From Chloroflexota bacterium (GTDB lineage Bacteria; Chloroflexota; Dehalococcoidia; Lucifugimonadales; Lucifugimonadaceae): a DNA stretch of 64,000 nt. Within the stretch, counting starts at the first letter, position 1. Each line of letters opens with the position of its first letter. Below the pieces are notes generated by a model. The model did no database searches. It saw nothing but the letters and a program-made list of their open reading frames with translations, and had not been told where the DNA came from. Below, piece after piece: positions 1-64,000 of the stretch. The translations under genes were made by a program, and so were the position numbers. Where the stretch lies: the NCBI GenBank assembly GCA_029262735.1, contig JAJCYY010000010.1, forward strand, positions 1 to 64,000, read 5' to 3'.

Positions 1-778
1 ATGCCCGCGGGCTGGCTCCGAGCCGCAGGTCTCTCGTTTCCCGGGTCCCGGCAATGATCTTCAGCAGATAGTCGCGTACCGTCTCGTCAACGCTCACCGT
101 GTCGACCGCGGACTGTGCCGCCTGGATGTCCAGAGGTGTTGCGACCGCGCTAACTTCCAGGGTCTGTCCGGTGCCGCGGAAGCGTTCCAGCATTTCCGTC
201 TCCTCTTCGGTTGACGGATAGCCGAGCGAGATGCGGAGGTTGAACCGGTCTAGTTGTGCTTCCGGGAGAGGAAAGGTTCCTTCCATCTCGACCGGGTTGA
301 GCGTGGCGAGCACAAAGAACGGCTTGGGAAGCTCTGAGGTGACGCCATCAATGCTCGCCTGCGATTCCTGCATCGCCTCGAGCAGCGCCGACTGGGTTCT
401 CGGTGTGGCGCGGTTGATCTCATCAGCCAGAAGCAATTGCGAGAAGATCGGTCCCGGCCTGAACTCGAACTCTCCTTTAGAGGCATTGAAGAAATTGACG
501 CCAAGAACGTCGCCGGGAACGAGGTCGGGAGTGAACTGGATGCGATGGAAGTCGCAGCCAAGCGAAGCGGAGAGCGCCTTGGCCATGGTGGTTTTGCCCG
601 TTCCAGGTACATCTTCGATGAGCACATGGCCGCGGCATAGCAAAGCGATGATCGCGTGATCGATCGCCTCGGGTTTGCCAACGATAACCCTCTGCACGTT
701 CTCTCTGACGATTGTCGCCAGGGTACGGACCGAGTCCACTCCGGCCTTGCTTCCGCCTTCTGCTGTCTCAGTAGTCAC
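1..778 (-). CDS. MoxR-family AAA+ ATPase (C-terminus beyond window)
   Basis: Reading leftward from a GTG at 778, the frame is open for 259 codons to the window edge. It shows a Walker A VPGTGKTT at residues 57-64, a Walker B with LLADEINRA, and the GASPRA motif just before the edge, all typical of MoxR ATPases of about 320 residues. MoxR proteins are chaperone-like ATPases that usually act with von Willebrand-factor-domain partners; such partners may lie outside the window. The GTG start is 8 nt after the stop of the upstream lipoprotein gene, and the GGAGGG Shine-Dalgarno lies inside that gene's last codons, so the two are probably co-transcribed. The family call is secure; the specific role is unknown. 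Confidence 0.9.
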   Translation of the reverse strand, partial: MTTETAEGGSKAGVDSVRTLATIVRENVQRVIVGKPEAIDHAIIALLCRGHVLIEDVPGTGKTTMAKALSASLGCDFHRIQFTPDLVPGDVLGVNFFNASKGEFEFRPGPIFSQLLLADEINRATPRTQSALLEAMQESQASIDGVTSELPKPFFVLATLNPVEMEGTFPLPEAQLDRFNLRISLGYPSTEEETEMLERFRGTGQTLEVSAVATPLDIQAAQSAVDTVSVDETVRDYLLKIIAGTRETRDLRLGASPRA

Positions 779-786
779 CAGGTCTA

Positions 787-1437
787 TTACCCTCCAACCT
801 GTCCACAGAGGTCCGAATCAGTGACCGACACAACCGCTATTCCGTCGTTCAGGGCGACTGTCGCTTCGCCGATGCGAGAGAGCGTTACGAAGCCCGATAT
901 GCGACCGGCCCTGAACTCCCGTCCAAGGATAACCTCGTACCACTCGCCGGAAGCGGGCCGCAGCCCCCAAGTACCAGCGCTGACGATGGCCGAAGGGGAC
1001 CCTGGCACCAGTGAGCCGTCCGAGCATACGTGAACATCGATGCGACGGCCTTCGACAATCAGCCTTGAGTCAACAAGGTACTCTGTCCAGGATCCGAGCA
1101 CATCGTCTGCAGGCAGGGCTGCTCTCGCCGGGTGGATCTCTGGCGGGAACTGCCTCTGGACCCCGCCATCGGGGCCAACTGCGGTCGGGATGGGACTGGG
1201 AGTGGCGACCGGCGTGACGGCAATTACTCGAAATACCGTGGGCTGCGACACAGGTGTGTTTGAGCGAGTGGCGACCGGTCCAGGCTCCACGAAGTCAGTG
1301 CCACAGGCTGCGAACAGGATTGCAGCTGACACTGGTGCCAGTAGCAGGAGTATCGCGCCGGGGCGACGGTTGATTCGGGCATGGTGCAATCGATTGCCTG
1401 TCAAAATTCGATCAGCGTGTTGGCCTGTGCCTAACAC
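787..1437 (-). CDS. Putative lipoprotein with Pro/Thr-rich linker
   Basis: The 216-residue protein starts at GTG 1437 and carries a hydrophobic stretch ending in the lipobox LFAAC near residue 45, followed by a Thr/Pro/Val-rich linker. This predicts an exported, lipid-anchored protein. The N-terminus before the hydrophobic segment is long for a signal peptide, so an internal TTG start (about 1389, HHARINRR following) is also possible. The C-terminal half (WTEYLVDSRL, VCSDGSLVPG) looks like a small beta-rich extracellular domain that I do not recognise. It sits directly upstream of, and almost touches, the MoxR gene. No function is assigned. Confidence 0.7.
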   Translation of the reverse strand: MLGTGQHADRILTGNRLHHARINRRPGAILLLLAPVSAAILFAACGTDFVEPGPVATRSNTPVSQPTVFRVIAVTPVATPSPIPTAVGPDGGVQRQFPPEIHPARAALPADDVLGSWTEYLVDSRLIVEGRRIDVHVCSDGSLVPGSPSAIVSAGTWGLRPASGEWYEVILGREFRAGRISGFVTLSRIGEATVALNDGIAVVSVTDSDLCGQVGG

Positions 1438-1548
1438 TCCGCATTCAGACGAGTCTACGGCGTTCCAGTTGATTGAGGCTCTTTTTGAAGCTGGTTAGGG
1501 TCAACCGGGTTCAGGTGAGTTCGATCAATTCGTGCCGCCGATAAAACG

Positions 1549-2442
1549 CTAAACATCAACGACGGTGTTAACGAGTGTTCCGATGTTCTCGATCTCGATG
1601 GAGACGATGTCGCCTTCAGCCAGGGTGAAGTCGGGCGGCGGAATGGTGCCCGTCCCGGTCAGGACAACCGTCGCATCCGGCACCGAGTTATGCCGTTGCA
1701 GCCAGTCAGCAAGATAGGCGCAATCACGCTTCATCTCGGACGTGTTCGCCCTACCACGGAACGCCTCTTTGCCATCTCGCTCGATGGTCAGAGTCACATT
1801 CAGCTTCTGTGGATCATCGATCGAATCTGCAGTGACAAAACATGGTCCGAACGAAACAGAGCGGTCGTATACCTTGGCCTGCGGCAGATAAAGCGGATTC
1901 TCGCCCTCGATGGTCCTGCTGCTCATGTCGTTTCCGACTGTGTAGCCGGCGATCTTTTCGTCGAAGATCACAAACGCCAGCTCAGGTTCAGGCACGTCCC
2001 AACCAGAGTCTCCCCTGATGCCAACGGTGGCAAAAGGAGCCTGCACCCTCTCGCCCGTCGCCTTGAAGAAGGCTTCAGGACGTTCTGCGTTGTAGACCTT
2101 TGCGTAGACATCCGGTGTGCCGCTCTCCGCCTGCCTCTCCCGCATGGAGTCCATGTAGGTGACCCCGAAGGCCCACACCTCCGGCGCGTCGAGTGGGGGC
2201 AACAGGACCGCGTTGCCTGTGCCGTTAGAAAAAGACTCGTATGAGAGAACGTCGCCACCACCGCGCTGTAACACGCCGTTGGCGACGGCTGCTGCGGTCG
2301 ATCCGGTGATGGTAGCCGCGTTGAGCACATCGTTCGTCGTGCGCAGTCGCGGCTCAATGGAAGTCAGATCGGTCAACTCGCCGGGCGCTGTCTCTGTGCC
2401 CACGTGCCTGTCGGTACCGATAGTGAACTGGTAGAAGCGCAT
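1549..2442 (-). CDS. Fumarylacetoacetate hydrolase family protein
   Basis: The 297-residue protein has the FAH-fold hallmarks: the metal-binding acidic motif in WDVPEPELAFV, the GNDMSSR segment, and a C-terminal TGTGTIPPPDFTL...EGDIVSIEIENIGTL run that matches the usual GTP..GD.v...I.giG.l ending. The family hydrolyses or dehydrates 2-keto acids and acyl-pyruvates using a divalent metal. The form with VWAFGVTYMDS resembles 2-keto-3-deoxy-D-sugar-acid dehydratase-like members, which would fit a sugar-acid degrader, but substrate cannot be read from sequence. The gene is monocistronic and divergent from the npdG-like gene downstream. Confidence 0.88.
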   Translation of the reverse strand: MRFYQFTIGTDRHVGTETAPGELTDLTSIEPRLRTTNDVLNAATITGSTAAAVANGVLQRGGGDVLSYESFSNGTGNAVLLPPLDAPEVWAFGVTYMDSMRERQAESGTPDVYAKVYNAERPEAFFKATGERVQAPFATVGIRGDSGWDVPEPELAFVIFDEKIAGYTVGNDMSSRTIEGENPLYLPQAKVYDRSVSFGPCFVTADSIDDPQKLNVTLTIERDGKEAFRGRANTSEMKRDCAYLADWLQRHNSVPDATVVLTGTGTIPPPDFTLAEGDIVSIEIENIGTLVNTVVDV

Positions 2443-2604
2443 GTCTTGAGTTCTCGGGTGGGTGAAATCGTGCCTGCACCATCAGTCAAGCGATGCAAAT
2501 ACGTGGTGAAAAGAATGTATGTCGGGTTACGTTGAAGGAGCCGGATGCTACGATGGCCGGGTGCCGGTGTCAAAGCAATTCAGGCAAGTCAGGGATGGCG
2601 TGAT

Positions 2605-3264
2605 TTGAAGATTGGCTTGATAGGTGGAACGGGCCAGGAGGGGAGAGGGCTGGCGATGCAGCTTGCGCTTGCCGGCCATGACATTGTGATTGGCTCTCGC
2701 GATGAGGGTAGGGCGATCGAGACGGCGCGTGAGCTAGCAGACACCTGTGGCAGCGAGAATATCGCCGAAAATTTCACCGGCGCAGACAACATGTCGGCCG
2801 CGGCACAGTGTGAAGTTGCATTCCTGACGGTCCCTTACTCAGGCATGCTGTCTGTCCTGCAGTCAATAAGCAGGCAACTGAGGGGCAAGGTCTGCGTCAA
2901 CACGGTTGCTCCTCTTGAGGTCGTCAGTGGCCAGGTGCGCGGTATCGCCCCTCCAACAGGATCGGCTGCCGAAGAGGCTGACCGTGAGGTGCCGGATGCA
3001 CGATGGGTTGCGGCGTTCCACACGGTTCCCGCCCGAGGTCTGCTGCGGCCGGGTTCGCGGCTGAACACCGATGCGCTGGTCTGTTCAGATGATGAAGAGG
3101 CTCTGAAGACGGTGGTGCAGCTTGCGAACGAGATGCAGGGGATTCGCGGAGTGAACGCTGGCGCGCTGGAAAACGCCCGCTACCTGGAGGGCGCGACGGC
3201 TCTTCTGATCAACATTAACCGCATCTACAACGCTCATGGCTCTATCAAGGTAGTTGGAATCTAG
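2605..3264 (+). CDS. npdG: NpdG-like F420-dependent NADP oxidoreductase
   Basis: The protein begins with a dinucleotide-binding motif GLIGGTGQEGRG immediately after a TTG start at 2605, which has AGGGA about 11 nt upstream. An ATG at 2545 would add 20 unrelated residues, so I prefer the TTG. At about 219 residues it matches the length of F420H2:NADP+ oxidoreductases, with FLTVPYSGM and the conserved NTVAPL and LENARYLE segments. This family moves hydride between reduced coenzyme F420 and NADP+. A second, more divergent paralogue lies at 6203-6832. The assignment to the family is good; F420 rather than another deazaflavin use is inferred. Confidence 0.85.
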   Translation: MKIGLIGGTGQEGRGLAMQLALAGHDIVIGSRDEGRAIETARELADTCGSENIAENFTGADNMSAAAQCEVAFLTVPYSGMLSVLQSISRQLRGKVCVNTVAPLEVVSGQVRGIAPPTGSAAEEADREVPDARWVAAFHTVPARGLLRPGSRLNTDALVCSDDEEALKTVVQLANEMQGIRGVNAGALENARYLEGATALLININRIYNAHGSIKVVGI

Positions 3265-3344
3265 GCTGCCGAAGAGTAAAAGCGCGCCATAAATTGGCTG
3301 TCGGCCGCAACCCGAACCGGCCGTTGGTGCGTTTCAATCAGTAG

Positions 3345-4847
3345 ATGCCGACGCATTTCTACAACAAATTTCCCTTTGGGCGGCCTCTGATTCTCGTCGC
3401 TACGTATCGCAAGGTTGCTCTACTGGCCGTTGCGGTCGCATTCGCAGTGTGGCTCTCTCACGTGCCGACGCCATCAGCTGTCGAAGCTGCCGAGTTGTCT
3501 GCGGACGGCGATATTGTTGGCGCGGCCACCATCGAGTATCAGATCGAGTTCGGCCGTGGTGTGCACGTTCAGTTGGAGGCCGATGTCAGCACATCGGTGA
3601 CCGAGGTTCGAGCCATCTTTGCTCCTGTTGGCGCACGGCGAATATCGTCCTACGCGTATCCGAGTTTCAACGCGTCGCCAGGTACCGGGAAGCTAAGTGC
3701 AAATTTCACGATCAACACCGGCGGCAACGCCTATGTGCCGCCGGGCACCGAGTTCGAACTGTTTTTCGAGGTGACCGGAGCAGACGGCTCGGTCACTGCC
3801 ACCGAGACGGAGCGAATCCTTTATCTCGACCCTTCGAAGGACTGGCGTTTACTGGCGCCTCCGGGTATCCCGCTCGACTTCCACTACTACGGATTTTCCG
3901 ATTCCACGGCTCAGAGCCTGGTGTCAACGGTTTCTGCGAACTGGCTGGATATCGCGGGTGCGATTGGCGTCGATGCAGACTCCGTGAACCGGTTCAGGGC
4001 GGTCATCTACCCCGATGTGCGGGCGATGAACGCTGTGTTCCCTCCGACCAGCGCCGCTTCAAGCGATGGCATCTTCTTCGGTGGATTCGCCATGCAACGG
4101 TTCGGGGTGTTTGTGCTCGGCGGGCCCTGGGGAGACAGCGTTCTCCATGAGTTGACACATCTACTGGTGGACACAAAGGTGAATTCACCGCTTTCACCGG
4201 GGGTTCCTTCGTGGCTTCATGAGGGGCTGGCGCAGTTCTTCGAGGTGGGCAGCTCGAGCGGATACACGTCGCGGTTGGACGGTGCGGCGTCGGACAATCG
4301 GTTGCTGACGCTGCGTAACCGGAACAGTGTTCCCGCCAGGGGCAACGAAATCAGCCTCTTCTACACGCAGGTGGGCAGCTTCGTCGGGGAACTGATCGAG
4401 GACCGCGGTCCGGAACCGATGGCCGAGACTCTACGACTGATCAATGATGGCCGTTCAGCGGCAGATGCGATCGAGGTCGCATACGGTCAGCCATTGTGGG
4501 AGTTGGAGAACGAGTGGCGCTCAAGGCTCGGCGCAAGCGAGCTGGCTCCGCCACCGCAACCGACAGCGACTCCGGTGCAGGCGCCTACAACTCCCGGAAC
4601 CGGTGCGTCGGAGCCGACCGTCGTGACCAGCCCGGTTGTCGAGAGCACGCCGATCACATCGGCCACGCCGGTTGGCGAAGTGGTGCCAGAAACGGGTGTT
4701 ATAGCAGGTGAAGGCGCTGGCAAGGGTGAGCCCAATGACGGATTCAACTGGACCGGCCCGCTTGTTGGAGCGGCTGTTGCTGCCGTAGTCTTCGCCATCT
4801 GGTCGTTCAGGGTTAATCGCCGCCGTTTCCGCACCGTTCGCCGTTAG
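3345..4847 (+). CDS. Membrane-anchored gluzincin peptidase (peptidase MA-like)
   Basis: This 500-residue protein has an N-terminal hydrophobic export segment (about residues 24-40). A zinc-peptidase motif HELTH lies at residues 268-272, and a second-helix HEGLAQFFE near residues 292-300 provides the third ligand, the arrangement of peptidase_MA-type gluzincins. A Pro/Thr/Val-rich stalk (about 405-460) leads to one C-terminal transmembrane helix and a basic tail NRRRFRTVRR. The catalytic domain is therefore predicted outside the membrane. The N-terminal 120 residues form a beta-rich domain of unknown role. Substrate is unknown. The start ATG at 3345 has a poor Shine-Dalgarno, so the first few residues are uncertain. 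Confidence 0.8.
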   Translation: MPTHFYNKFPFGRPLILVATYRKVALLAVAVAFAVWLSHVPTPSAVEAAELSADGDIVGAATIEYQIEFGRGVHVQLEADVSTSVTEVRAIFAPVGARRISSYAYPSFNASPGTGKLSANFTINTGGNAYVPPGTEFELFFEVTGADGSVTATETERILYLDPSKDWRLLAPPGIPLDFHYYGFSDSTAQSLVSTVSANWLDIAGAIGVDADSVNRFRAVIYPDVRAMNAVFPPTSAASSDGIFFGGFAMQRFGVFVLGGPWGDSVLHELTHLLVDTKVNSPLSPGVPSWLHEGLAQFFEVGSSSGYTSRLDGAASDNRLLTLRNRNSVPARGNEISLFYTQVGSFVGELIEDRGPEPMAETLRLINDGRSAADAIEVAYGQPLWELENEWRSRLGASELAPPPQPTATPVQAPTTPGTGASEPTVVTSPVVESTPITSATPVGEVVPETGVIAGEGAGKGEPNDGFNWTGPLVGAAVAAVVFAIWSFRVNRRRFRTVRR

Positions 4848-4979
4848 ATTCTGGGCACCGGTAAGCCTCGACTGTTCCCAGGGCAGATCGTCCACGGATA
4901 TCGTTGTCAGCGCAGAATCTGTATTAGATTGACGGTTATCGAGTAGTTACCAGGCAGTCACGTCCCCAGTTTGCCCACG

Positions 4980-6128
4980 ATGCCAGATCTTGCAAAACCG
5001 ACCGCCGCACTTGTCTACAGCAATGAGCTCTCTCAGCATGTGCTGAGCCCGAACCATCCTATGAGGCCGGTTCGGCTGCGATACATGCACGAACTGATGC
5101 GCGCCTCCGGCCTTTTGGATTGGCCGGTGCTTTTGCAGGACGTGCCAAGGCTGGCGAGCCGCGAAGAGATACTGCGATGCCACGACGCTGACTACGTCGA
5201 CGCGGTCCGCGTTATCGGTTCCGGCGGCATCGTTCCAAGCATGCACGCGTTCGGTATCGGACCCGGTGACAACCCGCCTCGCAAGGGCATGTATGACTCA
5301 ACAGCGCTTGTTGTCGGCAGCACGCTGGTTGCGACCGAGCTTGTGAGATCGGGACAGGTTCCCGTAGCGTTTTCACCGGCTGGCGGAGTCCATCACCACG
5401 CCATGTTCAACCGGGCGTCAGGTTTCGGGGTCTTCAACGACGCGGCGATCGCTATCCAGGGGCTCACTGACGCAGGACTACGTGTCGCCTATGTGGACAT
5501 CGACTGTCACCACGGCGATGGCGTGCAGGCGGCGTTCTATGGCACGGACCGGGTGTTGACGATTTCTCTGCATGAGAGCGGCCAATGGCTGTTTCCCGGC
5601 TCGGGCTTCGTCGAGGAGACCGGTGAGGGCGAAGGCACCGGATATTCTGTGAATGTTCCGTTTGCGCCATACACGCAGGATGACGTCTGGCTTCGAACCT
5701 TCGACGAGGTCGTGCCTCCGCTGGTTCGGGCGTACAGCCCTGACCTGCTGTTCGTCCAGCTCGGGATTGATACTCACTTCACAGATCCGCTCACACATCT
5801 GCAACTCACAACGCAGGGATTTACCGAAGCTGTTTCTCGGCTGCTTGCGCTTGGTACCGAGTTCGGCGGCACGGTTGCGGTTGGTGGCGGAGGTTACGAC
5901 ATGGGAGCGGTTGCCAGGGCATGGACGATGGCGACCGCAGAGATGGCCGGGTTCGCGCTACCGGAGCAGGTGCCGGGCTCGTTCGACTCCGTCACCGGAC
6001 TTTCAGCGTTCTCGGATGAACCGGGACCCGCGCCGCTCCCGGAAGATGCGGCACAGGAAGTGGAGCAGTACGCTGGTCGCTCGGTGGAGGCGGTGAAAAG
6101 CGCGTTCTTCACTCGATTCGGGATATAG
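4980..6128 (+). CDS. Histone-deacetylase-superfamily amidohydrolase (AcuC-like)
   Basis: The protein contains the complete class I/II deacetylase active-site series: GGVHHHAMFNRASGF, VDIDCHHGDGVQ, LHESG, QLGIDTHFTDPL and VGGGGYDM. These hold the catalytic His pair and the zinc ligands Asp/His/Asp. Bacterial members act on acetylated proteins (AcuC), acetylpolyamines or other N-acyl substrates in the cytoplasm. I chose ATG 4980; a TTG three codons upstream (4971) is possible. The C-terminal acidic region (residues about 325-365) is variable in the family. No acs-linked acuA gene is adjacent, so regulation of acetyl-CoA synthetase is not implied. Confidence 0.93.
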   Translation: MPDLAKPTAALVYSNELSQHVLSPNHPMRPVRLRYMHELMRASGLLDWPVLLQDVPRLASREEILRCHDADYVDAVRVIGSGGIVPSMHAFGIGPGDNPPRKGMYDSTALVVGSTLVATELVRSGQVPVAFSPAGGVHHHAMFNRASGFGVFNDAAIAIQGLTDAGLRVAYVDIDCHHGDGVQAAFYGTDRVLTISLHESGQWLFPGSGFVEETGEGEGTGYSVNVPFAPYTQDDVWLRTFDEVVPPLVRAYSPDLLFVQLGIDTHFTDPLTHLQLTTQGFTEAVSRLLALGTEFGGTVAVGGGGYDMGAVARAWTMATAEMAGFALPEQVPGSFDSVTGLSAFSDEPGPAPLPEDAAQEVEQYAGRSVEAVKSAFFTRFGI

Positions 6129-6202
6129 TTTTTCAACATAAATATGTTCGGCGTCCAAATGGTAGATGGTCGAAAAGTGACCCCTGCGGACTGAGGAAAA
6201 AA

Positions 6203-6832
6203 ATGCGGATTGCAATTCTCGGAACCGGACGGATGGCGACCGGCCTCGGCAAAGGCTGGCTCAACGCCGGGCACTTTGTTGCGTTTGGTTCCCGCAGGCC
6301 GGAGACAAAGGCCGCGTATCAGACTGAGATCGGCGCCGACAGCCGCGTCTACGGTTTCGAGGGAGCGATCACCGCCGGTGAGGTTGTTGTGATCGCCGTC
6401 CCATACGCCGAGGCGGAGCCAACGGCGGCGAAATACGCCGATCTTCTACGGGACAAGATCGTCGTCGACATCACAAATCCGTTTGCTTCACAGCCGACAG
6501 ATGGCAGGGCCGGTGCCGAGTTGACAGCAAGTGCAATTGGTGACGGAGCCCGCGTTGTGGCAGCGTTCAAGGGCAATTTCTCCACCACACTGCTCGATCC
6601 AGTGGACCATACCGGTGAGCCGCGCGACGTTCTGTTCGCAGGTGACGATGCAGAGGCAAAGGGTGTTGTGGCGGGGCTGATTGGCGATCTCGGGTTCAAG
6701 CCGGTCGACTGCGGACCGCTTCACGCCGCGGTCATGCTGGACCTGAGCGTGCCGATGCTGATCGAAATGGACGGCAGACTGAACGGCGGCCAGCACAACT
6801 CATCGTTCCGTTTTTCGTACTCGGGAGGCTAG
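6203..6832 (+). CDS. NpdG-like NAD(P)-binding reductase
   Basis: The 209-residue protein opens with a Rossmann motif ILGTGRMATGLGKGW and has VVVIAVPYAEAE followed by VVDITNPF, matching the F420-dependent NADP reductase/NADP-binding family. TGAGGA lies 7 nt before the ATG. It is a divergent paralogue of the gene at 2605-3264: the glycine motif is GTGRMA rather than GGTGQEG. The F420 pocket cannot be judged by eye, so it could use another hydride carrier. It converges with the tetR gene only 6 nt downstream. Confidence 0.8.
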   Translation: MRIAILGTGRMATGLGKGWLNAGHFVAFGSRRPETKAAYQTEIGADSRVYGFEGAITAGEVVVIAVPYAEAEPTAAKYADLLRDKIVVDITNPFASQPTDGRAGAELTASAIGDGARVVAAFKGNFSTTLLDPVDHTGEPRDVLFAGDDAEAKGVVAGLIGDLGFKPVDCGPLHAAVMLDLSVPMLIEMDGRLNGGQHNSSFRFSYSGG

Positions 6833-6838
6833 GCCGGC

Positions 6839-7459
6839 TCAGCGTATCCGCAGGCCGTCGATCAGGTTATCTATCGTCTGGTCGATTACGCGGTCAGAGA
6901 CCTCCATACCGGCCAGGGTCCTGGCAATCAGCGATCCGAACACAGCCGAGGCGATGTAGTCAGGGTCGACGTCGTCCCTTATCTCGCCCCGGGACTTGGC
7001 ACGATCCGCCACGAGCTTGAACTGCTCTCTCCTTCGGTCCGTCACCAGCCGTCTGAAAGTTTCGATCAGCTCCGGGTTCCGCTCTTTTTCCGAGAGAACC
7101 GTACCGAGTAGCGTGCTCCCGCCACCGGTGATTAGCCGGAGCGAAAAGCCGTGTTTCTTGTGGGCATGAAAGGCCATGAGATCGTCGCGAAGTGAGCCAG
7201 TGTCGGGCACTTCGTCAAGGTGCATGAAGTTGGACATGGCGGCGATTACCAGTTCCACCTTGCCCGACCATCGGCGGTAGATCGTCGTCTTGCCAACGCC
7301 TGCTTCGGCTGCCACGGATTCTATGGAGAGGTTCGAAAAGCCTTCCTCCATCAGCAACTTCATCGTTGCTTCCATGATTGCGCGGTCGGCCTCGATGCTT
7401 CGAGGCCGACCGCGCTTGCCAGGGCTATCGTCAGTTTCAGTAGTCGGTTTTGTTGTCAT
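6839..7459 (-). CDS. TetR-family transcriptional regulator
   Basis: The N-terminal KRGRPRSIEADRAIM...AAEAGVGKTTIYRRWSGK segment (about residues 15-62) is a standard TetR helix-turn-helix. The remainder is an all-helical ligand-binding domain with a TetR_C-type RTLAGMEVSDRVIDQTIDNL end. It lies 40 nt downstream of the DHA2 exporter on the same strand, so the two genes probably form one transcript. The regulator is likely to repress the exporter and itself through the paired palindromes at 9266-9282 and 9316-9332. The inducing ligand is unknown. Confidence 0.92.
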   Translation of the reverse strand: MTTKPTTETDDSPGKRGRPRSIEADRAIMEATMKLLMEEGFSNLSIESVAAEAGVGKTTIYRRWSGKVELVIAAMSNFMHLDEVPDTGSLRDDLMAFHAHKKHGFSLRLITGGGSTLLGTVLSEKERNPELIETFRRLVTDRRREQFKLVADRAKSRGEIRDDVDPDYIASAVFGSLIARTLAGMEVSDRVIDQTIDNLIDGLRIR

Positions 7460-7499
7460 GGTGAAGCGAGTACAAACGGCTACCCGTTTGCTTTCAGAG

Positions 7500-9125
7500 T
7501 TACCCGGCTCCTTTCGGCGATGCCGCAGCTTCCGTTACTCCCGCAGGCAAAACCTCCGGACCTGGTTCAGGTGAGATGGCTGATTCTCTGGCCGGCATGA
7601 ATCTGAACACTAGCGCAGATCCCACAAGAGCGAACGCAACTCCGACGAGCACGGCCATCCCAAATGCGTCCGTGAAGGCGTTGCGGGCCGCATCCGCAAG
7701 CGGTTGTCCCACTTCTGGAGGGAGCGTCGCTGCAATCCCGGTTGCCGCGCCGACCGAGTCCTTTGCAGACTCGGCTGCAGCAGCAGGTAGCCCGGCGACC
7801 GCATCGACTGCGTCTGCGACGCGTGATGAGTAGAACGATGTCAGGACGGACCCGATTATCGCCACTCCGAAAGCGCCACCTACCTGCCTCGTCACGTCGT
7901 TCACCGCAGAGCCAACGCCCGCGTTCTCTGGCGGGACGGCACCCATCACGGCATCGGTCGAAGGCGCCATGATCGTGCCCATCGCAACGGCTGTCAGGAA
8001 AATGCCGACCTCAATGACCCAGAGCGACGTTGTTGTGTCGTAGATCGTGATTATCGACATCGTGCCTGCGAGAAGGATCAGCCCTGAGCCGACAACGACC
8101 TTCGTTCCGAACTTCCTGTTGATCCGCTCCCCTCCCCGTGCGCCGATCGCGATGCCAGCCGCGAGCGGCAACAGCCTGATCCCCGCCTCAAGCGCGCTGT
8201 AGCCGCGCACGAACTGAAGGTACTGGGTAAAAGCGAACACCATGCCCATCAGTGCGAAGAAGGCCAGGCTGACCGCTCCGGCTCCCATAGAAAACCGCAT
8301 CCGCCGGAAGAAGTCGAAGTTGAGCAACGGGTGCTCTGTCCGCAACTCCCACCATGAGAATGCGACTGCCAGAACCACTGAACCGGCGAATCCTGCCAGA
8401 GTTATCGGTGCGGTCCAGCCTTCTGAGGGCGCCTCGATGATGGCGTAGATCAGCAGTGCCACGGCAGAGGTTGAGAGGATTGCGCCGAGGAAGTCCACTG
8501 GCTTCGCCTCAGGATCGCGGCTTTCCGGGACGAGCCAGAAGCCAGCGATTAGCGCTACCGCGGCGATCGGGACGTTCACCAGGAAGACGGATCCCCAGTA
8601 GAACTGCTCGAGCAGAGCACCTCCGATGAGCGGTCCGAGTCCTACTCCAATGCCCGCCGTCGCGGCCCAGATAGAGATGGCACGAGCACGCTCAGGACCT
8701 TTGAAGACGTCGATGATGATCGAGAGCGTTGACGGCATGATCATTGCACCGCCGACGCCCATGACGGCACGGGCGAGGATCACCTGTCCGGACGTTTCGG
8801 CAAAGATGACGGCGAAGGCAGCGATGGCAAAGAGGACCAAGCCGGCTCTCAACATCCTTGCTCTGCCGAAGCGGTCGCCAAGACCGCCCATCGTCAGTAG
8901 CAGGCCGGCGAAGACGAGAATGTATGAATCGACCATCCACTGCAGTGTTGAGGAGGTCGCGGAGAACTCCCGTTGGAGTGTTGGGATTGCGACATTGAGG
9001 ATGGTGTTGTCCATCCCGATTAGTACGAGCGACAGCGACAGGACGCCCAGCGTCCACCAACGGCGGTCGTGTTTCGCGTCCTTCACCGGCACAGTGCCAT
9101 TAGTTGTGGTGGTCGCCGTGGTCAT
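7500..9125 (-). CDS. DHA2-family (EmrB/QacA type) MFS drug exporter
   Basis: The protein has about 14 predicted transmembrane helices. It contains the MFS motif A region GGLGDRFGRARML, the antiporter motif GVGLGPLIGGALLEQFYW, and N-terminal WWTLGVLSLSLVLIGMDNTILNVAIPTLQREF, all characteristic of 14-TMS drug:H+ antiporters of the DHA2 group. I start at ATG 9125, which has AGAAAGG 7 nt upstream, rather than the ATG at 9164 that adds 13 residues. The long Ala/Ser loop near residues 455-500 is usual for the group. It is followed by its probable TetR repressor. Confidence 0.93.
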   Translation of the reverse strand: MTTATTTTNGTVPVKDAKHDRRWWTLGVLSLSLVLIGMDNTILNVAIPTLQREFSATSSTLQWMVDSYILVFAGLLLTMGGLGDRFGRARMLRAGLVLFAIAAFAVIFAETSGQVILARAVMGVGGAMIMPSTLSIIIDVFKGPERARAISIWAATAGIGVGLGPLIGGALLEQFYWGSVFLVNVPIAAVALIAGFWLVPESRDPEAKPVDFLGAILSTSAVALLIYAIIEAPSEGWTAPITLAGFAGSVVLAVAFSWWELRTEHPLLNFDFFRRMRFSMGAGAVSLAFFALMGMVFAFTQYLQFVRGYSALEAGIRLLPLAAGIAIGARGGERINRKFGTKVVVGSGLILLAGTMSIITIYDTTTSLWVIEVGIFLTAVAMGTIMAPSTDAVMGAVPPENAGVGSAVNDVTRQVGGAFGVAIIGSVLTSFYSSRVADAVDAVAGLPAAAAESAKDSVGAATGIAATLPPEVGQPLADAARNAFTDAFGMAVLVGVAFALVGSALVFRFMPARESAISPEPGPEVLPAGVTEAAASPKGAG

Positions 9126-9265
9126 GGCGGAGCCTTTCTGGAGTGATGCGACGGAGCGACGCACGAATGAGCGATGAGAAAAGGCGGGGCCGGTTGCGAT
9201 GACGTCTTTTGTTGTGCCTTGAGTGACTGCGTACGGACATGACGGGCTCCCTTTCGGTTATACGA

Positions 9266-9282
9266 TACGATACTGATTCGTA
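9266..9282. promoter_or_regulatory. Candidate TetR operator 1 (TACG-N9-CGTA)
   Basis: The 17-bp sequence TACGATACTGATTCGTA is an inverted repeat with arms TACGA/TCGTA. An extra half-site TATACGA directly precedes it at 9259-9265. It lies just downstream of the start of transcription predicted from the promoter at 9294-9322, where a repressor would block elongation. Binding by the adjacent TetR protein is inferred. Confidence 0.55.
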
Positions 9283-9293
9283 TATCTTCATGG

Positions 9294-9322
9294 AGCATAA
9301 CACTGATTTAATAGATACGCAA
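9294..9322 (-). promoter_or_regulatory. Predicted sigma70 promoter of exporter-tetR operon
   Basis: On the minus strand TTGCGT (9322-9317) and TATGCT (9299-9294) are separated by 17 nt. The -35 box sits inside operator 2 and the predicted transcription start falls just before operator 1. The leader to the exporter ATG would be about 160 nt. Confidence 0.45.
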
Positions 9323-9332
9323 CGGTTTCGTA
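9316..9332. promoter_or_regulatory. Candidate TetR operator 2 (TACG-N9-CGTA)
   Basis: The 17-bp sequence TACGCAACGGTTTCGTA pairs TACG/CGTA and AAC/GTT around a single central base, with one mismatched pair. It is exactly 50 bp (about five helical turns) from operator 1 and covers the predicted -35 box. The shared TACG-N9-CGTA pattern in both sites supports a common binding protein. Confidence 0.55.
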
Positions 9333-9453
9333 GCATATATGCGATGATGAGTTCAAAATCCCGCGCGCCTGTGTCAATTCCACAGCTCCAACCGCTGTTC
9401 CAAGTTAGAATGAAGACACGATCAGCCAGCCTCGTGCCCGGTGCAAGAAAACC

Positions 9454-11538
9454 ATGACAACTCTCTCTACAGACAGGCGATTCGAGATCGTCGCCGACTA
9501 CAAGCCGACCGGCGACCAGCCGGAAGCCATCGAAAGGCTTACAGACGGCGTTGCCAACCACGCGTTGCGCCACCAGACCCTGCTCGGCGTAACCGGTTCA
9601 GGCAAGACCTTCACGATGGCCGGTGTGATCGAGCAGACGCAGCGCCCAACGCTGATCATCGCCCACAACAAAACGCTGGCAGCGCAGCTAGCTTCCGAGT
9701 TCCAGGAGTTCTTCCCGAACAACTCGGTCCAGTACTTCGTCTCCTACTACGACTACTACCAGCCTGAGGCGTATGTTCCGCAGTCAGACACCTACATCGA
9801 AAAGGAGTCTGACATCAACGAGGAGATCGACCGTCTGCGCCACGCCGCAACGCGTTCTCTCCTGACCCGGCGCGACACCTTAATCGTCGCATCGGTCTCC
9901 TGCATATATGGACTCGGCTCACCTGAGGAGTACCGGGCGATTGTCCTCAACATCAAGAAGGGCACGGAGCCGGGTCTACGCAAGGTTGTCCGCAAGCTGG
10001 TGGACATGTACTACGAGCGGAACGATATGGAGATGACCCGCGGCAGATTCCGCTTGCGAGGCGACACGCTGGAGATCATGCCGGCATACGAAGAGCTTGC
10101 CTTGCGCGTTCAGTTCTTCGGCGACGAGGTGGAGCGCATCACGCAGCTTGACCCGTTGACCGGTGAGGTACTGGCCGAAGTAGATGAGGTCGACATCTTT
10201 CCCGGAAAACACTTCATCACGCCGGAGGAGCAGTTCGGCGAGGCGCTGAAGGAGATCGAGGAGGAGCTGGATGAGCAGCTCGAGTTCTTCCGAGGGCAGG
10301 GCAAACTGCTCGAGGCGGAGCGCATCGAACAGCGAACCCGCTTCGATCTCGAGATGTTACGGGAGACCGGGACCTGCGCGGGCATCGAGAACTACTCGCG
10401 TCCACTGGGACGACGGCCAGCGGGATCGGCGCCGTGGACGCTGCTTGACTACTTCCCGGACGACTACCTGGTCTTCATCGACGAGTCGCACATTACGTTG
10501 CCGCAGGTTCGCGGCATGTTCCACGGCGACCTTGCCCGCAAGCGGACGCTCGTCGACTTCGGATTCAGGCTGCCGTCGGCCATCGACAACAGGCCGCTCG
10601 CGTTCGAGGAGTTTGAGGCGCGGGTAAACCAGATGGTCTACGTGTCGGCGACACCGGGCCCGTATGAGAAGGCGCACGAGGAACAGCGCGTTGAGCAGAT
10701 CATCCGCCCGACGGGCCTGATCGACCCGGATATAGAGGTGCGGCCCACTGAGGGCCAGATAGACGACCTGCTGAACGAGATCCAGGAGACGACGGCGAAG
10801 AACCAGCGTGTTCTGGTCACGACGCTGACGAAGCGGATGGCGGAGGAGCTTGCGGACTATCTGCGGGAGATGGGCGTTCGCGTCCACTACCTGCACTCGG
10901 AGATCAACACCCTGGAGCGCACGGAGATATTGCGGGATCTGCGTCTCGGCGTTTACGACGTTGTGGTCGGAATCAACCTCTTGCGTGAAGGGCTAGACCT
11001 GCCGGAGGTTTCACTGGTAGCGATTCTCGATGCCGACAAAGAGGGTTACCTGCGCTCGAACACTTCGCTTGTCCAGACGATCGGCCGTGCGGCGCGGCAT
11101 GAGAGCGGGCGTGTTGTGATGTATGCGGACCGAGTGACGGATTCGATGCGTAGCGCTATCGACGAGACGGACCGCAGGCGGGAGATCCAGCGCATTCATA
11201 ACTCCGAGCACGGAATTGTGCCGCAGTCGATCATTAAAGAGGTGCGGGACATCACGCAGCGAGTCCGGCAGGTGGCTGAGACGAAGTCGCCTTACGTGAC
11301 GGCTGCGGACCTGCCGAAGGATGACATGGTGCGGCTGGTGAAGGACCTGGAGAAGCAGATGAAGCGGGCGGCGAGGGAACTGGAGTTCGAGAAGGCTGCG
11401 ATGCTGCGCGACCAGGTGATGGATTTGCGCAAGGTGCTGGCGTTGACCGAGGGCGTGAAGTCACCGGACCCTGAACCAGGACGAGTGGTCGAGATCGGCG
11501 ACGAAGACCTCGACGAGGTGCCGCAGGAGATGAGGTAG
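9454..11538 (+). CDS. uvrB: UvrABC system protein B
   Basis: This 694-residue protein is a full-length UvrB. It has Walker [11 protein letters not shown] near residue 45, the beta-hairpin region [20 protein letters not shown], helicase motifs with [22 protein letters not shown] and [23 protein letters not shown], and a C-terminal UVR motif ([20 protein letters not shown]). UvrB verifies DNA damage handed over by UvrA and recruits UvrC in nucleotide excision repair. About 20 residues after the UVR motif form an acidic tail. The gene stands alone; uvrA and uvrC are not in the window. Confidence 0.98.
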
Positions 11539-11550
11539 GGGAATGGCCGT

Positions 11551-12351
11551 TTGAATAAAAAGGTTAGTTCAGTTAAGCGCATACCTGAATGGGCCCTAGA
11601 TCCGTTTGAAGAAGTTCTCGAAACCTTCTCAAGCGTCACTGCGCTACTCGATGTCTCGCATGCATCCATCGCCGCGTTTAGAGGAATGCCGAATTTAGTC
11701 AAGGCGGTGATGGAGACCAAATCAGCGGAGGATTTGGTTGACTACTCTTCCCGACTGAAATCGACAGAACAATTGGCTGAGGTGGCACGCCGAGAAATCG
11801 ATGAAGATCATCCACTTTTAAATGCACTCGCGACTGTATATTGCTGGTCTATCTTGGATTCATTTATTCGAGATTACCTAGCGCTATGGATTACAAGAAG
11901 GCCGTCCTCCCGAAAAGTCGAGCCACTACAACGTATCCGCATTTACTTTGGAGAATATGAATCTCTTAATCCCCACGAACGCAATCATTACATCATTGGC
12001 AGGATGGCTGAAGAGTTAGGGGTAAATCGAAAGCATGGCCTTTACCGGTTCCGACTGCTACTCGAACCCTTCGGCCTGTCGTTTAAACTGAGCAACAATC
12101 TCGAGAGAGACCTAATCGAACTGCAAAATGTACGCAACATCATAGTCCACCGCAACGGACTCGTCGATCGCAGATTTCAAGATGCGTGTCCATGGATAAA
12201 ACAGAATATCGGATCAAAGATAATTATCGATACGCAGCAAAATATGGCATATTATTTAGCAGCTAATGCCGTGATAGTTAATCTAATCTATGAAGTTGGC
12301 TCGATATATGGTGTTGACTATGAAAAAGAAAAGGCTGAATGGCGACCATGA
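11551..12351 (+). CDS. HEPN-type protein, putative RNase toxin-like
   Basis: The 266-residue, all-helical protein starts at TTG 11551 with AGGGGA about 9 nt upstream. It has a helix NALATVYCWSILDSFIRDYL and a later ELQNVRNIIVHRNGLVD, whose R195-N-I-I-V-H200 fits the Rx4-6H active-site motif of HEPN ribonucleases, especially the RiboL-PSP/MAE_28990-like branches. The base composition is visibly more AT-rich than all neighbours, with many AAA, ATT and TTA codons, which suggests recent transfer. No nucleotidyltransferase-type (MNT) antitoxin lies beside it. Ribonuclease activity is inferred from the motif only. Confidence 0.7.
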   Translation: MNKKVSSVKRIPEWALDPFEEVLETFSSVTALLDVSHASIAAFRGMPNLVKAVMETKSAEDLVDYSSRLKSTEQLAEVARREIDEDHPLLNALATVYCWSILDSFIRDYLALWITRRPSSRKVEPLQRIRIYFGEYESLNPHERNHYIIGRMAEELGVNRKHGLYRFRLLLEPFGLSFKLSNNLERDLIELQNVRNIIVHRNGLVDRRFQDACPWIKQNIGSKIIIDTQQNMAYYLAANAVIVNLIYEVGSIYGVDYEKEKAEWRP

Positions 12352-12380
12352 GAGCACCCGGTCACAGCCCCCATCCAGCC

Positions 12381-13688
12381 CTACTGCATCTGCCTTATCC
12401 GGCTGCTGAAGATGTAGAAGAGCACGGCCACTACCATCAGGACGACTGACATTCCCAGGACTGCGGTCTGGGCGCCGTACTCTTTGACCGCGAATCCGAG
12501 AGGCACCACCGCCGCAGGCATGAGCCCGAACGACATCATCATCAGACTCATGACCCGGGACCGGTACTCGTCGTCTGTCTCCTCCATGATGAGAGCCTGA
12601 CCCAGTCCCCACCTGACCGTCTCGCCGAACCCGATTCCAATGGCGAAGAACGCGCCGACGAAGTACCAGGGCAGCGCGCCGATGAATATCAGGCTGAGGC
12701 CGGAGACGAGTCCTCCTGCCAGGAATATCTTGCCCCGGTGCTGACCTTTCCGCAGGCCCGCTGCCAGCAGCGATGCGGCGAATCCACCGACCCCGATCAT
12801 CATCGCGAACACGCCTACACCTGCCGGATCGACGCCGTAGATGTCTTCAGCGAAGACCGGTACCAGCATCCTGAACGGCATCGAAAGCAGCGCCAGTATG
12901 ATGCTGTAGATGAGCAACACTCGCACGAGCGGGTTGATCTTCAGGTATCCAAACCCGGCCTTGATGTTGGCGACCACCGATTTCCTGGCGGCGTCTCCTG
13001 CTGGATACATCTTCGGGATCATGCCGGTGACCATCACGGCACTGATCATCATCGCCGTCACAACGAGGTAGGTGACCTCGGGGCCGCTGACGCCGTAGAT
13101 GACCCCGGCGATTCCCGGGGCAGCCACGTTCGTCAGGCTCATGGCCATTGCATTCAAAGCCACCGCGTTGCCGACGCGCTCTTTACCAACCAGCCTGGGG
13201 ATTGCTGCCTGCCGGGCTGGCATCTGCAACGCGAACATGGCGCCCTGCACGAGCGAAATCAGGAGCAGGTGCCACCACTCCACTAAGTTGGCGATCAGCA
13301 GGAACGCCACGAATCCGGCTGCAAGGGCGTTCACGCCCTGTGCTATCTGGATCAGCGTCCTGCGTTCCATCCGATCGCCAAGAACTCCGCCGAACAGAGA
13401 GACAACCAGGAGGCTGGGGGCAAAACCCATCGCCACGATGCTGGTGAGCGCAGCGTCGTTGGTCAGGTCGTAGACGAGGATGCCCCGGGCGATCATCTGC
13501 ATCTGGAATCCGCCCATCGAGAGCAGCATTCCAAACCAGAGGAACCGGAAGTTCCGGTTGTCCAGCGAGGCGAACGTCAGCTTCATCCACCCGGAAACAC
13601 CGGTGGGTTGCTGTATGGCAGGGGTTAACGCGGCCGGGACGGTTTCCGCAGCCGGTGGCGTGGGCTCGACTGTTGAGCGTGATGCCAA
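12381..13688 (-). CDS. MFS exporter (MFS_3 / EntS-like)
   Basis: The 435-residue protein has about 12 hydrophobic segments after a 35-residue Pro/Thr-rich cytoplasmic tail. The motif-A-like loop GGVLGDRMERRTLIQIAQG and LQMPARQAAIPRLVGKERVGNAVALN are typical of the MFS_3 group that includes enterobactin exporter EntS and macrolide-type exporters. The substrate cannot be read. It converges on the HEPN-type gene with a 29-nt gap. Confidence 0.88.
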   Translation of the reverse strand: MASRSTVEPTPPAAETVPAALTPAIQQPTGVSGWMKLTFASLDNRNFRFLWFGMLLSMGGFQMQMIARGILVYDLTNDAALTSIVAMGFAPSLLVVSLFGGVLGDRMERRTLIQIAQGVNALAAGFVAFLLIANLVEWWHLLLISLVQGAMFALQMPARQAAIPRLVGKERVGNAVALNAMAMSLTNVAAPGIAGVIYGVSGPEVTYLVVTAMMISAVMVTGMIPKMYPAGDAARKSVVANIKAGFGYLKINPLVRVLLIYSIILALLSMPFRMLVPVFAEDIYGVDPAGVGVFAMMIGVGGFAASLLAAGLRKGQHRGKIFLAGGLVSGLSLIFIGALPWYFVGAFFAIGIGFGETVRWGLGQALIMEETDDEYRSRVMSLMMMSFGLMPAAVVPLGFAVKEYGAQTAVLGMSVVLMVVAVLFYIFSSRIRQMQ

Positions 13689-13877
13689 CTCTGGTTGTTT
13701 CCAGTATCTGAACTAGATCAGTGAGGGGGAAGCGGCGATTCAGCTGCGCCTCTCACGGCACCCTGAATGAAGTCAATCTCTAACGCCAGTATAGACCTGC
13801 GCAAGAGATGAGACCTCGGGGCGGTCGAAATCGGATGCAACTCGGCTCTGCGTTATTGCGATGGGTGAGTATTTGTG

Positions 13878-13897
13878 TAATTATGTAATCACAGAAC
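13878..13897 (+). promoter_or_regulatory. TGTAAT direct repeat upstream of 13923 gene
   Basis: The segment around 13875-13893 contains TGTAATTATGTAAT, two TGTAAT units 8 bp apart, flanked by TGTG and CACA. It lies about 25-45 nt before the ATG and overlaps a possible -10 region (with TTGCGA at 13856-13861 as -35). It could be a regulator site, perhaps for the downstream protein itself, which has a possible DNA-binding C-terminus. The evidence is weak. Confidence 0.3.
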
Positions 13898-13922
13898 TTT
13901 AACTACAGAAAGGCTGCCTGCG

Positions 13923-14456
13923 ATGCCCGTTGACACTTCAGAGATAAGAAACTGGTTCAAGAAGCGGCTGCCTGAGGACTGGTATGCGCTGACGGAGGGA
14001 TTCGAAGCGGAGATCGAGTTGTTGGCCGACCGAGATGAGATCGTGGTTATCGGCCCGATAGCGGACGCGGAGAATACGGATGGAGCGGATGAGGACGCGG
14101 TCGAGTCTGCGAGGCGTGCCGCGGTCAAGGACTGGCGGCAGCAGACTCGAGAGAGGCGGATCGAGGTGGCGTCGGAGGCCCAAGAGCGTTACGGCAAGCA
14201 CGTTTCGTGGGGAGCATCGGTTGGCGGAGACCGCTATCTGTTCACTCACATCAGCGTGCCGACGATGACTCGACTGAAGATCACTGAGCGCCAGGTACTG
14301 GACACCCTTGTGAACGCCGGTGTGGCCTCGTCACGCAGCGAGGCGCTTGCGTGGTGCGTGCGCTATGCAGGTAAGAAGGAGGAGCAGTGGCTGGACGAAT
14401 TGAAGTCTGCGTTTAAATCGGTTTCAGAGGTCCGTGCTAAGGGTCCGGCCGCATAG
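13923..14456 (+). CDS. Conserved hypothetical, possible ribbon-helix-helix C-terminus
   Basis: The 177-residue protein has an N-terminal alpha/beta part (EIRNWFKKRLPEDW, EIVVIGPI), a charged helix rich in Arg/Glu (about residues 60-85), and a C-terminal SVPTMTRLKITERQVLDTLVNAGVASSRSEALAWCVR. A beta-strand followed by two helices with SRSEAL resembles a ribbon-helix-helix DNA-binding unit. AGAAAGG lies about 9 nt before the ATG. No function is assigned; a role as a small regulator is possible. Confidence 0.65.
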   Translation: MPVDTSEIRNWFKKRLPEDWYALTEGFEAEIELLADRDEIVVIGPIADAENTDGADEDAVESARRAAVKDWRQQTRERRIEVASEAQERYGKHVSWGASVGGDRYLFTHISVPTMTRLKITERQVLDTLVNAGVASSRSEALAWCVRYAGKKEEQWLDELKSAFKSVSEVRAKGPAA

Positions 14457-14466
14457 GGCCGCTTTC

Positions 14467-14494
14467 TTCTCCCTCCCAGTCGGGGAGAGGAGAA
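14467..14494. terminator. Hairpin after the 13923-14456 gene
   Basis: TTCTCCCTCCC and GGGGAGAGGAGAA form an imperfect inverted repeat around AGTC, starting 10 nt after the stop codon. There is no T tract, so it may be a transcript 3-prime-end or processing hairpin rather than a strong intrinsic terminator. Confidence 0.35.
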
Positions 14495-14555
14495 TTGGCG
14501 ATCTAGCCAACAGAGCCGAATCTCTCGGAGAAGTAACAAGCAAAGGATTGGAAAG

Positions 14556-14807
14556 ATGTTTAGATTCATCGGTTTTCTACTTCTGAGTCCGCTATTCGCA
14601 GCGGCGCTACTGCTGCGACTGGCTCTATTCGTTCCGTTCGCCCTGCTGTTCTTGCTGCCAATGGTTATCATGCGGCCGAGGCTGATCCTGAGGGCGCCAC
14701 GCATGTTCAGGTACATGCTGATGGCGAAGCGGTCCGGCTGGGCTGGCTGCGGCCCCGGGAGATGGGACCGCAGGCTCGAGACGGTCACAGAGCCAGTTCG
14801 CCTCTGA
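14556..14807 (+). CDS. Small membrane protein
   Basis: The 83-residue frame has a long hydrophobic N-terminal half (FIGFLLLSPLFAAALLLRLALF, then LLFLLPMVIM) consistent with one or two transmembrane helices. A basic segment RPRLILRAPRMFRYMLMAKR follows. AAGGA lies about 9 nt before the ATG. I do not recognise the family. The hydrophobic pattern and Shine-Dalgarno favour a real gene, but the short length keeps this tentative. Confidence 0.5.
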   Translation: MFRFIGFLLLSPLFAAALLLRLALFVPFALLFLLPMVIMRPRLILRAPRMFRYMLMAKRSGWAGCGPGRWDRRLETVTEPVRL

Positions 14808-14974
14808 GGTCGTCTCTCCGGCACGTTTCGGCAACGCGTATTTCCAATTGCTGACCAAATTGGTCCACATTAGGCCGAGCTTTGGTAAACTTGTGCCAGT
14901 GATTGGATATAACGCGGTCTAGCCACGGCCCCAACCGCAGTTGAGCGGGCCTGTAGCCGCAACGGAGCCTCAAT

Positions 14975-15277
14975 ATGCCGCTGACTACTGACGACGTCTA
15001 CGCCGCGCTTAAGGATGTTTACGACCCGGAGATCCCGGTGAATGTCGTGGACCTGGGCCTGATCTACAACGTTGAGGTTGAGGATGGAGACGTCCACGTC
15101 GAGATGACGCTGACAGCCCAGGGCTGTGGCATGGGGCCGTATATCGCCCAGCAGGCGGAGTGGCGAGTGGCGGAGCTCGACGATGTTGAGGATGTCGAGG
15201 TTGACGTCGTATTCGACCCGGTGTGGAACCCGGAGATGATCACCGAGGACGGCAAGCGCCTCCTGGGTATCGACTGA
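14975..15277 (+). CDS. MIP18/DUF59 iron-sulfur assembly protein (SufT-like)
   Basis: The 100-residue protein is a single DUF59 domain, with DVYDPEIPVNVVDLGLIYNVEVEDG, the TLTAQGCGMGPYIAQQAE segment carrying the conserved cysteine, and a VWNPEMITEDGKRLLGI ending. Family members (SufT, PaaD-like, eukaryotic MIP18) help mature Fe-S proteins. It lies 82 nt upstream of an Mrp-type ATPase, an association seen in Fe-S assembly loci, so the two probably act together. Confidence 0.9.
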   Translation: MPLTTDDVYAALKDVYDPEIPVNVVDLGLIYNVEVEDGDVHVEMTLTAQGCGMGPYIAQQAEWRVAELDDVEDVEVDVVFDPVWNPEMITEDGKRLLGID

Positions 15278-15359
15278 AGTTCCCGATCACGATCTCAACG
15301 CACCACTATTTGCCACGGCCACGAAAGGTCCGGCGCGTCATCTGGGCGCGTTTCTGAAC

Positions 15360-16175
15360 ATGACAACTCCCCGCAAACTGACTCCCCAAGAAGAAGCACG
15401 GCTCTCACAGGTCCGCAAGCAGTTCCAGGAACGCAAGGCGATTTCGGACCAGCTGGGGCAGATCAAGAACAGGATCGGTGTCTACAGCGGCAAGGGTGGA
15501 GTCGGCAAGACGACCGTTGCTGTGAACCTTGCCGTCATGCTCGCACAGGAAGGCGCGAACGTCGCCATCTTCGACTGCGATATCGATTGCCCGAACGTCA
15601 CGCGCGTTCTTCGGATTACCGAGGGTCCGCGCCAGGATGAAGATGGCAGGTTCCATCCGTCTTCTCGGTTTGGCGTGAAGGTTATGTCCATGTCATTCTT
15701 CCAGGAGAAGGAGGACGAGGCGATCATCTGGCGGGGGCCGATGATTCACAACGCGATCAACCAGTTCTTGCAGATGACGGAGTGGGGCGACCTCGACTAC
15801 ATGATTGTCGATCTTCCGCCGGGAACTTCCGATGCTCCACTGACGGTGATGCAAACATTGAATCTCGACGGATTTGTCGTTGTGAGCACGCCACAGGAGC
15901 TGGCTGCGCTCGACGCTAAGCGCTCCATCAACATGATCAAGAAGATGAACCTGAACATTTTCGGGGTTGTCGAGAACATGTCGGGCGGCATTTTCGGCAC
16001 CGGAGCCGGTGAGGACCTGGCGCACGAAATGGAACTGCCGTTTCTTGGCCGGGTGTCTCTGCGCTCCGAGTTCCTGGACCCGAAGCAGCCTGCGGTCCTG
16101 GAGGCCGACGAGATCGCCGACGAGTTCTCAGAGATAGCGCTCAAGGTCCGACAGCTGGCGCAATCGGCGGTTTAG
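15360..16175 (+). CDS. mrp: Mrp/NBP35-type P-loop ATPase (Fe-S carrier-like)
   Basis: The 271-residue protein has the deviant Walker A GKGGVGKTT (residues 44-52), DLPPGTSD and an ENMS segment, which place it in the Mrp/NBP35 group of Fe-S cluster carriers. Two points are odd. The usual CPxC pair after ENMS is absent (it reads ENMSGGIFGTGAGEDL), and the only cysteines I see are C73 and C77 in FDCDIDCPN, where most Mrps have DADIYGPS. The DUF59 domain often fused to Mrp is here a separate gene just upstream. Fe-S transfer is therefore probable by context but not proven by residues. Confidence 0.85.
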   Translation: MTTPRKLTPQEEARLSQVRKQFQERKAISDQLGQIKNRIGVYSGKGGVGKTTVAVNLAVMLAQEGANVAIFDCDIDCPNVTRVLRITEGPRQDEDGRFHPSSRFGVKVMSMSFFQEKEDEAIIWRGPMIHNAINQFLQMTEWGDLDYMIVDLPPGTSDAPLTVMQTLNLDGFVVVSTPQELAALDAKRSINMIKKMNLNIFGVVENMSGGIFGTGAGEDLAHEMELPFLGRVSLRSEFLDPKQPAVLEADEIADEFSEIALKVRQLAQSAV

Positions 16176-16187
16176 GCTGTTCGTGAT

Positions 16188-17057
16188 CTAGCTTTCAGCG
16201 AATAGTTTCACGGTGTCGTGCAAACTGCGTGAACGGTCCACCGTTTCCGGCCGCTCATGGCCGATCGGCGAGTCGGTGACCATCTGGAATATGTCACCGC
16301 TGCCCTGGTGAATCCTGGGAGTAACTCCGGCCGATTCGAACGTGTTGGCGATCTCTTCCATCTCGCCAATCCACCTGAAGGCCCGATCTGAGAGAGTCGC
16401 CACACCCTGCATGCGTTTCAGTGTTTCCGCTGAACTGGATTGCAACTCGGCGATCAACTCTTCGTATGTGCCGAGCGACTCAGCTGCGACAAGGGTCGCG
16501 GTATAGAGGCCCAGAGTTCCTTTTGAGATTGCGGCGTAGCACATCTTGATCGCTGAGGCTCGGCCAACTTCACCGCCCATGAGCGGGACGGAGATTCCCC
16601 GCCCATCAAGTTCACCGAGAACCGATTCGTGCGGTCCCGATGCGTAGAAACGGGGTGGAGTCCCACCTCGCGGGGGGCCGCCGATGATCCCGGCGTCGAT
16701 GAAACGACCGCCCGCGGTGTCGACGACAGGAGCCATGCGCTTTGCAGTGTCGGGTGAGATTGCGTTGCAATCGGCGAAAGCGACCGAACTGCCGGTCTCC
16801 GAAATAACCTGCGCAACGTCATTCGCAAGCGCTTCGGCCTGCGACGGAACCAGTATCGAAAGAATCAGGTCCGCCTCACGCACAACATCTTCCAGCGTTC
16901 CGGCGTCTGCGATTCCGTTGCTGGCAGCGAGGTATTTCGTCCGGTCGCTTCGGCCATCAAGAGATGTGATGACATTGAGTCTGTTTGCCTTGAGGGCAGC
17001 GCCAACAGCGCTTCCCATATCGCCCGGACTCAACACCGCAACAGTTTCTACAGGCAT
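16188..17057 (-). CDS. NAD(P)-dependent beta-hydroxyacid-dehydrogenase-like (DUF1932)
   Basis: The 289-residue protein has an N-terminal NAD(P)-binding VAVLSPGDMGSAVGAALKANRL, the FADCNAISP region and a C-terminal DUF1932-type helical domain (KMCYAAISKGTLGLYTATLVAAE). Such proteins are distant relatives of 6-phosphogluconate and 3-hydroxyisobutyrate dehydrogenases. The substrate is unknown. It is the third gene of a minus-strand set after the SelA-like and FrnE-like genes, with an 84-nt gap, and ends 12 nt from the convergent mrp gene. Confidence 0.85.
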   Translation of the reverse strand: MPVETVAVLSPGDMGSAVGAALKANRLNVITSLDGRSDRTKYLAASNGIADAGTLEDVVREADLILSILVPSQAEALANDVAQVISETGSSVAFADCNAISPDTAKRMAPVVDTAGGRFIDAGIIGGPPRGGTPPRFYASGPHESVLGELDGRGISVPLMGGEVGRASAIKMCYAAISKGTLGLYTATLVAAESLGTYEELIAELQSSSAETLKRMQGVATLSDRAFRWIGEMEEIANTFESAGVTPRIHQGSGDIFQMVTDSPIGHERPETVDRSRSLHDTVKLFAES

Positions 17058-17141
17058 TTATTCGTCTCCATTTAGGACGTCTGTTGGCGGAGCGGGGCCT
17101 TGCTCAATCGGCCGGGCACTTGTCCTTGACCGCCAGCATCC

Positions 17142-17813
17142 TCAATCTGCGATTGCCAGGTCAACTTGGCGCTCCGCCAGCACCTTCTCTATGACTTCAA
17201 TGAACGCCTCGATCGGCTGCGCCCCCACAATTCCGTACTTGTCCTCGACCACAAACGACGGCACGCCGTTCAGGCCGATCATCATCGCTTCGTCGTGTTG
17301 CTGCTGCATGATGCCGTCGTAGAGACCGGTTTCGAGGCGTGGCGCAAACTCAGCCCAGTCGAGGCCAGATTCCGTCATCAACCGTTCCAGAATCGAGTGG
17401 TCACCGAGGTTCTCTGAGTCTTCCCAGTACGCGCGATAGAGACGGGAGTGAAATCCGTCGACCAGCGCCTCGTCTCCGTTTTTTGATGCGATCTCAGCGG
17501 CGTAGATGGTCGCCGCCTGTGCAGGGCGCGTATAGGGAGTCAGCGAGCCCGGCTCGCGGCGCATGACAATGCCTTCGGACTTCGCCATCGCCTCGATGCG
17601 CGGCCACGTCGCGCTCCGATGGTCGCCGGGGCCCGGCTTCCACACGCGGCCCTCCGGCGGAATTTCGGGATGCAGGAAGAACGCGCGGTATTCAACCCGG
17701 ATCGGGAACTGTTTGCGGAGTTTTTCGAGCCGAGCCAGCCCGATGTAGCACCAGGGTCAGATGTAGTCGTACCAGACTGTGAAAGTGACTGGATCGTTAT
17801 CAATCTGCGTCAT
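17142..17813 (-). CDS. DsbA/FrnE-family oxidoreductase, probable selenoprotein (in-frame TGA as Sec19)
   Basis: From ATG 17813 (GGAG 8 nt upstream) the frame reads MTQIDNDPVTFTVWYDYI, then TGA at 17759-17757, then PWCYIGLARLEKLRK and on to the stop at 17142, 224 codons with the stop. Family members read VWYDYICPWCYIG here, so the TGA sits exactly at the first, nucleophilic cysteine of the CPWC motif. The rest is an intact FrnE/2-hydroxychromene-2-carboxylate-isomerase-like thioredoxin fold: FHSRLYRAYWEDSENLGD in the helical insert, and GVPSFVVEDKYGIVGAQP with the cis-proline. The simplest reading is a UPWC selenoprotein. Alternatives are a TGC-to-TGA sequencing error or a fresh nonsense mutation. 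It is 29 nt downstream of the SelA-like gene. Confidence 0.8.
17730..17743 (-). promoter_or_regulatory. Candidate bacterial SECIS stem-loop
   Basis: Downstream of the TGA the mRNA can form UCGGG-CUGG-CUCGG, nt 17-30 counted from the U of UGA. The short stem contains G-U pairs and the apical loop carries adjacent guanines at nt 24-25. Bacterial SECIS elements lie within the coding region just after the UGA with a G-containing apical loop; the placement is close to that in E. coli fdhF. The stem is short, so the evidence is moderate to weak. Confidence 0.4.
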
Positions 17814-17842
17814 CCGAGGTGCTCCGATCAGCCGTTCGCTGG

Positions 17843-18994
17843 TTACCTGGTCACAACGTCCCTGATGGCCTTGCCCACGATCTCGGGCTGTCCCGCGTCG
17901 AGGCCGAAGACGTGCAGGGTGATGCGGGTTGCTCCGTCCGGCACGCGAGTCCAGATAGCCGGCTCGTACTCTCGCAGCGCGTCGACAACATCCTGGTTCG
18001 TCTTTCCAGTCACCGCAGGGTCGACCGTAACAAACACACCGAACGGCTGATGGCCGATAATGTTCTGGTTCATCTCGACGGTGACGCCGGGAATATCTCT
18101 CAGCGGCGCGGCTATTTCGTTCGACAACTTTTCTGCGTAGGCCAGGCGGTCTTCGTGGTTGATGCCGAACCACCGCTTGACTGCCGCCACAACGCCTACA
18201 ATCTCCTGCCGGTCCATTTTCTGCGGCCTTCCAACGCCTCGGATGCGGCGCGTCTCGTAGCCGGTGAACGACTGCAAGCTGATCAGGTGGATCATCTCCT
18301 CCGTACCGAGCGCCATGCCGGTGGAGTGCGGAGCACCCATGTACTTTGCAGCGATGCACTGGAAGTCGGCGCCCATACGCACGTACTTGCCGAAATTCTC
18401 AAGAGGGAAGATCTGTCCCGCAGCGTCGACCGTCACATAGACGCCCTTATCGTGCCCGATCTCGATGACTTTCTCAAGTGAGAGGATGTTCGGGTCGACC
18501 GGGTCCTGTTCGTGCACGTAGTAGTGGACGGCAACGGTGTTAGGTCCAATAGCGTCGATCAGGTCCTGTTCGGTGGTGCCTTCGTCCGTGCCATACTCAA
18601 CAAGTTTTGCCCCGGCGAGCTCCAGGCAGCGGTCATACCAGTAGCGTTGCCTCTTCTGGATCAGGATTTCATCCTTCATCCCTGAAGTGTCGGGAAGCTG
18701 TTCGATCTTGTCGTCGTCGTCACCTGCCATCATCGCCGCGGTCACCAGTGTGAGGGCGGAGCCTGCGCCCGATGTGAAGTAAGCGGCGGGAACCCCCACG
18801 GCATCTGCGACAACCTTGCCGGCTGCCAACTGCAAATCAATCAGCGGGATGAATGCGCTGTCTGCGGCGTCCATCGCATCCTTGACTTCCTGCACCGGCG
18901 TTGAGCCGCCGAGGAGCGTCACGCTGCCCGTTGCGTTGATGACCGGCGTTGCGCCCAGTTCTTTGTATATTGCTCCCCACTCAGAGGTGACCAT
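17843..18994 (-). CDS. SelA-like PLP-dependent enzyme (SelA/DgaE superfamily)
   Basis: The 383-residue protein has a fold-type-I PLP pattern: INATGSVTLLGGSTPVQEV near the N-terminus, YFTSGAGSALTL, VTVDAAGQ with the cofactor Asp190, and GADFQCIAAKYMGAPHSTG with the probable Schiff-base Lys217. These match the SelA-related group that includes D-glucosaminate-6-phosphate ammonia-lyase and other lyases. It is shorter than true selenocysteine synthase (about 460 residues) and lacks its N-terminal domain, so I do not call it SelA. GGAGTAAGGC precedes the ATG. A lyase or transferase on an amino or sugar acid is the most likely activity. Confidence 0.8.
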   Translation of the reverse strand: MVTSEWGAIYKELGATPVINATGSVTLLGGSTPVQEVKDAMDAADSAFIPLIDLQLAAGKVVADAVGVPAAYFTSGAGSALTLVTAAMMAGDDDDKIEQLPDTSGMKDEILIQKRQRYWYDRCLELAGAKLVEYGTDEGTTEQDLIDAIGPNTVAVHYYVHEQDPVDPNILSLEKVIEIGHDKGVYVTVDAAGQIFPLENFGKYVRMGADFQCIAAKYMGAPHSTGMALGTEEMIHLISLQSFTGYETRRIRGVGRPQKMDRQEIVGVVAAVKRWFGINHEDRLAYAEKLSNEIAAPLRDIPGVTVEMNQNIIGHQPFGVFVTVDPAVTGKTNQDVVDALREYEPAIWTRVPDGATRITLHVFGLDAGQPEIVGKAIRDVVTR

Positions 18995-19197
18995 GCCTTA
19001 CTCCTTAGGTTTCTGTTGACGATCTGGTTGATTCTAGGACGGCGCCGGACCGGTTTGACGATATGTGCCTGAGCCGTGGCCGCTGCGTTCGGCGCAAATA
19101 TTAACCGGGATATACTTGGCGCGTATATACCGTTCTCGTTTGACAGCACGATTCGACCTCCCCAGAACTGGTCGTTTCATACACCTTCGGAGTTCAG

Positions 19198-19827
19198 ATG
19201 ACGCCAGACGAGTCAGTACGAAGTGCGGTTCCGGTGACGATCGAGCACACCGGGCGCAGTGTTAGCGCGCTGGAGTGGAAGACGGTCAGTTCAGGACCGA
19301 CAATAGTAGTCGCCGTTGAGGGCGATATTGCGGAGCTGGCCGGGCCGGTCGCCGAGAAGCTGATGGACAACAACCGGGTGATCGGAGTTTCGCTTACGTC
19401 CGCATGGGACCCGGTCACCATCGCATGGTGGGCGGCTGACCCTATCGTGCTGCTGGCGCAGGGCGCTCCGGCACGATTGGCCTGCAAGACTGCGAAGCTT
19501 GCGCCGGGGGCGCTGAGGGCACTGGTGTTAGCGGACTATTCGCCGGGACAGGACTCTGACGCGTCCACAGGAATCGTCGTTCCGGTGCTTGTCTTTCATG
19601 GCCGCGATAGTTCTGCTGAGACGCACACGCAGGCGGTCAGGTTGCATGAAGACATTCCTGGTAGCCATCTGATCGAACTGGATGGTTGCGTCGAGCTGCC
19701 GACGAAGAACTGTGCGACGGCGCTTGCTGAGTCTTTGACGTGGTACCTGGATGAGCTGGGCAAACCGTTCATGGAGTTCGACCAGTTTAATGGCGCTTCG
19801 AAGGAACCGGTGGACCCGCGCGCGTGA
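19198..19827 (+). CDS. Degenerate alpha/beta-hydrolase-like protein
   Basis: The 209-residue protein has late alpha/beta-hydrolase elements: RALVLADYSPG after the expected nucleophile helix, VPVLVFHGRDSS as the acid strand and SHLIELDGCVELPTKN near the usual histidine. The nucleophile elbow G-x-S-x-G is missing; the matching place reads LLAQGAPARLACKTA. It is also short at the N-terminus. This suggests a non-enzymatic member or a structural relative. The TIVVAVEGDIAELAG region could be the start of the core sheet. The family call is tentative. Confidence 0.55.
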   Translation: MTPDESVRSAVPVTIEHTGRSVSALEWKTVSSGPTIVVAVEGDIAELAGPVAEKLMDNNRVIGVSLTSAWDPVTIAWWAADPIVLLAQGAPARLACKTAKLAPGALRALVLADYSPGQDSDASTGIVVPVLVFHGRDSSAETHTQAVRLHEDIPGSHLIELDGCVELPTKNCATALAESLTWYLDELGKPFMEFDQFNGASKEPVDPRA

Positions 19828-19971
19828 TCGGCCTGCTTCACGGTTCGCCCTGACCAACCACCCAAACACGCCAGACGCTGCCATAATGCGGCTCGCTATC
19901 AACGTTAGCAGTGCCGGTAGTTGTGGCCGGAACAGAACGACCTGTGTTTCGAATCAGGAAGGGTGAAACAA

Positions 19972-21048
19972 ATGCGCGCAGCCGTATTCAACGAAATCAA
20001 TCAACCGCTAACCATCGAAGACATCCAGGTCGACAAGCCGGCCTCGCATGAAGTGCTGGTCAGGACGGTCGCAACCGGCGTCTGCCATTCAGACCTGCAC
20101 TTTGCAGAAGGTCTGTATCCGATGCAGACGCCGACCGTGCTGGGCCACGAAGGCGCAGGGATAGTCGAGGCTGTCGGGGAGTTGGTCACCGATTTCGCCC
20201 CGGGCGACCACGTCATCCTCTGTCTTTCGGTCTTCTGCGGGAAGTGTGAGCACTGCATCAGCGGACATCCTGCACGCTGCCCGAACAGGCCAACGAGGGC
20301 AGCGACAGACGCGTCTCGACTGAGCCGAAATGGCGAGCCTGTCGGACAGATGTCGAACCTTGCCACTTACGCAGAGCAGATGCTCGTCCACGAAAACAGC
20401 GTTGTGAAGATTCGGGAGGACATGCCGTTCGAGGGCGCTGCACTGATCGGCTGCGGAGTGACGACGGGCGTTGGCGCGGTGCTGAATACGGCGCGCATTG
20501 AGGCTGGATCGTCGGTGGTTGTTTTCGGGACAGGCGGCGTGGGGCTTGGTGCGATACAGGGGGCGAAGCTTGGCGGCGCTGCACAGATCATAGCGGTCGA
20601 CATTCACGAGTCGAAGCTCAAGACGGCGCTGGACCTTGGAGCCACACACGTCGTCGATTCTTCGTCGCACGACCCGGTTGAGGCGATTATCGACCTGACC
20701 GGCGGGGGCGTTGACTACACGTTTGAGGCGGTCGGCCTGAAGGAGACTGCCGAGGCGTGCTGGGAGTCGCTGAAGCCGGGCGGAACTGCGACGATCGTCG
20801 GCATGATTCCGGTTGGGACGAAGATCGAGATCGAAGGCAGCGGGCTACGAGAGCGCAAACTGCAGGGCTCGAGCATGGGTTCGAACCGATTCAAGATCGA
20901 TATGCCGAAGTATGTTGAGTTTTACATGCAGGGTCGTTTGCTGCTGGATGAGATGGTGAGCCGCCGGGGCAAGCTTGACGACATAAACGAGGCGTTCAGG
21001 GCGATGAAGGCGGGTGAGGTGGCGAGGACTGTGCTGATGTTCGGTTAG
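19972..21048 (+). CDS. Zinc-dependent alcohol dehydrogenase (class III-like MDR)
   Basis: The protein of about 358 residues begins at ATG 19972 (GGGTG 7 nt upstream), MRAAVFNEINQPLTIEDI. It has the catalytic zinc ligands in GVCHSDLHF and GHEGAGIVEAVG, the structural zinc cysteines in CGKCEHCISGHPARCPN, and the NAD-binding FGTGGVGLGAIQGAKLGGA. The order and spacing match the class III/Zn-ADH branch of medium-chain dehydrogenases. It could oxidise primary alcohols, an aryl alcohol or an S-adduct such as that of mycothiol or formaldehyde. Substrate is not determined. It converges on a hypothetical gene. Confidence 0.93.
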   Translation: MRAAVFNEINQPLTIEDIQVDKPASHEVLVRTVATGVCHSDLHFAEGLYPMQTPTVLGHEGAGIVEAVGELVTDFAPGDHVILCLSVFCGKCEHCISGHPARCPNRPTRAATDASRLSRNGEPVGQMSNLATYAEQMLVHENSVVKIREDMPFEGAALIGCGVTTGVGAVLNTARIEAGSSVVVFGTGGVGLGAIQGAKLGGAAQIIAVDIHESKLKTALDLGATHVVDSSSHDPVEAIIDLTGGGVDYTFEAVGLKETAEACWESLKPGGTATIVGMIPVGTKIEIEGSGLRERKLQGSSMGSNRFKIDMPKYVEFYMQGRLLLDEMVSRRGKLDDINEAFRAMKAGEVARTVLMFG

Positions 21049-21084
21049 GGGAACGCGTACTACCGCCTCAGTTCGTATCTATCA

Positions 21085-21828
21085 CTAAATCGCTAGCTGA
21101 GCAGCTTCTACGAGCCTGATCGTCGATGCTTGTTGTTGCTTTATATCTGCACTCGTAGTTACCGAGCTTCGGTTTTGAGCACGCTGACGCATCTCTGGGA
21201 GTCTGCTCACATCGGTTAAGGGCCACAACACATCCTTCCAATCCTGAGTTTCGTCAGGGTATGTCAGTCCTTCGATTGACTGGCTGAATTCGAAACCATG
21301 ATCCCGAAGTCCTTGCACCTCGGAGAGTCGCTCTGAAGCCTCATCGTCATGAGCCTGAGAACTGAATGTACCGGGCACCATCAACCGCATACCTTTTGCC
21401 CCCGATTGCTCGTAGAGAATTGCTCGGAGCAGATCCGGATTTTGCTGCCAATGAGTGATCTCTGGGTATCGCGGCACTTTCAGATTTCGTCGCACAGTCC
21501 TGTTTGATCCCATTCGGACCAGTACGCCACGCAGCGACAACCCCGCGTCAGAACCATCAGGTTCGCTCACTACAAAAACGTTTCTCCACAATGTGCCTCC
21601 TACCAACAACGCATCAGTTGGTGACACAAACCGCATGATTGCTGAATCGGATGAAAGTTCGACCGAGCGTACTTCCGAACCAAATTGGGATTCCGCTTCG
21701 TCTATAGACTGGCCGATCAGTTGAGCGAATCGGTTGTATCGGCGTCTCACGGTGCCAAGACTCCGAGACGCAAAGAGCCCCTTTGTTCCAAGTAGGTCGC
21801 AATACAACAAAGCTTTGGTCTTCCCCAT
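21085..21828 (-). CDS. Hypothetical protein with nucleotidyl-cyclase-like fold
   Basis: The protein of about 247 residues starts at ATG 21828 with GGGAGG 5 nt upstream. Its N-terminal ALLYCDLLGTKGLFA and ELSSDSAIMRFVSPT resemble the two acidic strands of the class III nucleotidyl-cyclase/GGDEF palm fold found in many uncharacterised proteins with D(I/L)LG...SDS patterns. Catalytic competence cannot be judged. Codon use is a little more AT-rich than the neighbours. It follows the SMP-30 gene by 12 nt, so co-transcription is possible although the functions look unrelated. Confidence 0.6.
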   Translation of the reverse strand: MGKTKALLYCDLLGTKGLFASRSLGTVRRRYNRFAQLIGQSIDEAESQFGSEVRSVELSSDSAIMRFVSPTDALLVGGTLWRNVFVVSEPDGSDAGLSLRGVLVRMGSNRTVRRNLKVPRYPEITHWQQNPDLLRAILYEQSGAKGMRLMVPGTFSSQAHDDEASERLSEVQGLRDHGFEFSQSIEGLTYPDETQDWKDVLWPLTDVSRLPEMRQRAQNRSSVTTSADIKQQQASTIRLVEAAQLAI

Positions 21829-21840
21829 CACATCCTCCCA

Positions 21841-22719
21841 TCACCCCTTCATCAGCGGTAACCCGTCTATGTCTACTTCGTGCACTTCGAGGTGGCCTAC
21901 ACCCTGTTCGGTAACGTAGAGCTTGCCTGATCCGGCCGGGCCGAAGGCGACGTTTGTGGGCGCTGGGCCTTCCAGTGCGATGCGCCGAACGACATTGCCG
22001 TCCGGGCCGAGCACCGTGACGTCCTGCTGCCCTACCACCGCAACGTACAGATCGCCGTCGGTGCCGAACGTCATCCCGTCAGGACCGCGCAGACCGAGCG
22101 GGGCGCGAGTCTCGTCAACAACAGACCCGAAGACCTCTTTCTCCGTACTCACAGCGCCGTTCACCCACCGATGCCTGTAGATCAGCCCTGACTGCGTGGC
22201 TGCAACATAAAGCGAGTTGTCTGAGGCAAACGCGATGCCGTTTGCGAACTCGTAGCCGGTGCCGATGATCTCGCCCTCACCCGTCGATGGATCGATCCTG
22301 TAGACACGAGCGTCCGTCGGCCAGTTTTGCCGCTGCCCAGGCGGAAGATCCCGCCAGCTATCCATGTGAACTCCGGTGTCGGTCATGTAGAGCATGCCAT
22401 CGGGCCCGAAGCGCAGGTCGTTTGGGAACAGGAAGTCCTTGCCCTCGCAAGAGGTCGCAACGATCTCGACATCTCCATCAAGCGTTACGTGCAGCAGCGC
22501 CGGTGGATTCACTGACTCGGCGACCCAGAGCGTACCGTCAGCGGCCAAGGTCATACCATTTGGACGACCTGTTTTCGCAACTACCCTGCGCTCTTTGCCA
22601 TCTGCGCTCAGCCAGAGTATCCAGCCACGGCTCTCGTGCATTTCGACCAGGCATAGGTTTCCGTCGGACAGAAGCACAGGCGCTTCGGGATTCTTCAGGT
22701 CGTCTACGAATATGGTCAT
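21841..22719 (-). CDS. SMP-30/gluconolactonase-family beta-propeller lactonase
   Basis: The 292-residue protein shows the repeated beta-propeller blades of the SMP-30/LRE family: GRPNGMTLAADGTLWVAES, FPNDLRFGPDGMLYMTDTG, FANGIAFASDNSLYVAAT and GPDGMTFGTDGDLYVAVVG. The conserved Asn in PNDL and Asp in DGMTF are metal ligands in gluconolactonases. Such enzymes hydrolyse sugar or other lactones. It is a distinct branch from the two SMP-30 genes at 43.7-45.6 kb. It is divergent from the enolase-superfamily gene at 22963, with which it could share a pathway. Confidence 0.87.
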   Translation of the reverse strand: MTIFVDDLKNPEAPVLLSDGNLCLVEMHESRGWILWLSADGKERRVVAKTGRPNGMTLAADGTLWVAESVNPPALLHVTLDGDVEIVATSCEGKDFLFPNDLRFGPDGMLYMTDTGVHMDSWRDLPPGQRQNWPTDARVYRIDPSTGEGEIIGTGYEFANGIAFASDNSLYVAATQSGLIYRHRWVNGAVSTEKEVFGSVVDETRAPLGLRGPDGMTFGTDGDLYVAVVGQQDVTVLGPDGNVVRRIALEGPAPTNVAFGPAGSGKLYVTEQGVGHLEVHEVDIDGLPLMKG

Positions 22720-22962
22720 CGCGGTTGTCTCACTGGACTTGGGCGTATCTGGTCGTCGGAGTGATGAGCTGCATCTTAGCTGCTGTTATCGGTAACACGG
22801 CAGTCTTATCGCGATTCACCGAAGGCGGTGATAATCTTCGCTCGGCCAGCCGGGTGCTCGGATCGAAACGGCTATGTCTCGTTGCAGGATCGCCATCTAT
22901 CGACGGGCTCAGGATGGTTCGTTAGCCTGCTCCTCACCCATCAAACCACGCCAGGGAAGTAC

Positions 22963-24153
22963 ATGAAGATCAAAGAGATTCGCGCCTTCGCAATTGACGT
23001 CACGCCGCAGATGAAGACGAAGCCACGGGTGCCGCAACTTCCCGGCGACACCAGCTTCGTAAGCCCTATGCGTCGATACCCGGAGTTCTCAAGAGAGGAA
23101 ATTACGCCGGGGCGCGGAAACTGGTCGAGGACGGCGTGTGTTGTCACCGCAGAGGACGGCACATGGGGTTTCGGGATGTCCCAGATGAGCGCGCCGGTGA
23201 CCGCGCTGATCAACGATCACATCGGGCCTTTGCTTGAAGGCCAGAACTGCATGGCGATCGAGAAGATGTGGGACATCATGCAGCGGTCGACGAGTGCGTT
23301 CGGTACGGCAGGGCTGGTCAGTTACGCCATCAGTGCCGTGGACAACGCACTTTGGGACCTGAAGGGGAAGGTGCTTGGCAGACCCGTTTATGAGCTCATG
23401 GGCGGTCCGCAGAAGGACAAGATTTTCTGCTACGCAAGCTGTACCGACATGTCCTGGGGCGTCGAGAACAGCATTGAGTGGTTCCTTGAACTCGGTTTCA
23501 AGGCGGTGAAGCTTTTCATCCCGCACGGCCCAGAGGAAAACCTTGACGGTCTACGCAAGAACGAAGAGATGGTGGCGAAGACGCGTGAGCAGGTGGGAGA
23601 TTCGGTCGAGATTGCGGTGGACTCATGGATATCGCTGAATGTTGAGTACGCTGTCCGGCTGGCTGAGGTGTTGAGGCCTTATCGGATCAAGTGGCAAGAG
23701 GACTCCTTCACACCGGAGGAAATCGGGAGCTATACGCATCTGCGGCGTCGGGCGCCGTATCAGACGATTGCGACCGGTGAGCACTGGTACTCGTTGCAGC
23801 CGTTTGCGTTTGCGTGCGCCAATGGCCTGGTCGACATTCTGCAGCCGGACCCGCAGTGGGTTGGCGGTGTAACTGGTGTGATGAAGATCTGCCACATGGC
23901 GCAGGCACATGGTGTTTCGGTGATCTCGCACGCAGGCATGAACTACCCGTTCGGGCAGCACGTTTCGTATGCGATGCCAGCAATCATGTGGGGCGAAAGG
24001 TCGGAAGGCGTCTCGCCGCCGGGAGTTCCGCTTGAGGAACGCGTGTCACTGCCGGGGACCCCGGTCATCAAGGACGGCTACCTGGTCCCGAGCGACGCGC
24101 CGGGTTTCGGCTTCGAGTTCACGAAGGAGTGGCTGCAGGAGCGAGCGACTTAG
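22963..24153 (+). CDS. Enolase-superfamily dehydratase, L-rhamnonate-dehydratase-like
   Basis: The protein of 396 residues starts at ATG 22963 (AGGGAA upstream); the longer frame from 22828 looks non-coding. It has the MR/MLE barrel with IEKMWDIMQRSTSAFGTAGLVSYAISAVDNALWDLKGKVLGRPVYELMGG, the metal ligands in VDSWISL, WQEDSF and ATGEHWYS, and the catalytic region VISHAGMNYPFGQH. These resemble L-rhamnonate dehydratase more than mandelate racemase. The expected reaction is dehydration of an acid sugar to a 2-keto-3-deoxy acid; the specific sugar is uncertain. Confidence 0.88.
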   Translation: MKIKEIRAFAIDVTPQMKTKPRVPQLPGDTSFVSPMRRYPEFSREEITPGRGNWSRTACVVTAEDGTWGFGMSQMSAPVTALINDHIGPLLEGQNCMAIEKMWDIMQRSTSAFGTAGLVSYAISAVDNALWDLKGKVLGRPVYELMGGPQKDKIFCYASCTDMSWGVENSIEWFLELGFKAVKLFIPHGPEENLDGLRKNEEMVAKTREQVGDSVEIAVDSWISLNVEYAVRLAEVLRPYRIKWQEDSFTPEEIGSYTHLRRRAPYQTIATGEHWYSLQPFAFACANGLVDILQPDPQWVGGVTGVMKICHMAQAHGVSVISHAGMNYPFGQHVSYAMPAIMWGERSEGVSPPGVPLEERVSLPGTPVIKDGYLVPSDAPGFGFEFTKEWLQERAT

Positions 24154-24185
24154 TCGTCCAACGACGAACTCGGATCAGCTGTTAG

Positions 24186-25439
24186 TTACGGTGCTGCAGG
24201 TTCGTCGAAGGTGGCGCTGGCGTTGAGAGTCACTGCAAAGTCTGCGGGATTGATGCCATCAAAGTCCCGATCTTCTTCCGGGATCAGATCCTCGAAACCC
24301 TCCGGCAATGCCAGTTCGATGGACCAATCAGCAGCCGTCACCCAACCGGTATCAGCATCGAGTGTCAGCATGACGGTGTAAGGCTCGAATATGACGCTGG
24401 AAAGCAGCGCCAACATGCTGCGCTCATCTGGCTCCAACTCCGCAATTCCATCTGTGACCTTGCCAGCGTCTTCACCAAGTGCCGATGCAACCTCGATGGC
24501 CAGGCGCTCACCAAGTGCCAGCACGTCGATCTCACCCGGAGTGACAACAACCTGCACGGTCGCCGTTCCGTTCGAGATATCTGTCAGTTCGTAGCTGAAA
24601 GTACCGTCGGTCGCGAAGCCAAAGGCGGTAGGAGTCTTACCGGCAACGACGACCGGCTGGCCGACTGTGTATTCACCGGCACGCATGAGAAACAGGTTTG
24701 CGGTTGCTGCGTTCAGCATGGAGTCGGCGGCGATCTGTGCCGCTTCGGTGTCCGGCAGTTCCGCAAGCGCTGTGTTCAGCTTTTCGATGTCGTCAGCGTC
24801 GATAATCTCTTCGCCCGCGAGCGCGGCGAGCCTGGTCATCGAGTCGGCGAGGCGACGAACGGTTTCCGCGAGTTCGTCCAGGTTCGTGACGCCGGTGAGT
24901 GCGCCGGAGCCATCAATCCCGAACTCGACGCCGAGGTCCAACTGGTTTACAAGGCCCAGCATCGCTGTGAACTGCCCGAAATCGGCCTCGCCGAATCCCG
25001 GTTGCTCCAGGGTCTGCAACTCAAGCTGATTTATGATCTCTTCAATGGAAACGTCCAGCTCGCCAGTTGCGCCGTTCGAGTTCTTCGAAAGGATGCTGAC
25101 GGTTCCGGTGGACGAGGTTTGCTCGGACTCGAAATCGGGCACCCCGCCTCCCAGAGCCTGAGCGGTGTCGAACATGCTTTGAAGCTCGGGATTGAATTTG
25201 GCCGACCCGGTGACCGTAATGACGCGGGAGTCACCCTCTTCCCACGGCGGCGACCATGTCAGCGTTTCGCCCTCTACCTGGAACGACGCAGCGCCGACGC
25301 CGTCTTCGCTACGGTCCGTTCCACAGGCAACGGCGGCTATGAGCAGGACGGAAGATAGCGCCAGAATGAGCCGGGAACTGCGGAGATACCCTGCGCGTTG
25401 CGAGAATACGGTTGAGATGCGGAGTCGAGGGATCATCAC
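24186..25439 (-). CDS. Large putative lipoprotein
   Basis: The 417-residue protein has a signal peptide RLILALSSVLLIAAVAC ending in a lipobox, followed by a charged linker and a long domain with repeated beta strands (GEGDSRVITVTGSAKF-type). It is mainly acidic, with ISNGTATVQVVVTPGEIDVLALGERL and FAVTLNASATFDEP near the end. No family is recognised. An extracytoplasmic, lipid-anchored location is predicted. It converges on the enolase-superfamily gene with a 32-nt gap. Confidence 0.75.
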   Translation of the reverse strand: MMIPRLRISTVFSQRAGYLRSSRLILALSSVLLIAAVACGTDRSEDGVGAASFQVEGETLTWSPPWEEGDSRVITVTGSAKFNPELQSMFDTAQALGGGVPDFESEQTSSTGTVSILSKNSNGATGELDVSIEEIINQLELQTLEQPGFGEADFGQFTAMLGLVNQLDLGVEFGIDGSGALTGVTNLDELAETVRRLADSMTRLAALAGEEIIDADDIEKLNTALAELPDTEAAQIAADSMLNAATANLFLMRAGEYTVGQPVVVAGKTPTAFGFATDGTFSYELTDISNGTATVQVVVTPGEIDVLALGERLAIEVASALGEDAGKVTDGIAELEPDERSMLALLSSVIFEPYTVMLTLDADTGWVTAADWSIELALPEGFEDLIPEEDRDFDGINPADFAVTLNASATFDEPAAP

Positions 25440-25636
25440 TAAACCTCGTATGCCTGTGACAGGCCGGATTTTTCAGCGCCGCGGTCGGCTTCCTGACGAT
25501 TACACGCCGGGACTTCTCCAAGTATTACGGCCGATGACCCCGTGCAGACCGCTTTCCACACAGGTAAGCGTACACCCGCGGCCCTCTGAACGGCCTGAAA
25601 GCGGCATGAAGAATCCGGGCAGGATCGGCCCGCGGC

Positions 25637-27394
25637 CTAGTCGTCCTCAAGTGTAGATGTGTCGCCTTCCGGCAGACCGAGCTCCCTGGCCTTCAGCAAG
25701 CGGCGCATGATCTTGCCTGAACGGGTCTTCGGCATCACGTCGATGAAATCGATCTCTCTTGGCGCAACGCCTGCAGAAAGCTTGTCGCGGGAGAAGCGGA
25801 TCAGCTCTCGCTGGAGCTGTGTTGAAGGCTCGTAGTCGGGAGTCAGCGTCACGAACGCCTTCACCACCTCCATAGCAATAGGATCGGGCTTGCCTATCAC
25901 TCCTGCCTCGGCCACCGCCGGGTGCTCGATTAGCGCACTCTCGACCTCAAATGGCCCGACAAGATGGCCCGCCGTGTTGATCACATCGTCTGCCCTGCCC
26001 TGGAACCAGAAGAATCCGTCTTCGTCCACCGACGCCTGGTCCCCGGTGATGTACCAGCCCTTCTTGAAGCGCGAGTTGTACATCTCGTCCTGCCGCCAGT
26101 AGGCGTACATCATGGAGGGCCAGCCGGGTCGGACGGCGAGTGCGCCTGCCTCGCCGGGCGGCAGCAGTTCGAAGTTGTCGTCCAGAACGCCCATAGTCAC
26201 CCCGGGGATCGGCCGGCCCATGGAGCCTGGTCGTACTGGCATCGAGGCGTAGTTGGCGCACATGATTGCGCCGGTTTCCGTTTGCCACCAGTTGTCGTGG
26301 ATCGGCATCTTGTAGTGCTCGTTGCCCCAGACAACAGCCTCGGGGTTGAGCGGTTCGCCGACCGAGCCGATGAAGCGAAGCGACTTCAGCGAATGGTCTT
26401 CGACAGGCTTCGCTCCGGCGCGCATGAGCAGCCGCACAGCTGTAGGTGCGGTGTACCACACGGTTACGTTGTACTTGTCGATGATGTCGTACCAGGATCC
26501 GGCGCTGAATCCGCCTTCGTAGATGATCTGCGTGACGCCGTTTGTCCACGGGGCCATCATGCCGTAAGAGGTACCGGTCACCCAGCCGGGGTCGGCCGTG
26601 CAGAAGTAGATATCGTCGAACTTGAGATCCAACGCCCAGTGGCCGGTCAACCACTGCTGCACTACCGCCTGGTGCCGGTGCAGGACGCCTTTCGGCTTGC
26701 CGGTTGAGCCGGAGGTGTAGTGCATGATCGAGAAGTCATACTGGCTGGTGTTCTCGACTGAGAAGTCGGTGGATGATGCGTTCGCCATCAGCTCGTTGTA
26801 GTCGAGATCGCCGTCTGCCAGCGGCTCGCTACTGCGGCCGTTCTTGTTGACGATGATTACTTTTTCGACGCTTGGCAGGTCCTTGAAGATCCCGGATATC
26901 TTCGCCTTTAGCTCTGGCGAAGTGATGACGAAGCGGCCTTCAGCGTCCTGGATGCGGTCCCTAACAGGTTCAGGCCCAAAGGCGGAGAACAGTGGAGCAA
27001 TAACTCCTCCCGCCTTCAGGATTCCCATTGCGGCGAAGTAAAGCTCGGGCAGCCTGTCCATGAAGATGAAGACGCGGTCCCCGCGCTCGATTCCGAGTCC
27101 TTTCATGACTGCGCCGAAGCGGTCGGAGTGCTCCTTGAAGTCGGAGTAGGTGTAGCGCTCTTCTTCGCCGTTCTTGCCGACCCAGATCATGGCCAGCTTG
27201 TCACCGTGTCCGCGGACTACATGGCGGTCAACGGCTTCGTAGGCGTTGTTGAGGCCACCGCCCGGCAGCCAGTCCATCTTTGCGAAACCATCCCGCCACC
27301 AGTCGAAATCTGCACGGGAAGCGGCATAGTCAACGAGGTTCGGATCTGTGTTCTCGTACGGGCCGGATGGCTTGGCGATCTCCTGGTAGTCCAT
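25637..27394 (-). CDS. acsA: Acetyl-CoA synthetase (AMP-forming acyl-CoA ligase)
   Basis: The 585-residue protein carries the adenylation motifs in order: MHYTSGSTGKPKGVLHRH, the WWQTETGAI core, GWYITGDQASVDEDGFFWFQGRADDVINTAGHLVGPFEVE and the C-terminal KTRSGKIMRRLLKARELG with the acetylatable, catalytic lysine. Together they identify an acetate/propionate-CoA ligase of the shorter Acs type. It activates acetate with ATP and CoA. The C-terminal KTRSGK lysine is the usual target of reversible acetylation, which the AcuC-like protein at 4980-6128 might relieve; that link is inference. Confidence 0.93.
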   Translation of the reverse strand: MDYQEIAKPSGPYENTDPNLVDYAASRADFDWWRDGFAKMDWLPGGGLNNAYEAVDRHVVRGHGDKLAMIWVGKNGEEERYTYSDFKEHSDRFGAVMKGLGIERGDRVFIFMDRLPELYFAAMGILKAGGVIAPLFSAFGPEPVRDRIQDAEGRFVITSPELKAKISGIFKDLPSVEKVIIVNKNGRSSEPLADGDLDYNELMANASSTDFSVENTSQYDFSIMHYTSGSTGKPKGVLHRHQAVVQQWLTGHWALDLKFDDIYFCTADPGWVTGTSYGMMAPWTNGVTQIIYEGGFSAGSWYDIIDKYNVTVWYTAPTAVRLLMRAGAKPVEDHSLKSLRFIGSVGEPLNPEAVVWGNEHYKMPIHDNWWQTETGAIMCANYASMPVRPGSMGRPIPGVTMGVLDDNFELLPPGEAGALAVRPGWPSMMYAYWRQDEMYNSRFKKGWYITGDQASVDEDGFFWFQGRADDVINTAGHLVGPFEVESALIEHPAVAEAGVIGKPDPIAMEVVKAFVTLTPDYEPSTQLQRELIRFSRDKLSAGVAPREIDFIDVMPKTRSGKIMRRLLKARELGLPEGDTSTLEDD

Positions 27395-27620
27395 GTTCTT
27401 AGTTCCGGTTCAGGTTGGTGGTGTTGCGCGATTCCGTTGCGACGGGGTTGTGCCATACTCTGCCTCCGCAATCCTGCATAAGGCGGCAGAAACTGGCGTG
27501 TGCTTATATGGCAGAGGCAATATAACGAACCTGCACCCCGTCTGCCAAAGTACGGCCTTGCGCGTGCAGCCCTCGCACAGGCCCAAACTGCCGATGCGGG
27601 GGCTCTATTCCGTAGCCCAA

Positions 27621-28538
27621 TTACTGCGCAACTTTCGCTGAGTACAGGGGATGGGCTTTCAGGGCTTCTACACCTTCAGGGTCGTGTGCAGGAACGACCA
27701 GCATTCCAGGCAAACGCTCTCTCAGTGCTCGGACTTTGGCGTAGCTCTCCGCCAGTTCATCCTTCTCTCCTATGCCGGGGAACCGATCTGTCATCAGCCC
27801 TTCCAGCGAGTAGCAGAGGTCTCCGACGAACAGGATGGGCGGATCGCCCTGCACGAGCATCGAGGTCGAACCTGGCATGTGGCCCGGAGTGGGGATCAGC
27901 ATCACCGAGCCGTCGCCCATCAGGTCATACGCCTCCGTGAACGGCGCTACCGCTTCATTTTCTGTGGCTTCAAACTCGAACTGCGTCCACTTTGCGTCCG
28001 GAATTTCGATGTCTCGCCGCAGAACCGCCTTGCGCACTGAGTTCGGAGTGATCATGTGCTCCCAGGCCTCGGTGTTGACCAGCAACTCCGCCTGCGGAAT
28101 CTCCGCTATGCAGCCGACGTGGTCGAAGTGGAGATGCGACATCACCGCTTTGCTGACATCGCCTGCGGCATAGCCGGCCAGTTCCAGTTGCCGCGTCAGC
28201 GTATCTTCAGGGCCAATTTCGAAACGGAAGACCTTGTTGTTGATCATCCGCGTGATCTTGTCTGGCCAGTAGTTGGGATCGGTCTTTGTCCTGGTGGTCA
28301 TTCCAGCGTCGAACAGGACCATGCCTTTTTCATGTTCGATCACGAAAACCGAGATAGGTCGGTCCGTGATCCACTTTCGTCCGAAGAAGACCCACATCAG
28401 CGGATTCAGACGACTTCCTTTCAGGTGCTGGGCGTGCATCGATGCGATTCCGGTCCGGATGGCTGCAACCTGTTTTACCGGCGATTGCTTTCCGGACTCG
28501 CGTTCCATCACTCGTGTGCCTACATTTCCAGTGGTCAT
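27621..28538 (-). CDS. Metallo-beta-lactamase-fold hydrolase (AHL-lactonase-like)
   Basis: The 305-residue protein has the dinuclear zinc motif SHLHFDHVG, with further ligands in TPGHMPGS, FVGDLCYS and VPAHDPE. FEIGPEDTLTRQLELAGYAAGDVSKAVMSH is similar to the AttM/AiiA-type lactonase subgroup of the MBL fold. Substrate could be a homoserine lactone or another lactone. The ATG at 28538 has GGAGGG 5 nt upstream and overlaps the stop of the upstream membrane-protein gene by ATGA, so translation is probably coupled. Confidence 0.87.
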   Translation of the reverse strand: MTTGNVGTRVMERESGKQSPVKQVAAIRTGIASMHAQHLKGSRLNPLMWVFFGRKWITDRPISVFVIEHEKGMVLFDAGMTTRTKTDPNYWPDKITRMINNKVFRFEIGPEDTLTRQLELAGYAAGDVSKAVMSHLHFDHVGCIAEIPQAELLVNTEAWEHMITPNSVRKAVLRRDIEIPDAKWTQFEFEATENEAVAPFTEAYDLMGDGSVMLIPTPGHMPGSTSMLVQGDPPILFVGDLCYSLEGLMTDRFPGIGEKDELAESYAKVRALRERLPGMLVVPAHDPEGVEALKAHPLYSAKVAQ

Positions 28539-29056
28539 TGCGTCCCTCCAATCGTTCCAATAGCGGCGATATGTGCCGTTCGTCGTGCTGCGAACCAGAG
28601 TCTCAGCGCGGCAGCCATCGTGAGCAGGCCAAGCGCCCAGTAGAGCCAGTGAAAGTAGATGACTTCGCCCAGGATCAAGACCTGGATCGATATCCAGCCG
28701 AACACGACCGCACCTGCGGCGAATGCAGCCTCATCTGCGAACCTGGTTTTCCGCCAGACCATCGCGGCGCCGACGACGTTGCTGCCTCCGACGACGAGCC
28801 CGAGCAGAAGCCCCGGCACCAGGTAGTCGTTGAACGGCGAACCTTCAAGCGATTCAAGCTCAATACCCAGGTTGCTGCCGTCTGTCGCGCTTAATAGCGC
28901 TGCACTGCCGCCGAACGCGGTCAGGGCGGTAAACATGAGCAGCGCGGCCAATCCGCTTTGCAATCTGTTTCGTGGTGCTCTCAAGGAGCTGCCCCGGTTC
29001 AACTTCCTCACGACTTCTCGGATGGCGCGGATTTCGCACCTGTCTACCCAGATCAC
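28535..29056 (-). CDS. Four-helix membrane protein of unknown function
   Basis: The frame of up to 173 residues has four hydrophobic segments: LAALLMFTALTAFGGSAALL, YLVPGLLLGLVVGGSNVVGAAMVW, EAAFAAGAVVFGWISIQVLI and WLYWALGLLTMAAALRLWF. Its stop overlaps the MBL-fold gene by 4 nt. The start is uncertain; the GTG at 29056 is the outermost, and an internal start just before the first helix would also give a complete protein. No known family is evident. Confidence 0.6.
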   Translation of the reverse strand: MIWVDRCEIRAIREVVRKLNRGSSLRAPRNRLQSGLAALLMFTALTAFGGSAALLSATDGSNLGIELESLEGSPFNDYLVPGLLLGLVVGGSNVVGAAMVWRKTRFADEAAFAAGAVVFGWISIQVLILGEVIYFHWLYWALGLLTMAAALRLWFAARRTAHIAAIGTIGGTQ

Positions 29057-29447
29057 ACCGTTCTTCCCAAGTTTCCGCGAATGACGTGATGGGTTTGTGA
29101 AATCGAAACAGCCGGTGTGAAGACAACGTGTTATTGGCGGCTGTCGTTAGAATTTGGCGACCTGACGAAATGGCAGATATATCGAATCAGGCAACTGGTG
29201 CTGTGGCAAACGTGGCCTGACTCCGTGATTGGGACTATCATTGAAAGGTTGCGCTCAGGCCGGACGTCGCTAGCGAGATCACGGTGCGGTGGCTGGCCTG
29301 AAGCGGAGCAAGAAAACACATTGGCGGCGGTCTGCGGTGACGATGCGCAGACCGGGCCGGCATGCCGGTCCGTCCAGTAGACGATGCAGAGAAGCACTGG
29401 TCGAATGGACGCTTCCTTTTACCGTCAGGTGTGAAAGAGGCAAATAT
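29057..29447. other. Upstream region of rplI without a recognised gene
   Basis: This 391-nt stretch has only short, unconvincing frames on either strand. A perfect palindrome CCGGCATGCCGG (29357-29368) is centred about 90 nt before the rplI start. It could form a leader hairpin for ribosomal-protein feedback, but no known leader family is recognised. Confidence 0.4.
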
Positions 29448-30074
29448 ATGAAGGTTCTATTTCTACAGGATGTCCGGCCCACGGCCCGCGCAGGCGACAT
29501 TAAAGACGTCAAGAACGGGTTCGCCCGCAATTACCTGATTCCGCAGAAGCTGGCGGTGCTGGCGACCACTCACGAGGTGGTGCGCGCCGAGGGTCTGAGG
29601 AAAGAGGCCGAGTTACGCCAGAAGGCAGAGGCTGCTGAATGGCGCGAATTGATAGAACAACTGAAGGACGAGCCGGTCAAGGTGATCGTCCGGACGGGAC
29701 CGACCGGCAGGCTCTACGGCTCGGTCTCGGCAGCGGTCATTGCCCAGGAGATCGCGGCGGCTGTTGGCCGCGAAGTTGATCGTCGCTCGATCAGGATTCC
29801 GGCACCAATTCGCACACTCGGCAAGTACTCGATTCCAGTGCAATTCGCCGATGAGGTTGAGACAAAACTCGACGTGCTTGTTGAGCCTGATGAGGACTCG
29901 GTTGGCAGAATCGAACAGGCGCGGGCGGCTCGTGCAGAAGCTGCGGCGGCCGACCCGACCTTTGAGGAGGCCCTTGAACAGGATGCTGCGGAGAGTGGCG
30001 CTGAGTCAGCTGGAGAAACGGCAATGACGAGCGACGATTCCGGGGAGGAGAGTGGGGAGAAGAGCTCGGAGTAG
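29448..30074 (+). CDS. rplI: 50S ribosomal protein L9, with extended acidic tail
   Basis: From ATG 29448 (GAGG 8 nt upstream) the protein reads MKVLFLQDVRPTARAGDIKDVKNGFARNYL, the L9 N-terminal domain signature, followed by the long connecting helix and C-terminal domain (RLYGSVSAAVIAQEI...PIRTLGKYSIPV). At about 208 residues it is roughly 50-60 residues longer than usual L9 because of an Ala/Glu/Asp/Ser-rich tail after residue 150. L9 binds 23S rRNA and stabilises reading frame. It is followed by a strong terminator and by dnaB. Confidence 0.95.
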   Translation: MKVLFLQDVRPTARAGDIKDVKNGFARNYLIPQKLAVLATTHEVVRAEGLRKEAELRQKAEAAEWRELIEQLKDEPVKVIVRTGPTGRLYGSVSAAVIAQEIAAAVGREVDRRSIRIPAPIRTLGKYSIPVQFADEVETKLDVLVEPDEDSVGRIEQARAARAEAAAADPTFEEALEQDAAESGAESAGETAMTSDDSGEESGEKSSE

Positions 30075-30122
30075 TTTTCTGGTTTGTCAGATTTGCAAAA
30101 TCGGTCAGACGACGAGGTTATG

Positions 30123-30160
30123 AATGCGTTCCGGTCACCAACGGCCGGAGCGCATTTTTC
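30123..30160 (+). terminator. Rho-independent terminator after rplI
   Basis: AATGCGTTCCGG (30123-30134) pairs with CCGGAGCGCATT (30145-30156) over 12 bp with one G-T wobble. It is followed by five T residues (30155-30159). This ends rplI transcription before the dnaB leader. Confidence 0.85.
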
Positions 30161-30455
30161 TATCCGTCGATGACGCCGGGAAAAAGTCGTTCGGAAAAGC
30201 CCGAAAAGCCTGCGACTTCAGGCTATGAGATCGCGGGACGAGGGTGTTATAAATCGTGTCACCTTCGCATATGACGGCGTGTCTGAACGCGGCGTATCAG
30301 ACAGCGCGCAGCGTATCGATACTGCACGCGAAAACCTTCATGCTTGACCGGACCTGACCTCGGTCCGGCGCGCGCAATAGATCACATTCAGACCCCAGTC
30401 CGGACAGACCGGACACGAACTTCCGTACACAGCCCGCAGGAGGACAGGACAGAAA
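30161..30455 (+). promoter_or_regulatory. dnaB leader region with two CCGGAC hairpins
   Basis: After the terminator there is no gene for about 295 nt. A TATAAA -10-like box lies at 30248-30253 without a clear -35. Two inverted repeats then follow, CCGGACC/GGTCCGG (near 30347-30366) and GTCCGG/CCGGAC (near 30398-30416), before the dnaB Shine-Dalgarno AGGAGG. The shared CCGGAC arms could let the two hairpins compete. Regulatory function is inference. Confidence 0.3.
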
Positions 30456-31832
30456 TTGGTACAGGCTGACAGGCTGCCGCCACACGATATCCAGGCAGAG
30501 GAATCGGTCATCGGTTCACTGTTGATCGATGGGCAGGCCGTCACCGATGTCCACGGGTTTCTGAGTGCGCGGGATTTCTACCGGCAGCGCAACAGGCTCT
30601 GCTACGAGGCTGTGGTTGAGCTCTTCAACCGAGACGAGGCGATCAACACGGTTACTATCGCCCATGAGCTTGAATCCCAGGGAACGCTCGAAGAGGTTGG
30701 CGGCACCGCATATCTTGCCCACCTTGTAGCCACTGTTCCGACCTCGGTCCACGTCGTCCACTTCGGCCGCCTTGTCCAGCGAACGGCTACGATGCGCCGC
30801 CTCATCAGCGCGGCGGGGGATATCGCCGCGATCGGCTTTGCGGACGAGGCAGATGTCGACGGGGCGCTAAGCGCGGCCGAGGACATCATCTTCGGTATCC
30901 GCACCGGGCAGGCTTCGCGCGATTTCGTCCACGTTGGTGAAGCGCTGGACCCATACCTGGAGCAGACTTCGGCCCTTGATGCACTTGACGATGATAAGAA
31001 GCCGATTCCTACCGGCTACTCCAACATGAACCAGCTCTTCGGCGGGCTGCAGCGGTCAGACATGATCGTGCTGGCGGCAAGACCGAGCATTGGAAAGAGC
31101 ACATTGGCGCTGAACCTGGCAGCCAATGCGGCCAAAGAGCACGCCCGCGTCGGCATCTTCTCGCTGGAAATGGGCCGGGAGCAGGTGGCGATGAGGCTGC
31201 TCGCTTCGGAAGCACGACTGAATATGCACGACATCCGGCTGCGCCGCTTCTCACCGACCGAGGAAACACGGATGGTGGACGCCATCGGTCTGCTTTCCGA
31301 CCTGGCGATCTACATCGACGACACGCCATTCCAGACCGTGGTCGAGATGCGCGGCAAGGCTCGCCGACTGCAGTTGACGCACGGTCTCGACTTCCTGGTC
31401 GTCGACTACATGCAGCTAATCAACGGGTCGTCCGGCGGCCGCGAGGGTAATCGCGCGCAGGAGGTGAGCGAGATATCTCGACAGATGAAGGCGATGGCGC
31501 GCGACCTGGATGTGCCGGTGATTGCGGTTTCGCAGTTGAGTCGGGCGATCGAGCGTCGTGAATCGCACAGGCCGGTTCTCTCAGACCTGCGTGAGAGCGG
31601 CAGCATCGAGCAGGATTCGGATATCGTGATGTTCATTCACCGTGAAGACAGGTTCACGACTGAAGAACAGTGGAACTCCAAGAACCCGGACCGTCCGTAT
31701 CCGCGCGGACTGGCCGAGCTGATCGTGGCGAAGCACCGACATGGTCCGATCGACACTCTTTGGATGTCGGTGCGTGACGAACACGGCCGCTTCATGGAAA
31801 TGCGGGCGCAGGCTCCGGTCGAACAGTTCTAG
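30456..31832 (+). CDS. dnaB: Replicative DNA helicase
   Basis: The 458-residue protein is a full DnaB. The N-terminal domain (PPHDIQAEESVIGSLLID...) leads to a linker and a RecA-like C-terminal domain with Walker A ARPSIGKST (residues 208-216), the GIFSLEMGREQ segment, Walker B FLVVDYMQLI and the motif SGSIEQDSDIVMFIHRE. No intein is present. The start is TTG 30456 after AGGAGGACAGGACAGAAA. It forms the replication block with the DnaD-like gene and the dual-ATPase helicase loader downstream. Confidence 0.97.
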   Translation: MVQADRLPPHDIQAEESVIGSLLIDGQAVTDVHGFLSARDFYRQRNRLCYEAVVELFNRDEAINTVTIAHELESQGTLEEVGGTAYLAHLVATVPTSVHVVHFGRLVQRTATMRRLISAAGDIAAIGFADEADVDGALSAAEDIIFGIRTGQASRDFVHVGEALDPYLEQTSALDALDDDKKPIPTGYSNMNQLFGGLQRSDMIVLAARPSIGKSTLALNLAANAAKEHARVGIFSLEMGREQVAMRLLASEARLNMHDIRLRRFSPTEETRMVDAIGLLSDLAIYIDDTPFQTVVEMRGKARRLQLTHGLDFLVVDYMQLINGSSGGREGNRAQEVSEISRQMKAMARDLDVPVIAVSQLSRAIERRESHRPVLSDLRESGSIEQDSDIVMFIHREDRFTTEEQWNSKNPDRPYPRGLAELIVAKHRHGPIDTLWMSVRDEHGRFMEMRAQAPVEQF

Positions 31833-31896
31833 ACGGCTAGCCGTGTTTTCGTGCCCGGTAACTTTGACTTACTGAAAAGCCAGTTCCTGTTTTCAA

Positions 31897-32670
31897 ATGA
31901 CTATCGAAAACAAAAAACCCTCCCCCAAATCACCGTTCCCGCGCGGCGTCCAGTTCACGCCTGTGCCGAATCCGCTGCTCGCCGGTCTGCTGGAAGAGAT
32001 CGACGACATTGCCGAGTTGAAGATCACGCTGCGGGTAATCTGGGCGCTTCACAGAAAGAGGTCGCCGCTGCCGTATGTGACGGCACAAGAGGTTCGCGAG
32101 GACCGATCGGTCGCGGCTATGCTTGGCGTCATCGGCGACGATCTTGGGCGAGCCGTTGACAGTTCTCTGAAGCTTGCAGTGAGCCGTGGTACGCTGCTGG
32201 AGATTCCGGCTACGCTGGCTACAGATAGCGATGAGAAACGGTACCTGCTGAACACCGAACCGGTGCGCGCCGCACTTGTCCGCAAGGGCGTCGAGATACC
32301 GGAGCTTCCAGAGCGTGTAGCCGGTCCGGGCGTCGAGACGCAGCAGGCGGAATCTCGCCCTGAGCTGCACCAGGGTGTGTTCAAGGTCTACGAGGAAAAT
32401 ATCGGCGTCATGTCTCCTCTGATCGCCGAGAGCATCACCGCCGCGTTGCAGGAGCACCCGGAGGCCGAAGTTGTCGACGCCATTCGCGTCGCTGTCGAGG
32501 CGAATGCGAGGAGTTGGAAGTATGTGACCGCGGTGCTCAAGCGCTGGGCGGTCGAAGGCAGAGATAGAAGAGAGACCGATGGAAAGTCTGAACGACATTC
32601 TGAAGCGAATCGCAGCGACGAATTCATCGAGCGTTACCTTGAGCGGCAGCGAGCACGGGGAAATCGTTGA
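31897..32670 (+). CDS. DnaD-domain replication protein
   Basis: The 257-residue protein has a helical N-terminal domain (ELKITLRVIWALHRKRSPLPYVTAQEV) and a C-terminal DnaD-like VYEENIGVMSPLIAESITAALQEHPEAEVVDAIRVAVEANARSWKYV. Family members remodel DNA during primosome assembly. It sits between dnaB and the helicase loader and overlaps the loader start by 92 nt in another frame, a strong sign of coupled expression. The C-terminal 35 residues are charged and may bind DNA or the loader. Confidence 0.85.
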   Translation: MTIENKKPSPKSPFPRGVQFTPVPNPLLAGLLEEIDDIAELKITLRVIWALHRKRSPLPYVTAQEVREDRSVAAMLGVIGDDLGRAVDSSLKLAVSRGTLLEIPATLATDSDEKRYLLNTEPVRAALVRKGVEIPELPERVAGPGVETQQAESRPELHQGVFKVYEENIGVMSPLIAESITAALQEHPEAEVVDAIRVAVEANARSWKYVTAVLKRWAVEGRDRRETDGKSERHSEANRSDEFIERYLERQRARGNR

Positions 32671-34057
32671 CGAGCAGCCGCCTTGCCCGATCTGCGACGA
32701 CGCCCGCTGGCTGAACGTTGACGCGCCGGTCGGCTCGCCCGAGTTCGGGACGGTCGTCCCCTGCGAGTGCCAGGAGAAGGTCTGGGGCTCACATGTAAAC
32801 AAGAGGCTCCGCGACTACTCGGACCTCGGGCCGCTTGAGCGGATGACGTTCGAGTCGATGGAACCGACGGGACGCGACGGTTTCGCGGACCCGGCGAGCT
32901 TCCGCAAGGCGCGTGACGCCGCGCAGCGCTACTCGCACGACCCGATGGGTTGGCTGATCATCAGCGGTCCATCCGGAACAGGAAAGACGCACATCGCGGC
33001 GGCAATCGCGAATCGGCTGGTGTCTGACGGACGGCCGGTTAAGTTCGTATCGGTCCCTGATCTGCTGGACCACATGCGCGCCACGCTCGACCGTAATCCT
33101 GACGACCCGGACGGCGATGATTTCGAGGGTCTGTTCAGCCACATCATCGAAGCGCCGATGCTTGTGCTGGATGACCTTGGCGTGCAGAGTCCAACCCGCT
33201 GGGCCGAGGAGAAGATCGACCAGGTGTTGAGCCAGCGGTATGCCCGCCGGTTGCCGACGGTCTTCACGACAAGTCTGCCGGTGGAACGCATGCCGGACCG
33301 GCTGAGAACGCGGGTGATGGACCCGTTCATATCAGAGCGCATCGAGCTTCTGGCTGGCGCGGGCAATGCCGACAGGTCTTCAATCGGGCTTGATTCGTCG
33401 CAGTTGAAGTCAATGACATTTGAGTCGTTTGAGCCGCGCGGTGCAAGGGACAGCACGCCGAGGCAGCGAGACACGCTTGAGTCGGCGCGCAACGCAGCTC
33501 GATCGTTCGCCGAGATGCCACAGGGGTGGATCTATCTCGCCGGTCCGACTGGAGTTGGTAAGACCCACCTTGCAGTGGCGATTGCAAACGTCCAACTCCA
33601 GCAGGGACGTTCGGTTCTGTTTCGCTTCGTGCCGGACCTGCTGGACCAGCTTCGGCGTGCATACCAGCCGAACTCGGCGATTGGCTTCGACCGCGAGTTC
33701 CAGGTGATCCGGAACTGTGAGGTCTTGATACTCGACGATCTCGGAGCGCAGGCGACTACGGCGTGGGCAGAAGAGAAGCTGTACCAGTTGATCGTTCACA
33801 GGCATGCGGCGGGACTGCCGACTGTCATCACATCTCGGGTGATGCTGGACGAGGCTGCCGCGAGCGGTTTTACGAACCGCTACTCAGATGCCATCGCCTC
33901 TCGATTGCGTGACACGCACGTCGTATGGGAGTACGCCATGCTGGCTCCCGACTACCGGCACCGTGGCGCTGCCAGTTCCCGCAACCGTTCCGATGAGGTG
34001 GCTCGTGACAGGCCACGAAACGGTTCAAAGTCGAGCCGGACCACAAGAGCCAAATGA
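32579..34057 (+). CDS. Helicase loader with two tandem DnaC-type AAA+ modules
   Basis: The 492-residue protein contains two complete DnaC/IstB-like ATPase modules instead of the usual one. A possible zinc motif CPIC...CEC lies at residues 36-64. Module 1 has MTFESMEPTGR (89-99), Walker A GPSGTGKTH (130-138) and Walker B MLVLDDLG (194-201). Module 2 repeats MTFESFEP (279-286), GPTGVGKTH (322-330) and VLILDDLG (382-389). The offset is about 190 residues. DnaC/DnaI proteins load DnaB onto DNA. Both modules look intact, so a built-in dimer or asymmetric loader is plausible. The start overlaps the DnaD-like gene, and its stop overlaps the HIT gene by ATGA. Confidence 0.88.
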   Translation: MESLNDILKRIAATNSSSVTLSGSEHGEIVDEQPPCPICDDARWLNVDAPVGSPEFGTVVPCECQEKVWGSHVNKRLRDYSDLGPLERMTFESMEPTGRDGFADPASFRKARDAAQRYSHDPMGWLIISGPSGTGKTHIAAAIANRLVSDGRPVKFVSVPDLLDHMRATLDRNPDDPDGDDFEGLFSHIIEAPMLVLDDLGVQSPTRWAEEKIDQVLSQRYARRLPTVFTTSLPVERMPDRLRTRVMDPFISERIELLAGAGNADRSSIGLDSSQLKSMTFESFEPRGARDSTPRQRDTLESARNAARSFAEMPQGWIYLAGPTGVGKTHLAVAIANVQLQQGRSVLFRFVPDLLDQLRRAYQPNSAIGFDREFQVIRNCEVLILDDLGAQATTAWAEEKLYQLIVHRHAAGLPTVITSRVMLDEAAASGFTNRYSDAIASRLRDTHVVWEYAMLAPDYRHRGAASSRNRSDEVARDRPRNGSKSSRTTRAK

Positions 34058-34707
34058 GCCCCGGTCCGCTCGGTGGAGGTTCGGGCAGCGATTCCACGTT
34101 CAGCCGGATCGTCGCCGGTGAGCTGCCAGCGAAGTGGGTCTCAGACGAACCCGACTCTCCGGTTGTCTGCTTCCATAACCGGCTTAAATGGGCGCGTGTG
34201 ATGCTGTTGGTCGTACCCCGGGACTTCATGACTCAGGAAGATATGTGGCTTGACGACGTGCTACAGGACGCACTGAGGCTGGCCGTTGAGGTTGGGGAGG
34301 AGCACTGCCCTGAGGGCTTCCGCGTGTTGTCGAACTTCGGCCGCGGCGCACACCAGAGCCAGCTTCACGCTCATCTCCACGTTATTTCAGGGCTTGCGGA
34401 GAACATCGCTGCGGCGAAGCCGTTGGAAGAGTGGCAGGAAACCGATGGAACAAGAGTGCAGCGACAGGACATAGACGGTGTGCCGCATGCAGATCTCTAC
34501 CGCGACGACCTGTCTTCGTCCCAGTTCGAGTTCATGACGGGCGAGGGTGCGCCGAACGCAGCAGAGGCTGCGATCGCCCATGCGAAGAGCTTTTCGGCGA
34601 CAGGTTTCAGGTTGAAGGCGAACTACAGCATGGACACGGGAGGACCGCGGGGAGGTCAGCCGGGTCTGTTCATGCTTGGCGGCGGCCAGCTAGCACTGTA
34701 CGTGTGA
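34054..34707 (+). CDS. HIT-family nucleotide hydrolase/transferase
   Basis: The 217-residue protein has the histidine triad QLHAHLHVISG and an upstream ...FSRIVAGELPAKWVSD, the standard HIT N-terminus. HIT proteins hydrolyse AMP- or nucleoside-phosphoramidate-type substrates. After the triad about 100 extra residues (to the end) are not part of the usual ~110-residue domain and end in FMLGGGQLALYV. The gene overlaps the helicase-loader gene by 4 nt, so it is part of the replication-block transcript. Confidence 0.85.
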   Translation: MSPGPLGGGSGSDSTFSRIVAGELPAKWVSDEPDSPVVCFHNRLKWARVMLLVVPRDFMTQEDMWLDDVLQDALRLAVEVGEEHCPEGFRVLSNFGRGAHQSQLHAHLHVISGLAENIAAAKPLEEWQETDGTRVQRQDIDGVPHADLYRDDLSSSQFEFMTGEGAPNAAEAAIAHAKSFSATGFRLKANYSMDTGGPRGGQPGLFMLGGGQLALYV

Positions 34708-34755
34708 GTGGCGCGGGTCACCAGGGTGTTGCCGACGACCGGATTAAATCCGCCC

Positions 34756-35244
34756 TCAGGCGAACCGAGCAGAGGCCATCGTTCCGACTGCTACTACGAC
34801 CAACACGGCGTTGATTCTGCTGCCAAATGCGATCTGTGAACGGATGCTCTGGAGAGCTGAGCTGTCGGCAGCGGTCTCGTCTAAAAGAGCGCGTCGCAAC
34901 TTTGCCGTCCTTACGCCGACCCAGCCGCTCAAAAAGAACGCAAGCAGCGACGTTACAAGTCCGATGCCGATTGCCATGCCCCAGCCGTTGTCGAACAGTT
35001 GATCGAACTCTCGACCTGGCGTGCGAGAGATCAGCACGAATCCGACCACGATGGTGATGATCGCCGATAGCGTGATCCAGAGGCTATTGAGCTTGCTAAT
35101 AGCTTGCAGCACGTCTCGCTCAATCTCGTTGCCTAATGAGCGCAGTTTCGGCTCCAGCACGAGGGTCAGGTAAAGCGCGGCACCCACCCAGACGATACCT
35201 GGCAGGATATGAAGTATTCGCAGGACGATAAGTTCGGTGTCCAT
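34756..35244 (-). CDS. Small membrane protein, CopD/DUF2269-like
   Basis: The 162-residue protein has about four transmembrane helices. The N-terminal LRILHILPGIVWVGAALYLTLVLEPKL resembles the first helices of CopD-like and DUF2269 membrane proteins, where a conserved His lies in the first helix. It starts 3 nt after the HAD gene's stop, so it is probably co-transcribed. No substrate is known. Confidence 0.65.
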   Translation of the reverse strand: MDTELIVLRILHILPGIVWVGAALYLTLVLEPKLRSLGNEIERDVLQAISKLNSLWITLSAIITIVVGFVLISRTPGREFDQLFDNGWGMAIGIGLVTSLLAFFLSGWVGVRTAKLRRALLDETAADSSALQSIRSQIAFGSRINAVLVVVAVGTMASARFA

Positions 35245-35247
35245 AGG

Positions 35248-35865
35248 TTATTTTTCTAAGGTGAGAATTGTCCTTGAGACATCTCTGATGTCCGCATCCG
35301 GCAGATGGGTGATGTTGTTGAGTTCGATTGGTCCGTTGCCAACGTAGATCGGAAGCCTGGCCGCACGCAACATATCGTAATCACCCTTGCTGTCTCCGAC
35401 CGCGGCGACCTCGGAAATTGGGATACCACTCTCTGACGCTGTTAGGCGAAGAAAGTCGGCTTTAGTCGCAATCCATGAATGCGTAACTGACCCGGAGCGA
35501 AAGTCTAGTTCCGTTGCGTGAATCCGGGCAACGCTCAGTTCGTTCGCGATGTGTTCAACGATGAACGACCATGTCATCGACGCGAGCGCGATCTGCACCC
35601 CCGCAACGTGCAATTCTGCTATGCCTTCGCGTGCTCCCGGAGCCCACATCAGGTTGGAAAGGTGGGTCTCGACGTTGCTCTTCCCGGCTTCCAGGTACCA
35701 ACCGGCCATCTCGTTTCGGCCAGCAGCCACCTGATCCCTACCCTCAACGCCCTCCAGCTCACACATCCGTTCGTATTTACCCAGCCCTCGAGCGATGGTC
35801 TGACAGGCTGTATCGCCCCTCAGCAAAGTTCCGTCCACGTCAAAGATTGCAAGCTTGATTGGCAC
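35248..35865 (-). CDS. HAD-family phosphatase (SerB-like)
   Basis: The core starts VPIKLAIFDVDGTLLRGDT, with the catalytic Asp pair, and continues to ALASMTWSFIVEHI (motif II) and AVGDSKGDYDMLRAARLPIYVGN (motif IV), the layout of phosphoserine-phosphatase-like HAD enzymes. I start at GTG 35865; a longer frame from 35988 adds 41 residues with no homology signs. The substrate is unknown. It is followed by a small membrane-protein gene and is divergent from the enolase-superfamily gene at 35995. Confidence 0.85.
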   Translation of the reverse strand: MPIKLAIFDVDGTLLRGDTACQTIARGLGKYERMCELEGVEGRDQVAAGRNEMAGWYLEAGKSNVETHLSNLMWAPGAREGIAELHVAGVQIALASMTWSFIVEHIANELSVARIHATELDFRSGSVTHSWIATKADFLRLTASESGIPISEVAAVGDSKGDYDMLRAARLPIYVGNGPIELNNITHLPDADIRDVSRTILTLEK

Positions 35866-35994
35866 AGTGCTTCCACCCGTGCGAGTTCGCGAAACAGAAT
35901 CGCCGGTGGCTGATGGTAACTCCATCTGCGGTATGCTGCGGCCGTCCCAGGAGCCCGCATCCCTATTCGGTTCAATTAACTGGAGCACCAGGCA

Positions 35995-37146
35995 ATGAAA
36001 ATAACCGGCGTCGAGGTTTTTCCCCTCACCAGCCAGCGGCCCAAACTAAAGGTCGGACATCCCATTCATCCCTCGTGGTGGGGATACGATCAGACGCTTA
36101 TCCGAGTCGATACGGAAGGCGGCATCTCTGGCTGGGGCTGCGCTGGCGTGCGGTGGGAGATGGTCGATGCGGTGAAGAAGGTGCTGTGGCCGCACCTGAT
36201 CAGCGAAGATGCCTTGCAACCCGAATCCGTGACCGAGCGTCTGCACCAGTGGACCTTCTGGTACGGCCGCGGAGGGGCGATAACCGCATACATTGGCGCT
36301 GTGAACCACGCGCTGTGGGACATTCTCGGCAAGCACACCGGGCTTTCGATCTCCCGTCTGTTTGGCGGGCGATACGTCGAGCAGGTCAAGCCATACGCTT
36401 CGATGCTGTTCTCGTGGCCCGTCGATGAGATGGTGAGCAACCTGGAGTCCGGGTTGGAACGGAATTTTCGTGCATTCAAACTCGGCTGGGGCACGTTCGG
36501 ACGGGAGCGAGACCTGAGGCACGACGAGGAACTTGTGAAGACGGCGTGGCAGGCTATCGGTGACGATTCTGAACTGATGGTGGACCCTGGCGGCTCGGAC
36601 GTGTTCTGGCACGGCGACCTGAAGTGGGCGATGGAGGCGGCGCGAATGCTGAAGGACTACAACGTCAGCTGGTTCGAGGAGCCGCTCCGAGCTGATGACA
36701 TCGAGGGCTACAAGCAGCTGCGGGAAGCATCGCCTGTCCGCATCGCGACGGGGGAGGTTGTGCGGGGCCGCCTGAACTTCAAGCCGTTTATCGAGAACCT
36801 GGCCTGCGACATTTTGCAGCCAGACCAGACGATCTGCGGCGGTCTTTCGGAGTCGCGCAAGATCTGGCAGGCGGCGTACGACGCGAACATCCAGGTTGTG
36901 ATGCACGGCTGGAACACGGCGGTGGGCGCAGCGGCCGACCTGCAGCTCACGGCTTCGATGCCTAACGGCAAGTACCTGGAGTACTGGCATCCGGCGCCAT
37001 ATGTGAGCGGCATTCTCAAGGAACCGCTGTTGCTGAACGATGACGGCATGCTGCCGGTGCCGGACGGTCCCGGCCTCGGCATCGAGATCGATGAGGATGC
37101 GCTGCGGGCGCACGGGGCGGGCGCGGACGACTATGGAGCGGGGTGA
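35995..37146 (+). CDS. Enolase-superfamily dehydratase/racemase (MR/MLE group)
   Basis: The 383-residue protein has a capping domain (MKITGVEVFPL, YGRGGAITAYIGAVNHALWDILGKHTGLSISRLFGG). The barrel carries a lysine in FKLGWG (around residue 162), metal ligands in MVDPGGSD, WFEEPL and ATGEVVRG, and the late VMHGWNTA with a catalytic His candidate. This is a mandelate-racemase-group member; the second residue of the usual KxK motif is Gly, so its chemistry is uncertain. GGAG lies 9 nt before the ATG. It is followed 45 nt later by a creatininase-family gene. Confidence 0.88.
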   Translation: MKITGVEVFPLTSQRPKLKVGHPIHPSWWGYDQTLIRVDTEGGISGWGCAGVRWEMVDAVKKVLWPHLISEDALQPESVTERLHQWTFWYGRGGAITAYIGAVNHALWDILGKHTGLSISRLFGGRYVEQVKPYASMLFSWPVDEMVSNLESGLERNFRAFKLGWGTFGRERDLRHDEELVKTAWQAIGDDSELMVDPGGSDVFWHGDLKWAMEAARMLKDYNVSWFEEPLRADDIEGYKQLREASPVRIATGEVVRGRLNFKPFIENLACDILQPDQTICGGLSESRKIWQAAYDANIQVVMHGWNTAVGAAADLQLTASMPNGKYLEYWHPAPYVSGILKEPLLLNDDGMLPVPDGPGLGIEIDEDALRAHGAGADDYGAG

Positions 37147-37191
37147 TCGGGTCTTTTTTAGTACGTATTCGATTTTCGAAAGGGAGCGACG

Positions 37192-38043
37192 ATGGCGATC
37201 AACGGAAAGTGGAACTACGAGGACCTGACCTGGCCTGAGATCAACGAGGCGGTCAAGGCGGAGCTGATCCCAGTGCTGCCTGTTGGAACAATGGAGCAGC
37301 ACGGGCCGCACCTGCCGGTGAAGATGGACCGCTGGACAGCCACCGAAGTTGCGAGGGCTGCGTGTGAGCAGAGCCCGGACCGGCTTCTTTTCATGCCGCC
37401 GGTCTCATACGGCTACACAACGCACGTGATGGACTTCCCAGGATCGGTAACCATTCATCACGAGACCTTTATCCGCTACATCACTGACATCCTGAAGAGC
37501 CTCGCCTATCACGGCTTTTCCAGGATATTCGTCGTCAACGGGCACGGCTCTAACATGCCACCGCTTGATCTTGCTTGCAGAAGGGCGAACATCGAGACTG
37601 AGGCGGAGGTGGCGCTTTCGTCGTGGTGGGGGCTGGCGGCGACTGATCCGGAGTTCACGAAGACGTGGCGAGAGTCGCACTTTCCAGGCGGCTGCGCGCA
37701 TTCGGGCGAGGCAGAGACTTCACTTGCGCTGCATCTCGACGCTGACCTGATCCAGATGGACAACGCGAAGCACGAAGAGATCGCGTTTCACAAGCACGAC
37801 TCGAAATTCCGATGGGTCGATCTGTGGGCCGCCGGCCCGGTTTCGATCACTTCATGGACGAGCGAGTACACAGAGTCAGGGATTTGCGGTGAGGCTGACC
37901 TTGCGACGCCTGAGAAGGGTCGGATGCTGTTCGATGAGGCTGTTAAGAACCTGATCGCGTTCACCGAAGAGTGGATGGCGCAGCCGCGGCCGGCGCGTGT
38001 CGATCACCATGCGGTGAAGCCGTTGAGCGAGTTGCCGGGGTGA
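37192..38043 (+). CDS. Creatininase-family amidohydrolase
   Basis: The 283-residue protein shows the family metal-binding motifs: PVGTMEQHGPHLPVKMD, FVVNGHGSNMPPLDLA and CAHSGEAETSLALHLDADLI. The family opens cyclic amides, with creatinine amidohydrolase as the prototype, but many members act on other lactams or formamides. AAAGGGAGCGACG precedes the ATG. Its place beside an enolase-superfamily enzyme and opposite a GH4/dehydrogenase operon suggests a sugar-amide or lactam substrate. Confidence 0.9.
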   Translation: MAINGKWNYEDLTWPEINEAVKAELIPVLPVGTMEQHGPHLPVKMDRWTATEVARAACEQSPDRLLFMPPVSYGYTTHVMDFPGSVTIHHETFIRYITDILKSLAYHGFSRIFVVNGHGSNMPPLDLACRRANIETEAEVALSSWWGLAATDPEFTKTWRESHFPGGCAHSGEAETSLALHLDADLIQMDNAKHEEIAFHKHDSKFRWVDLWAAGPVSITSWTSEYTESGICGEADLATPEKGRMLFDEAVKNLIAFTEEWMAQPRPARVDHHAVKPLSELPG

Positions 38044-38070
38044 TGTGGGGCTGAATGTCCTCTTATCCGG

Positions 38071-38250
38071 CGTGGTCCCTGAGCGAAGTCGAAGGATCTC
38101 TTTGAAGTCGAGTAGTCCTGTTGAGGTGGTCGGCCGCGGAGTGCGCTCGTCTTGGTGCGACAGGCACTGCAGGAGGCAAGTGACTTCGACAGGGTTAGTC
38201 GTCTCCGCGAGAGATCCTTCGACTCCGTTTCACTCCGCTCAGGACACACG
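38071..38250. repeat. Intergenic imperfect inverted repeat, MITE-like
   Basis: A left arm CCCTGAGCGAAGTCGAAGGA with flanks (about 38074-38103) matches the complement of a right arm at about 38208-38250. The right arm carries 10 extra nt (a near-repeat of GGAGT...GGAGT) inside it. The interior is about 105 bp and non-coding. It lies between two convergent genes. The size, arms and location resemble a small mobile or palindromic intergenic element. No second copy was noticed in this window. Confidence 0.5.
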
Positions 38251-38303
38251 CGATTGGCCTAGGACATACGTTTTCCGGTGCGTCTTCGCTTCGGACCACG
38301 GCT

Positions 38304-39593
38304 TCACGAGAACAGCGCCAGATAATCCTCGTTCGCCGTCCACATCTCGTCGAACATGTTGCGAATCTTGGCCAGCGACAGGTTGGCTGCGGTAAGCGGG
38401 TCGAGCGCAATTGCGTGGAACGCAGACTCGCGGTCAAGGTCGGTGACTGCGAGCGTCGCCATTTCCTGCACCGCCACGTTCGACCTGCTCAGCGACGCGC
38501 ATTGCGGCGGCAGGTCACCGACGGCCATCGGGTGAACGCCGAGCCTGTCGACCGTGCACGGCACCTCGACGCAGCTTCCCTCCGGCAGGTTGGATATCAG
38601 ACCGGTATTCGAGACATTGGCGTTGATTACAGTAGGGCGACCGCTCTCCATCGCCTCGATGATCCGGCAGGCATACTCGTCTGACCGGACAGGATTCATC
38701 GGCTCAGAAGACTCGGCGTCGGCCCGAAGTTGTTCGTAATGCGTATCGACACGGGTCGTTCGCCGTTGCAGGTCCTGCCTGATCTCGTTGAGCCCGAACT
38801 CCTCGATCACAGCCGGGTCGGTCCTGAAGTACGGCGTGTACTCCGACATGTGACGCGTCGACTCGGTGACGAAGTAGCCAAACTGTTTCATCACCTCGAA
38901 GCGAACAGTATCCCGAGCAGAGATCTCCGGGTTGTTCATCGCTTCGATCAGCTGGGGATACACATCCTCGCCATCCCGCTCGAAGCGCAAGAACCATGCG
39001 AGGTGATTAATGCCTGCGACCCAGGCGGAAACCGATTCTCCAGGCGCGCCGATGTACTCGGCAAGGTCATGGGTAGTCCGCTGAACGCTGTGGCAGAGGC
39101 CAACGGTCGGGACATCCGTCATGTCGTTGATCGCCCAGCACGCTATCGCCATCGGGTTCGTGTAGTTGAGCAGCCAGGCGTCGGGCGCTACGTCTTCAAT
39201 ATCGGCACAGATATCCAGCAGAACGGGGACGGTTCGCAGCGCTTTGAATACGCCGCCGGGACCGACTGTGTCGCCGACCGACTGATCGACGCCGTAGCGC
39301 AGGGGTATACCGATGTCTTTCTCGTAGTCGTCACCGACACGAATAGTCGTCAGCACGTAACTGGCGCCTTCAAGAGAAGCACGTCTGTCTGTGGTGGTCT
39401 CGATGCGGATGTTCGCTCCGGCGTCACGCGTCAGCTTGTTGGCGAAACGGCCAATTACTTCCAGTCGCTCTTCGTCGACATCCATCAGTGAAACGGTTGC
39501 GTCGGAAAGCTCCGGCACGCAGACGACGTCCTGCAGGAGACGGCGGGCGAAAACGACGCTACCTGCGCCAATCAGTGAGATTTTCGGTGACAT
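38304..39593 (-). CDS. Family 4 glycoside hydrolase (alpha-galactosidase/alpha-glucosidase-like)
   Basis: The 429-residue protein begins with an NAD-binding KISLIGAGSVVFARRLLQDV and has VGDTVGPGGVFKALRT, LLNYTNPMAIACWAIND, the Mn-binding GLCHSVQRT and AGINHLAWF, all signatures of NAD+/Mn-dependent GH4 enzymes closest to the alpha-galactosidase (MelA) branch. These cleave by oxidation-elimination. It is the last gene of the minus-strand operon beginning at 43556. The sugar is not determined. Confidence 0.9.
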   Translation of the reverse strand: MSPKISLIGAGSVVFARRLLQDVVCVPELSDATVSLMDVDEERLEVIGRFANKLTRDAGANIRIETTTDRRASLEGASYVLTTIRVGDDYEKDIGIPLRYGVDQSVGDTVGPGGVFKALRTVPVLLDICADIEDVAPDAWLLNYTNPMAIACWAINDMTDVPTVGLCHSVQRTTHDLAEYIGAPGESVSAWVAGINHLAWFLRFERDGEDVYPQLIEAMNNPEISARDTVRFEVMKQFGYFVTESTRHMSEYTPYFRTDPAVIEEFGLNEIRQDLQRRTTRVDTHYEQLRADAESSEPMNPVRSDEYACRIIEAMESGRPTVINANVSNTGLISNLPEGSCVEVPCTVDRLGVHPMAVGDLPPQCASLSRSNVAVQEMATLAVTDLDRESAFHAIALDPLTAANLSLAKIRNMFDEMWTANEDYLALFS

Positions 39594-39702
39594 TCAGCGC
39601 TCCAAATTGACGAAGTAAACGGCAAGAAAGTGTCGGCACCGTCGCCGGCGCTCAACCGGATCAAGTGATTGCCAACGCAGTGCGGCGAACAACGGCAGAG
39701 TC

Positions 39703-40665
39703 TCAGTACTGCTTGATCTTGTCAACGATGTTCAGAAGCGGCCGCCCATCAAGATACCGGCCAAGGTTCTCTTCGAAGATGGTGAAGGTGCGCCTGTCCA
39801 GCATGATCTTTTCTGCGTTGCCTGCGATGTGTGGCGTGATGATCAGGTTGGGCAGGCCCCAGAGTTCGCTGTCCGCAGAAAGAGGCTCTCGTTCAACCGT
39901 GTCGAGCGCAGCCCCGGCAATTTTCCCACTGCTTAGTGCGGCGGCAAGCGCCTTGTTGTCGAACAGGCGACCTCTTGAAGTGACGATCAGGCGAGCCGTG
40001 CGCCGCATCATCTCGAACTCATTCTCGCCAAGCAGATTTGCGTTCGCCTCCGAGTACGGGGCCGTGACGATGACGTAGTCCGACGCCTCAAGCAGATCTG
40101 GTAGGCGGTCGGGAGACCAGACGAACTCCACGATGGGGTCGCCGTCTACCGGTTCACGGTCCAACGCCAGCACTTGCATGCCCATCGCCTTGCAACGCCA
40201 CGCGATCTCCCTTCCCGATTTACCGAAGCCGATGATGCCGACCGTTTTATCGCCGAGGTACTCAACGACTTCGAGCGCGCCGTCCTGGTCCCACGTGTTG
40301 TTCTTTTTGTCCTGCCAGAATCGCGGGAACTGCCTCGCCAGCGCGAACATCATTGCGATCGCATGCTCACCGATCATCGGCGCACCGGCCCCACGAGCGT
40401 TTGTGACGACAACCTTGCTCGCAGCAACCTGGGGCACTGTGCCGAAAAGACCCTCCATCCCGGCGTCCAGGGTCTGTATCCACTTCAGGCTCGATGCAGA
40501 ATCGAACTGGTCACTTGTCGGGTATCCGAACAGGACCTCTGCGTCACGAATGTGCTCAGACGCCTCAGAGTCAGAGTGCGAAACGGTGATGTCTATCTCC
40601 GGGTGACGCTGCCTCAACTTGTCGCAGAACTGCTCCGCCCAGTCAGGGAGAACCAAAACCTTCAT
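39703..40665 (-). CDS. D-2-hydroxyacid dehydrogenase family protein
   Basis: The 320-residue protein has the NAD-binding TVGIIGFGKSGREIAWRCKAMGM and the catalytic trio: Arg in VTSRGRLFD, Glu in VEREPLSADSELW and His in ITPHIAGN. These match reductases of glyoxylate, hydroxypyruvate and related acids. Context with a GH4 glycosidase, ceramidase-family and SMP-30 genes suggests oxidation or reduction of a sugar-derived hydroxyacid. It lies 24 nt downstream of the ceramidase-family gene. Confidence 0.9.
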   Translation of the reverse strand: MKVLVLPDWAEQFCDKLRQRHPEIDITVSHSDSEASEHIRDAEVLFGYPTSDQFDSASSLKWIQTLDAGMEGLFGTVPQVAASKVVVTNARGAGAPMIGEHAIAMMFALARQFPRFWQDKKNNTWDQDGALEVVEYLGDKTVGIIGFGKSGREIAWRCKAMGMQVLALDREPVDGDPIVEFVWSPDRLPDLLEASDYVIVTAPYSEANANLLGENEFEMMRRTARLIVTSRGRLFDNKALAAALSSGKIAGAALDTVEREPLSADSELWGLPNLIITPHIAGNAEKIMLDRRTFTIFEENLGRYLDGRPLLNIVDKIKQY

Positions 40666-40689
40666 TTTCAGAGCCTCTGTTCATGTTGT

Positions 40690-42036
40690 TCAGACGTTTT
40701 CTAGCAACTCAATTGCCGTGTCTACTAGCAGCTCCCCGGCATCGGGCCCAAACGGGCTGGTGGTCGTGCCGTAGAACCGGCGGAATCGTTTCATGTCGAC
40801 CAGGTCAGCGATTGGAACGCCGGTCAGTTCTGCATACGGCCGGCGAGATGATACGTAACCGATGTACTCCGAGCTGTAGCTTGCGATCCATGGTCGCTCG
40901 CCGCTGGCCCCTTCCTTGATCGCCAACCCGAGTTCGTTAAACATCTCTCCGGGATGGGCGCTGATGACGAGGTCGCCGATGCGAAGGGCCAACACCTCAA
41001 CTCCAACGGCCGGTTTTTCCTGGTTGCGCGCCAGGTTGAGTTCGTTGCGGCCGTTGCCGTACAGCTCCGGATGCAGTTCACCCGCGTTTGCTGTCGTTGT
41101 TCCTTCGGGCCAGACGTCCCCGCTGTACGAGCTGAGTTCTCCGGTTAATCGTTTGTGAAGGGCCTCAGCTTCGGGAATCGACCAGGGAACCTGTCTCCGC
41201 GGCAGCTCCAGTTGCGTGGACGCAGATGCAAGGTCAATATCCTGCTCTGGTTGTATCGACACCGACACCTGTAAAGCCTGGCGTGCGATCGCTTCACCGA
41301 ACTTTGCGGTCTCTGCATGCGTGTGTAGATGCTCGGATTTCAGGTTGCCGAACCACCAGTCATACGGGTGGATGTCGCCTGCTGCGCCCTGCAGATGGAT
41401 AGCCACCGCGCCCTGGTCTATCTCCTCGATGGTCGAGGACAGTTCACCTGAATAGTCGCCCGACCATTCGAGATACTGTCCGCCATCACAAACGCCGTGC
41501 GCCGCGAAATTCACCACCCTGGCTATTGGTGTTCCGTCAGGTTCGTCAACCCGCAGGACTCCGACTTCATCGTCGACCGGACGTTCTTTGTACTGTCGGT
41601 TTACGGTCCAGCCCTTCAGTTGGCCTGATCCGTGACCTGCCTCGGCCGGGCGCATAGCGTTCATGGCTTCGTAAACGGTCCCGGCCACCAGGTCGGCCAG
41701 GTATGCGGCGTATGTGCGCCACGCAGGAGTGACTCCGAGAATGATGTCTGGCGCCGTGTGATTGTGTGTCGAATTGACCAACAACGCTTCCGCAGGAATG
41801 CCGCATAGACCGCTGACCTGCCGCTGGATCTCCCGCATCGTCTCGGTCGGTATGCCACAGATCTCGAGCGAGACGATGGCGATCCGATACTCTCCGTTGT
41901 CGAGCACGAGCGCCCTTGTGTAGATGTCGCGAAACACACCGGTAGACCTGCCCTGCCGCAGCCCCCACTGTCCCATCCGATAGCCGATGGGTGGAGTTAT
42001 CACCGTTTTTGCGGTACCGGCTCTCAGGTTCGCCAC
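40690..42036 (-). CDS. Neutral-ceramidase-family amidase (catalytic residues present)
   Basis: The 448-residue protein begins with the family AGTAKTVITPPIGYRMGQWG and has NSTHNHTAP (H91, H93), FAAHGVCDGGQ and IHLQGAAGDIHPYDWW, placing the expected zinc ligands. Neutral ceramidases hydrolyse N-acyl sphingosines, and bacterial relatives act on other amides. No signal peptide is seen, so it is cytoplasmic. The GTG start has GGGAGG upstream. It follows a degenerate paralogue by 16 nt. Confidence 0.85.
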   Translation of the reverse strand: MANLRAGTAKTVITPPIGYRMGQWGLRQGRSTGVFRDIYTRALVLDNGEYRIAIVSLEICGIPTETMREIQRQVSGLCGIPAEALLVNSTHNHTAPDIILGVTPAWRTYAAYLADLVAGTVYEAMNAMRPAEAGHGSGQLKGWTVNRQYKERPVDDEVGVLRVDEPDGTPIARVVNFAAHGVCDGGQYLEWSGDYSGELSSTIEEIDQGAVAIHLQGAAGDIHPYDWWFGNLKSEHLHTHAETAKFGEAIARQALQVSVSIQPEQDIDLASASTQLELPRRQVPWSIPEAEALHKRLTGELSSYSGDVWPEGTTTANAGELHPELYGNGRNELNLARNQEKPAVGVEVLALRIGDLVISAHPGEMFNELGLAIKEGASGERPWIASYSSEYIGYVSSRRPYAELTGVPIADLVDMKRFRRFYGTTTSPFGPDAGELLVDTAIELLENV

Positions 42037-42052
42037 GTTCCCTCCCGTTTAC

Positions 42053-43156
42053 TCATTTAGCGCCCGCTGCGCGGGCAATTTCCAGTGTGTCCAGTTCCAG
42101 GTCGATTTCCAGCTCTTCACCCGTTTCAGCCTGATGCCCTGCAACATTTGTCGAAATCATTACCGCTGACCGCGGCATCGCCTTTCGCAGGTGTCGGGCG
42201 AATACGGCGGGTTGCGGTCGATCGACACCGACACAGACAAGTTCTCCGACACGGAGCACACGAACGCCCTTTTCATCATCGGAAGAGATCTCTGCCGACA
42301 CGTTGCGCCGGTAGTCGATATTCCCGGCTGCCACCGAAACCTGCGTCGCCAGCAACAGGCCGAGAGCCTGCACGTCTGCTGCTCCGCGCTCCATATGAGA
42401 GCGCGATTCGTTGCCTCGATACCAGTTGTATGGACGAACATCTGCGTCTGATCCCCGGGCGAAGGCCACGACACCCCCGCCTGCCTGCTCCAGCGCCCAG
42501 CTGGCGTATGCAGGAAAGTCCCCGGTCCAGCGTCCGTCATCGCCTCGAATAGTTGCGGGACATGAGAACGAAAATAGCTGGGCGATGCCTTCGCCTCCGG
42601 CTGTTGTGACCGATGCGACCGTCACCGCTTCGTCTGCCTCTGCACCTGCTCCCGATACTCCGGTCGTGATACCTGTGAGCTGGGCTGTATTGACTCCAAG
42701 CCCCGCAGGGCTCATCGATTGGCTGGCCTGGGCAGCCGCGCCGCCACAGACCTCCGGAAGGTAAGCGAGATAGTTCGCATAGGATTCGGATTCAGGTGAA
42801 CCGGACCATGTTGGAGGTGAAATGCCGTTGCCGGTGCAGGTGACCCACACAAACGGCGCATGCGTTTCAGCAGAGCCTGCGACTGCGGTGCGGATTTTTA
42901 ATTGCAGTGCCGGTGTTAGTCCCCAGAGTTCAAGCGAGCAGATAGCTACGCGCCGTCCCTCGGCTTCAAATAGCAGCACCCTGACCAGCAGATCGTCGTC
43001 AACACCGGTCGATTTCGCGGCAGCAAACTCTGGTCCGCAGATTTTGAATCCGACAGGAGGCGTGATCGGCGCACGGCCCGCGCCTGCCCGCAAAAGACCG
43101 TCGTCACCCGGCTGAAAAAACTGTCTCGCCGCGCGTGGCGTCACCGCACTGGCCAA
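42053..43156 (-). CDS. Degenerate neutral-ceramidase-family paralogue
   Basis: The 367-residue protein is related to the gene just downstream (AGAGRAPITPPVGFKICGPEF, ICSLELWGL, VWVTCTGNGISPPT). The zinc motif is altered: the neighbour's THNHTAP is TGNGISP here (G109, G111), and the FAAHG region is FSCPATIRG. Metal binding is probably lost, so it may be a non-catalytic partner or regulator of the active paralogue. The start is TTG 43156, overlapping the context of the VOC stop. It is not truncated by a frameshift. Confidence 0.75.
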   Translation of the reverse strand: MASAVTPRAARQFFQPGDDGLLRAGAGRAPITPPVGFKICGPEFAAAKSTGVDDDLLVRVLLFEAEGRRVAICSLELWGLTPALQLKIRTAVAGSAETHAPFVWVTCTGNGISPPTWSGSPESESYANYLAYLPEVCGGAAAQASQSMSPAGLGVNTAQLTGITTGVSGAGAEADEAVTVASVTTAGGEGIAQLFSFSCPATIRGDDGRWTGDFPAYASWALEQAGGGVVAFARGSDADVRPYNWYRGNESRSHMERGAADVQALGLLLATQVSVAAGNIDYRRNVSAEISSDDEKGVRVLRVGELVCVGVDRPQPAVFARHLRKAMPRSAVMISTNVAGHQAETGEELEIDLELDTLEIARAAGAK

Positions 43157-43160
43157 CTAC

Positions 43161-43556
43161 CTACTCCCAGTTCTTGTACGTGCCCGGACTGGTCTTCCTG
43201 GCCATCTGTATCTGTACACCGTCCGGGTCATAGCTGTTGGATATGGTTCGGCCGGACTGCTGGTTTTCGAACGGCTCAAAAAGAAACTCGACGCCGCCCA
43301 GCATCTGGACCTCTTTCGTAGCGTCGCGCGGGTCGTCGACAAGAAACGAAAGATGGTCGATGCCGCACTGCTGTCCGTCTTCCGCCTGGTGCAGCTCTAT
43401 GCGCACGGGGTGTTGCTCATCGCCATTGAACATGAATACCGTCGTGCCGTTGTCCACCGTGCCTTCCGGCGACATGCCGAACTTTCGGTAGAACTCGATA
43501 GACGCGGCGAGGTCCTTGACCACGATGTCGATGTGGTCGACTCCGAGAAATCGCAT
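43161..43556 (-). CDS. Vicinal oxygen chelate (glyoxalase/bleomycin-resistance) protein
   Basis: The 131-residue protein from ATG 43556 (AGGAG 6 nt upstream) has two beta-alpha-beta-beta-beta units: FLGVDHIDIVVKDLAASIEFYRKFGM and CGIDHLSFLVDDPRDATKEVQMLG. The metal-ligand His residues and YDPDGVQIQM are typical of VOC enzymes. The longer frame to 43814 is out of place and lacks signal or homology. It is the first gene of the five-gene minus-strand operon; function in it is unknown, possibly an isomerase or lyase. Confidence 0.85.
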   Translation of the reverse strand: MRFLGVDHIDIVVKDLAASIEFYRKFGMSPEGTVDNGTTVFMFNGDEQHPVRIELHQAEDGQQCGIDHLSFLVDDPRDATKEVQMLGGVEFLFEPFENQQSGRTISNSYDPDGVQIQMARKTSPGTYKNWE

Positions 43557-43689
43557 CTGCTGCTCCTGTGCTAAATGTTGGCCCAGATTATGCGCGGATT
43601 GCGCGAGTCGTGCTCGCCGATGATACTCTGCGCAGCGCTCGTTATCCGCCGATTTCGAACAGGTGCCAGATAAGGATGGCTGAAGAACA

Positions 43690-44601
43690 ATGGCAGAACA
43701 GATCGAGATTTTTTCAGATGAGTTCGAGAAGCTGCTTGGCAAAACGCGTGAGGTAACGCAACTCGAGACCGGAATGGGCTTCTGCGAGGGGACGCACTGG
43801 CTGGACGAAGGCAACTACCTGGTGTGGAGCGATCTCCCTAACAACCGGATGATGCGTTGGTCGGAGAGTGACGGAACTTCTGTATTCAGGGAGCCGTGTG
43901 CCAATACGAATGGTCACACGACGGACCTTGAGGGCAGGATACTTTCGTGCGAGACGAGCGGGCGACGCGTGAGCCGCACCGAACACGACGGAACGATTGT
44001 GACGCTGGCAGACCGGTATCGCGGAGGCAGGCTGACATCGCCGAACGACATCGTGGTGAAATCAGACGGCTCGGTCTGGTTTACGGACCCTGACTATGGA
44101 GCGCTGGATCCGGACCTTGGCCATATGAAGAGAACTGAGCAGGATCACAACGGGGTGTATCGACTTGTTCCGGAGACCGGTGTGCTGACTGCTGTTTCGG
44201 AAGACTTCGAAAAGCCGAATGGTCTTGCTTTCTCGCCGGACGAGAGTGTTTTATACATCAGCGACACCGGTCGCACGCACGGTGAGTTCAGAACCCACCG
44301 GCTGATGGCGTTCGACGTGCAAGGCGATAAGCTGGCAAACCCGCGAGTGTTCGCAGAGGTTGAACCATGGGTGCCGGACGGGATGCGCGTTGACGTGAAC
44401 GGAAACCTCTTCGTTGCCGCTGGCGACGGCATCCAGTGCTTCAATCCAGCGGGTGAGTTGATTGGGAAGATCCACACGCCGGAAGTCGCCGCAAATTGCT
44501 CGTTCGGCATGTCTGACCGGCAGACCCTTTTCATTGCCGCGACCAGCTCCGTCTGGAGCATTGAGCTAGGCACAGTCGGTGCGAGGAGACCGGTAGCCTG
44601 A
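43690..44601 (+). CDS. SMP-30/gluconolactonase-family lactonase (copy 1)
   Basis: The 303-residue protein has the LRE propeller ligands: Glu in GFCEGTHW, Asn in TSPNDIVVK, and Asp in DGMRVDVNGNLFVAAG. VWSDLPNNRMMRW and HTTDLEGRILSC are close to gluconolactonases of sugar-acid loci. It is divergent from the VOC operon by about 130 nt and is followed by a paralogue, copy 2, sharing NGHT(L/T)DLEGR and KPNGLAFSPDES. Tandem duplication is clear. Substrate is unknown. Confidence 0.9.
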   Translation: MAEQIEIFSDEFEKLLGKTREVTQLETGMGFCEGTHWLDEGNYLVWSDLPNNRMMRWSESDGTSVFREPCANTNGHTTDLEGRILSCETSGRRVSRTEHDGTIVTLADRYRGGRLTSPNDIVVKSDGSVWFTDPDYGALDPDLGHMKRTEQDHNGVYRLVPETGVLTAVSEDFEKPNGLAFSPDESVLYISDTGRTHGEFRTHRLMAFDVQGDKLANPRVFAEVEPWVPDGMRVDVNGNLFVAAGDGIQCFNPAGELIGKIHTPEVAANCSFGMSDRQTLFIAATSSVWSIELGTVGARRPVA

Positions 44602-44639
44602 CGGCAGCACCGGGATCCTGTCATCACAAGTCCGCATGA

Positions 44640-45611
44640 ATGGAAATGATAATGACCGCAGAGCCGAAAATCTGGACGGATCGCGACGAACACCGACCAG
44701 TGTCTGAGTTGAAGTCCGGGTTCGAGGTGCTGGACCCGGCGTTCGAACAACTTACTGGCGAGAGTCCTCAGCTGGATAAGCATTGGTCGGGAGCCGAGTG
44801 GTCCGAGGGTCCGGTTTTCGTGCCATATCTCAATTCACTTGTGTGGTCGGACATCCCGAACAACCGGATGTTGCGGTTCGACGCAGGATCTGGTGAGACG
44901 ACCGTTTTCCGGGAGCCTTCGAACTTCACAAATGGTCACACGCTGGATCTCGAAGGCAGGATAGTCAGCTGTGAGCACCAGACGAACCGGATTTCACGAA
45001 CCGAGAAGGACGGCTCGGTCACCGTTCTTGTGGACAGCTACGAAGGCAAGCGCCTGAACTCACCCAATGACCTGGTTGTGAAGTCGGACGGTACGATCTG
45101 GTTCTCAGACCCGCCGTACGGAATCATGAGCAACCGCGAGGGCAACCAGAGAGAGTCGGACATTGGTGCCAATTACCTGTTTCGGTTCGAGCCCGGGTCC
45201 GGTGAGTTGACCGTTGCCAGTGACCAGTTCGACAAGCCGAACGGTCTCGCTTTCTCGCCGGACGAAAGCATTCTGTATGTGGCCGATTCCGGCGAGCCGC
45301 GCAGGGTGTTCGCCTTAGACGTGGAAAAAGATGGAAAGTCGCTGTCAAATTTTCGGGAGTTTGCGGTGGTCCGGCCGGGCATAGCAGATGGCTTCAGGTG
45401 CGATGTGAACGGGAACGTCTGGACCAGCGCGCATGATGGCATTCATTGCATCACCCCGGAAGGTAAAACAATCGGCAAGATCCAGGTACCTGAACAACGG
45501 ACGGCGAACTGCTGTTGGGGCGGCCCGTACTGGGACCGGCTCTACATCGCAGGTGACACGTCGGTGTACTCGGTGCAACTGGCGGTTGAAGGAGCGCACC
45601 GCCCTCGCTGA
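44640..45611 (+). CDS. SMP-30/gluconolactonase-family lactonase (copy 2)
   Basis: The 323-residue protein parallels copy 1: GAEWSEGPVF with the Glu ligand, VWSDIPNNRMLRF, SPNDLVVKSDGTIWFSDPPYG, KPNGLAFSPDESILYVADSG and ADGFRCDVNGNVWTSAHDG. The extra N-terminal about 25 residues (KIWTDRDEHRPVSELKSGFEV) are specific to it. The ATG at 44640 or 44652 may start. The pair probably hydrolyses two related lactones or the same lactone with different affinity. Confidence 0.9.
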   Translation: MEMIMTAEPKIWTDRDEHRPVSELKSGFEVLDPAFEQLTGESPQLDKHWSGAEWSEGPVFVPYLNSLVWSDIPNNRMLRFDAGSGETTVFREPSNFTNGHTLDLEGRIVSCEHQTNRISRTEKDGSVTVLVDSYEGKRLNSPNDLVVKSDGTIWFSDPPYGIMSNREGNQRESDIGANYLFRFEPGSGELTVASDQFDKPNGLAFSPDESILYVADSGEPRRVFALDVEKDGKSLSNFREFAVVRPGIADGFRCDVNGNVWTSAHDGIHCITPEGKTIGKIQVPEQRTANCCWGGPYWDRLYIAGDTSVYSVQLAVEGAHRPR

Positions 45612-45679
45612 AGGGTTTATGACGCGGATGCGCCCGGCCTCTGCATTAGCCGGGCGCAGAACAGATTGCTTTGAACGAT

Positions 45680-46513
45680 CTACGCTCGTGCGGCAGAGAT
45701 GCTTAGCCAGCGGCGCGGTATAGTCTGGATCTGCCGCTCCTCGAACACCTGTCGCAAGCCTTTCTGCAAAGCCTGCCTTCCGACATCGAGCGGCACGCCC
45801 GGTAAAACACCTTCGATCCAGTCTCGGAATCCGCTGATATGGTACCAGCCTGACTCCGGAACGTCGATATCGGCAACTTCAGACTTGACGATCGTGAAGC
45901 CGGAATCTTCCAGCAGGATTTCGTATTCAGCGGCGGTGAGATGCTGGCGTGACTCTACCTTCTTCGACGCGTCCGGCATGACGCCGTGCTCTCGTTTTAG
46001 AATCCGGAGCGACCGCATGAGCCAGCGGCGAAAGAACTCTTCGCTGGCGGGCGGGTGCGACCCATCGAAGAACGATGTGTTGATAGCCAGTATCCCGTTG
46101 GGAGACAGCTTCTCTCTGATCTGACCGAGGAGTGTCTTCTTGTCCGGAACATAGTGGATGGAGTTGCAGTAGACGACTGCGTCCACATCGCCGTTTATGG
46201 CAGTCTTGAGGTTTTGCACAGGTGACTGGACGAACCTGACGACAGAGTCTTTCCGGCCTCCCAGCTCTGACACAGCGTCTCGAAGGGCCGAGGCAGAGTG
46301 GTCAACGGCGAAGATGACGGTCTCCTTGGCAGACTGAATCCGCTCAAGGATGAGTTTGGTCACACCACCGGTGCCACAACCCAGGTCTATGATTCGTCGT
46401 TGCCGACCAACCTCCGCCAGGTCGAGAAGTCTTGCGTTGACCTGCCTGTAGAAAGGCAGGTTAGAGAATGCACTAAATGAAAACTCTTCTGTATTGTTGC
46501 TGGTCTCTTCCAC
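45680..46513 (-). CDS. Class I SAM-dependent methyltransferase
   Basis: The 277-residue protein has the SAM-binding motif IIDLGCGTGGVTKLIL, AVDHSASALRDAV and DAVVYCNSIHYV, typical of class I methyltransferases. The C-terminal half (PRRWLSISAARA end) is a variable substrate cap. The acceptor is unknown. It is divergent from modA. Confidence 0.85.
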   Translation of the reverse strand: MEETSNNTEEFSFSAFSNLPFYRQVNARLLDLAEVGRQRRIIDLGCGTGGVTKLILERIQSAKETVIFAVDHSASALRDAVSELGGRKDSVVRFVQSPVQNLKTAINGDVDAVVYCNSIHYVPDKKTLLGQIREKLSPNGILAINTSFFDGSHPPASEEFFRRWLMRSLRILKREHGVMPDASKKVESRQHLTAAEYEILLEDSGFTIVKSEVADIDVPESGWYHISGFRDWIEGVLPGVPLDVGRQALQKGLRQVFEERQIQTIPRRWLSISAARA

Positions 46514-46638
46514 GTTAGGGCCTCGCTGACGTTCTGCGAAAGTACCCTGCTCCGCTAATGCCGAATAGTGTCGAACAGGCGGACAAGGCTTTGCATTGAA
46601 CTATCCGATTTTACCAGATAGCGACGGCTTCAAGATAC

Positions 46639-46704
46639 GTGGCTTCCTCCGCGGTAAGCCACTTCATGGAGATATTCATGCCGTACATCGATCGGCCACT
46701 TTGA
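46639..46704 (+). promoter_or_regulatory. modA leader: hairpin plus mini-ORF overlapping the start
   Basis: GTGGCTT (46639-46645) and AAGCCAC (46656-46662) pair perfectly over 7 bp. Next come GGAGAT (46668-46673) and an ATG at 46678 opening an 8-codon ORF MPYIDRPL, whose TGA (46702-46704) overlaps the probable modA TTG start at 46701. This suggests translational coupling or leader control. I cannot match it to a known molybdenum-cofactor riboswitch. Confidence 0.4.
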
Positions 46705-47465
46705 AAACTCGACTTTCATCGTTAAGCGCGCTCACAATTGCCGTGCTCGTACTGGCGTTCGGGTGCGCTGGCAGAGATAACGGCACGCCGCTGATCTTTG
46801 CTGCGGCGTCGTTGGCAGACGCGCTTGAAGAGGCTGCGGAGGTGTACGAGGCGGAAACGGGTAACCGGGTCGAGTTCAGTTTCGGCGGCTCCACGGCACT
46901 TGCGAACCAGATCTCCAGGTTGAACGCGCCTGCGGACGGCGTGATCCTGGCGGGGATCGATCCCGTTCGAGTTTTGGAAGAAGGTGCTGTGATCACGCCG
47001 GATGACGTGGCTGTGATTGCACGAAACTCGCTGGTGGTCGTCAGCCAGGACAACGGGCAGATTCGGTCGCTGGAGGATCTTGTAGGCACTGATTCGCGGA
47101 TCGCGATCGCGGACCCTGCTCTTGCGCCGGCGGGTCAGTACGCAAAGGAAGCGCTTGTCTCGGCAGGTGTCTGGGATGATCTTGAGGGGAGGGTCGTTCC
47201 AACGCTCAACGTTCGGGCTGCGTTGGCGGCTGCAGGCTCCGGCAGCGCGGGTTTTGCCATCGTCTACGCCACCGACGTGCTCGCTGATCCGGGACTGAAT
47301 GTGGTTCTGTCCGTCGACGAACAACTGCACGCGCCGGTGGTCTATCCAGCCGTTGCCATCGTTGACGCCGATGCAGCCGCTGCCGCCAACACCTTTTTCG
47401 GGTTTCTACTTGGAGCGCGCGGCAGGTCGATTCTCGAGCGGCACGGCTTCACTGCACCGAACTGA
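46701..47465 (+). CDS. modA: Molybdate ABC transporter substrate-binding lipoprotein
   Basis: From a TTG at 46701 the protein starts LKTRLSSLSALTIAVLVLAFGCAG, a signal peptide with lipobox LAFGC, followed by the ModA domain with TPLIFAAASLADALEEAA, FGGSTALANQI, DGVILAGIDPVRV and TLNVRAALAAAGSGSAGFAIVYATDV. The AASL and SGSAGFAIVY motifs bind oxyanions. An in-frame upstream start at 46596 would add 35 residues before the signal peptide, so the TTG is favoured. It has no Shine-Dalgarno of its own. It is the first gene of modABC. Confidence 0.92.
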   Translation: MKTRLSSLSALTIAVLVLAFGCAGRDNGTPLIFAAASLADALEEAAEVYEAETGNRVEFSFGGSTALANQISRLNAPADGVILAGIDPVRVLEEGAVITPDDVAVIARNSLVVVSQDNGQIRSLEDLVGTDSRIAIADPALAPAGQYAKEALVSAGVWDDLEGRVVPTLNVRAALAAAGSGSAGFAIVYATDVLADPGLNVVLSVDEQLHAPVVYPAVAIVDADAAAAANTFFGFLLGARGRSILERHGFTAPN

Positions 47466-47546
47466 TGTGACTGAACGCACTATGGGATCTGGCTTTGCGA
47501 TGTCGACAATTCGGCGAACCGGTGCTGGCGTTAGACTGGGCGATCT

Positions 47547-48233
47547 ATGAGTTCTGACCTCTCAATAGTGCTCTTGTCGCTTCAGATCGCCGGTCTGGCA
47601 ATGGCGATCGTGATCCCATCTGGTATCGCAACTGCATGGCTGCTCGCGCGAAAGCGATTTCGCGGTCGGTTCGTGCTCGAGGCCATCACAACTTTGCCGC
47701 TGGCTCTGCCTCCGGTGCTGGTCGGATTCGTACTGCTGTGGGCGACGGGCAGCAACAGTTGGCCGGGACGGGCGGTCAACTCGCTATTCGGCGTCGATAT
47801 CGTCTTTACATGGGTTGCCGCGGCGATCGCAGCCGCGGTCGTGGCGTTTCCATTGAGCGTCAGGGCATTTACATCTGCGATCGCGGGCGTCGATAGCAGG
47901 CTCGAGGTCGCGGCGCGCGGACTCGGTGCAGGGCCTTTGCGCGTCTTTTTCACGATTACCATGCCACTGGCATATCGAGGGATTCTTGCTGGTGTTCTTC
48001 TTGGCTTTGTCAGGGCGTTCTCGGAGTTCGGGGCGACCATCGTGATTGCAGGTAATATCCCCGGGCGAACGCAAACTGTGCCATCCGCGATCTTCACGAG
48101 AATCTCTACCGGGGACGACGACGCTGTGTGGCGGTTGGCGATCGTCTCGGTTGTGATCGCCGTGGCCGCGCTGGCCACACATAACTACTTGCTGCGACGG
48201 TCGGATCGCGAGCCAGAAAGGGTTTCGTCGTGA
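47547..48233 (+). CDS. modB: Molybdate ABC transporter permease
   Basis: The 228-residue protein has about five transmembrane helices and the permease EAA-loop region ARGLGAGPLRVFFTITMPLAYRGILAG preceding GFVRAFSEFGATIVIAGNIPGRTQT. The latter is nearly the ModB signature. ModB forms the channel for ModA-delivered molybdate or tungstate. Its stop overlaps the modC start. Confidence 0.95.
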   Translation: MSSDLSIVLLSLQIAGLAMAIVIPSGIATAWLLARKRFRGRFVLEAITTLPLALPPVLVGFVLLWATGSNSWPGRAVNSLFGVDIVFTWVAAAIAAAVVAFPLSVRAFTSAIAGVDSRLEVAARGLGAGPLRVFFTITMPLAYRGILAGVLLGFVRAFSEFGATIVIAGNIPGRTQTVPSAIFTRISTGDDDAVWRLAIVSVVIAVAALATHNYLLRRSDREPERVSS

Positions 48234-49348
48234 TGCCGGGTCAGGGCAAACGCCCAGAGAGCATCCTTGACTTCGAGATCGCAGTGGAGCGCTCCGGTTT
48301 TTCGCTGCAGGCATCTGGCGCGTTTGGCCCCGGCATCACCGCGGTATTCGGTCCGTCAGGCGCAGGTAAAACAACCCTGCTTGGGGCGATAGCTGGCAGC
48401 GTTTCGCCATCGAGCGGTCGAATCTCTCTTTTCGGTCGCACACTCTTTTCATCAGACCAGAAAACCAACCTGCCGCCAGAACGGCGAAGAGTTGGGTTTG
48501 TCTACCAGGATGCGGCTCTCTTCCCGCATATGACGGTTGAAAAAAACATCGCATACGGACACAGGCTCACGTCAAAGCAACGACGACGGCTGATCCCATC
48601 CGAACTTTGCGATCTTCTCGGCATCTCTAACTTGCTTCAGCGCAGGCCCGCGGACCTTTCCGGGGGCGAGAAGCAGCGGGTGGCACTGGCACGGACACTT
48701 GCAGCCTCGCCAGAGCTTCTCCTGCTGGACGAGCCGACGTCTTCGCTTGACGTGCGTCTGAGGGGAATCGTGATGGGTTACCTGAAGCTGGTTCACCGAG
48801 AGCTTGCCATGCCGATGGTCTACGTTTCGCATTCCATATCTGAAGTGCTTGCGATTGCGGACTCGGTCCTGATGCTCGACCACGGCAAAGTACAGGGCTT
48901 CGATAATCCTCGCCGCCTGCTGAACAGGATCTCAACAGCGGACGAAGATGCGGATGCAGGCACTGTAGACAATATCCTCGACGGCCAGGTTATCGAATCG
49001 CACTCGAATGGCGCGCCGGGGAAGGTGAGCGTCGGCGATGCTCGGCTGGTCGCGTCGACCGGTCAGAGGCAGTTCGGCGAGAAGGTCGTTCTGGCGATCG
49101 GATCTCGCGAGATCATCATTGCCACAGAGCAGCTTTCCGGGATCAGCGCCCGCAACATTCTGCAAGGAAACGTGGTCGCTGTCGATGGGACTGGACAGCA
49201 GCGAACGGTGACCGTTGACTGCGGGACGAATCTGATGGCCGAAGTCACGGTCGCAGCGGTGGATGAGCTGGGGTTGGAACCGGGGAAAGACGTCTATCTC
49301 GTGATCAAATCGAGCAGCATTGCTGTTATGGATGCTTTCCAGGGTTGA
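48230..49348 (+). CDS. modC: Molybdate ABC transporter ATP-binding protein
   Basis: The 372-residue protein has Walker A FGPSGAGKTTLLGAI, signature LSGGEKQRVALARTL and Walker B LLLLDEPTSSLD, then a C-terminal TOBE/Mop-type oxyanion-binding domain (ARNILQGNVVAVDG...VDELGLEPGKDVYLVIKSSSIAVM). It is a standard ModC; the GTG at 48230 or ATG at 48233 starts it, overlapping modB. The Mop domain may give feedback inhibition by molybdate. Confidence 0.95.
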   Translation: MMPGQGKRPESILDFEIAVERSGFSLQASGAFGPGITAVFGPSGAGKTTLLGAIAGSVSPSSGRISLFGRTLFSSDQKTNLPPERRRVGFVYQDAALFPHMTVEKNIAYGHRLTSKQRRRLIPSELCDLLGISNLLQRRPADLSGGEKQRVALARTLAASPELLLLDEPTSSLDVRLRGIVMGYLKLVHRELAMPMVYVSHSISEVLAIADSVLMLDHGKVQGFDNPRRLLNRISTADEDADAGTVDNILDGQVIESHSNGAPGKVSVGDARLVASTGQRQFGEKVVLAIGSREIIIATEQLSGISARNILQGNVVAVDGTGQQRTVTVDCGTNLMAEVTVAAVDELGLEPGKDVYLVIKSSSIAVMDAFQG

Positions 49349-49569
49349 GCTGGGTGTATTCACCCTTGAAGATCGGACAGTCGATGTCCGAATTACCGCT
49401 GCCAGAGCCTGTCGTAACTCACTCGTTACACGCAACCGGATAACGTAATCCGCGTCCTAGCCGACGGACTAGTTCGGGGTAGTCCGGCAGATGCTCACGA
49501 ACTGGCTCCCAGATAATTGACGTCGTTAGCGGTTGCCGAGCCGTTTCTAATCCTTGATTTACCGCGCCC

Positions 49570-51603
49570 ATGGAACCTGAAGCGAATCTGCTTAAAGACT
49601 TCGCCATAATAATGGCCGTTGCAGGCGCGGCCGTCGTTGTAATGAGGCAGCTCAAGCAGCCATCGATCCTGGGCTACATCCTGGCCGGTGTCCTGGTCGG
49701 TCCCTTCACCTTCGACAACCCGATCGTCTCCGATGTCGGCACCATCAGACGGCTCGCAGACATCGGCCTTGTCCTGCTCCTCTTTGGCCTTGGGCTGGAG
49801 TTCGGCTGGGAGCGGATCAGGCAGGTTGGCCCCAAGGTCCTGTTCATCGGTGCCCTCGAGATCACATTCCTGATTGCGCTTGGCTTCCAGATCGGAGTCG
49901 CACTCGGCTGGAGCGACACAGAAGCCATCTTCCTTGGCGCTGCGATCTCAATTAGTTCGTCTGCAGTGCTCGTCAAGATGCTCGGTGATTCAGGCGAGCT
50001 AATGTCGACCCGAGGCCGCCTGATCGTGGGCATCCTGGTGGTTGAGGACTTTGCGGCGGTAATCCTGTTGAGCATCCTGTCCGGTGTCGCGACGGGTGGA
50101 ACCGCCAATGCCGGCGAAGTGGGGCTGATCGCCGCGAAGCTGGCTCTATTCACCGGTGCGGCTCTTGTGGCCGGCACCCTGGTTGTCCCGCGAATGATCG
50201 ACTTCGTTGCGCGGACAAAATCCAGCGAAACGTTGCTCGTGGCTTCACTGGCCCTTGCCTTCGGCCTTGCCCTGGTCGCAGATATTCTCGGCATTTCCGC
50301 TGCGGCCGGCGCGTTCCTGATTGGCGCAGTCCTGGGAGACACGAAGCATGCCGAGGTGATCAGTGAGCGGATGCAGCCGGTCAGGCACATGTTCGGCGCA
50401 CTGTTTTTCGTTTCGATCGGCATGCTGGTCGATGTCCACCAGATTGGTGACTTCATCGGTCCGGCGCTGATCATTGCCGCGGTCTTCATTGCCGGAAAGG
50501 TGGTGGCGAACACTGTTGGCGTGTTCGTTTCGGGCACGAACGGAACAGATTCGCTGCGGGTCGGAATGGGCATGCCGCAGTCCGGTGAGTTCTCCCTGGC
50601 CATGGTTAAGGTTGGAGCTGACCACGGTGTGATCGGCGCGTTCCTCTACCCGGTAGTGGTCGTCGTGACGGCAATCACCTCCGTGCTGTATCCGGTTTTC
50701 TACAGGTCGTCGGAAGGAGTATCCACTTTCCTGAAGAGATGGTCTCCCGCTGTTGTAAAAGCCTATGTGGATAACCTTGGCGAATGGCTTGGCACTATGC
50801 AGAAGTCGTTCGAGTTCAATAGCCCTTCGTCGAAAGAGATCCAACGGTCCGGGCGCATCATGATTGTCAACTTAGCGCTTATGGCGCTGTTGATCGGCGT
50901 CGGGACGTTCATCCTGCGTTTCGCTGAAAACCTGGCCAACTTCACCGGAGTTGCGGAGAGCGTTATCGGACTGGTTCTCAGCGCTGCCGTGCTCACGCTC
51001 TGCATTCCGTCAGGTGTGATCGTGTGGCGGGAGTCACGGAAACTCGCAGACCTGCTGACCTCGTCGGCGTTCAGGCCGCGGACAGCAGATTCTCACAGGT
51101 GGCGGACAGAAGAGGTGAGGCTGCTGCTTCGAGACTCGATGCTCGCGCTCTCCGCAATTCTGCTCGGTGTCTGGGCGGTGCCTCTGCTCAGCCAGCTGCT
51201 CGCGCTGGGCGAATTCTCAGTGCCGATTCCAATCATTTTCCTTGCGGGAGTCGCATTTGTCCTGGGCAGGAGTGTTCTGAAGCTGCACTCGGCACTTGAA
51301 GGCACGCTTGAACGGACAATACTCGGCCCTGCGAGCGCTGTTGCCGGGGAAAAACCCATCGAATCCGTTGAATCTGTACGCCCGGAAAACGTGACGCCGG
51401 TGACGACGGCGAGCACGAATCTGGAGAGTCCTGGGAACAGCCACACACTGAGTGACCGGGAGAAACCGACGCCCCGCGTCTCTGCCGGACCTGAAATCCC
51501 CGCCGTTACTCCCCTGGCTGTTGACGCTGCAACAACCAAGCGTCTCCGGCCTCATCAGGAGAAAAAACCCTCGGTAGACTCGCCTGATTCTGAAGTCGCC
51601 TAG
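49570..51603 (+). CDS. CPA2-type cation:proton antiporter (KefB-like)
   Basis: The 677-residue protein has about 12 transmembrane helices with RQLKQPSILGYILAGVLVGP, ADIGLVLLLFGLGLEF, GAAISISSSAVLVKML and IVGILVVEDFAAVILL, which match the KefB/KefC-type Na+/H+ exchanger domain. Three further hydrophobic segments (about residues 430-565) follow, but no TrkA-N/RCK domain is seen; the last 110 residues are Pro/Ser/Thr-rich. K+ or Na+ specificity cannot be read. Confidence 0.88.
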   Translation: MEPEANLLKDFAIIMAVAGAAVVVMRQLKQPSILGYILAGVLVGPFTFDNPIVSDVGTIRRLADIGLVLLLFGLGLEFGWERIRQVGPKVLFIGALEITFLIALGFQIGVALGWSDTEAIFLGAAISISSSAVLVKMLGDSGELMSTRGRLIVGILVVEDFAAVILLSILSGVATGGTANAGEVGLIAAKLALFTGAALVAGTLVVPRMIDFVARTKSSETLLVASLALAFGLALVADILGISAAAGAFLIGAVLGDTKHAEVISERMQPVRHMFGALFFVSIGMLVDVHQIGDFIGPALIIAAVFIAGKVVANTVGVFVSGTNGTDSLRVGMGMPQSGEFSLAMVKVGADHGVIGAFLYPVVVVVTAITSVLYPVFYRSSEGVSTFLKRWSPAVVKAYVDNLGEWLGTMQKSFEFNSPSSKEIQRSGRIMIVNLALMALLIGVGTFILRFAENLANFTGVAESVIGLVLSAAVLTLCIPSGVIVWRESRKLADLLTSSAFRPRTADSHRWRTEEVRLLLRDSMLALSAILLGVWAVPLLSQLLALGEFSVPIPIIFLAGVAFVLGRSVLKLHSALEGTLERTILGPASAVAGEKPIESVESVRPENVTPVTTASTNLESPGNSHTLSDREKPTPRVSAGPEIPAVTPLAVDAATTKRLRPHQEKKPSVDSPDSEVA

Positions 51604-51742
51604 CCGGCGGCAAACTCCCCGGTGATTTCACTGTCGTCGCCGCAGTGATACCGTAGCGCCTCACGGCGTAGCGAGCCGCGCATACTGCGAAAATCTCGGG
51701 CCGCTGGTGCTCCGAACTGCGAACGATTCCCAGGAGAGAAAC

Positions 51743-52681
51743 ATGCCTCTGCATCCACAGGTTGTCGAGATGATGGCGAAGGTGGCGGCGCTGGGCCTTC
51801 CGGCAAGTAACGAGGTGACGGTCGAAGAGGCGCGTAGAAACTCTGAGCTGAGCCGGGATGTCGTTGAGGTTGAGAAAGAACCCGTTGGCAGCATCGAAGA
51901 CCGGACTGTTCTGGGTCCTGCCGGAGAGATACCGATCAGGATCTATCGGCCAGGCTCTCAGGGCGTTCATCCGCTGATCATGCTTTACCACGGCGGCGGT
52001 TGGGTAATCGGTGATCTTGAGTCGGAAGACGCCACCTGCCGCGGTCTGTGTAATCGAGTGAGCGCGGTGGTTGTTTCGGTCGACTACCGGTTGGCTCCGG
52101 AGACTGCGTATCCGGGGGCGGTTGACGACTGCTACGCGGCGACCGTCTGGGTAGTTGAACACGCGGATGAGTTGGGGATCGATGCGTCCCGCATCGCAAC
52201 ATCCGGTACATCTGCCGGAGGGAACCTCTCCGGTGCGGTGGCGATGATGGCGCGGGACCGCGGCGGACCTGCGATCGCCCACCAGGTGCTGTTCTGCCCT
52301 GTAATTGACGCCGATTTCGACCGGCCTTCCTACATCGCTAACGCCAATGACTACGGCCTGACCAGGGACGGCATGATCTGGTTCTGGGAGCTTTATACCG
52401 GCTCCGGGGACGATCGAAACGAGTCTTATGCATCGTTAATCCGGGCCACGGACCTATCGGGGCTGCCGGACGCGACGGTCATCGCTGCCGAATACGACCC
52501 GCTGGTTGACGAGGCTGTTGCGTACGGCGAAGCGTTGCAGGCGGCCGGGGTCCAGACCAAGTGCACCGTCTACGAAGGCATGACGCACGGCTTCAACGGG
52601 CGTTTGGGCGTTCTCGATTCAGCGAAGGTCGCGCTGGATGAAGCAGCTGCCGGAATCAAGGGGAGCTTCAGCAGGGTTTAG
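51743..52681 (+). CDS. Alpha/beta-hydrolase, hormone-sensitive-lipase-type esterase
   Basis: The protein of about 312 residues starts at ATG 51743 (AGGAGA 6 nt upstream). It has the oxyanion motif YHGGGWVIGDL, nucleophile SGTSAGGNLS, acid AEYDPLVDEA and histidine GMTHGFNG, complete for the HSL family IV esterases. These hydrolyse short-chain esters. It is near-convergent with the glycosylase gene downstream (overlap of 4 nt). Confidence 0.93.
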   Translation: MPLHPQVVEMMAKVAALGLPASNEVTVEEARRNSELSRDVVEVEKEPVGSIEDRTVLGPAGEIPIRIYRPGSQGVHPLIMLYHGGGWVIGDLESEDATCRGLCNRVSAVVVSVDYRLAPETAYPGAVDDCYAATVWVVEHADELGIDASRIATSGTSAGGNLSGAVAMMARDRGGPAIAHQVLFCPVIDADFDRPSYIANANDYGLTRDGMIWFWELYTGSGDDRNESYASLIRATDLSGLPDATVIAAEYDPLVDEAVAYGEALQAAGVQTKCTVYEGMTHGFNGRLGVLDSAKVALDEAAAGIKGSFSRV

Positions 52682-53418
52682 GGACGAGCAGTTCTCTCCT
52701 GGCCTGTCGGACAGATGTCCAGCAGGCAGCAGGCTTCACAGGCCGGAGCGCGGCTGGTACACGTTTGGGCTCCGTGTCCATCGATCACTGCATGGAACTC
52801 ATTGAACAGCGCAGTATCGGCGGGCAACAGATCCTCGAAGAGCTGCTTGTAGTCGGAATACTTTCCCCGCCCGTTGACCTTCCAGCCAAGCCGGTCGACG
52901 AGTCTCGTGGTGTAGCGGTCGATCACGAAGGTCGGCAGTTCGGCTGCGTACAGCACGATGTCGTCTGCTGTCTCTTCGCCAATACCCCAGACTTCCAGCA
53001 GCAGTTCCCTGAGTTTGCCTACCGAGCGATCGAACATGGCGTCGAGACTGCCGCCGAAATCTTCCTCTACCAAGGCGGCGAATATCTTCAACTTGCGGGC
53101 CTTCGTGTTGTAGTAGCCAGAAGGTCGTATGACCTCCGCCAGCGAAGATTCGTCAGTTGAGTGAACGGACGGAAAGCTCCAGAACCCACCATCACGCATG
53201 TTGACCAGCGATCGTTCGGCATTTCGCCACTGCGTGTTCTGAGTGAGGATGGCGCCGCAGATGATCTCGAAGCGACCGTCTCCGCCGCCGGTTGTCGGCC
53301 ACCAGTTGCGTGGGCCATACTCGGCGTAGAGCCGTTCGTACAGGTCGGTGAGATGCCTGGATTCTGGACGCATTGCTGGATCGACTCTCAAATGCTTCAG
53401 ACTTGACCTCTTATCCAT
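52678..53418 (-). CDS. Fe-S HhH-GPD DNA glycosylase, endonuclease-III-like
   Basis: The protein of about 246 residues has a helix-hairpin-helix VWGIGEETADD, catalytic Asp167 in FVIDRYTTR, and a C-terminal C-x6-C-x2-C-x5-C cluster (CTSRAPACEACCLLDIC). The lysine needed for lyase activity in endonuclease III is replaced (GVGRKTA there, GIGEETA here, E149), so it is probably a monofunctional glycosylase. FEIICGAILTQNTQWRN is the substrate-pocket motif. ATG 53418 has no clear Shine-Dalgarno; the longer frame begins at 53505. Confidence 0.85.
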   Translation of the reverse strand: MDKRSSLKHLRVDPAMRPESRHLTDLYERLYAEYGPRNWWPTTGGGDGRFEIICGAILTQNTQWRNAERSLVNMRDGGFWSFPSVHSTDESSLAEVIRPSGYYNTKARKLKIFAALVEEDFGGSLDAMFDRSVGKLRELLLEVWGIGEETADDIVLYAAELPTFVIDRYTTRLVDRLGWKVNGRGKYSDYKQLFEDLLPADTALFNEFHAVIDGHGAQTCTSRAPACEACCLLDICPTGQERTARP

Positions 53419-53507
53419 GGCAGAAGTATGCCGAGATCGCTGGCCCTGCGTACGATTTGTGAGAGAATTGACGCAGCAGTTGAAGCTAAGAATCCTCACA
53501 GGCACTC

Positions 53508-54344
53508 ATGGAACCGTTTGCAACAAGGCTCGACGAGGTTGCAGCCCGCAAGAACACGATGGTCTGTGTGGGTCTCGACCCCGACCCGCGGCGCATGCCG
53601 ATAGACGATGTGGCGCAATTCAACAAACGGATCATCGACGCTACTCACCCACTTGTCGCCGCGTACAAGCCGCAGATGGCTTACTACGAGGCGCTGGGAA
53701 TCGACGGACTTCGGGCGCTCGAAGAGACGGTCCGGCACATCCGGGATGTCGCTCCCGAAGTCTTGATCGTCGGTGATGGCAAGCGCGGCGACATGGGGCC
53801 GACTGCGACTGCGTACGCGACAGCCATGTTCGATGTCTGGGACTTCGATGTGGTCACGGTCAATGCGTACCAGGGATCCGACACTGTCGAGCCGTTTCTC
53901 CAGCATCCGGGCCGCGGCGTCTTCATAGTCTGCCGGACATCAAACCCCAGTTCTCGTGATTTCCAGGACCTGCGAATAGACGAGGAAGGAAAGCCTCAAC
54001 TTTTCGAGAAGGTGGCGGAGGCAGCAGAACGCTGGGACATTGGCGGGAACATTGGCCTGGTAGTCGGCGCCACGTTTCCGATGGAGTTGCGCCTGCTTCG
54101 AGCGGACCACACGACGATGCCGATCCTGGTGCCGGGCGTCGGAGCGCAGGGTGGAGATGTGATAAAGGCCGTGAAGGCCGGTGTCGATGGCAATGGCCGG
54201 GGCATGTTGATCAATTCGAGCCGAGGGATCATCTACGCATCTGACCATCCGAAGGACTACCCGCGCTACGCAAAGATCGCCTGCCAGTCACTTCAGCGTC
54301 AAATCAATCATGCGCTTGAGGCTGTCCCCGGATCTGCCAAATGA
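53508..54344 (+). CDS. pyrF: Orotidine 5'-phosphate decarboxylase (group 2)
   Basis: The 278-residue protein has the active-site [11 protein letters not shown] (Asp/Lys/Asp) plus [26 protein letters not shown] and [10 protein letters not shown], the long bacterial PyrF type of about 270 residues. It catalyses the last step of UMP synthesis. Its stop overlaps the DUF951 gene by ATGA. Other pyr genes are not in the window. Confidence 0.97.
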
Positions 54345-54565
54345 TCCCGCCGGAGGGCCCATTTGGCAAAGAGCGCACTCCGTTTGCCGTCGGTGACCGT
54401 ATAACCATGAAGAAACCGCATCCTTGCGGCGGCAAAGACTGGCTTGTGTATCGAATCGGAGCAGATATTGGTGTGCGATGTGAGACGTGCAAACGGCGTG
54501 TGATGTTGCCAAGACGAGACCTTGAGAGGCGCATGAAACAACATTCGCCGCAAGTGGGGGATTAG
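54341..54565 (+). CDS. DUF951 family small protein
   Basis: The 74-residue protein has [42 protein letters not shown], the full DUF951 signature with conserved cysteines (C-C-C) that may bind metal. It overlaps pyrF by 4 nt, so translation is coupled. DUF951 is widespread in Firmicutes and Chloroflexi, with no settled function. Confidence 0.88.
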
Positions 54566-54709
54566 GCACGGTGGCCCGCCGGTAAACAAGCACGATTTCG
54601 TGGTTGCCAACTTCGTTGACTGAGAGGTAGGCCGGGAATAAGGTGATTGCATCCGTACACCGAGCAGATTTGAACGATCTGTCTAAGATCCCCGGAAAGG
54701 CTGCTCACT

Positions 54710-55291
54710 ATGAACGAGATGGAAATAGATAGCATCCGGGTCAGCCTGGAGAATTATCAGCGTGTCGTGATCCTCAAGCAGAAAGAGGGCGACAGGTACC
54801 TGCTGATTTGGATTGGCACGCACGAGGCGGAAGCGATAGCCGTGCGCCTCCAGGAAGTGCAAGTCCCGCGCCCCTTAACCCACGACCTCCTTCACAGCGC
54901 GATCAAAGAGCTCGGCGGCGCTATCGAGAAGATCACCATCTCCGGCCTCGAGAGCGACACTTACTTTGCCCAGATTGTTGTACGCGTGGGTGAGAAGACT
55001 ATCGATATCGATTCCCGCCCATCGGATGCGCTTGCGATTGCGGTCCGTGCCAAGGTTCCGATCTTCGTCGAGGACGAGGTGATGGAGAAGGCCGGCGTCT
55101 TGCTGGACAAAGAGACCGGCAACGCCATTGTTGGCAGCGAGGGTGCGTCAGCAGCCGATGGTGCCGCACAACGTGAGCACCGTGCGCCCGTTGGCAAGGA
55201 AGAGTTGAAGAAGCTCTCTGCTTTCCAGGATTTCATCGAGTCGATGGACATGGGCGGCCTCGGCGAAGAGGGCGAAGCGACCAGCGGCTGA
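54710..55291 (+). CDS. Bifunctional nuclease family protein (DUF151)
   Basis: The 193-residue protein has the DUF151 core: YLLIWIGTHEAEAIAVRLQ, RPLTHDLLHSAIKELGG and IDSRPSDALAIAVRAKVPIFVED. A C-terminal UVR-like KEELKKLSAFQDFIESMD follows. Plant homologues have RNase and DNase activity. The bacterial role is unproven. Confidence 0.88.
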   Translation: MNEMEIDSIRVSLENYQRVVILKQKEGDRYLLIWIGTHEAEAIAVRLQEVQVPRPLTHDLLHSAIKELGGAIEKITISGLESDTYFAQIVVRVGEKTIDIDSRPSDALAIAVRAKVPIFVEDEVMEKAGVLLDKETGNAIVGSEGASAADGAAQREHRAPVGKEELKKLSAFQDFIESMDMGGLGEEGEATSG

Positions 55292-55416
55292 ATAGCGCCG
55301 CTTGCTATCTGAGTTCCACCGGCCTACTCCCGTTTCCTGTTGCTGGCGGTCTCATCTACGAACTTGACGTTGTGCTTACTGATAGATCGCGCCGGGATCA
55401 CTTACTCGTAAATCGC

Positions 55417-55445
55417 CTTTGAGCAGCCGCTTTCATGCTGATAAA
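55417..55445 (+). promoter_or_regulatory. Weak promoter candidate for the tRNA pair
   Basis: CTTTGA (55417-55422) and GATAAA (55440-55445) are 17 nt apart, with the latter about 17 nt before the tRNA-Gln start. The boxes are weak matches. Upstream to 55292 nothing else is seen. Confidence 0.3.
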
Positions 55446-55461
55446 GTAGAAGAAGTGACGT

Positions 55462-55535
55462 TGCCGATTCGTCTAGTGGTAGGACATCAGACTCTGAATC
55501 TGAGAGCCTAGGTTCGAATCCTAGATCGGCAGCCA
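55462..55535 (+). tRNA. trnQ: tRNA-Gln (anticodon CTG)
   Basis: The acceptor arms TGCCGAT/ATCGGCA, anticodon stem TCAGA/TCTGA with loop CTCTGAA (anticodon CTG), and T arm CTAGG-TTCGAAT-CCTAG are all paired; G discriminator and CCA are encoded. It lies 2 nt from tRNA-Glu. Confidence 0.97.
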
Positions 55536-55537
55536 GT

Positions 55538-55613
55538 GGCCCCTTCGTCTAGTGGCCCAGGACACGGCCCTCTCAAGGCTGAAACAGGGGTTCGACTCCC
55601 CTAGGGGCTACCA
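55538..55613 (+). tRNA. trnE: tRNA-Glu (anticodon CTC)
   Basis: The acceptor GGCCCCT/AGGGGCT (one G-U pair), anticodon stem CGGCC/GGCTG with loop CTCTCAA (anticodon CTC), T arm AGGGG-TTCGACT-CCCCT and encoded CCA define tRNA-Glu. It follows tRNA-Gln by 2 nt in one transcript ending at the terminator. Confidence 0.97.
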
Positions 55614-55629
55614 ATCCTGGTAGCAGAAG

Positions 55630-55669
55630 CAGCCGTCCCGACTTTCGGGGCGGCTGTTTCGCGTTTTTT
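55630..55669 (+). terminator. Rho-independent terminator after the tRNA pair
   Basis: CAGCCGTCCCGA (55630-55641) pairs with TCGGGGCGGCTG (55644-55655) with one G-T wobble around a tight loop. A GCGTTTTTT tract ends at 55669. Confidence 0.9.
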
Positions 55670-55825
55670 CTCTGCCGTTCCGCGTCTTCTCCCGTGAGGA
55701 GCTTCAAATCGTATGAAACGGCGTGAGAGATCTACTGCGCCGCTCGGTTGCCACTGCAACTTATCGGTCCCCTCCGGCGTTAACATCGAGAGTATGAGGA
55801 TAACAGGCCAGAGACTGAAATCTCG

Positions 55826-57805
55826 ATGATGCGCGGTGGACACGGCGGCGGACGTGGAGGCGGGTTCAACACGCCAGGTTCTGACGCGCCACAACGGGAG
55901 ATCCGGCAGGGCACTCTGCGGCGTGTCATTCGCCTCTACCGTCCCTACCGATGGCAGCTTTCTGTCGTAATTGGCCTGGTACTTGTGACGGCAGCCCTCA
56001 ACGTTGCCACTCCCCTGCTACTGCGCCAGGTAATCGACGGCGCGCTCGTCGACCGGGATCGCGCTGAGTTGATATGGCTCGTCGCCGCCATGATTCTTGT
56101 CGCTGCTGCCAGCGGCGTGTTCAACATCATCCAGGCCTATCTGAACACTGGCGTCGGGCTCAATGTCATGCGAGATCTGCGCCGACGCGTCTACTCGCAT
56201 CTGCAGAAGTTATCTCTCTCGTTCTTCACACGGACACGCACGGGAGAGATCCAGTCACGCGTCTCCAATGATGTGGCATCAACCGAGCTTGTACTGACAG
56301 ACACCGTGAGCAACGTTGTTTCGAACACGGCTATCGTGCTGTCGTCGATTATCGCGATGCTCCTGATCTCATGGGAGCTGTCGCTTGTCGCGCTGGCCAC
56401 CGTTCCCATCTTCGTGTTCTTCACCGTGCGCGTCGGCAGGAAGCGGCGCCGCCTGACAGGTGAGTCGCAAAAGGCTCTGGCAGAACTGACCGCCCGCACC
56501 GGCGAGACGCTTTCGGTGTCAGGTGTGATGCTGGCAAAGACTTACGGACGTGAGAAGGAGCAGCTTGCGAGGTTCGAGGAGGACAACGACCGTTTGACTG
56601 AGCTGTCTATCCGACAGCAGCTAACGGGCAGAAGCTTCTTCGTGGTGGTCCAGACGTTCTTCACGATGGCACCAGCGCTGGTCTGGCTGGTTGGCGGACT
56701 GATCTTCCTGAGCGAACCCGCAGGCGAATCAACGGTGTCGCTTGGCGACATGGTGGCGTTCACAGCAATACAGACGAGGGTCCTGTTCCCGCTGTCGGGC
56801 CTGTTGAACCGGGGCGTTGATGTGACGAGTTCGCTGGCGGTTTTCGACAGAATATTCGAATACCTCGACATGGAGCCGCGCATAAAGGACCCGGAACACC
56901 CTGTCGAGCTGCCTCTGGAGCACGTGAAAGGCGACGTTCAGTTTCGTGAAGTGATGTTCAGGTACCCGGACACGGAGAGAGCCACTACAGATTCAGAAAC
57001 TAGGAACAGAGTAACTGCCCCGGAGCAGCGTGCGCCTTCCCTGAGAGACCTGGCCACTAGCGAGAGCGCCATAACACCAGAAGACGAGTCACTTGACGCC
57101 TCGTTCAAGCTCGGACCTATCTCGTTTGAAGCGAGTCCTGGCACTCTCACGGCGCTTGTCGGGCCGAGCGGGTCAGGCAAGACGACCGCTGGCTATCTTC
57201 TATCACGGCTCTACGACCCTGACTCCGGTTCCGTAGTAGTCGACGGCGTGGATATCCGCAGCCTCAGGCAGCGCGACCTGGCGCGGATGATAGGCGTTGT
57301 GACCCAGGATTCGTTCCTGCTCCACACCTCCATCAAGGAAAATCTGCTCTACGGAAAGCCTGACGCAACGGACGATGAGCTGATATCGGCCGCAACTGCC
57401 GCGCAGATCCACGAGACGATAACGACGATGCCAAATGGCTACGCAACGGTTGTCGGCGAACGTGGATACCGACTTTCCGGAGGAGAGCGCCAGCGGATTG
57501 CGATCGCCCGCGTCATGCTCAAGGACCCGCGGATCCTGTTGCTGGACGAGGCGACCAGCTCGCTCGATACGCTGTCGGAGCGGCTGATTCAGCAGGCGCT
57601 ATCGAAGCTGATGGAAGGTAGGACGACGGTCGCTATCGCACATCGTCTCTCAACCGTCATCGCTGCTCAGCAGATTCTCGTGATGCGGCACGGAAAGATA
57701 CTGGAACGCGGATCGCACGATGATCTTCTCCAATCTTCGGACCTCTACAGGCGTCTGTACGAGGAGCAGTTCATCGCAGTGCCGTCACTGGGCGGCGTGA
57801 CCTGA
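55826..57805 (+). CDS. ABC exporter, fused membrane and ATPase domains (MsbA-like)
   Basis: The 659-residue protein has a six-helix ABC transmembrane domain (about residues 35-330), then an ATPase domain with Walker A VGPSGSGKTTAGYLL, Q loop VTQDSFLLHTSI, signature LSGGERQRIAIARVML and Walker B ILLLDEATSSLD. The ATPase is preceded by a 50-residue insert rich in Thr/Glu/Ser (DTERATTDSETRNRV...EDESLDASF) between the first strands, which is unusual. Glycine-rich N-terminus (GGHGGGRGGGF) is also odd. Lipid or drug export is the likely job. Confidence 0.92.
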   Translation: MMRGGHGGGRGGGFNTPGSDAPQREIRQGTLRRVIRLYRPYRWQLSVVIGLVLVTAALNVATPLLLRQVIDGALVDRDRAELIWLVAAMILVAAASGVFNIIQAYLNTGVGLNVMRDLRRRVYSHLQKLSLSFFTRTRTGEIQSRVSNDVASTELVLTDTVSNVVSNTAIVLSSIIAMLLISWELSLVALATVPIFVFFTVRVGRKRRRLTGESQKALAELTARTGETLSVSGVMLAKTYGREKEQLARFEEDNDRLTELSIRQQLTGRSFFVVVQTFFTMAPALVWLVGGLIFLSEPAGESTVSLGDMVAFTAIQTRVLFPLSGLLNRGVDVTSSLAVFDRIFEYLDMEPRIKDPEHPVELPLEHVKGDVQFREVMFRYPDTERATTDSETRNRVTAPEQRAPSLRDLATSESAITPEDESLDASFKLGPISFEASPGTLTALVGPSGSGKTTAGYLLSRLYDPDSGSVVVDGVDIRSLRQRDLARMIGVVTQDSFLLHTSIKENLLYGKPDATDDELISAATAAQIHETITTMPNGYATVVGERGYRLSGGERQRIAIARVMLKDPRILLLDEATSSLDTLSERLIQQALSKLMEGRTTVAIAHRLSTVIAAQQILVMRHGKILERGSHDDLLQSSDLYRRLYEEQFIAVPSLGGVT

Positions 57806-57859
57806 GTATCTGGACGAACAGCATTTGCCAGCCGACGTAGTCGGTAATAATCTGCCTCC

Positions 57860-59260
57860 ATGACTCAACCACTCCGTCCGATAATGCTTGTCCGCCCTCC
57901 GAACGCCATCATGCGTGAGGAGTCATTCTGGGACGAACTGGCCGCTGCTGGCATCCGTGAGGTCGCTCTCCAGTGGCTCTGCCTGCTGGACGACCAGGGT
58001 CCGGAGGATGGCAACATCTACCCTCAGCCGGAAGACACTCATCCCAGGGGTTTGGCCGCGGTTGGCGGGTCACCGATCAAGCGGACTCCGGTTGCGGCGT
58101 ACAGTCCGAATCCTGAGCTGTACGAAGGATTGAACTGGGAGCCTCCTGGCATGCCTGCGCACATGCAGTCGCAGCAGGAGGAGTTGCGCGAATCGCTGAG
58201 ACTGGGCGTCAGTAAGGGCTTTCGCCTGTACACAACCGATGACAAAGGGTATTTCCTATTTGGCAGCTTCGGCACCGGGCGGCTTAACGAGGAGAGGTCT
58301 CGGCTCGTGCCAAGCGTGACGGACAGCGACGGACCGGCGATGACTGTGGCGCGGGCCAGGGACACCATTGCGAACTTCCCCGAGATAACCGGATTACTCC
58401 TGGACGGGCCTGATTTCAAGTGGGAGATAAAGCCGGGGCATCGCGATGACATGTGGGTCGAGCCGATCGACACACCTGCGAACCGGGCTTTCGCGGCTGC
58501 GAACGAGATCAACTTTGACGACGTCCTCGATGGCCGTTCTAAGTTCCAGGACTACCTGAAGTCGTTCACTCCCGACGCGGCCAAACGGTTTATCGAAGAG
58601 CAGCATGGCGCGCTGGCTGATCATGCATGGTGGTCGCTCCATCCGGAATTTTCTCCCTGGTATAACTTCAAGCAGAAAGCGGTTGAATGGAGCGTCAGCT
58701 CTTCTTACAGCGGCGTGAAGTCCCACCTGCCTGACCTGGCCGTCGGCAACTCATCGCGGCTGCCGTTTGCCACTACTCTGACCGGTCACAACACCGCCAG
58801 GAAGCAACGTTACACAGACTTCCAGATGCCTAAGGAGTACTGGTGGTCGGAGGGTGTTGCAGGGTTCCGCGGCACCGTGGTGAACTGGGTGAACACACTG
58901 GTTGAGTGGAACCCCGGCCTCGACGAGGACCTCGCGTCCCAGCTATTCAGCGCAATGTTCGACTATCCGATGCCTGCCGACTACCCGGTTTCAAGTTACA
59001 GCGATGAGGCGACAGACGAGTGGTTCACCACATCGGTCCATGACCAGACAATGAAGATGCTCAGGGACTGCGAGGATCCTGAACGATTTGTGCCGTGGGT
59101 AGGGTTGGAGCATTTTGGCAGCAACTGGCTGACGCCTTCTGAGCTTGACCGCCTGCTCGGTGAAATGCGAAAAACAGGCGCAACGCGTTACTGCTACTTC
59201 GTCTACAACTCGCTCAAGCCCGAGTACTGGGACGTGATCCGCAAGAACTCGGCGGGCTAG
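57860..59260 (+). CDS. Large hypothetical protein, possible TIM-barrel glycosidase-like
   Basis: The 466-residue protein has no signal peptide. The pattern IMLVRPPNAIMREESFWDELAAAGIREVALQWLCLLDDQG, EITGLLLDGPDFKWEI and SSYSGVKSHLPDLAVG, with regularly spaced strands, suggests a beta/alpha barrel. Aspartate and tryptophan-rich motifs (LLDGPDFKW, WVGLEHFGSNW) could form a sugar site. It is not a recognised glycoside hydrolase family. It follows the ABC exporter by 54 nt. Confidence 0.65.
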   Translation: MTQPLRPIMLVRPPNAIMREESFWDELAAAGIREVALQWLCLLDDQGPEDGNIYPQPEDTHPRGLAAVGGSPIKRTPVAAYSPNPELYEGLNWEPPGMPAHMQSQQEELRESLRLGVSKGFRLYTTDDKGYFLFGSFGTGRLNEERSRLVPSVTDSDGPAMTVARARDTIANFPEITGLLLDGPDFKWEIKPGHRDDMWVEPIDTPANRAFAAANEINFDDVLDGRSKFQDYLKSFTPDAAKRFIEEQHGALADHAWWSLHPEFSPWYNFKQKAVEWSVSSSYSGVKSHLPDLAVGNSSRLPFATTLTGHNTARKQRYTDFQMPKEYWWSEGVAGFRGTVVNWVNTLVEWNPGLDEDLASQLFSAMFDYPMPADYPVSSYSDEATDEWFTTSVHDQTMKMLRDCEDPERFVPWVGLEHFGSNWLTPSELDRLLGEMRKTGATRYCYFVYNSLKPEYWDVIRKNSAG

Positions 59261-59263
59261 TTG

Positions 59264-59761
59264 TCACCTGCACCAGGCGCCTTCGTCAAACCATGCGCCC
59301 TGGGTGAATATGTAGGTCTGACCGACCTCATCAGTGCGGACATAGCTGCCGTCCTGGTATGCATCCCAACGCACGCGCACCCGGTCTGAAGCCCTGACGA
59401 ACGGCTCAATGTTGCGTGCCGCAAATCCCTGGGTGGTGTAGCCGTCCCGTTCAAACTGCGCCGATGCGTCTCGTACGTAGCGTTGGAGACTCCGCGCTGC
59501 CCTGAACGCCGGGCTGCACGCTTCATACACCGTTGCCCAGTCGCCTCGCTGAATGGCGGCCACCTGGCCCTGGAACAGTTCAGTGACACGCGCCTTGGCA
59601 ACCTCCGCCGGAATAGGAGTCGTAGTTGCGAACACGGTCGGTGCGGGCTGCAGCGTCGGCGTTGGCTCGATGCCATCTGCACAGGCTGTGATGAGCGCAA
59701 CAATTACAAGCAGACCGGCTGTGAAAAGCCGCTTTCGGTGTGTTGTAAAAAGTTTCAGCAA
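59264..59761 (-). CDS. Putative lipoprotein, NTF2-like
   Basis: The 165-residue protein has a signal peptide FTAGLLVIVALITAC with lipobox, a Pro/Thr linker, then AKARVTELFQGQVAAIQRGDWATVYEACSPAFR, the helical start of an NTF2/SnoaL-like cone fold. It is predicted surface-exposed. It converges on the large hypothetical gene with a 3-nt gap. Confidence 0.7.
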   Translation of the reverse strand: MLKLFTTHRKRLFTAGLLVIVALITACADGIEPTPTLQPAPTVFATTTPIPAEVAKARVTELFQGQVAAIQRGDWATVYEACSPAFRAARSLQRYVRDASAQFERDGYTTQGFAARNIEPFVRASDRVRVRWDAYQDGSYVRTDEVGQTYIFTQGAWFDEGAWCR

Positions 59762-59899
59762 TCGGGGAGAATTAATGTTCGATGCGATTTAACACATGAA
59801 CCGCAACTCCGTGCGAATTCCGCGCCATCGCCCTGTTTCAGAGATACGCTCACGAAAAGGATTGGATTCAGGATACCTTGGCTGTGACTGTGCCTGCGG

Positions 59900-60316
59900 T
59901 CAGTCTCCTGGCTGTTTCATTGCGTTAATGAAGTCTTCTGTCGGGATGGCCGGGTACGTTTGAGTCTCGATCGTCCCGCGCGCGCCAAGCTCAATTGCAA
60001 GGCGGTGCATTGCCTCGTTGTTGGGCGCCTTGATGATCGTCACGAAGTCATAGAGGCCCATCAACGCGTACTGCGCGACCACCGAACAGCCACGCTGCTC
60101 AACCTCATGGTTCACCTCGAGAATTCGCTCCGGGTGGTCCTTGACCCTGTCCCTGCCGCGTTCAGTCAAGCGGGACAACATCATGTAGACGGGCATCTCG
60201 TCGTCGGCATCTTCCTCGATACCGGCGGGCATCGCCTGCGTGTCGATGGCCGACTCGATGCCTTCTTCAAACTGCGCCCAGGGATTGGACGGTCTTCGGG
60301 GCGGTTCCATAGTCAT
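59900..60316 (-). CDS. GYD-domain protein
   Basis: The 138-residue protein has the GYD domain MPVYMMLSRLTERGRDRVKDHPERILEVNHEVEQRGCSV, LMGLYDFVTIIKAPNNEAMHRLAIELGARGTIETQTYPAIP at its C-terminus. An N-terminal 40-residue acidic extension (DEDADDEMP) is not part of the domain. GYD proteins are small ferredoxin-fold proteins of unknown function. Confidence 0.85.
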   Translation of the reverse strand: MTMEPPRRPSNPWAQFEEGIESAIDTQAMPAGIEEDADDEMPVYMMLSRLTERGRDRVKDHPERILEVNHEVEQRGCSVVAQYALMGLYDFVTIIKAPNNEAMHRLAIELGARGTIETQTYPAIPTEDFINAMKQPGD

Positions 60317-60433
60317 CGACAGCTCCAGGTCGTCACCGGACAGGGTTTCGGATGATCACCCGATTTCAGCAGATGATATCCAATCTCCGGCACAATCTAT
60401 CTTTCACGCAGTGAATTTTTCGGGCTAGTCCGC

Positions 60434-62068
60434 CTACTCCATCTTAGAACCGACGAATCTTGAGATCGCCCGGGCGGTTGGGTCGGTTCGAACATTCACG
60501 ATACTCGGTTTGCCGGATGCGAATGCGCGTTCGAGGGCAGGTCGAATGTCTTTCGGGTTGTCGACCGACTCACCGTGACCACCCATTGCCGTTGCAATCT
60601 CATCGAACCTCGTCCACCCGAGCTCTCTGCCCGGCTTTCGGATACCTTCAACGCGTGCGGTCCAACCTTCGTTGTTGGACACGACAACGACGATTGGCAG
60701 GTTGTGGCGCACTGCGGTGTCGAAGTCCTGGATGTTCATGCCGAGCGAACCGTCGCCATGCAGAGCAACCACCTGCTTGTCTGGCTTGGCTAACTTTGCC
60801 CCAATGGCGTACGGGAGCCCAACGCCCATGCAGCCCGTTGGGCCTGAGTTAAGACGGTGGCCCGGCTCATACGTTGGAATCGACTGTCGCCCGTAGTGCA
60901 GGATCTCGTTTCCATCGACTGCAAGAATCGCATCGCGGTCCATCACTTCACGCAGCTCTTTGCAGAGCCTGAGCGGGTGAATAGGGACCTGGTCCGAGTT
61001 TTCAAGCGGTGCAACACGTTGCCTGCGTTCGGCGTCGGAATCGCGCAGATGAGTTACCCAATCGCTGTCTGCTCGAGTCTTGAAACGAGTGCGAGAGACC
61101 TCAGCATTCAGTTGCGACAGAACGGCTCTCGCGTCGCCGACTATGCCTAAGTCGATGCTGCGATTGTGTCCGAGTTCCTGCTCATGGATGTCTATCTGCA
61201 CGAGCTTCGCCTGCGCTCCCAGTCGCTGCCCGAAGGTCATTATCCAGTTGAAGCGGGTCCCGACGACGATGATCAGATCCGCTTCCCTGAGCGCCGTTGA
61301 GCGCGCCGCAGGGAACGATAGTGGATGATCTTCTGGGATCAGCCCGCGCGATATTGGCGCTGTGTAGAACGGCATACCTGTGCGATCGACGAACTCTCGC
61401 ATCTCTTCCCACGCCTGCGACCACCAGACTCCGCCGCCCGCAAGGAGCATTGGCCGGGTTGACTCGCGCAGCATCTTCACGACCTCACGCACCTGATCCT
61501 GGTCACCGGCAGGGCGAGATCGGGTTTCGGCACGAGATGGCGGAGGGGCATCCGCTTCATCAACCTCGGCATACAGCACGTCTTCGTTGCAGTCGATGTA
61601 GACAGGCCCAGGGCGGCCGGATGTTGCGATTCGGAACGCGGATGAGACGTGTTCTGGGTAGCGCGCCGGGTCCGTTGGCCTCATGACGGCTTTACTGATC
61701 GGCTCAAAAATCCCAACCTGGTCGACTTCCTGGAAGCCGTCACGTCCGAAGTCAGAGATGGGACCGGCGCCGCCAAGTGTGATCATCGGCGCGCAGTCGA
61801 CGAACGCGTTGTACTGGCCGGTGAGCAGGTTGAGCGTGCCGGGCCCGGAAGCAGCGGTCGTCACACCAGGCTTGCCGGTAACTCGTGCGTATGCATGTGC
61901 AGCCATGGCGGCCGCCTGCTCATGACGGAAGTCAACCGGCTTGATGCCCATGTCTTCCGAGTTATTGACGATCTCGTAGTTAGGTCCGCCCATGAGGTAG
62001 AAGAGGTGGTCCACTCCTTCTTCCTTGAGGGTGCGGGCGACGAGGTAACTTCCAGCTACTTTTGGCAT
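60434..62068 (-). CDS. Thiamine-diphosphate-dependent enzyme (acetolactate-synthase-like)
   Basis: The protein of about 544 residues starts at ATG 62068; the frame extends to 62161 with low-quality residues. It has the Pyr-domain glutamate in DFRHEQAAAMAAHAYARVTGKPGV, PAASGPGTLNLLTG, and the PP-domain HGDGSLGMNIQDFDTAVRHNLPIVVVVSNNEGWTA (GDGS...NN thiamine motif). It is a ThDP enzyme of the acetolactate-synthase/oxalyl-CoA-decarboxylase/benzoylformate-type group. No FAD regulator subunit is near, so it is probably not a housekeeping IlvB. Substrate is unknown. Confidence 0.88.
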   Translation of the reverse strand: MPKVAGSYLVARTLKEEGVDHLFYLMGGPNYEIVNNSEDMGIKPVDFRHEQAAAMAAHAYARVTGKPGVTTAASGPGTLNLLTGQYNAFVDCAPMITLGGAGPISDFGRDGFQEVDQVGIFEPISKAVMRPTDPARYPEHVSSAFRIATSGRPGPVYIDCNEDVLYAEVDEADAPPPSRAETRSRPAGDQDQVREVVKMLRESTRPMLLAGGGVWWSQAWEEMREFVDRTGMPFYTAPISRGLIPEDHPLSFPAARSTALREADLIIVVGTRFNWIMTFGQRLGAQAKLVQIDIHEQELGHNRSIDLGIVGDARAVLSQLNAEVSRTRFKTRADSDWVTHLRDSDAERRQRVAPLENSDQVPIHPLRLCKELREVMDRDAILAVDGNEILHYGRQSIPTYEPGHRLNSGPTGCMGVGLPYAIGAKLAKPDKQVVALHGDGSLGMNIQDFDTAVRHNLPIVVVVSNNEGWTARVEGIRKPGRELGWTRFDEIATAMGGHGESVDNPKDIRPALERAFASGKPSIVNVRTDPTARAISRFVGSKME

Positions 62069-62187
62069 GTGCGGTTCCGTTGTTTCTGAGGCGGTTGGCT
62101 TTTCGGAGGTGGTTGATACCGATGCAAGATTATGCCTTGATATCCGAGCGCGGGCGAGCACTAAAATCCTGTGAATGGCCGATCAGG

Positions 62188-63345
62188 CTAGTTGTGGTCT
62201 GTTAGCGACTGACGCTCTTTGCCACCAACGGGTTGCCTGAGACGTTTGGTCGAAGGGCTTGCAGGATCGGTTCCGGCAAGCTTCGCTGCTTCAACCGCCA
62301 GCAGCACTCCACCCGCGAAGTCGTCGAGCGAAATGTATTCAGCAACGATCGTGTTCTTCGGTCCTGCGTTGTGCCACGCGCCGAGCGGGAATGCCATCCC
62401 TGTGACCGAGTAACCGTGCGCGGCGAATGCACTGGCTTCGCAGCCGCCCGCACCCATCAACTGTCGTTGGCACATGAACCCTGGATCTTCAGCCAGCAGG
62501 TTCGCCCTTGCCTGCACAAGATAGGATTCGGCGGAGTTGTTGAATGTCGTGGCGCTGTCGCCCGTTCGGATGACCGGGCCGCGCCCCTGCTCTGCACCGG
62601 GAAGTGCGAGGCTCGTCTCCACAGAGACCACGACTGTGTCACGCGGTAGCAGAGACTCCTCGGCGGCAAGCAGTGCGCCGATCAGACCAACCTCTTCTGC
62701 GCGGGTGAAAAGTCCATAGACAGCGCCCGGTGACTCGAACTTTGCAGCCGCGGCCATGACAGCAGTGATCGTAGCGCAGCCCGCCAGATCGTCCGCTGCA
62801 CGCATCTGGATCAAGCCATCACCCAGATCGAAGTCAGGCAGATCGAAGACGACAGCTGCCGGTAAGTACGAAATCTGATCGTCGAACTGCATGACCACCG
62901 ATCGTTCGTCCGTTTTGGTCAAGGAGCTGGCGGAGCCGGCAGCTTTGCCGACGATTCTGCCTGGAATTCGCTCGTCCCGCGCACGCCCGAGTTCCGCCTC
63001 GTCTTTGTCTCGTACAACAGCGATGACAGGTGCACCGGACTCCTCTGCCCACGGCGGCACTCCTCCCAGCACTCGAGCGATCACATGATCGCCTTCCTGT
63101 GCGATGGCTTCAAAGCCGGGATGGTCCATGTGCGCAACGAATGCCAGCCCTCTCGCTCCGGATTCGGAGCCGGGGCGTGAGACCAGCACGTTGCCCCAGA
63201 TGTCTGACTGCACATCCAGACCCATCGCTTCGCAGCGGGCCGAGAGGTAGGCGGCTGCGGCATGCTCGTGATACGAGGTTGCGGGCAGCCTTCCAAGCTG
63301 ACTTAGTGTTGTGAGGGCGACCTCTCTGAGTTCGGATTGGTTCAT
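62188..63345 (-). CDS. M42-family aminopeptidase (FrvX-like)
   Basis: The protein of about 385 residues starts at ATG 63345. It has metal ligands His/Asp/Glu in AHMDHPGFEA, ADDLAGCATI, TRAEEVGLIGA, VSVETS and WHNAGPKN, matching the M42 glutamyl aminopeptidase/FrvX group. These di-metal enzymes trim peptides in the cytoplasm. The start codon has no clear Shine-Dalgarno. The 5' end overlaps nothing and abuts the methyltransferase gene's stop. Confidence 0.85.
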   Translation of the reverse strand: MNQSELREVALTTLSQLGRLPATSYHEHAAAAYLSARCEAMGLDVQSDIWGNVLVSRPGSESGARGLAFVAHMDHPGFEAIAQEGDHVIARVLGGVPPWAEESGAPVIAVVRDKDEAELGRARDERIPGRIVGKAAGSASSLTKTDERSVVMQFDDQISYLPAAVVFDLPDFDLGDGLIQMRAADDLAGCATITAVMAAAAKFESPGAVYGLFTRAEEVGLIGALLAAEESLLPRDTVVVSVETSLALPGAEQGRGPVIRTGDSATTFNNSAESYLVQARANLLAEDPGFMCQRQLMGAGGCEASAFAAHGYSVTGMAFPLGAWHNAGPKNTIVAEYISLDDFAGGVLLAVEAAKLAGTDPASPSTKRLRQPVGGKERQSLTDHN

Positions 63346-63364
63346 ATGAGTAGATCGGAGTTGG

Positions 63365-64000
63365 TCATATTGCGATGCCGGTGATGTAGTAGCCAGACCC
63401 GCCCGTCGTGTCAGAAGAATAACGCCGCGTCCCCGACTCAAATCCGGCCTCACGCATTGTGAGCAGCCAGGTTTCAAGCGGGAAGAAGCCGTGCTTATGC
63501 CTGTCTTCCTCGACCCTCACAGTGCCGTCCTGCTGTGTCAGATAGAAGTTGAAGATCAACTCAACCTCCGTGTCGCCAGGAACAGGGTCGTGTACGAACT
63601 CCGTGTAGGAGAGTTCTCCTGCCTTGCCCAGTTTGCACGACAGATTTGGCACGGCTGTAATCCCTTTCATCCAGTCAGGACCGGCAATGAAGATTCCACC
63701 AGGCTCCAGGTGTGCCCTCGCCGTTTCAAAGGTCTGGCGCAGATCGTTCTCGGTGAGCATGTATGAGATGGCGTCGAGCACGATCACAGCGTCGAAGGTC
63801 CGATTGAGACGCATCGACCGCATGTCGCCGACAACGTGCTCGGCAGACGGGTTCAAGCGCTTCGATATTTCGAGCATTTCCGGCGAGATGTCAGTTGCGA
63901 CCGCGTCCACGAAGCCGGTCATGTGCGAAAGGCTGTTGCCTCCACCGACGCCCATTTCGAGAACGGTTGGCCTGTATGGTCCCGGGCCACCCTGCAACAG
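63365..64000 (-). CDS. Class I SAM-dependent methyltransferase (N-terminus beyond window)
   Basis: About 212 residues are present to the window edge, in an open frame with TVLEMGVGGGNSLSHM, ATDISPEMLEISKRL and FDAVIVLDAISYML as SAM-binding motifs. The frame stays open at 64000, so the gene continues upstream. The C-terminal region (VRVEEDRHKHGFFPLETWLLTMREAGF) is typical of small-molecule methyltransferases. It may be co-transcribed with the M42 gene. Confidence 0.85.
   Translation of the reverse strand: MLQGGPGPYRPTVLEMGVGGGNSLSHMTGFVDAVATDISPEMLEISKRLNPSAEHVVGDMRSMRLNRTFDAVIVLDAISYMLTENDLRQTFETARAHLEPGGIFIAGPDWMKGITAVPNLSCKLGKAGELSYTEFVHDPVPGDTEVELIFNFYLTQQDGTVRVEEDRHKHGFFPLETWLLTMREAGFESGTRRYSSDTTGGSGYYITGIAI

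Follow-up and report, generated by a model that had tools for sequence, protein, structure and literature searches.

A FrnE-type DsbA-family gene of Chloroflexota with a conserved in-frame UGA, very probably read as selenocysteine

In the window, that is, the whole stretch of 64,000 nucleotides analysed here, we describe a minus-strand gene whose UGA codon 19 is almost certainly decoded as selenocysteine (Sec) in a FrnE-type, probably cytoplasmic, putative thiol-disulfide oxidoreductase of the DsbA family. Selenocysteine replaces redox cysteines in such enzymes and is encoded by UGA together with a nearby stem-loop. The first-pass annotation, made from the letters of the window, had already proposed a Sec-containing oxidoreductase, and this reading is now supported by a UGA conserved in many genomes, by the Sec machinery of the same genome, by a conserved hairpin and by the DSBA domain of the product, from which we infer the insertion of Sec itself. 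The features of the gene are collected in Table 1.

Table 1. Coordinates of the proposed selenoprotein gene and of its functional sites in the window
Feature	Position	Strand	Remarks
Proposed selenoprotein gene, FrnE/DsbA family	17142..17813	minus	223 residues; Sec = residue 19; terminal TGA 17142-17144
UGA codon inside the frame, very likely read as Sec, position 1 of the U-P-W-C redox motif	17757..17759	minus	TGA kept in homologues across the order and the phylum
Codon of Cys22, presumed resolving cysteine of UPWC	17748..17750	minus	only cysteine in the protein
Gly-Val-Pro, residues 183-185	17259..17267	minus	placed by FrnE alignment; presumably the cis-proline loop position of the thioredoxin fold
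bSECIS-like hairpin UCGGGCUG-GCU-CGGCUCGA (minimum-energy form)	17725..17743	minus	folding and synonymous-codon test

Reading frame and domain family

From ATG 17813 the frame reads MTQIDNDPVTFTVWYDYI, then the TGA of codon 19, then PWCYIGLARLEKL..., and 204 codons follow the internal TGA before the terminal stop. The 18 residues, the TGA, the PWCYIGLAR stretch and the intact family C-terminus in the same frame, all of them described in the first-pass annotation, were found again, and the read-through protein is made up of a single DSBA domain (E 5.1e-33 for residues 12-206 with Pfam PF01323). The placing of the TGA at the first Cys of CPWC also held, as the CPWCYIG of FrnE aligns with UPWCYIG; the CPWC-type motif that the FrnE subfamily (PF01323) requires is thus present, with U replacing the first C. 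The best solved relatives are the FrnE structures PDB 5CNW and 5CP1 (phmmer E 6.6e-25), which, like FrnE DR_0659 of Deinococcus radiodurans (PMC8945050), share with the window protein the fold family and the motif position, FrnE having Cys where the window protein has Sec. No NCBIfam family scored above its cut-off for the window protein.

DR_0659 carries a C-terminal CXXXXC pair, present in many FrnE members although not in all, whereas this pair is absent from the window protein, whose only redox residues are Sec19 and Cys22. Given that the same pair is also missing in the FrnE of S. roseofulvus and D. maricopensis (PMC8945050), it does not define the subfamily. FrnE proteins have been described as cytoplasmic thiol oxidoreductases, and a frnE mutant of Deinococcus showed greater sensitivity to cadmium and diamide (PMC8945050); at the N-terminus of the window protein a signal peptide is not evident. 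When the 64-kb window was scanned for other TGA-interrupted genes, this gene was recovered, and none of the other candidates showed a convincing motif. Just upstream, and on the same strand, lies an aminotransferase-V-like PLP gene (17843-18994), with the ATG of the selenoprotein gene 29 nt past its stop, and both genes also adjoin each other in three genomes of the same genus (87-89% identical).

Conservation of the UGA and of the hairpin behind it

In a sample of 250 genomes of the order, 134 match the protein, and 108 contain a TGA-form homologue (E about 1e-25 or better); nearly all the close homologues in these 108 genomes have one in-frame TGA. In the 78 TGA genes that were read in detail, the TGA stands at the identical codon without exception (78/78), usually in the context DYI-U-PWCY(I/V)GL, and it is retained down to about 30% protein identity. 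SelB was matched in 98 of the 108 TGA-form genomes and was not found in the other 10, all of them draft MAGs of 56-91% completeness; the lone CPWC homologue found within the order belongs to a genome (G150) that has no SelB match. In the phylum sample, the TGA form is present in many other Chloroflexota, including other classes, alongside Cys forms. The named-genome scan gave a single close relative, which is a MAG from Chloroflexota. Relatives with either U or C at the site, which the first-pass annotation had suggested looking for by alignment, do therefore exist, U being common and C rarer, with the downstream frame intact. A UGA aligned to the Cys of homologues and a UGA conserved in independent genomes, two of the features that mark a bacterial selenoprotein, are both found here.

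The stem-loop expected near the UGA was found as well, in the form of a conserved SECIS-like hairpin; in the window gene it begins 13 nt past the UGA, and its apical loop, GCU, begins 21 nt past the UGA and has G in first place; among homologues the apical region mostly opens with UGG. Published bSECIS limits are a stem of 4-16 bp, a loop of 3-9 nt with G in one of its first two positions, a distance of 16-37 nt from the UGA and an energy of at most -7.5 kcal/mol (PMC13188914), and both the hairpin of the window gene (-10.2 kcal/mol) and those of 74 of the 78 Sec genes lie within them. Against dinucleotide shuffles, the sequence after the UGA showed no excess stability, since a GC-rich coding background is in itself prone to fold. 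For this reason eight-codon windows were instead folded and compared with synonymous versions that follow the codon usage of the genes themselves. In this test only 0.28% of 5000 synonymous versions of the window gene were equally stable, and in the Sec genes, which are related and do not amount to 78 independent trials, the excess stability was clear only for windows starting 3, 4, 5 and 6 codons after the UGA (mean z -1.3, -2.3, -2.2 and -1.1); at other starts the mean z ranged from about -0.6 to 0.4, and it was close to 0 for codon +7 and beyond. The Cys homologues at the same place gave a mean z of about -0.5, in a control set (n=12) that is small, partly drawn from a divergent CPH clade and hence imperfect. 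For the seven tested pairs, 79% of cells form in 87 distinct Sec sequences vs. 56% in Cys genes. Sliding the 3' side by 1 to 3 towards 3' lowers pairing in the Sec sequences to 20-36%, and after sliding it by one towards 5', 60% still pair, which fits a second register in the AGG-CTC sequences. Pair 6-16 alternates between C-G and G-C, along with the choice of Gly and Leu/Val codons.

Sec machinery and other readings of the UGA

The source genome is a 4.29 Mb draft MAG in 115 contigs, 90% complete, and the Sec system that had been predicted for the host is borne out in it by searches made one family at a time, with tRNA-Sec (anticodon TCA, UCA in RNA) on contig C47 (Rfam 68.5 bits; ARAGORN tRNA-SeC), SelB on C9 (337.8 bits), SelA on C13 (459.7 bits) and SelD on C17 (370.5 bits). 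With an estimated contamination of about 6.3%, a contig bearing machinery could in principle be foreign, but SelB is also present in genomes of the same genus. SelD (C17:73505-74431; locus L018 near 1531) is itself a selenoprotein, its catalytic codon being an in-frame TGA in G-U-A-G-K. On C47 (L003), a 406-residue ORF that looks integrase-like by eye (270-1490) lies tail to tail with the tRNA-Sec gene (1497-1594), 6 nt separating its end from the 3' end of that gene. This arrangement suggests an integrative element with tRNA-Sec as its attachment site.

Other readings of the internal UGA have to be weighed against Sec. Since the source is a draft MAG, the TGA might be a sequencing or assembly error for TGC or TGT, or the gene might be a decaying pseudogene; nevertheless, the same TGA recurs in independent genomes, both within the genus and as far away as other classes, and its retention at the low protein identities given above argues against both. 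In addition, differences between the window gene and its same-genus homologues downstream of the TGA are concentrated at third codon positions (in one example, with 195 codons, 36, 27 and 113 differences at positions 1, 2 and 3), so that this part is, judging by its substitutions, under purifying selection. We consider error or decay exceedingly improbable, and the same holds for a true stop at the UGA followed by a restart. An ORF with a GTG start at 17645 does exist and would give a separate protein of 167 residues, but this product would have neither the active site nor the beginning of the fold, and the residues between the TGA and that GTG are conserved in homologues.

For any in-frame TGA one may also think of a reassigned UGA, or of read-through by a near-cognate tRNA (e.g., Trp or Cys), in place of Sec. 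Against this, UGA also terminates the window gene and many of its homologues, the site is Cys in the Cys homologues, the SECIS-like hairpin is kept directly downstream, and the Sec machinery is complete, all of which make such decoding very unlikely. Our preferred reading is therefore still that of UGA as Sec, in which the bSECIS would recruit SelB and Sec-tRNA(Sec), the latter made by SelA and SelD, and the ribosome would insert Sec at the UGA with no termination.

Known class, proposed catalysis and evolution

The class itself is known since 2005, and the window gene adds a member to it. DsbA-like (COG2761) selenoproteins were reported from the Sargasso Sea (PMC1088965), the DsbA 1 UxxC selenoprotein from GOS (PMC2398784), and DsbA-like form 1 is listed in a 2026 inventory (PMC13188914). 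By its published description, this form 1 (UxxC, PF01323, COG2761) has the same domain and U position as the window protein, besides a bacterial SECIS downstream and known Cys homologues. In contrast to the metagenome reads and scattered entries of those reports, the gene is found here in Chloroflexota genomes together with the machinery. Sec forms are more numerous than Cys forms among the close homologues of the order, and this predominance is the modest new point of our work; in the literature searched, of which coverage was partial, we found no description of the prevalence of a FrnE-type selenoprotein in Chloroflexota.

The same genome contains a second DsbA-family gene with an in-frame TGA (C56:9632-10273; L002 1526-1528), whose motif DYT-U-PWV matches DsbA 3 (UxxV, PF01323) of GOS (PMC2398784) and, unlike the window gene, has no resolving Cys. 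Its TGA is conserved in dozens of relatives, and in some genera (g5, g10) the relatives are uninterrupted, several of these genomes having no SelB match.

As to catalysis, the Sec19 selenol would attack substrate disulfides, or become oxidised, and Cys22 would then resolve the Se-S intermediate. Having only these two redox residues and no C-terminal CX4C pair, the enzyme would be renewed by an external reductant or thiol system. Its substrates and catalytic direction we infer likewise, and it may work as a reductase, an isomerase or an oxidase.

On a tree of 120 proteins built with the Sec/Cys site masked, the two states require at least 4 changes, and Cys forms are nested inside Sec groups. 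This suggests a Sec ancestor, on a tree whose sampling favoured sequences near the window gene and whose root is arbitrary. That FrnE-type DsbA was ancestrally a selenoprotein in Chloroflexota, with Cys forms arising repeatedly, is an idea we put forward tentatively, as somewhat short of an even chance; if true, it would turn round the common view, which has Sec taking the place of Cys in scattered species. Because standard gene callers take the UGA as the end of such genes, a presumed redox enzyme is likely misannotated in more than 100 genomes of the order. These Chloroflexota would appear to employ selenium in an enzyme that handles disulfides, and the family, its SECIS being well defined, lends itself to comparisons of Sec with Cys versions.
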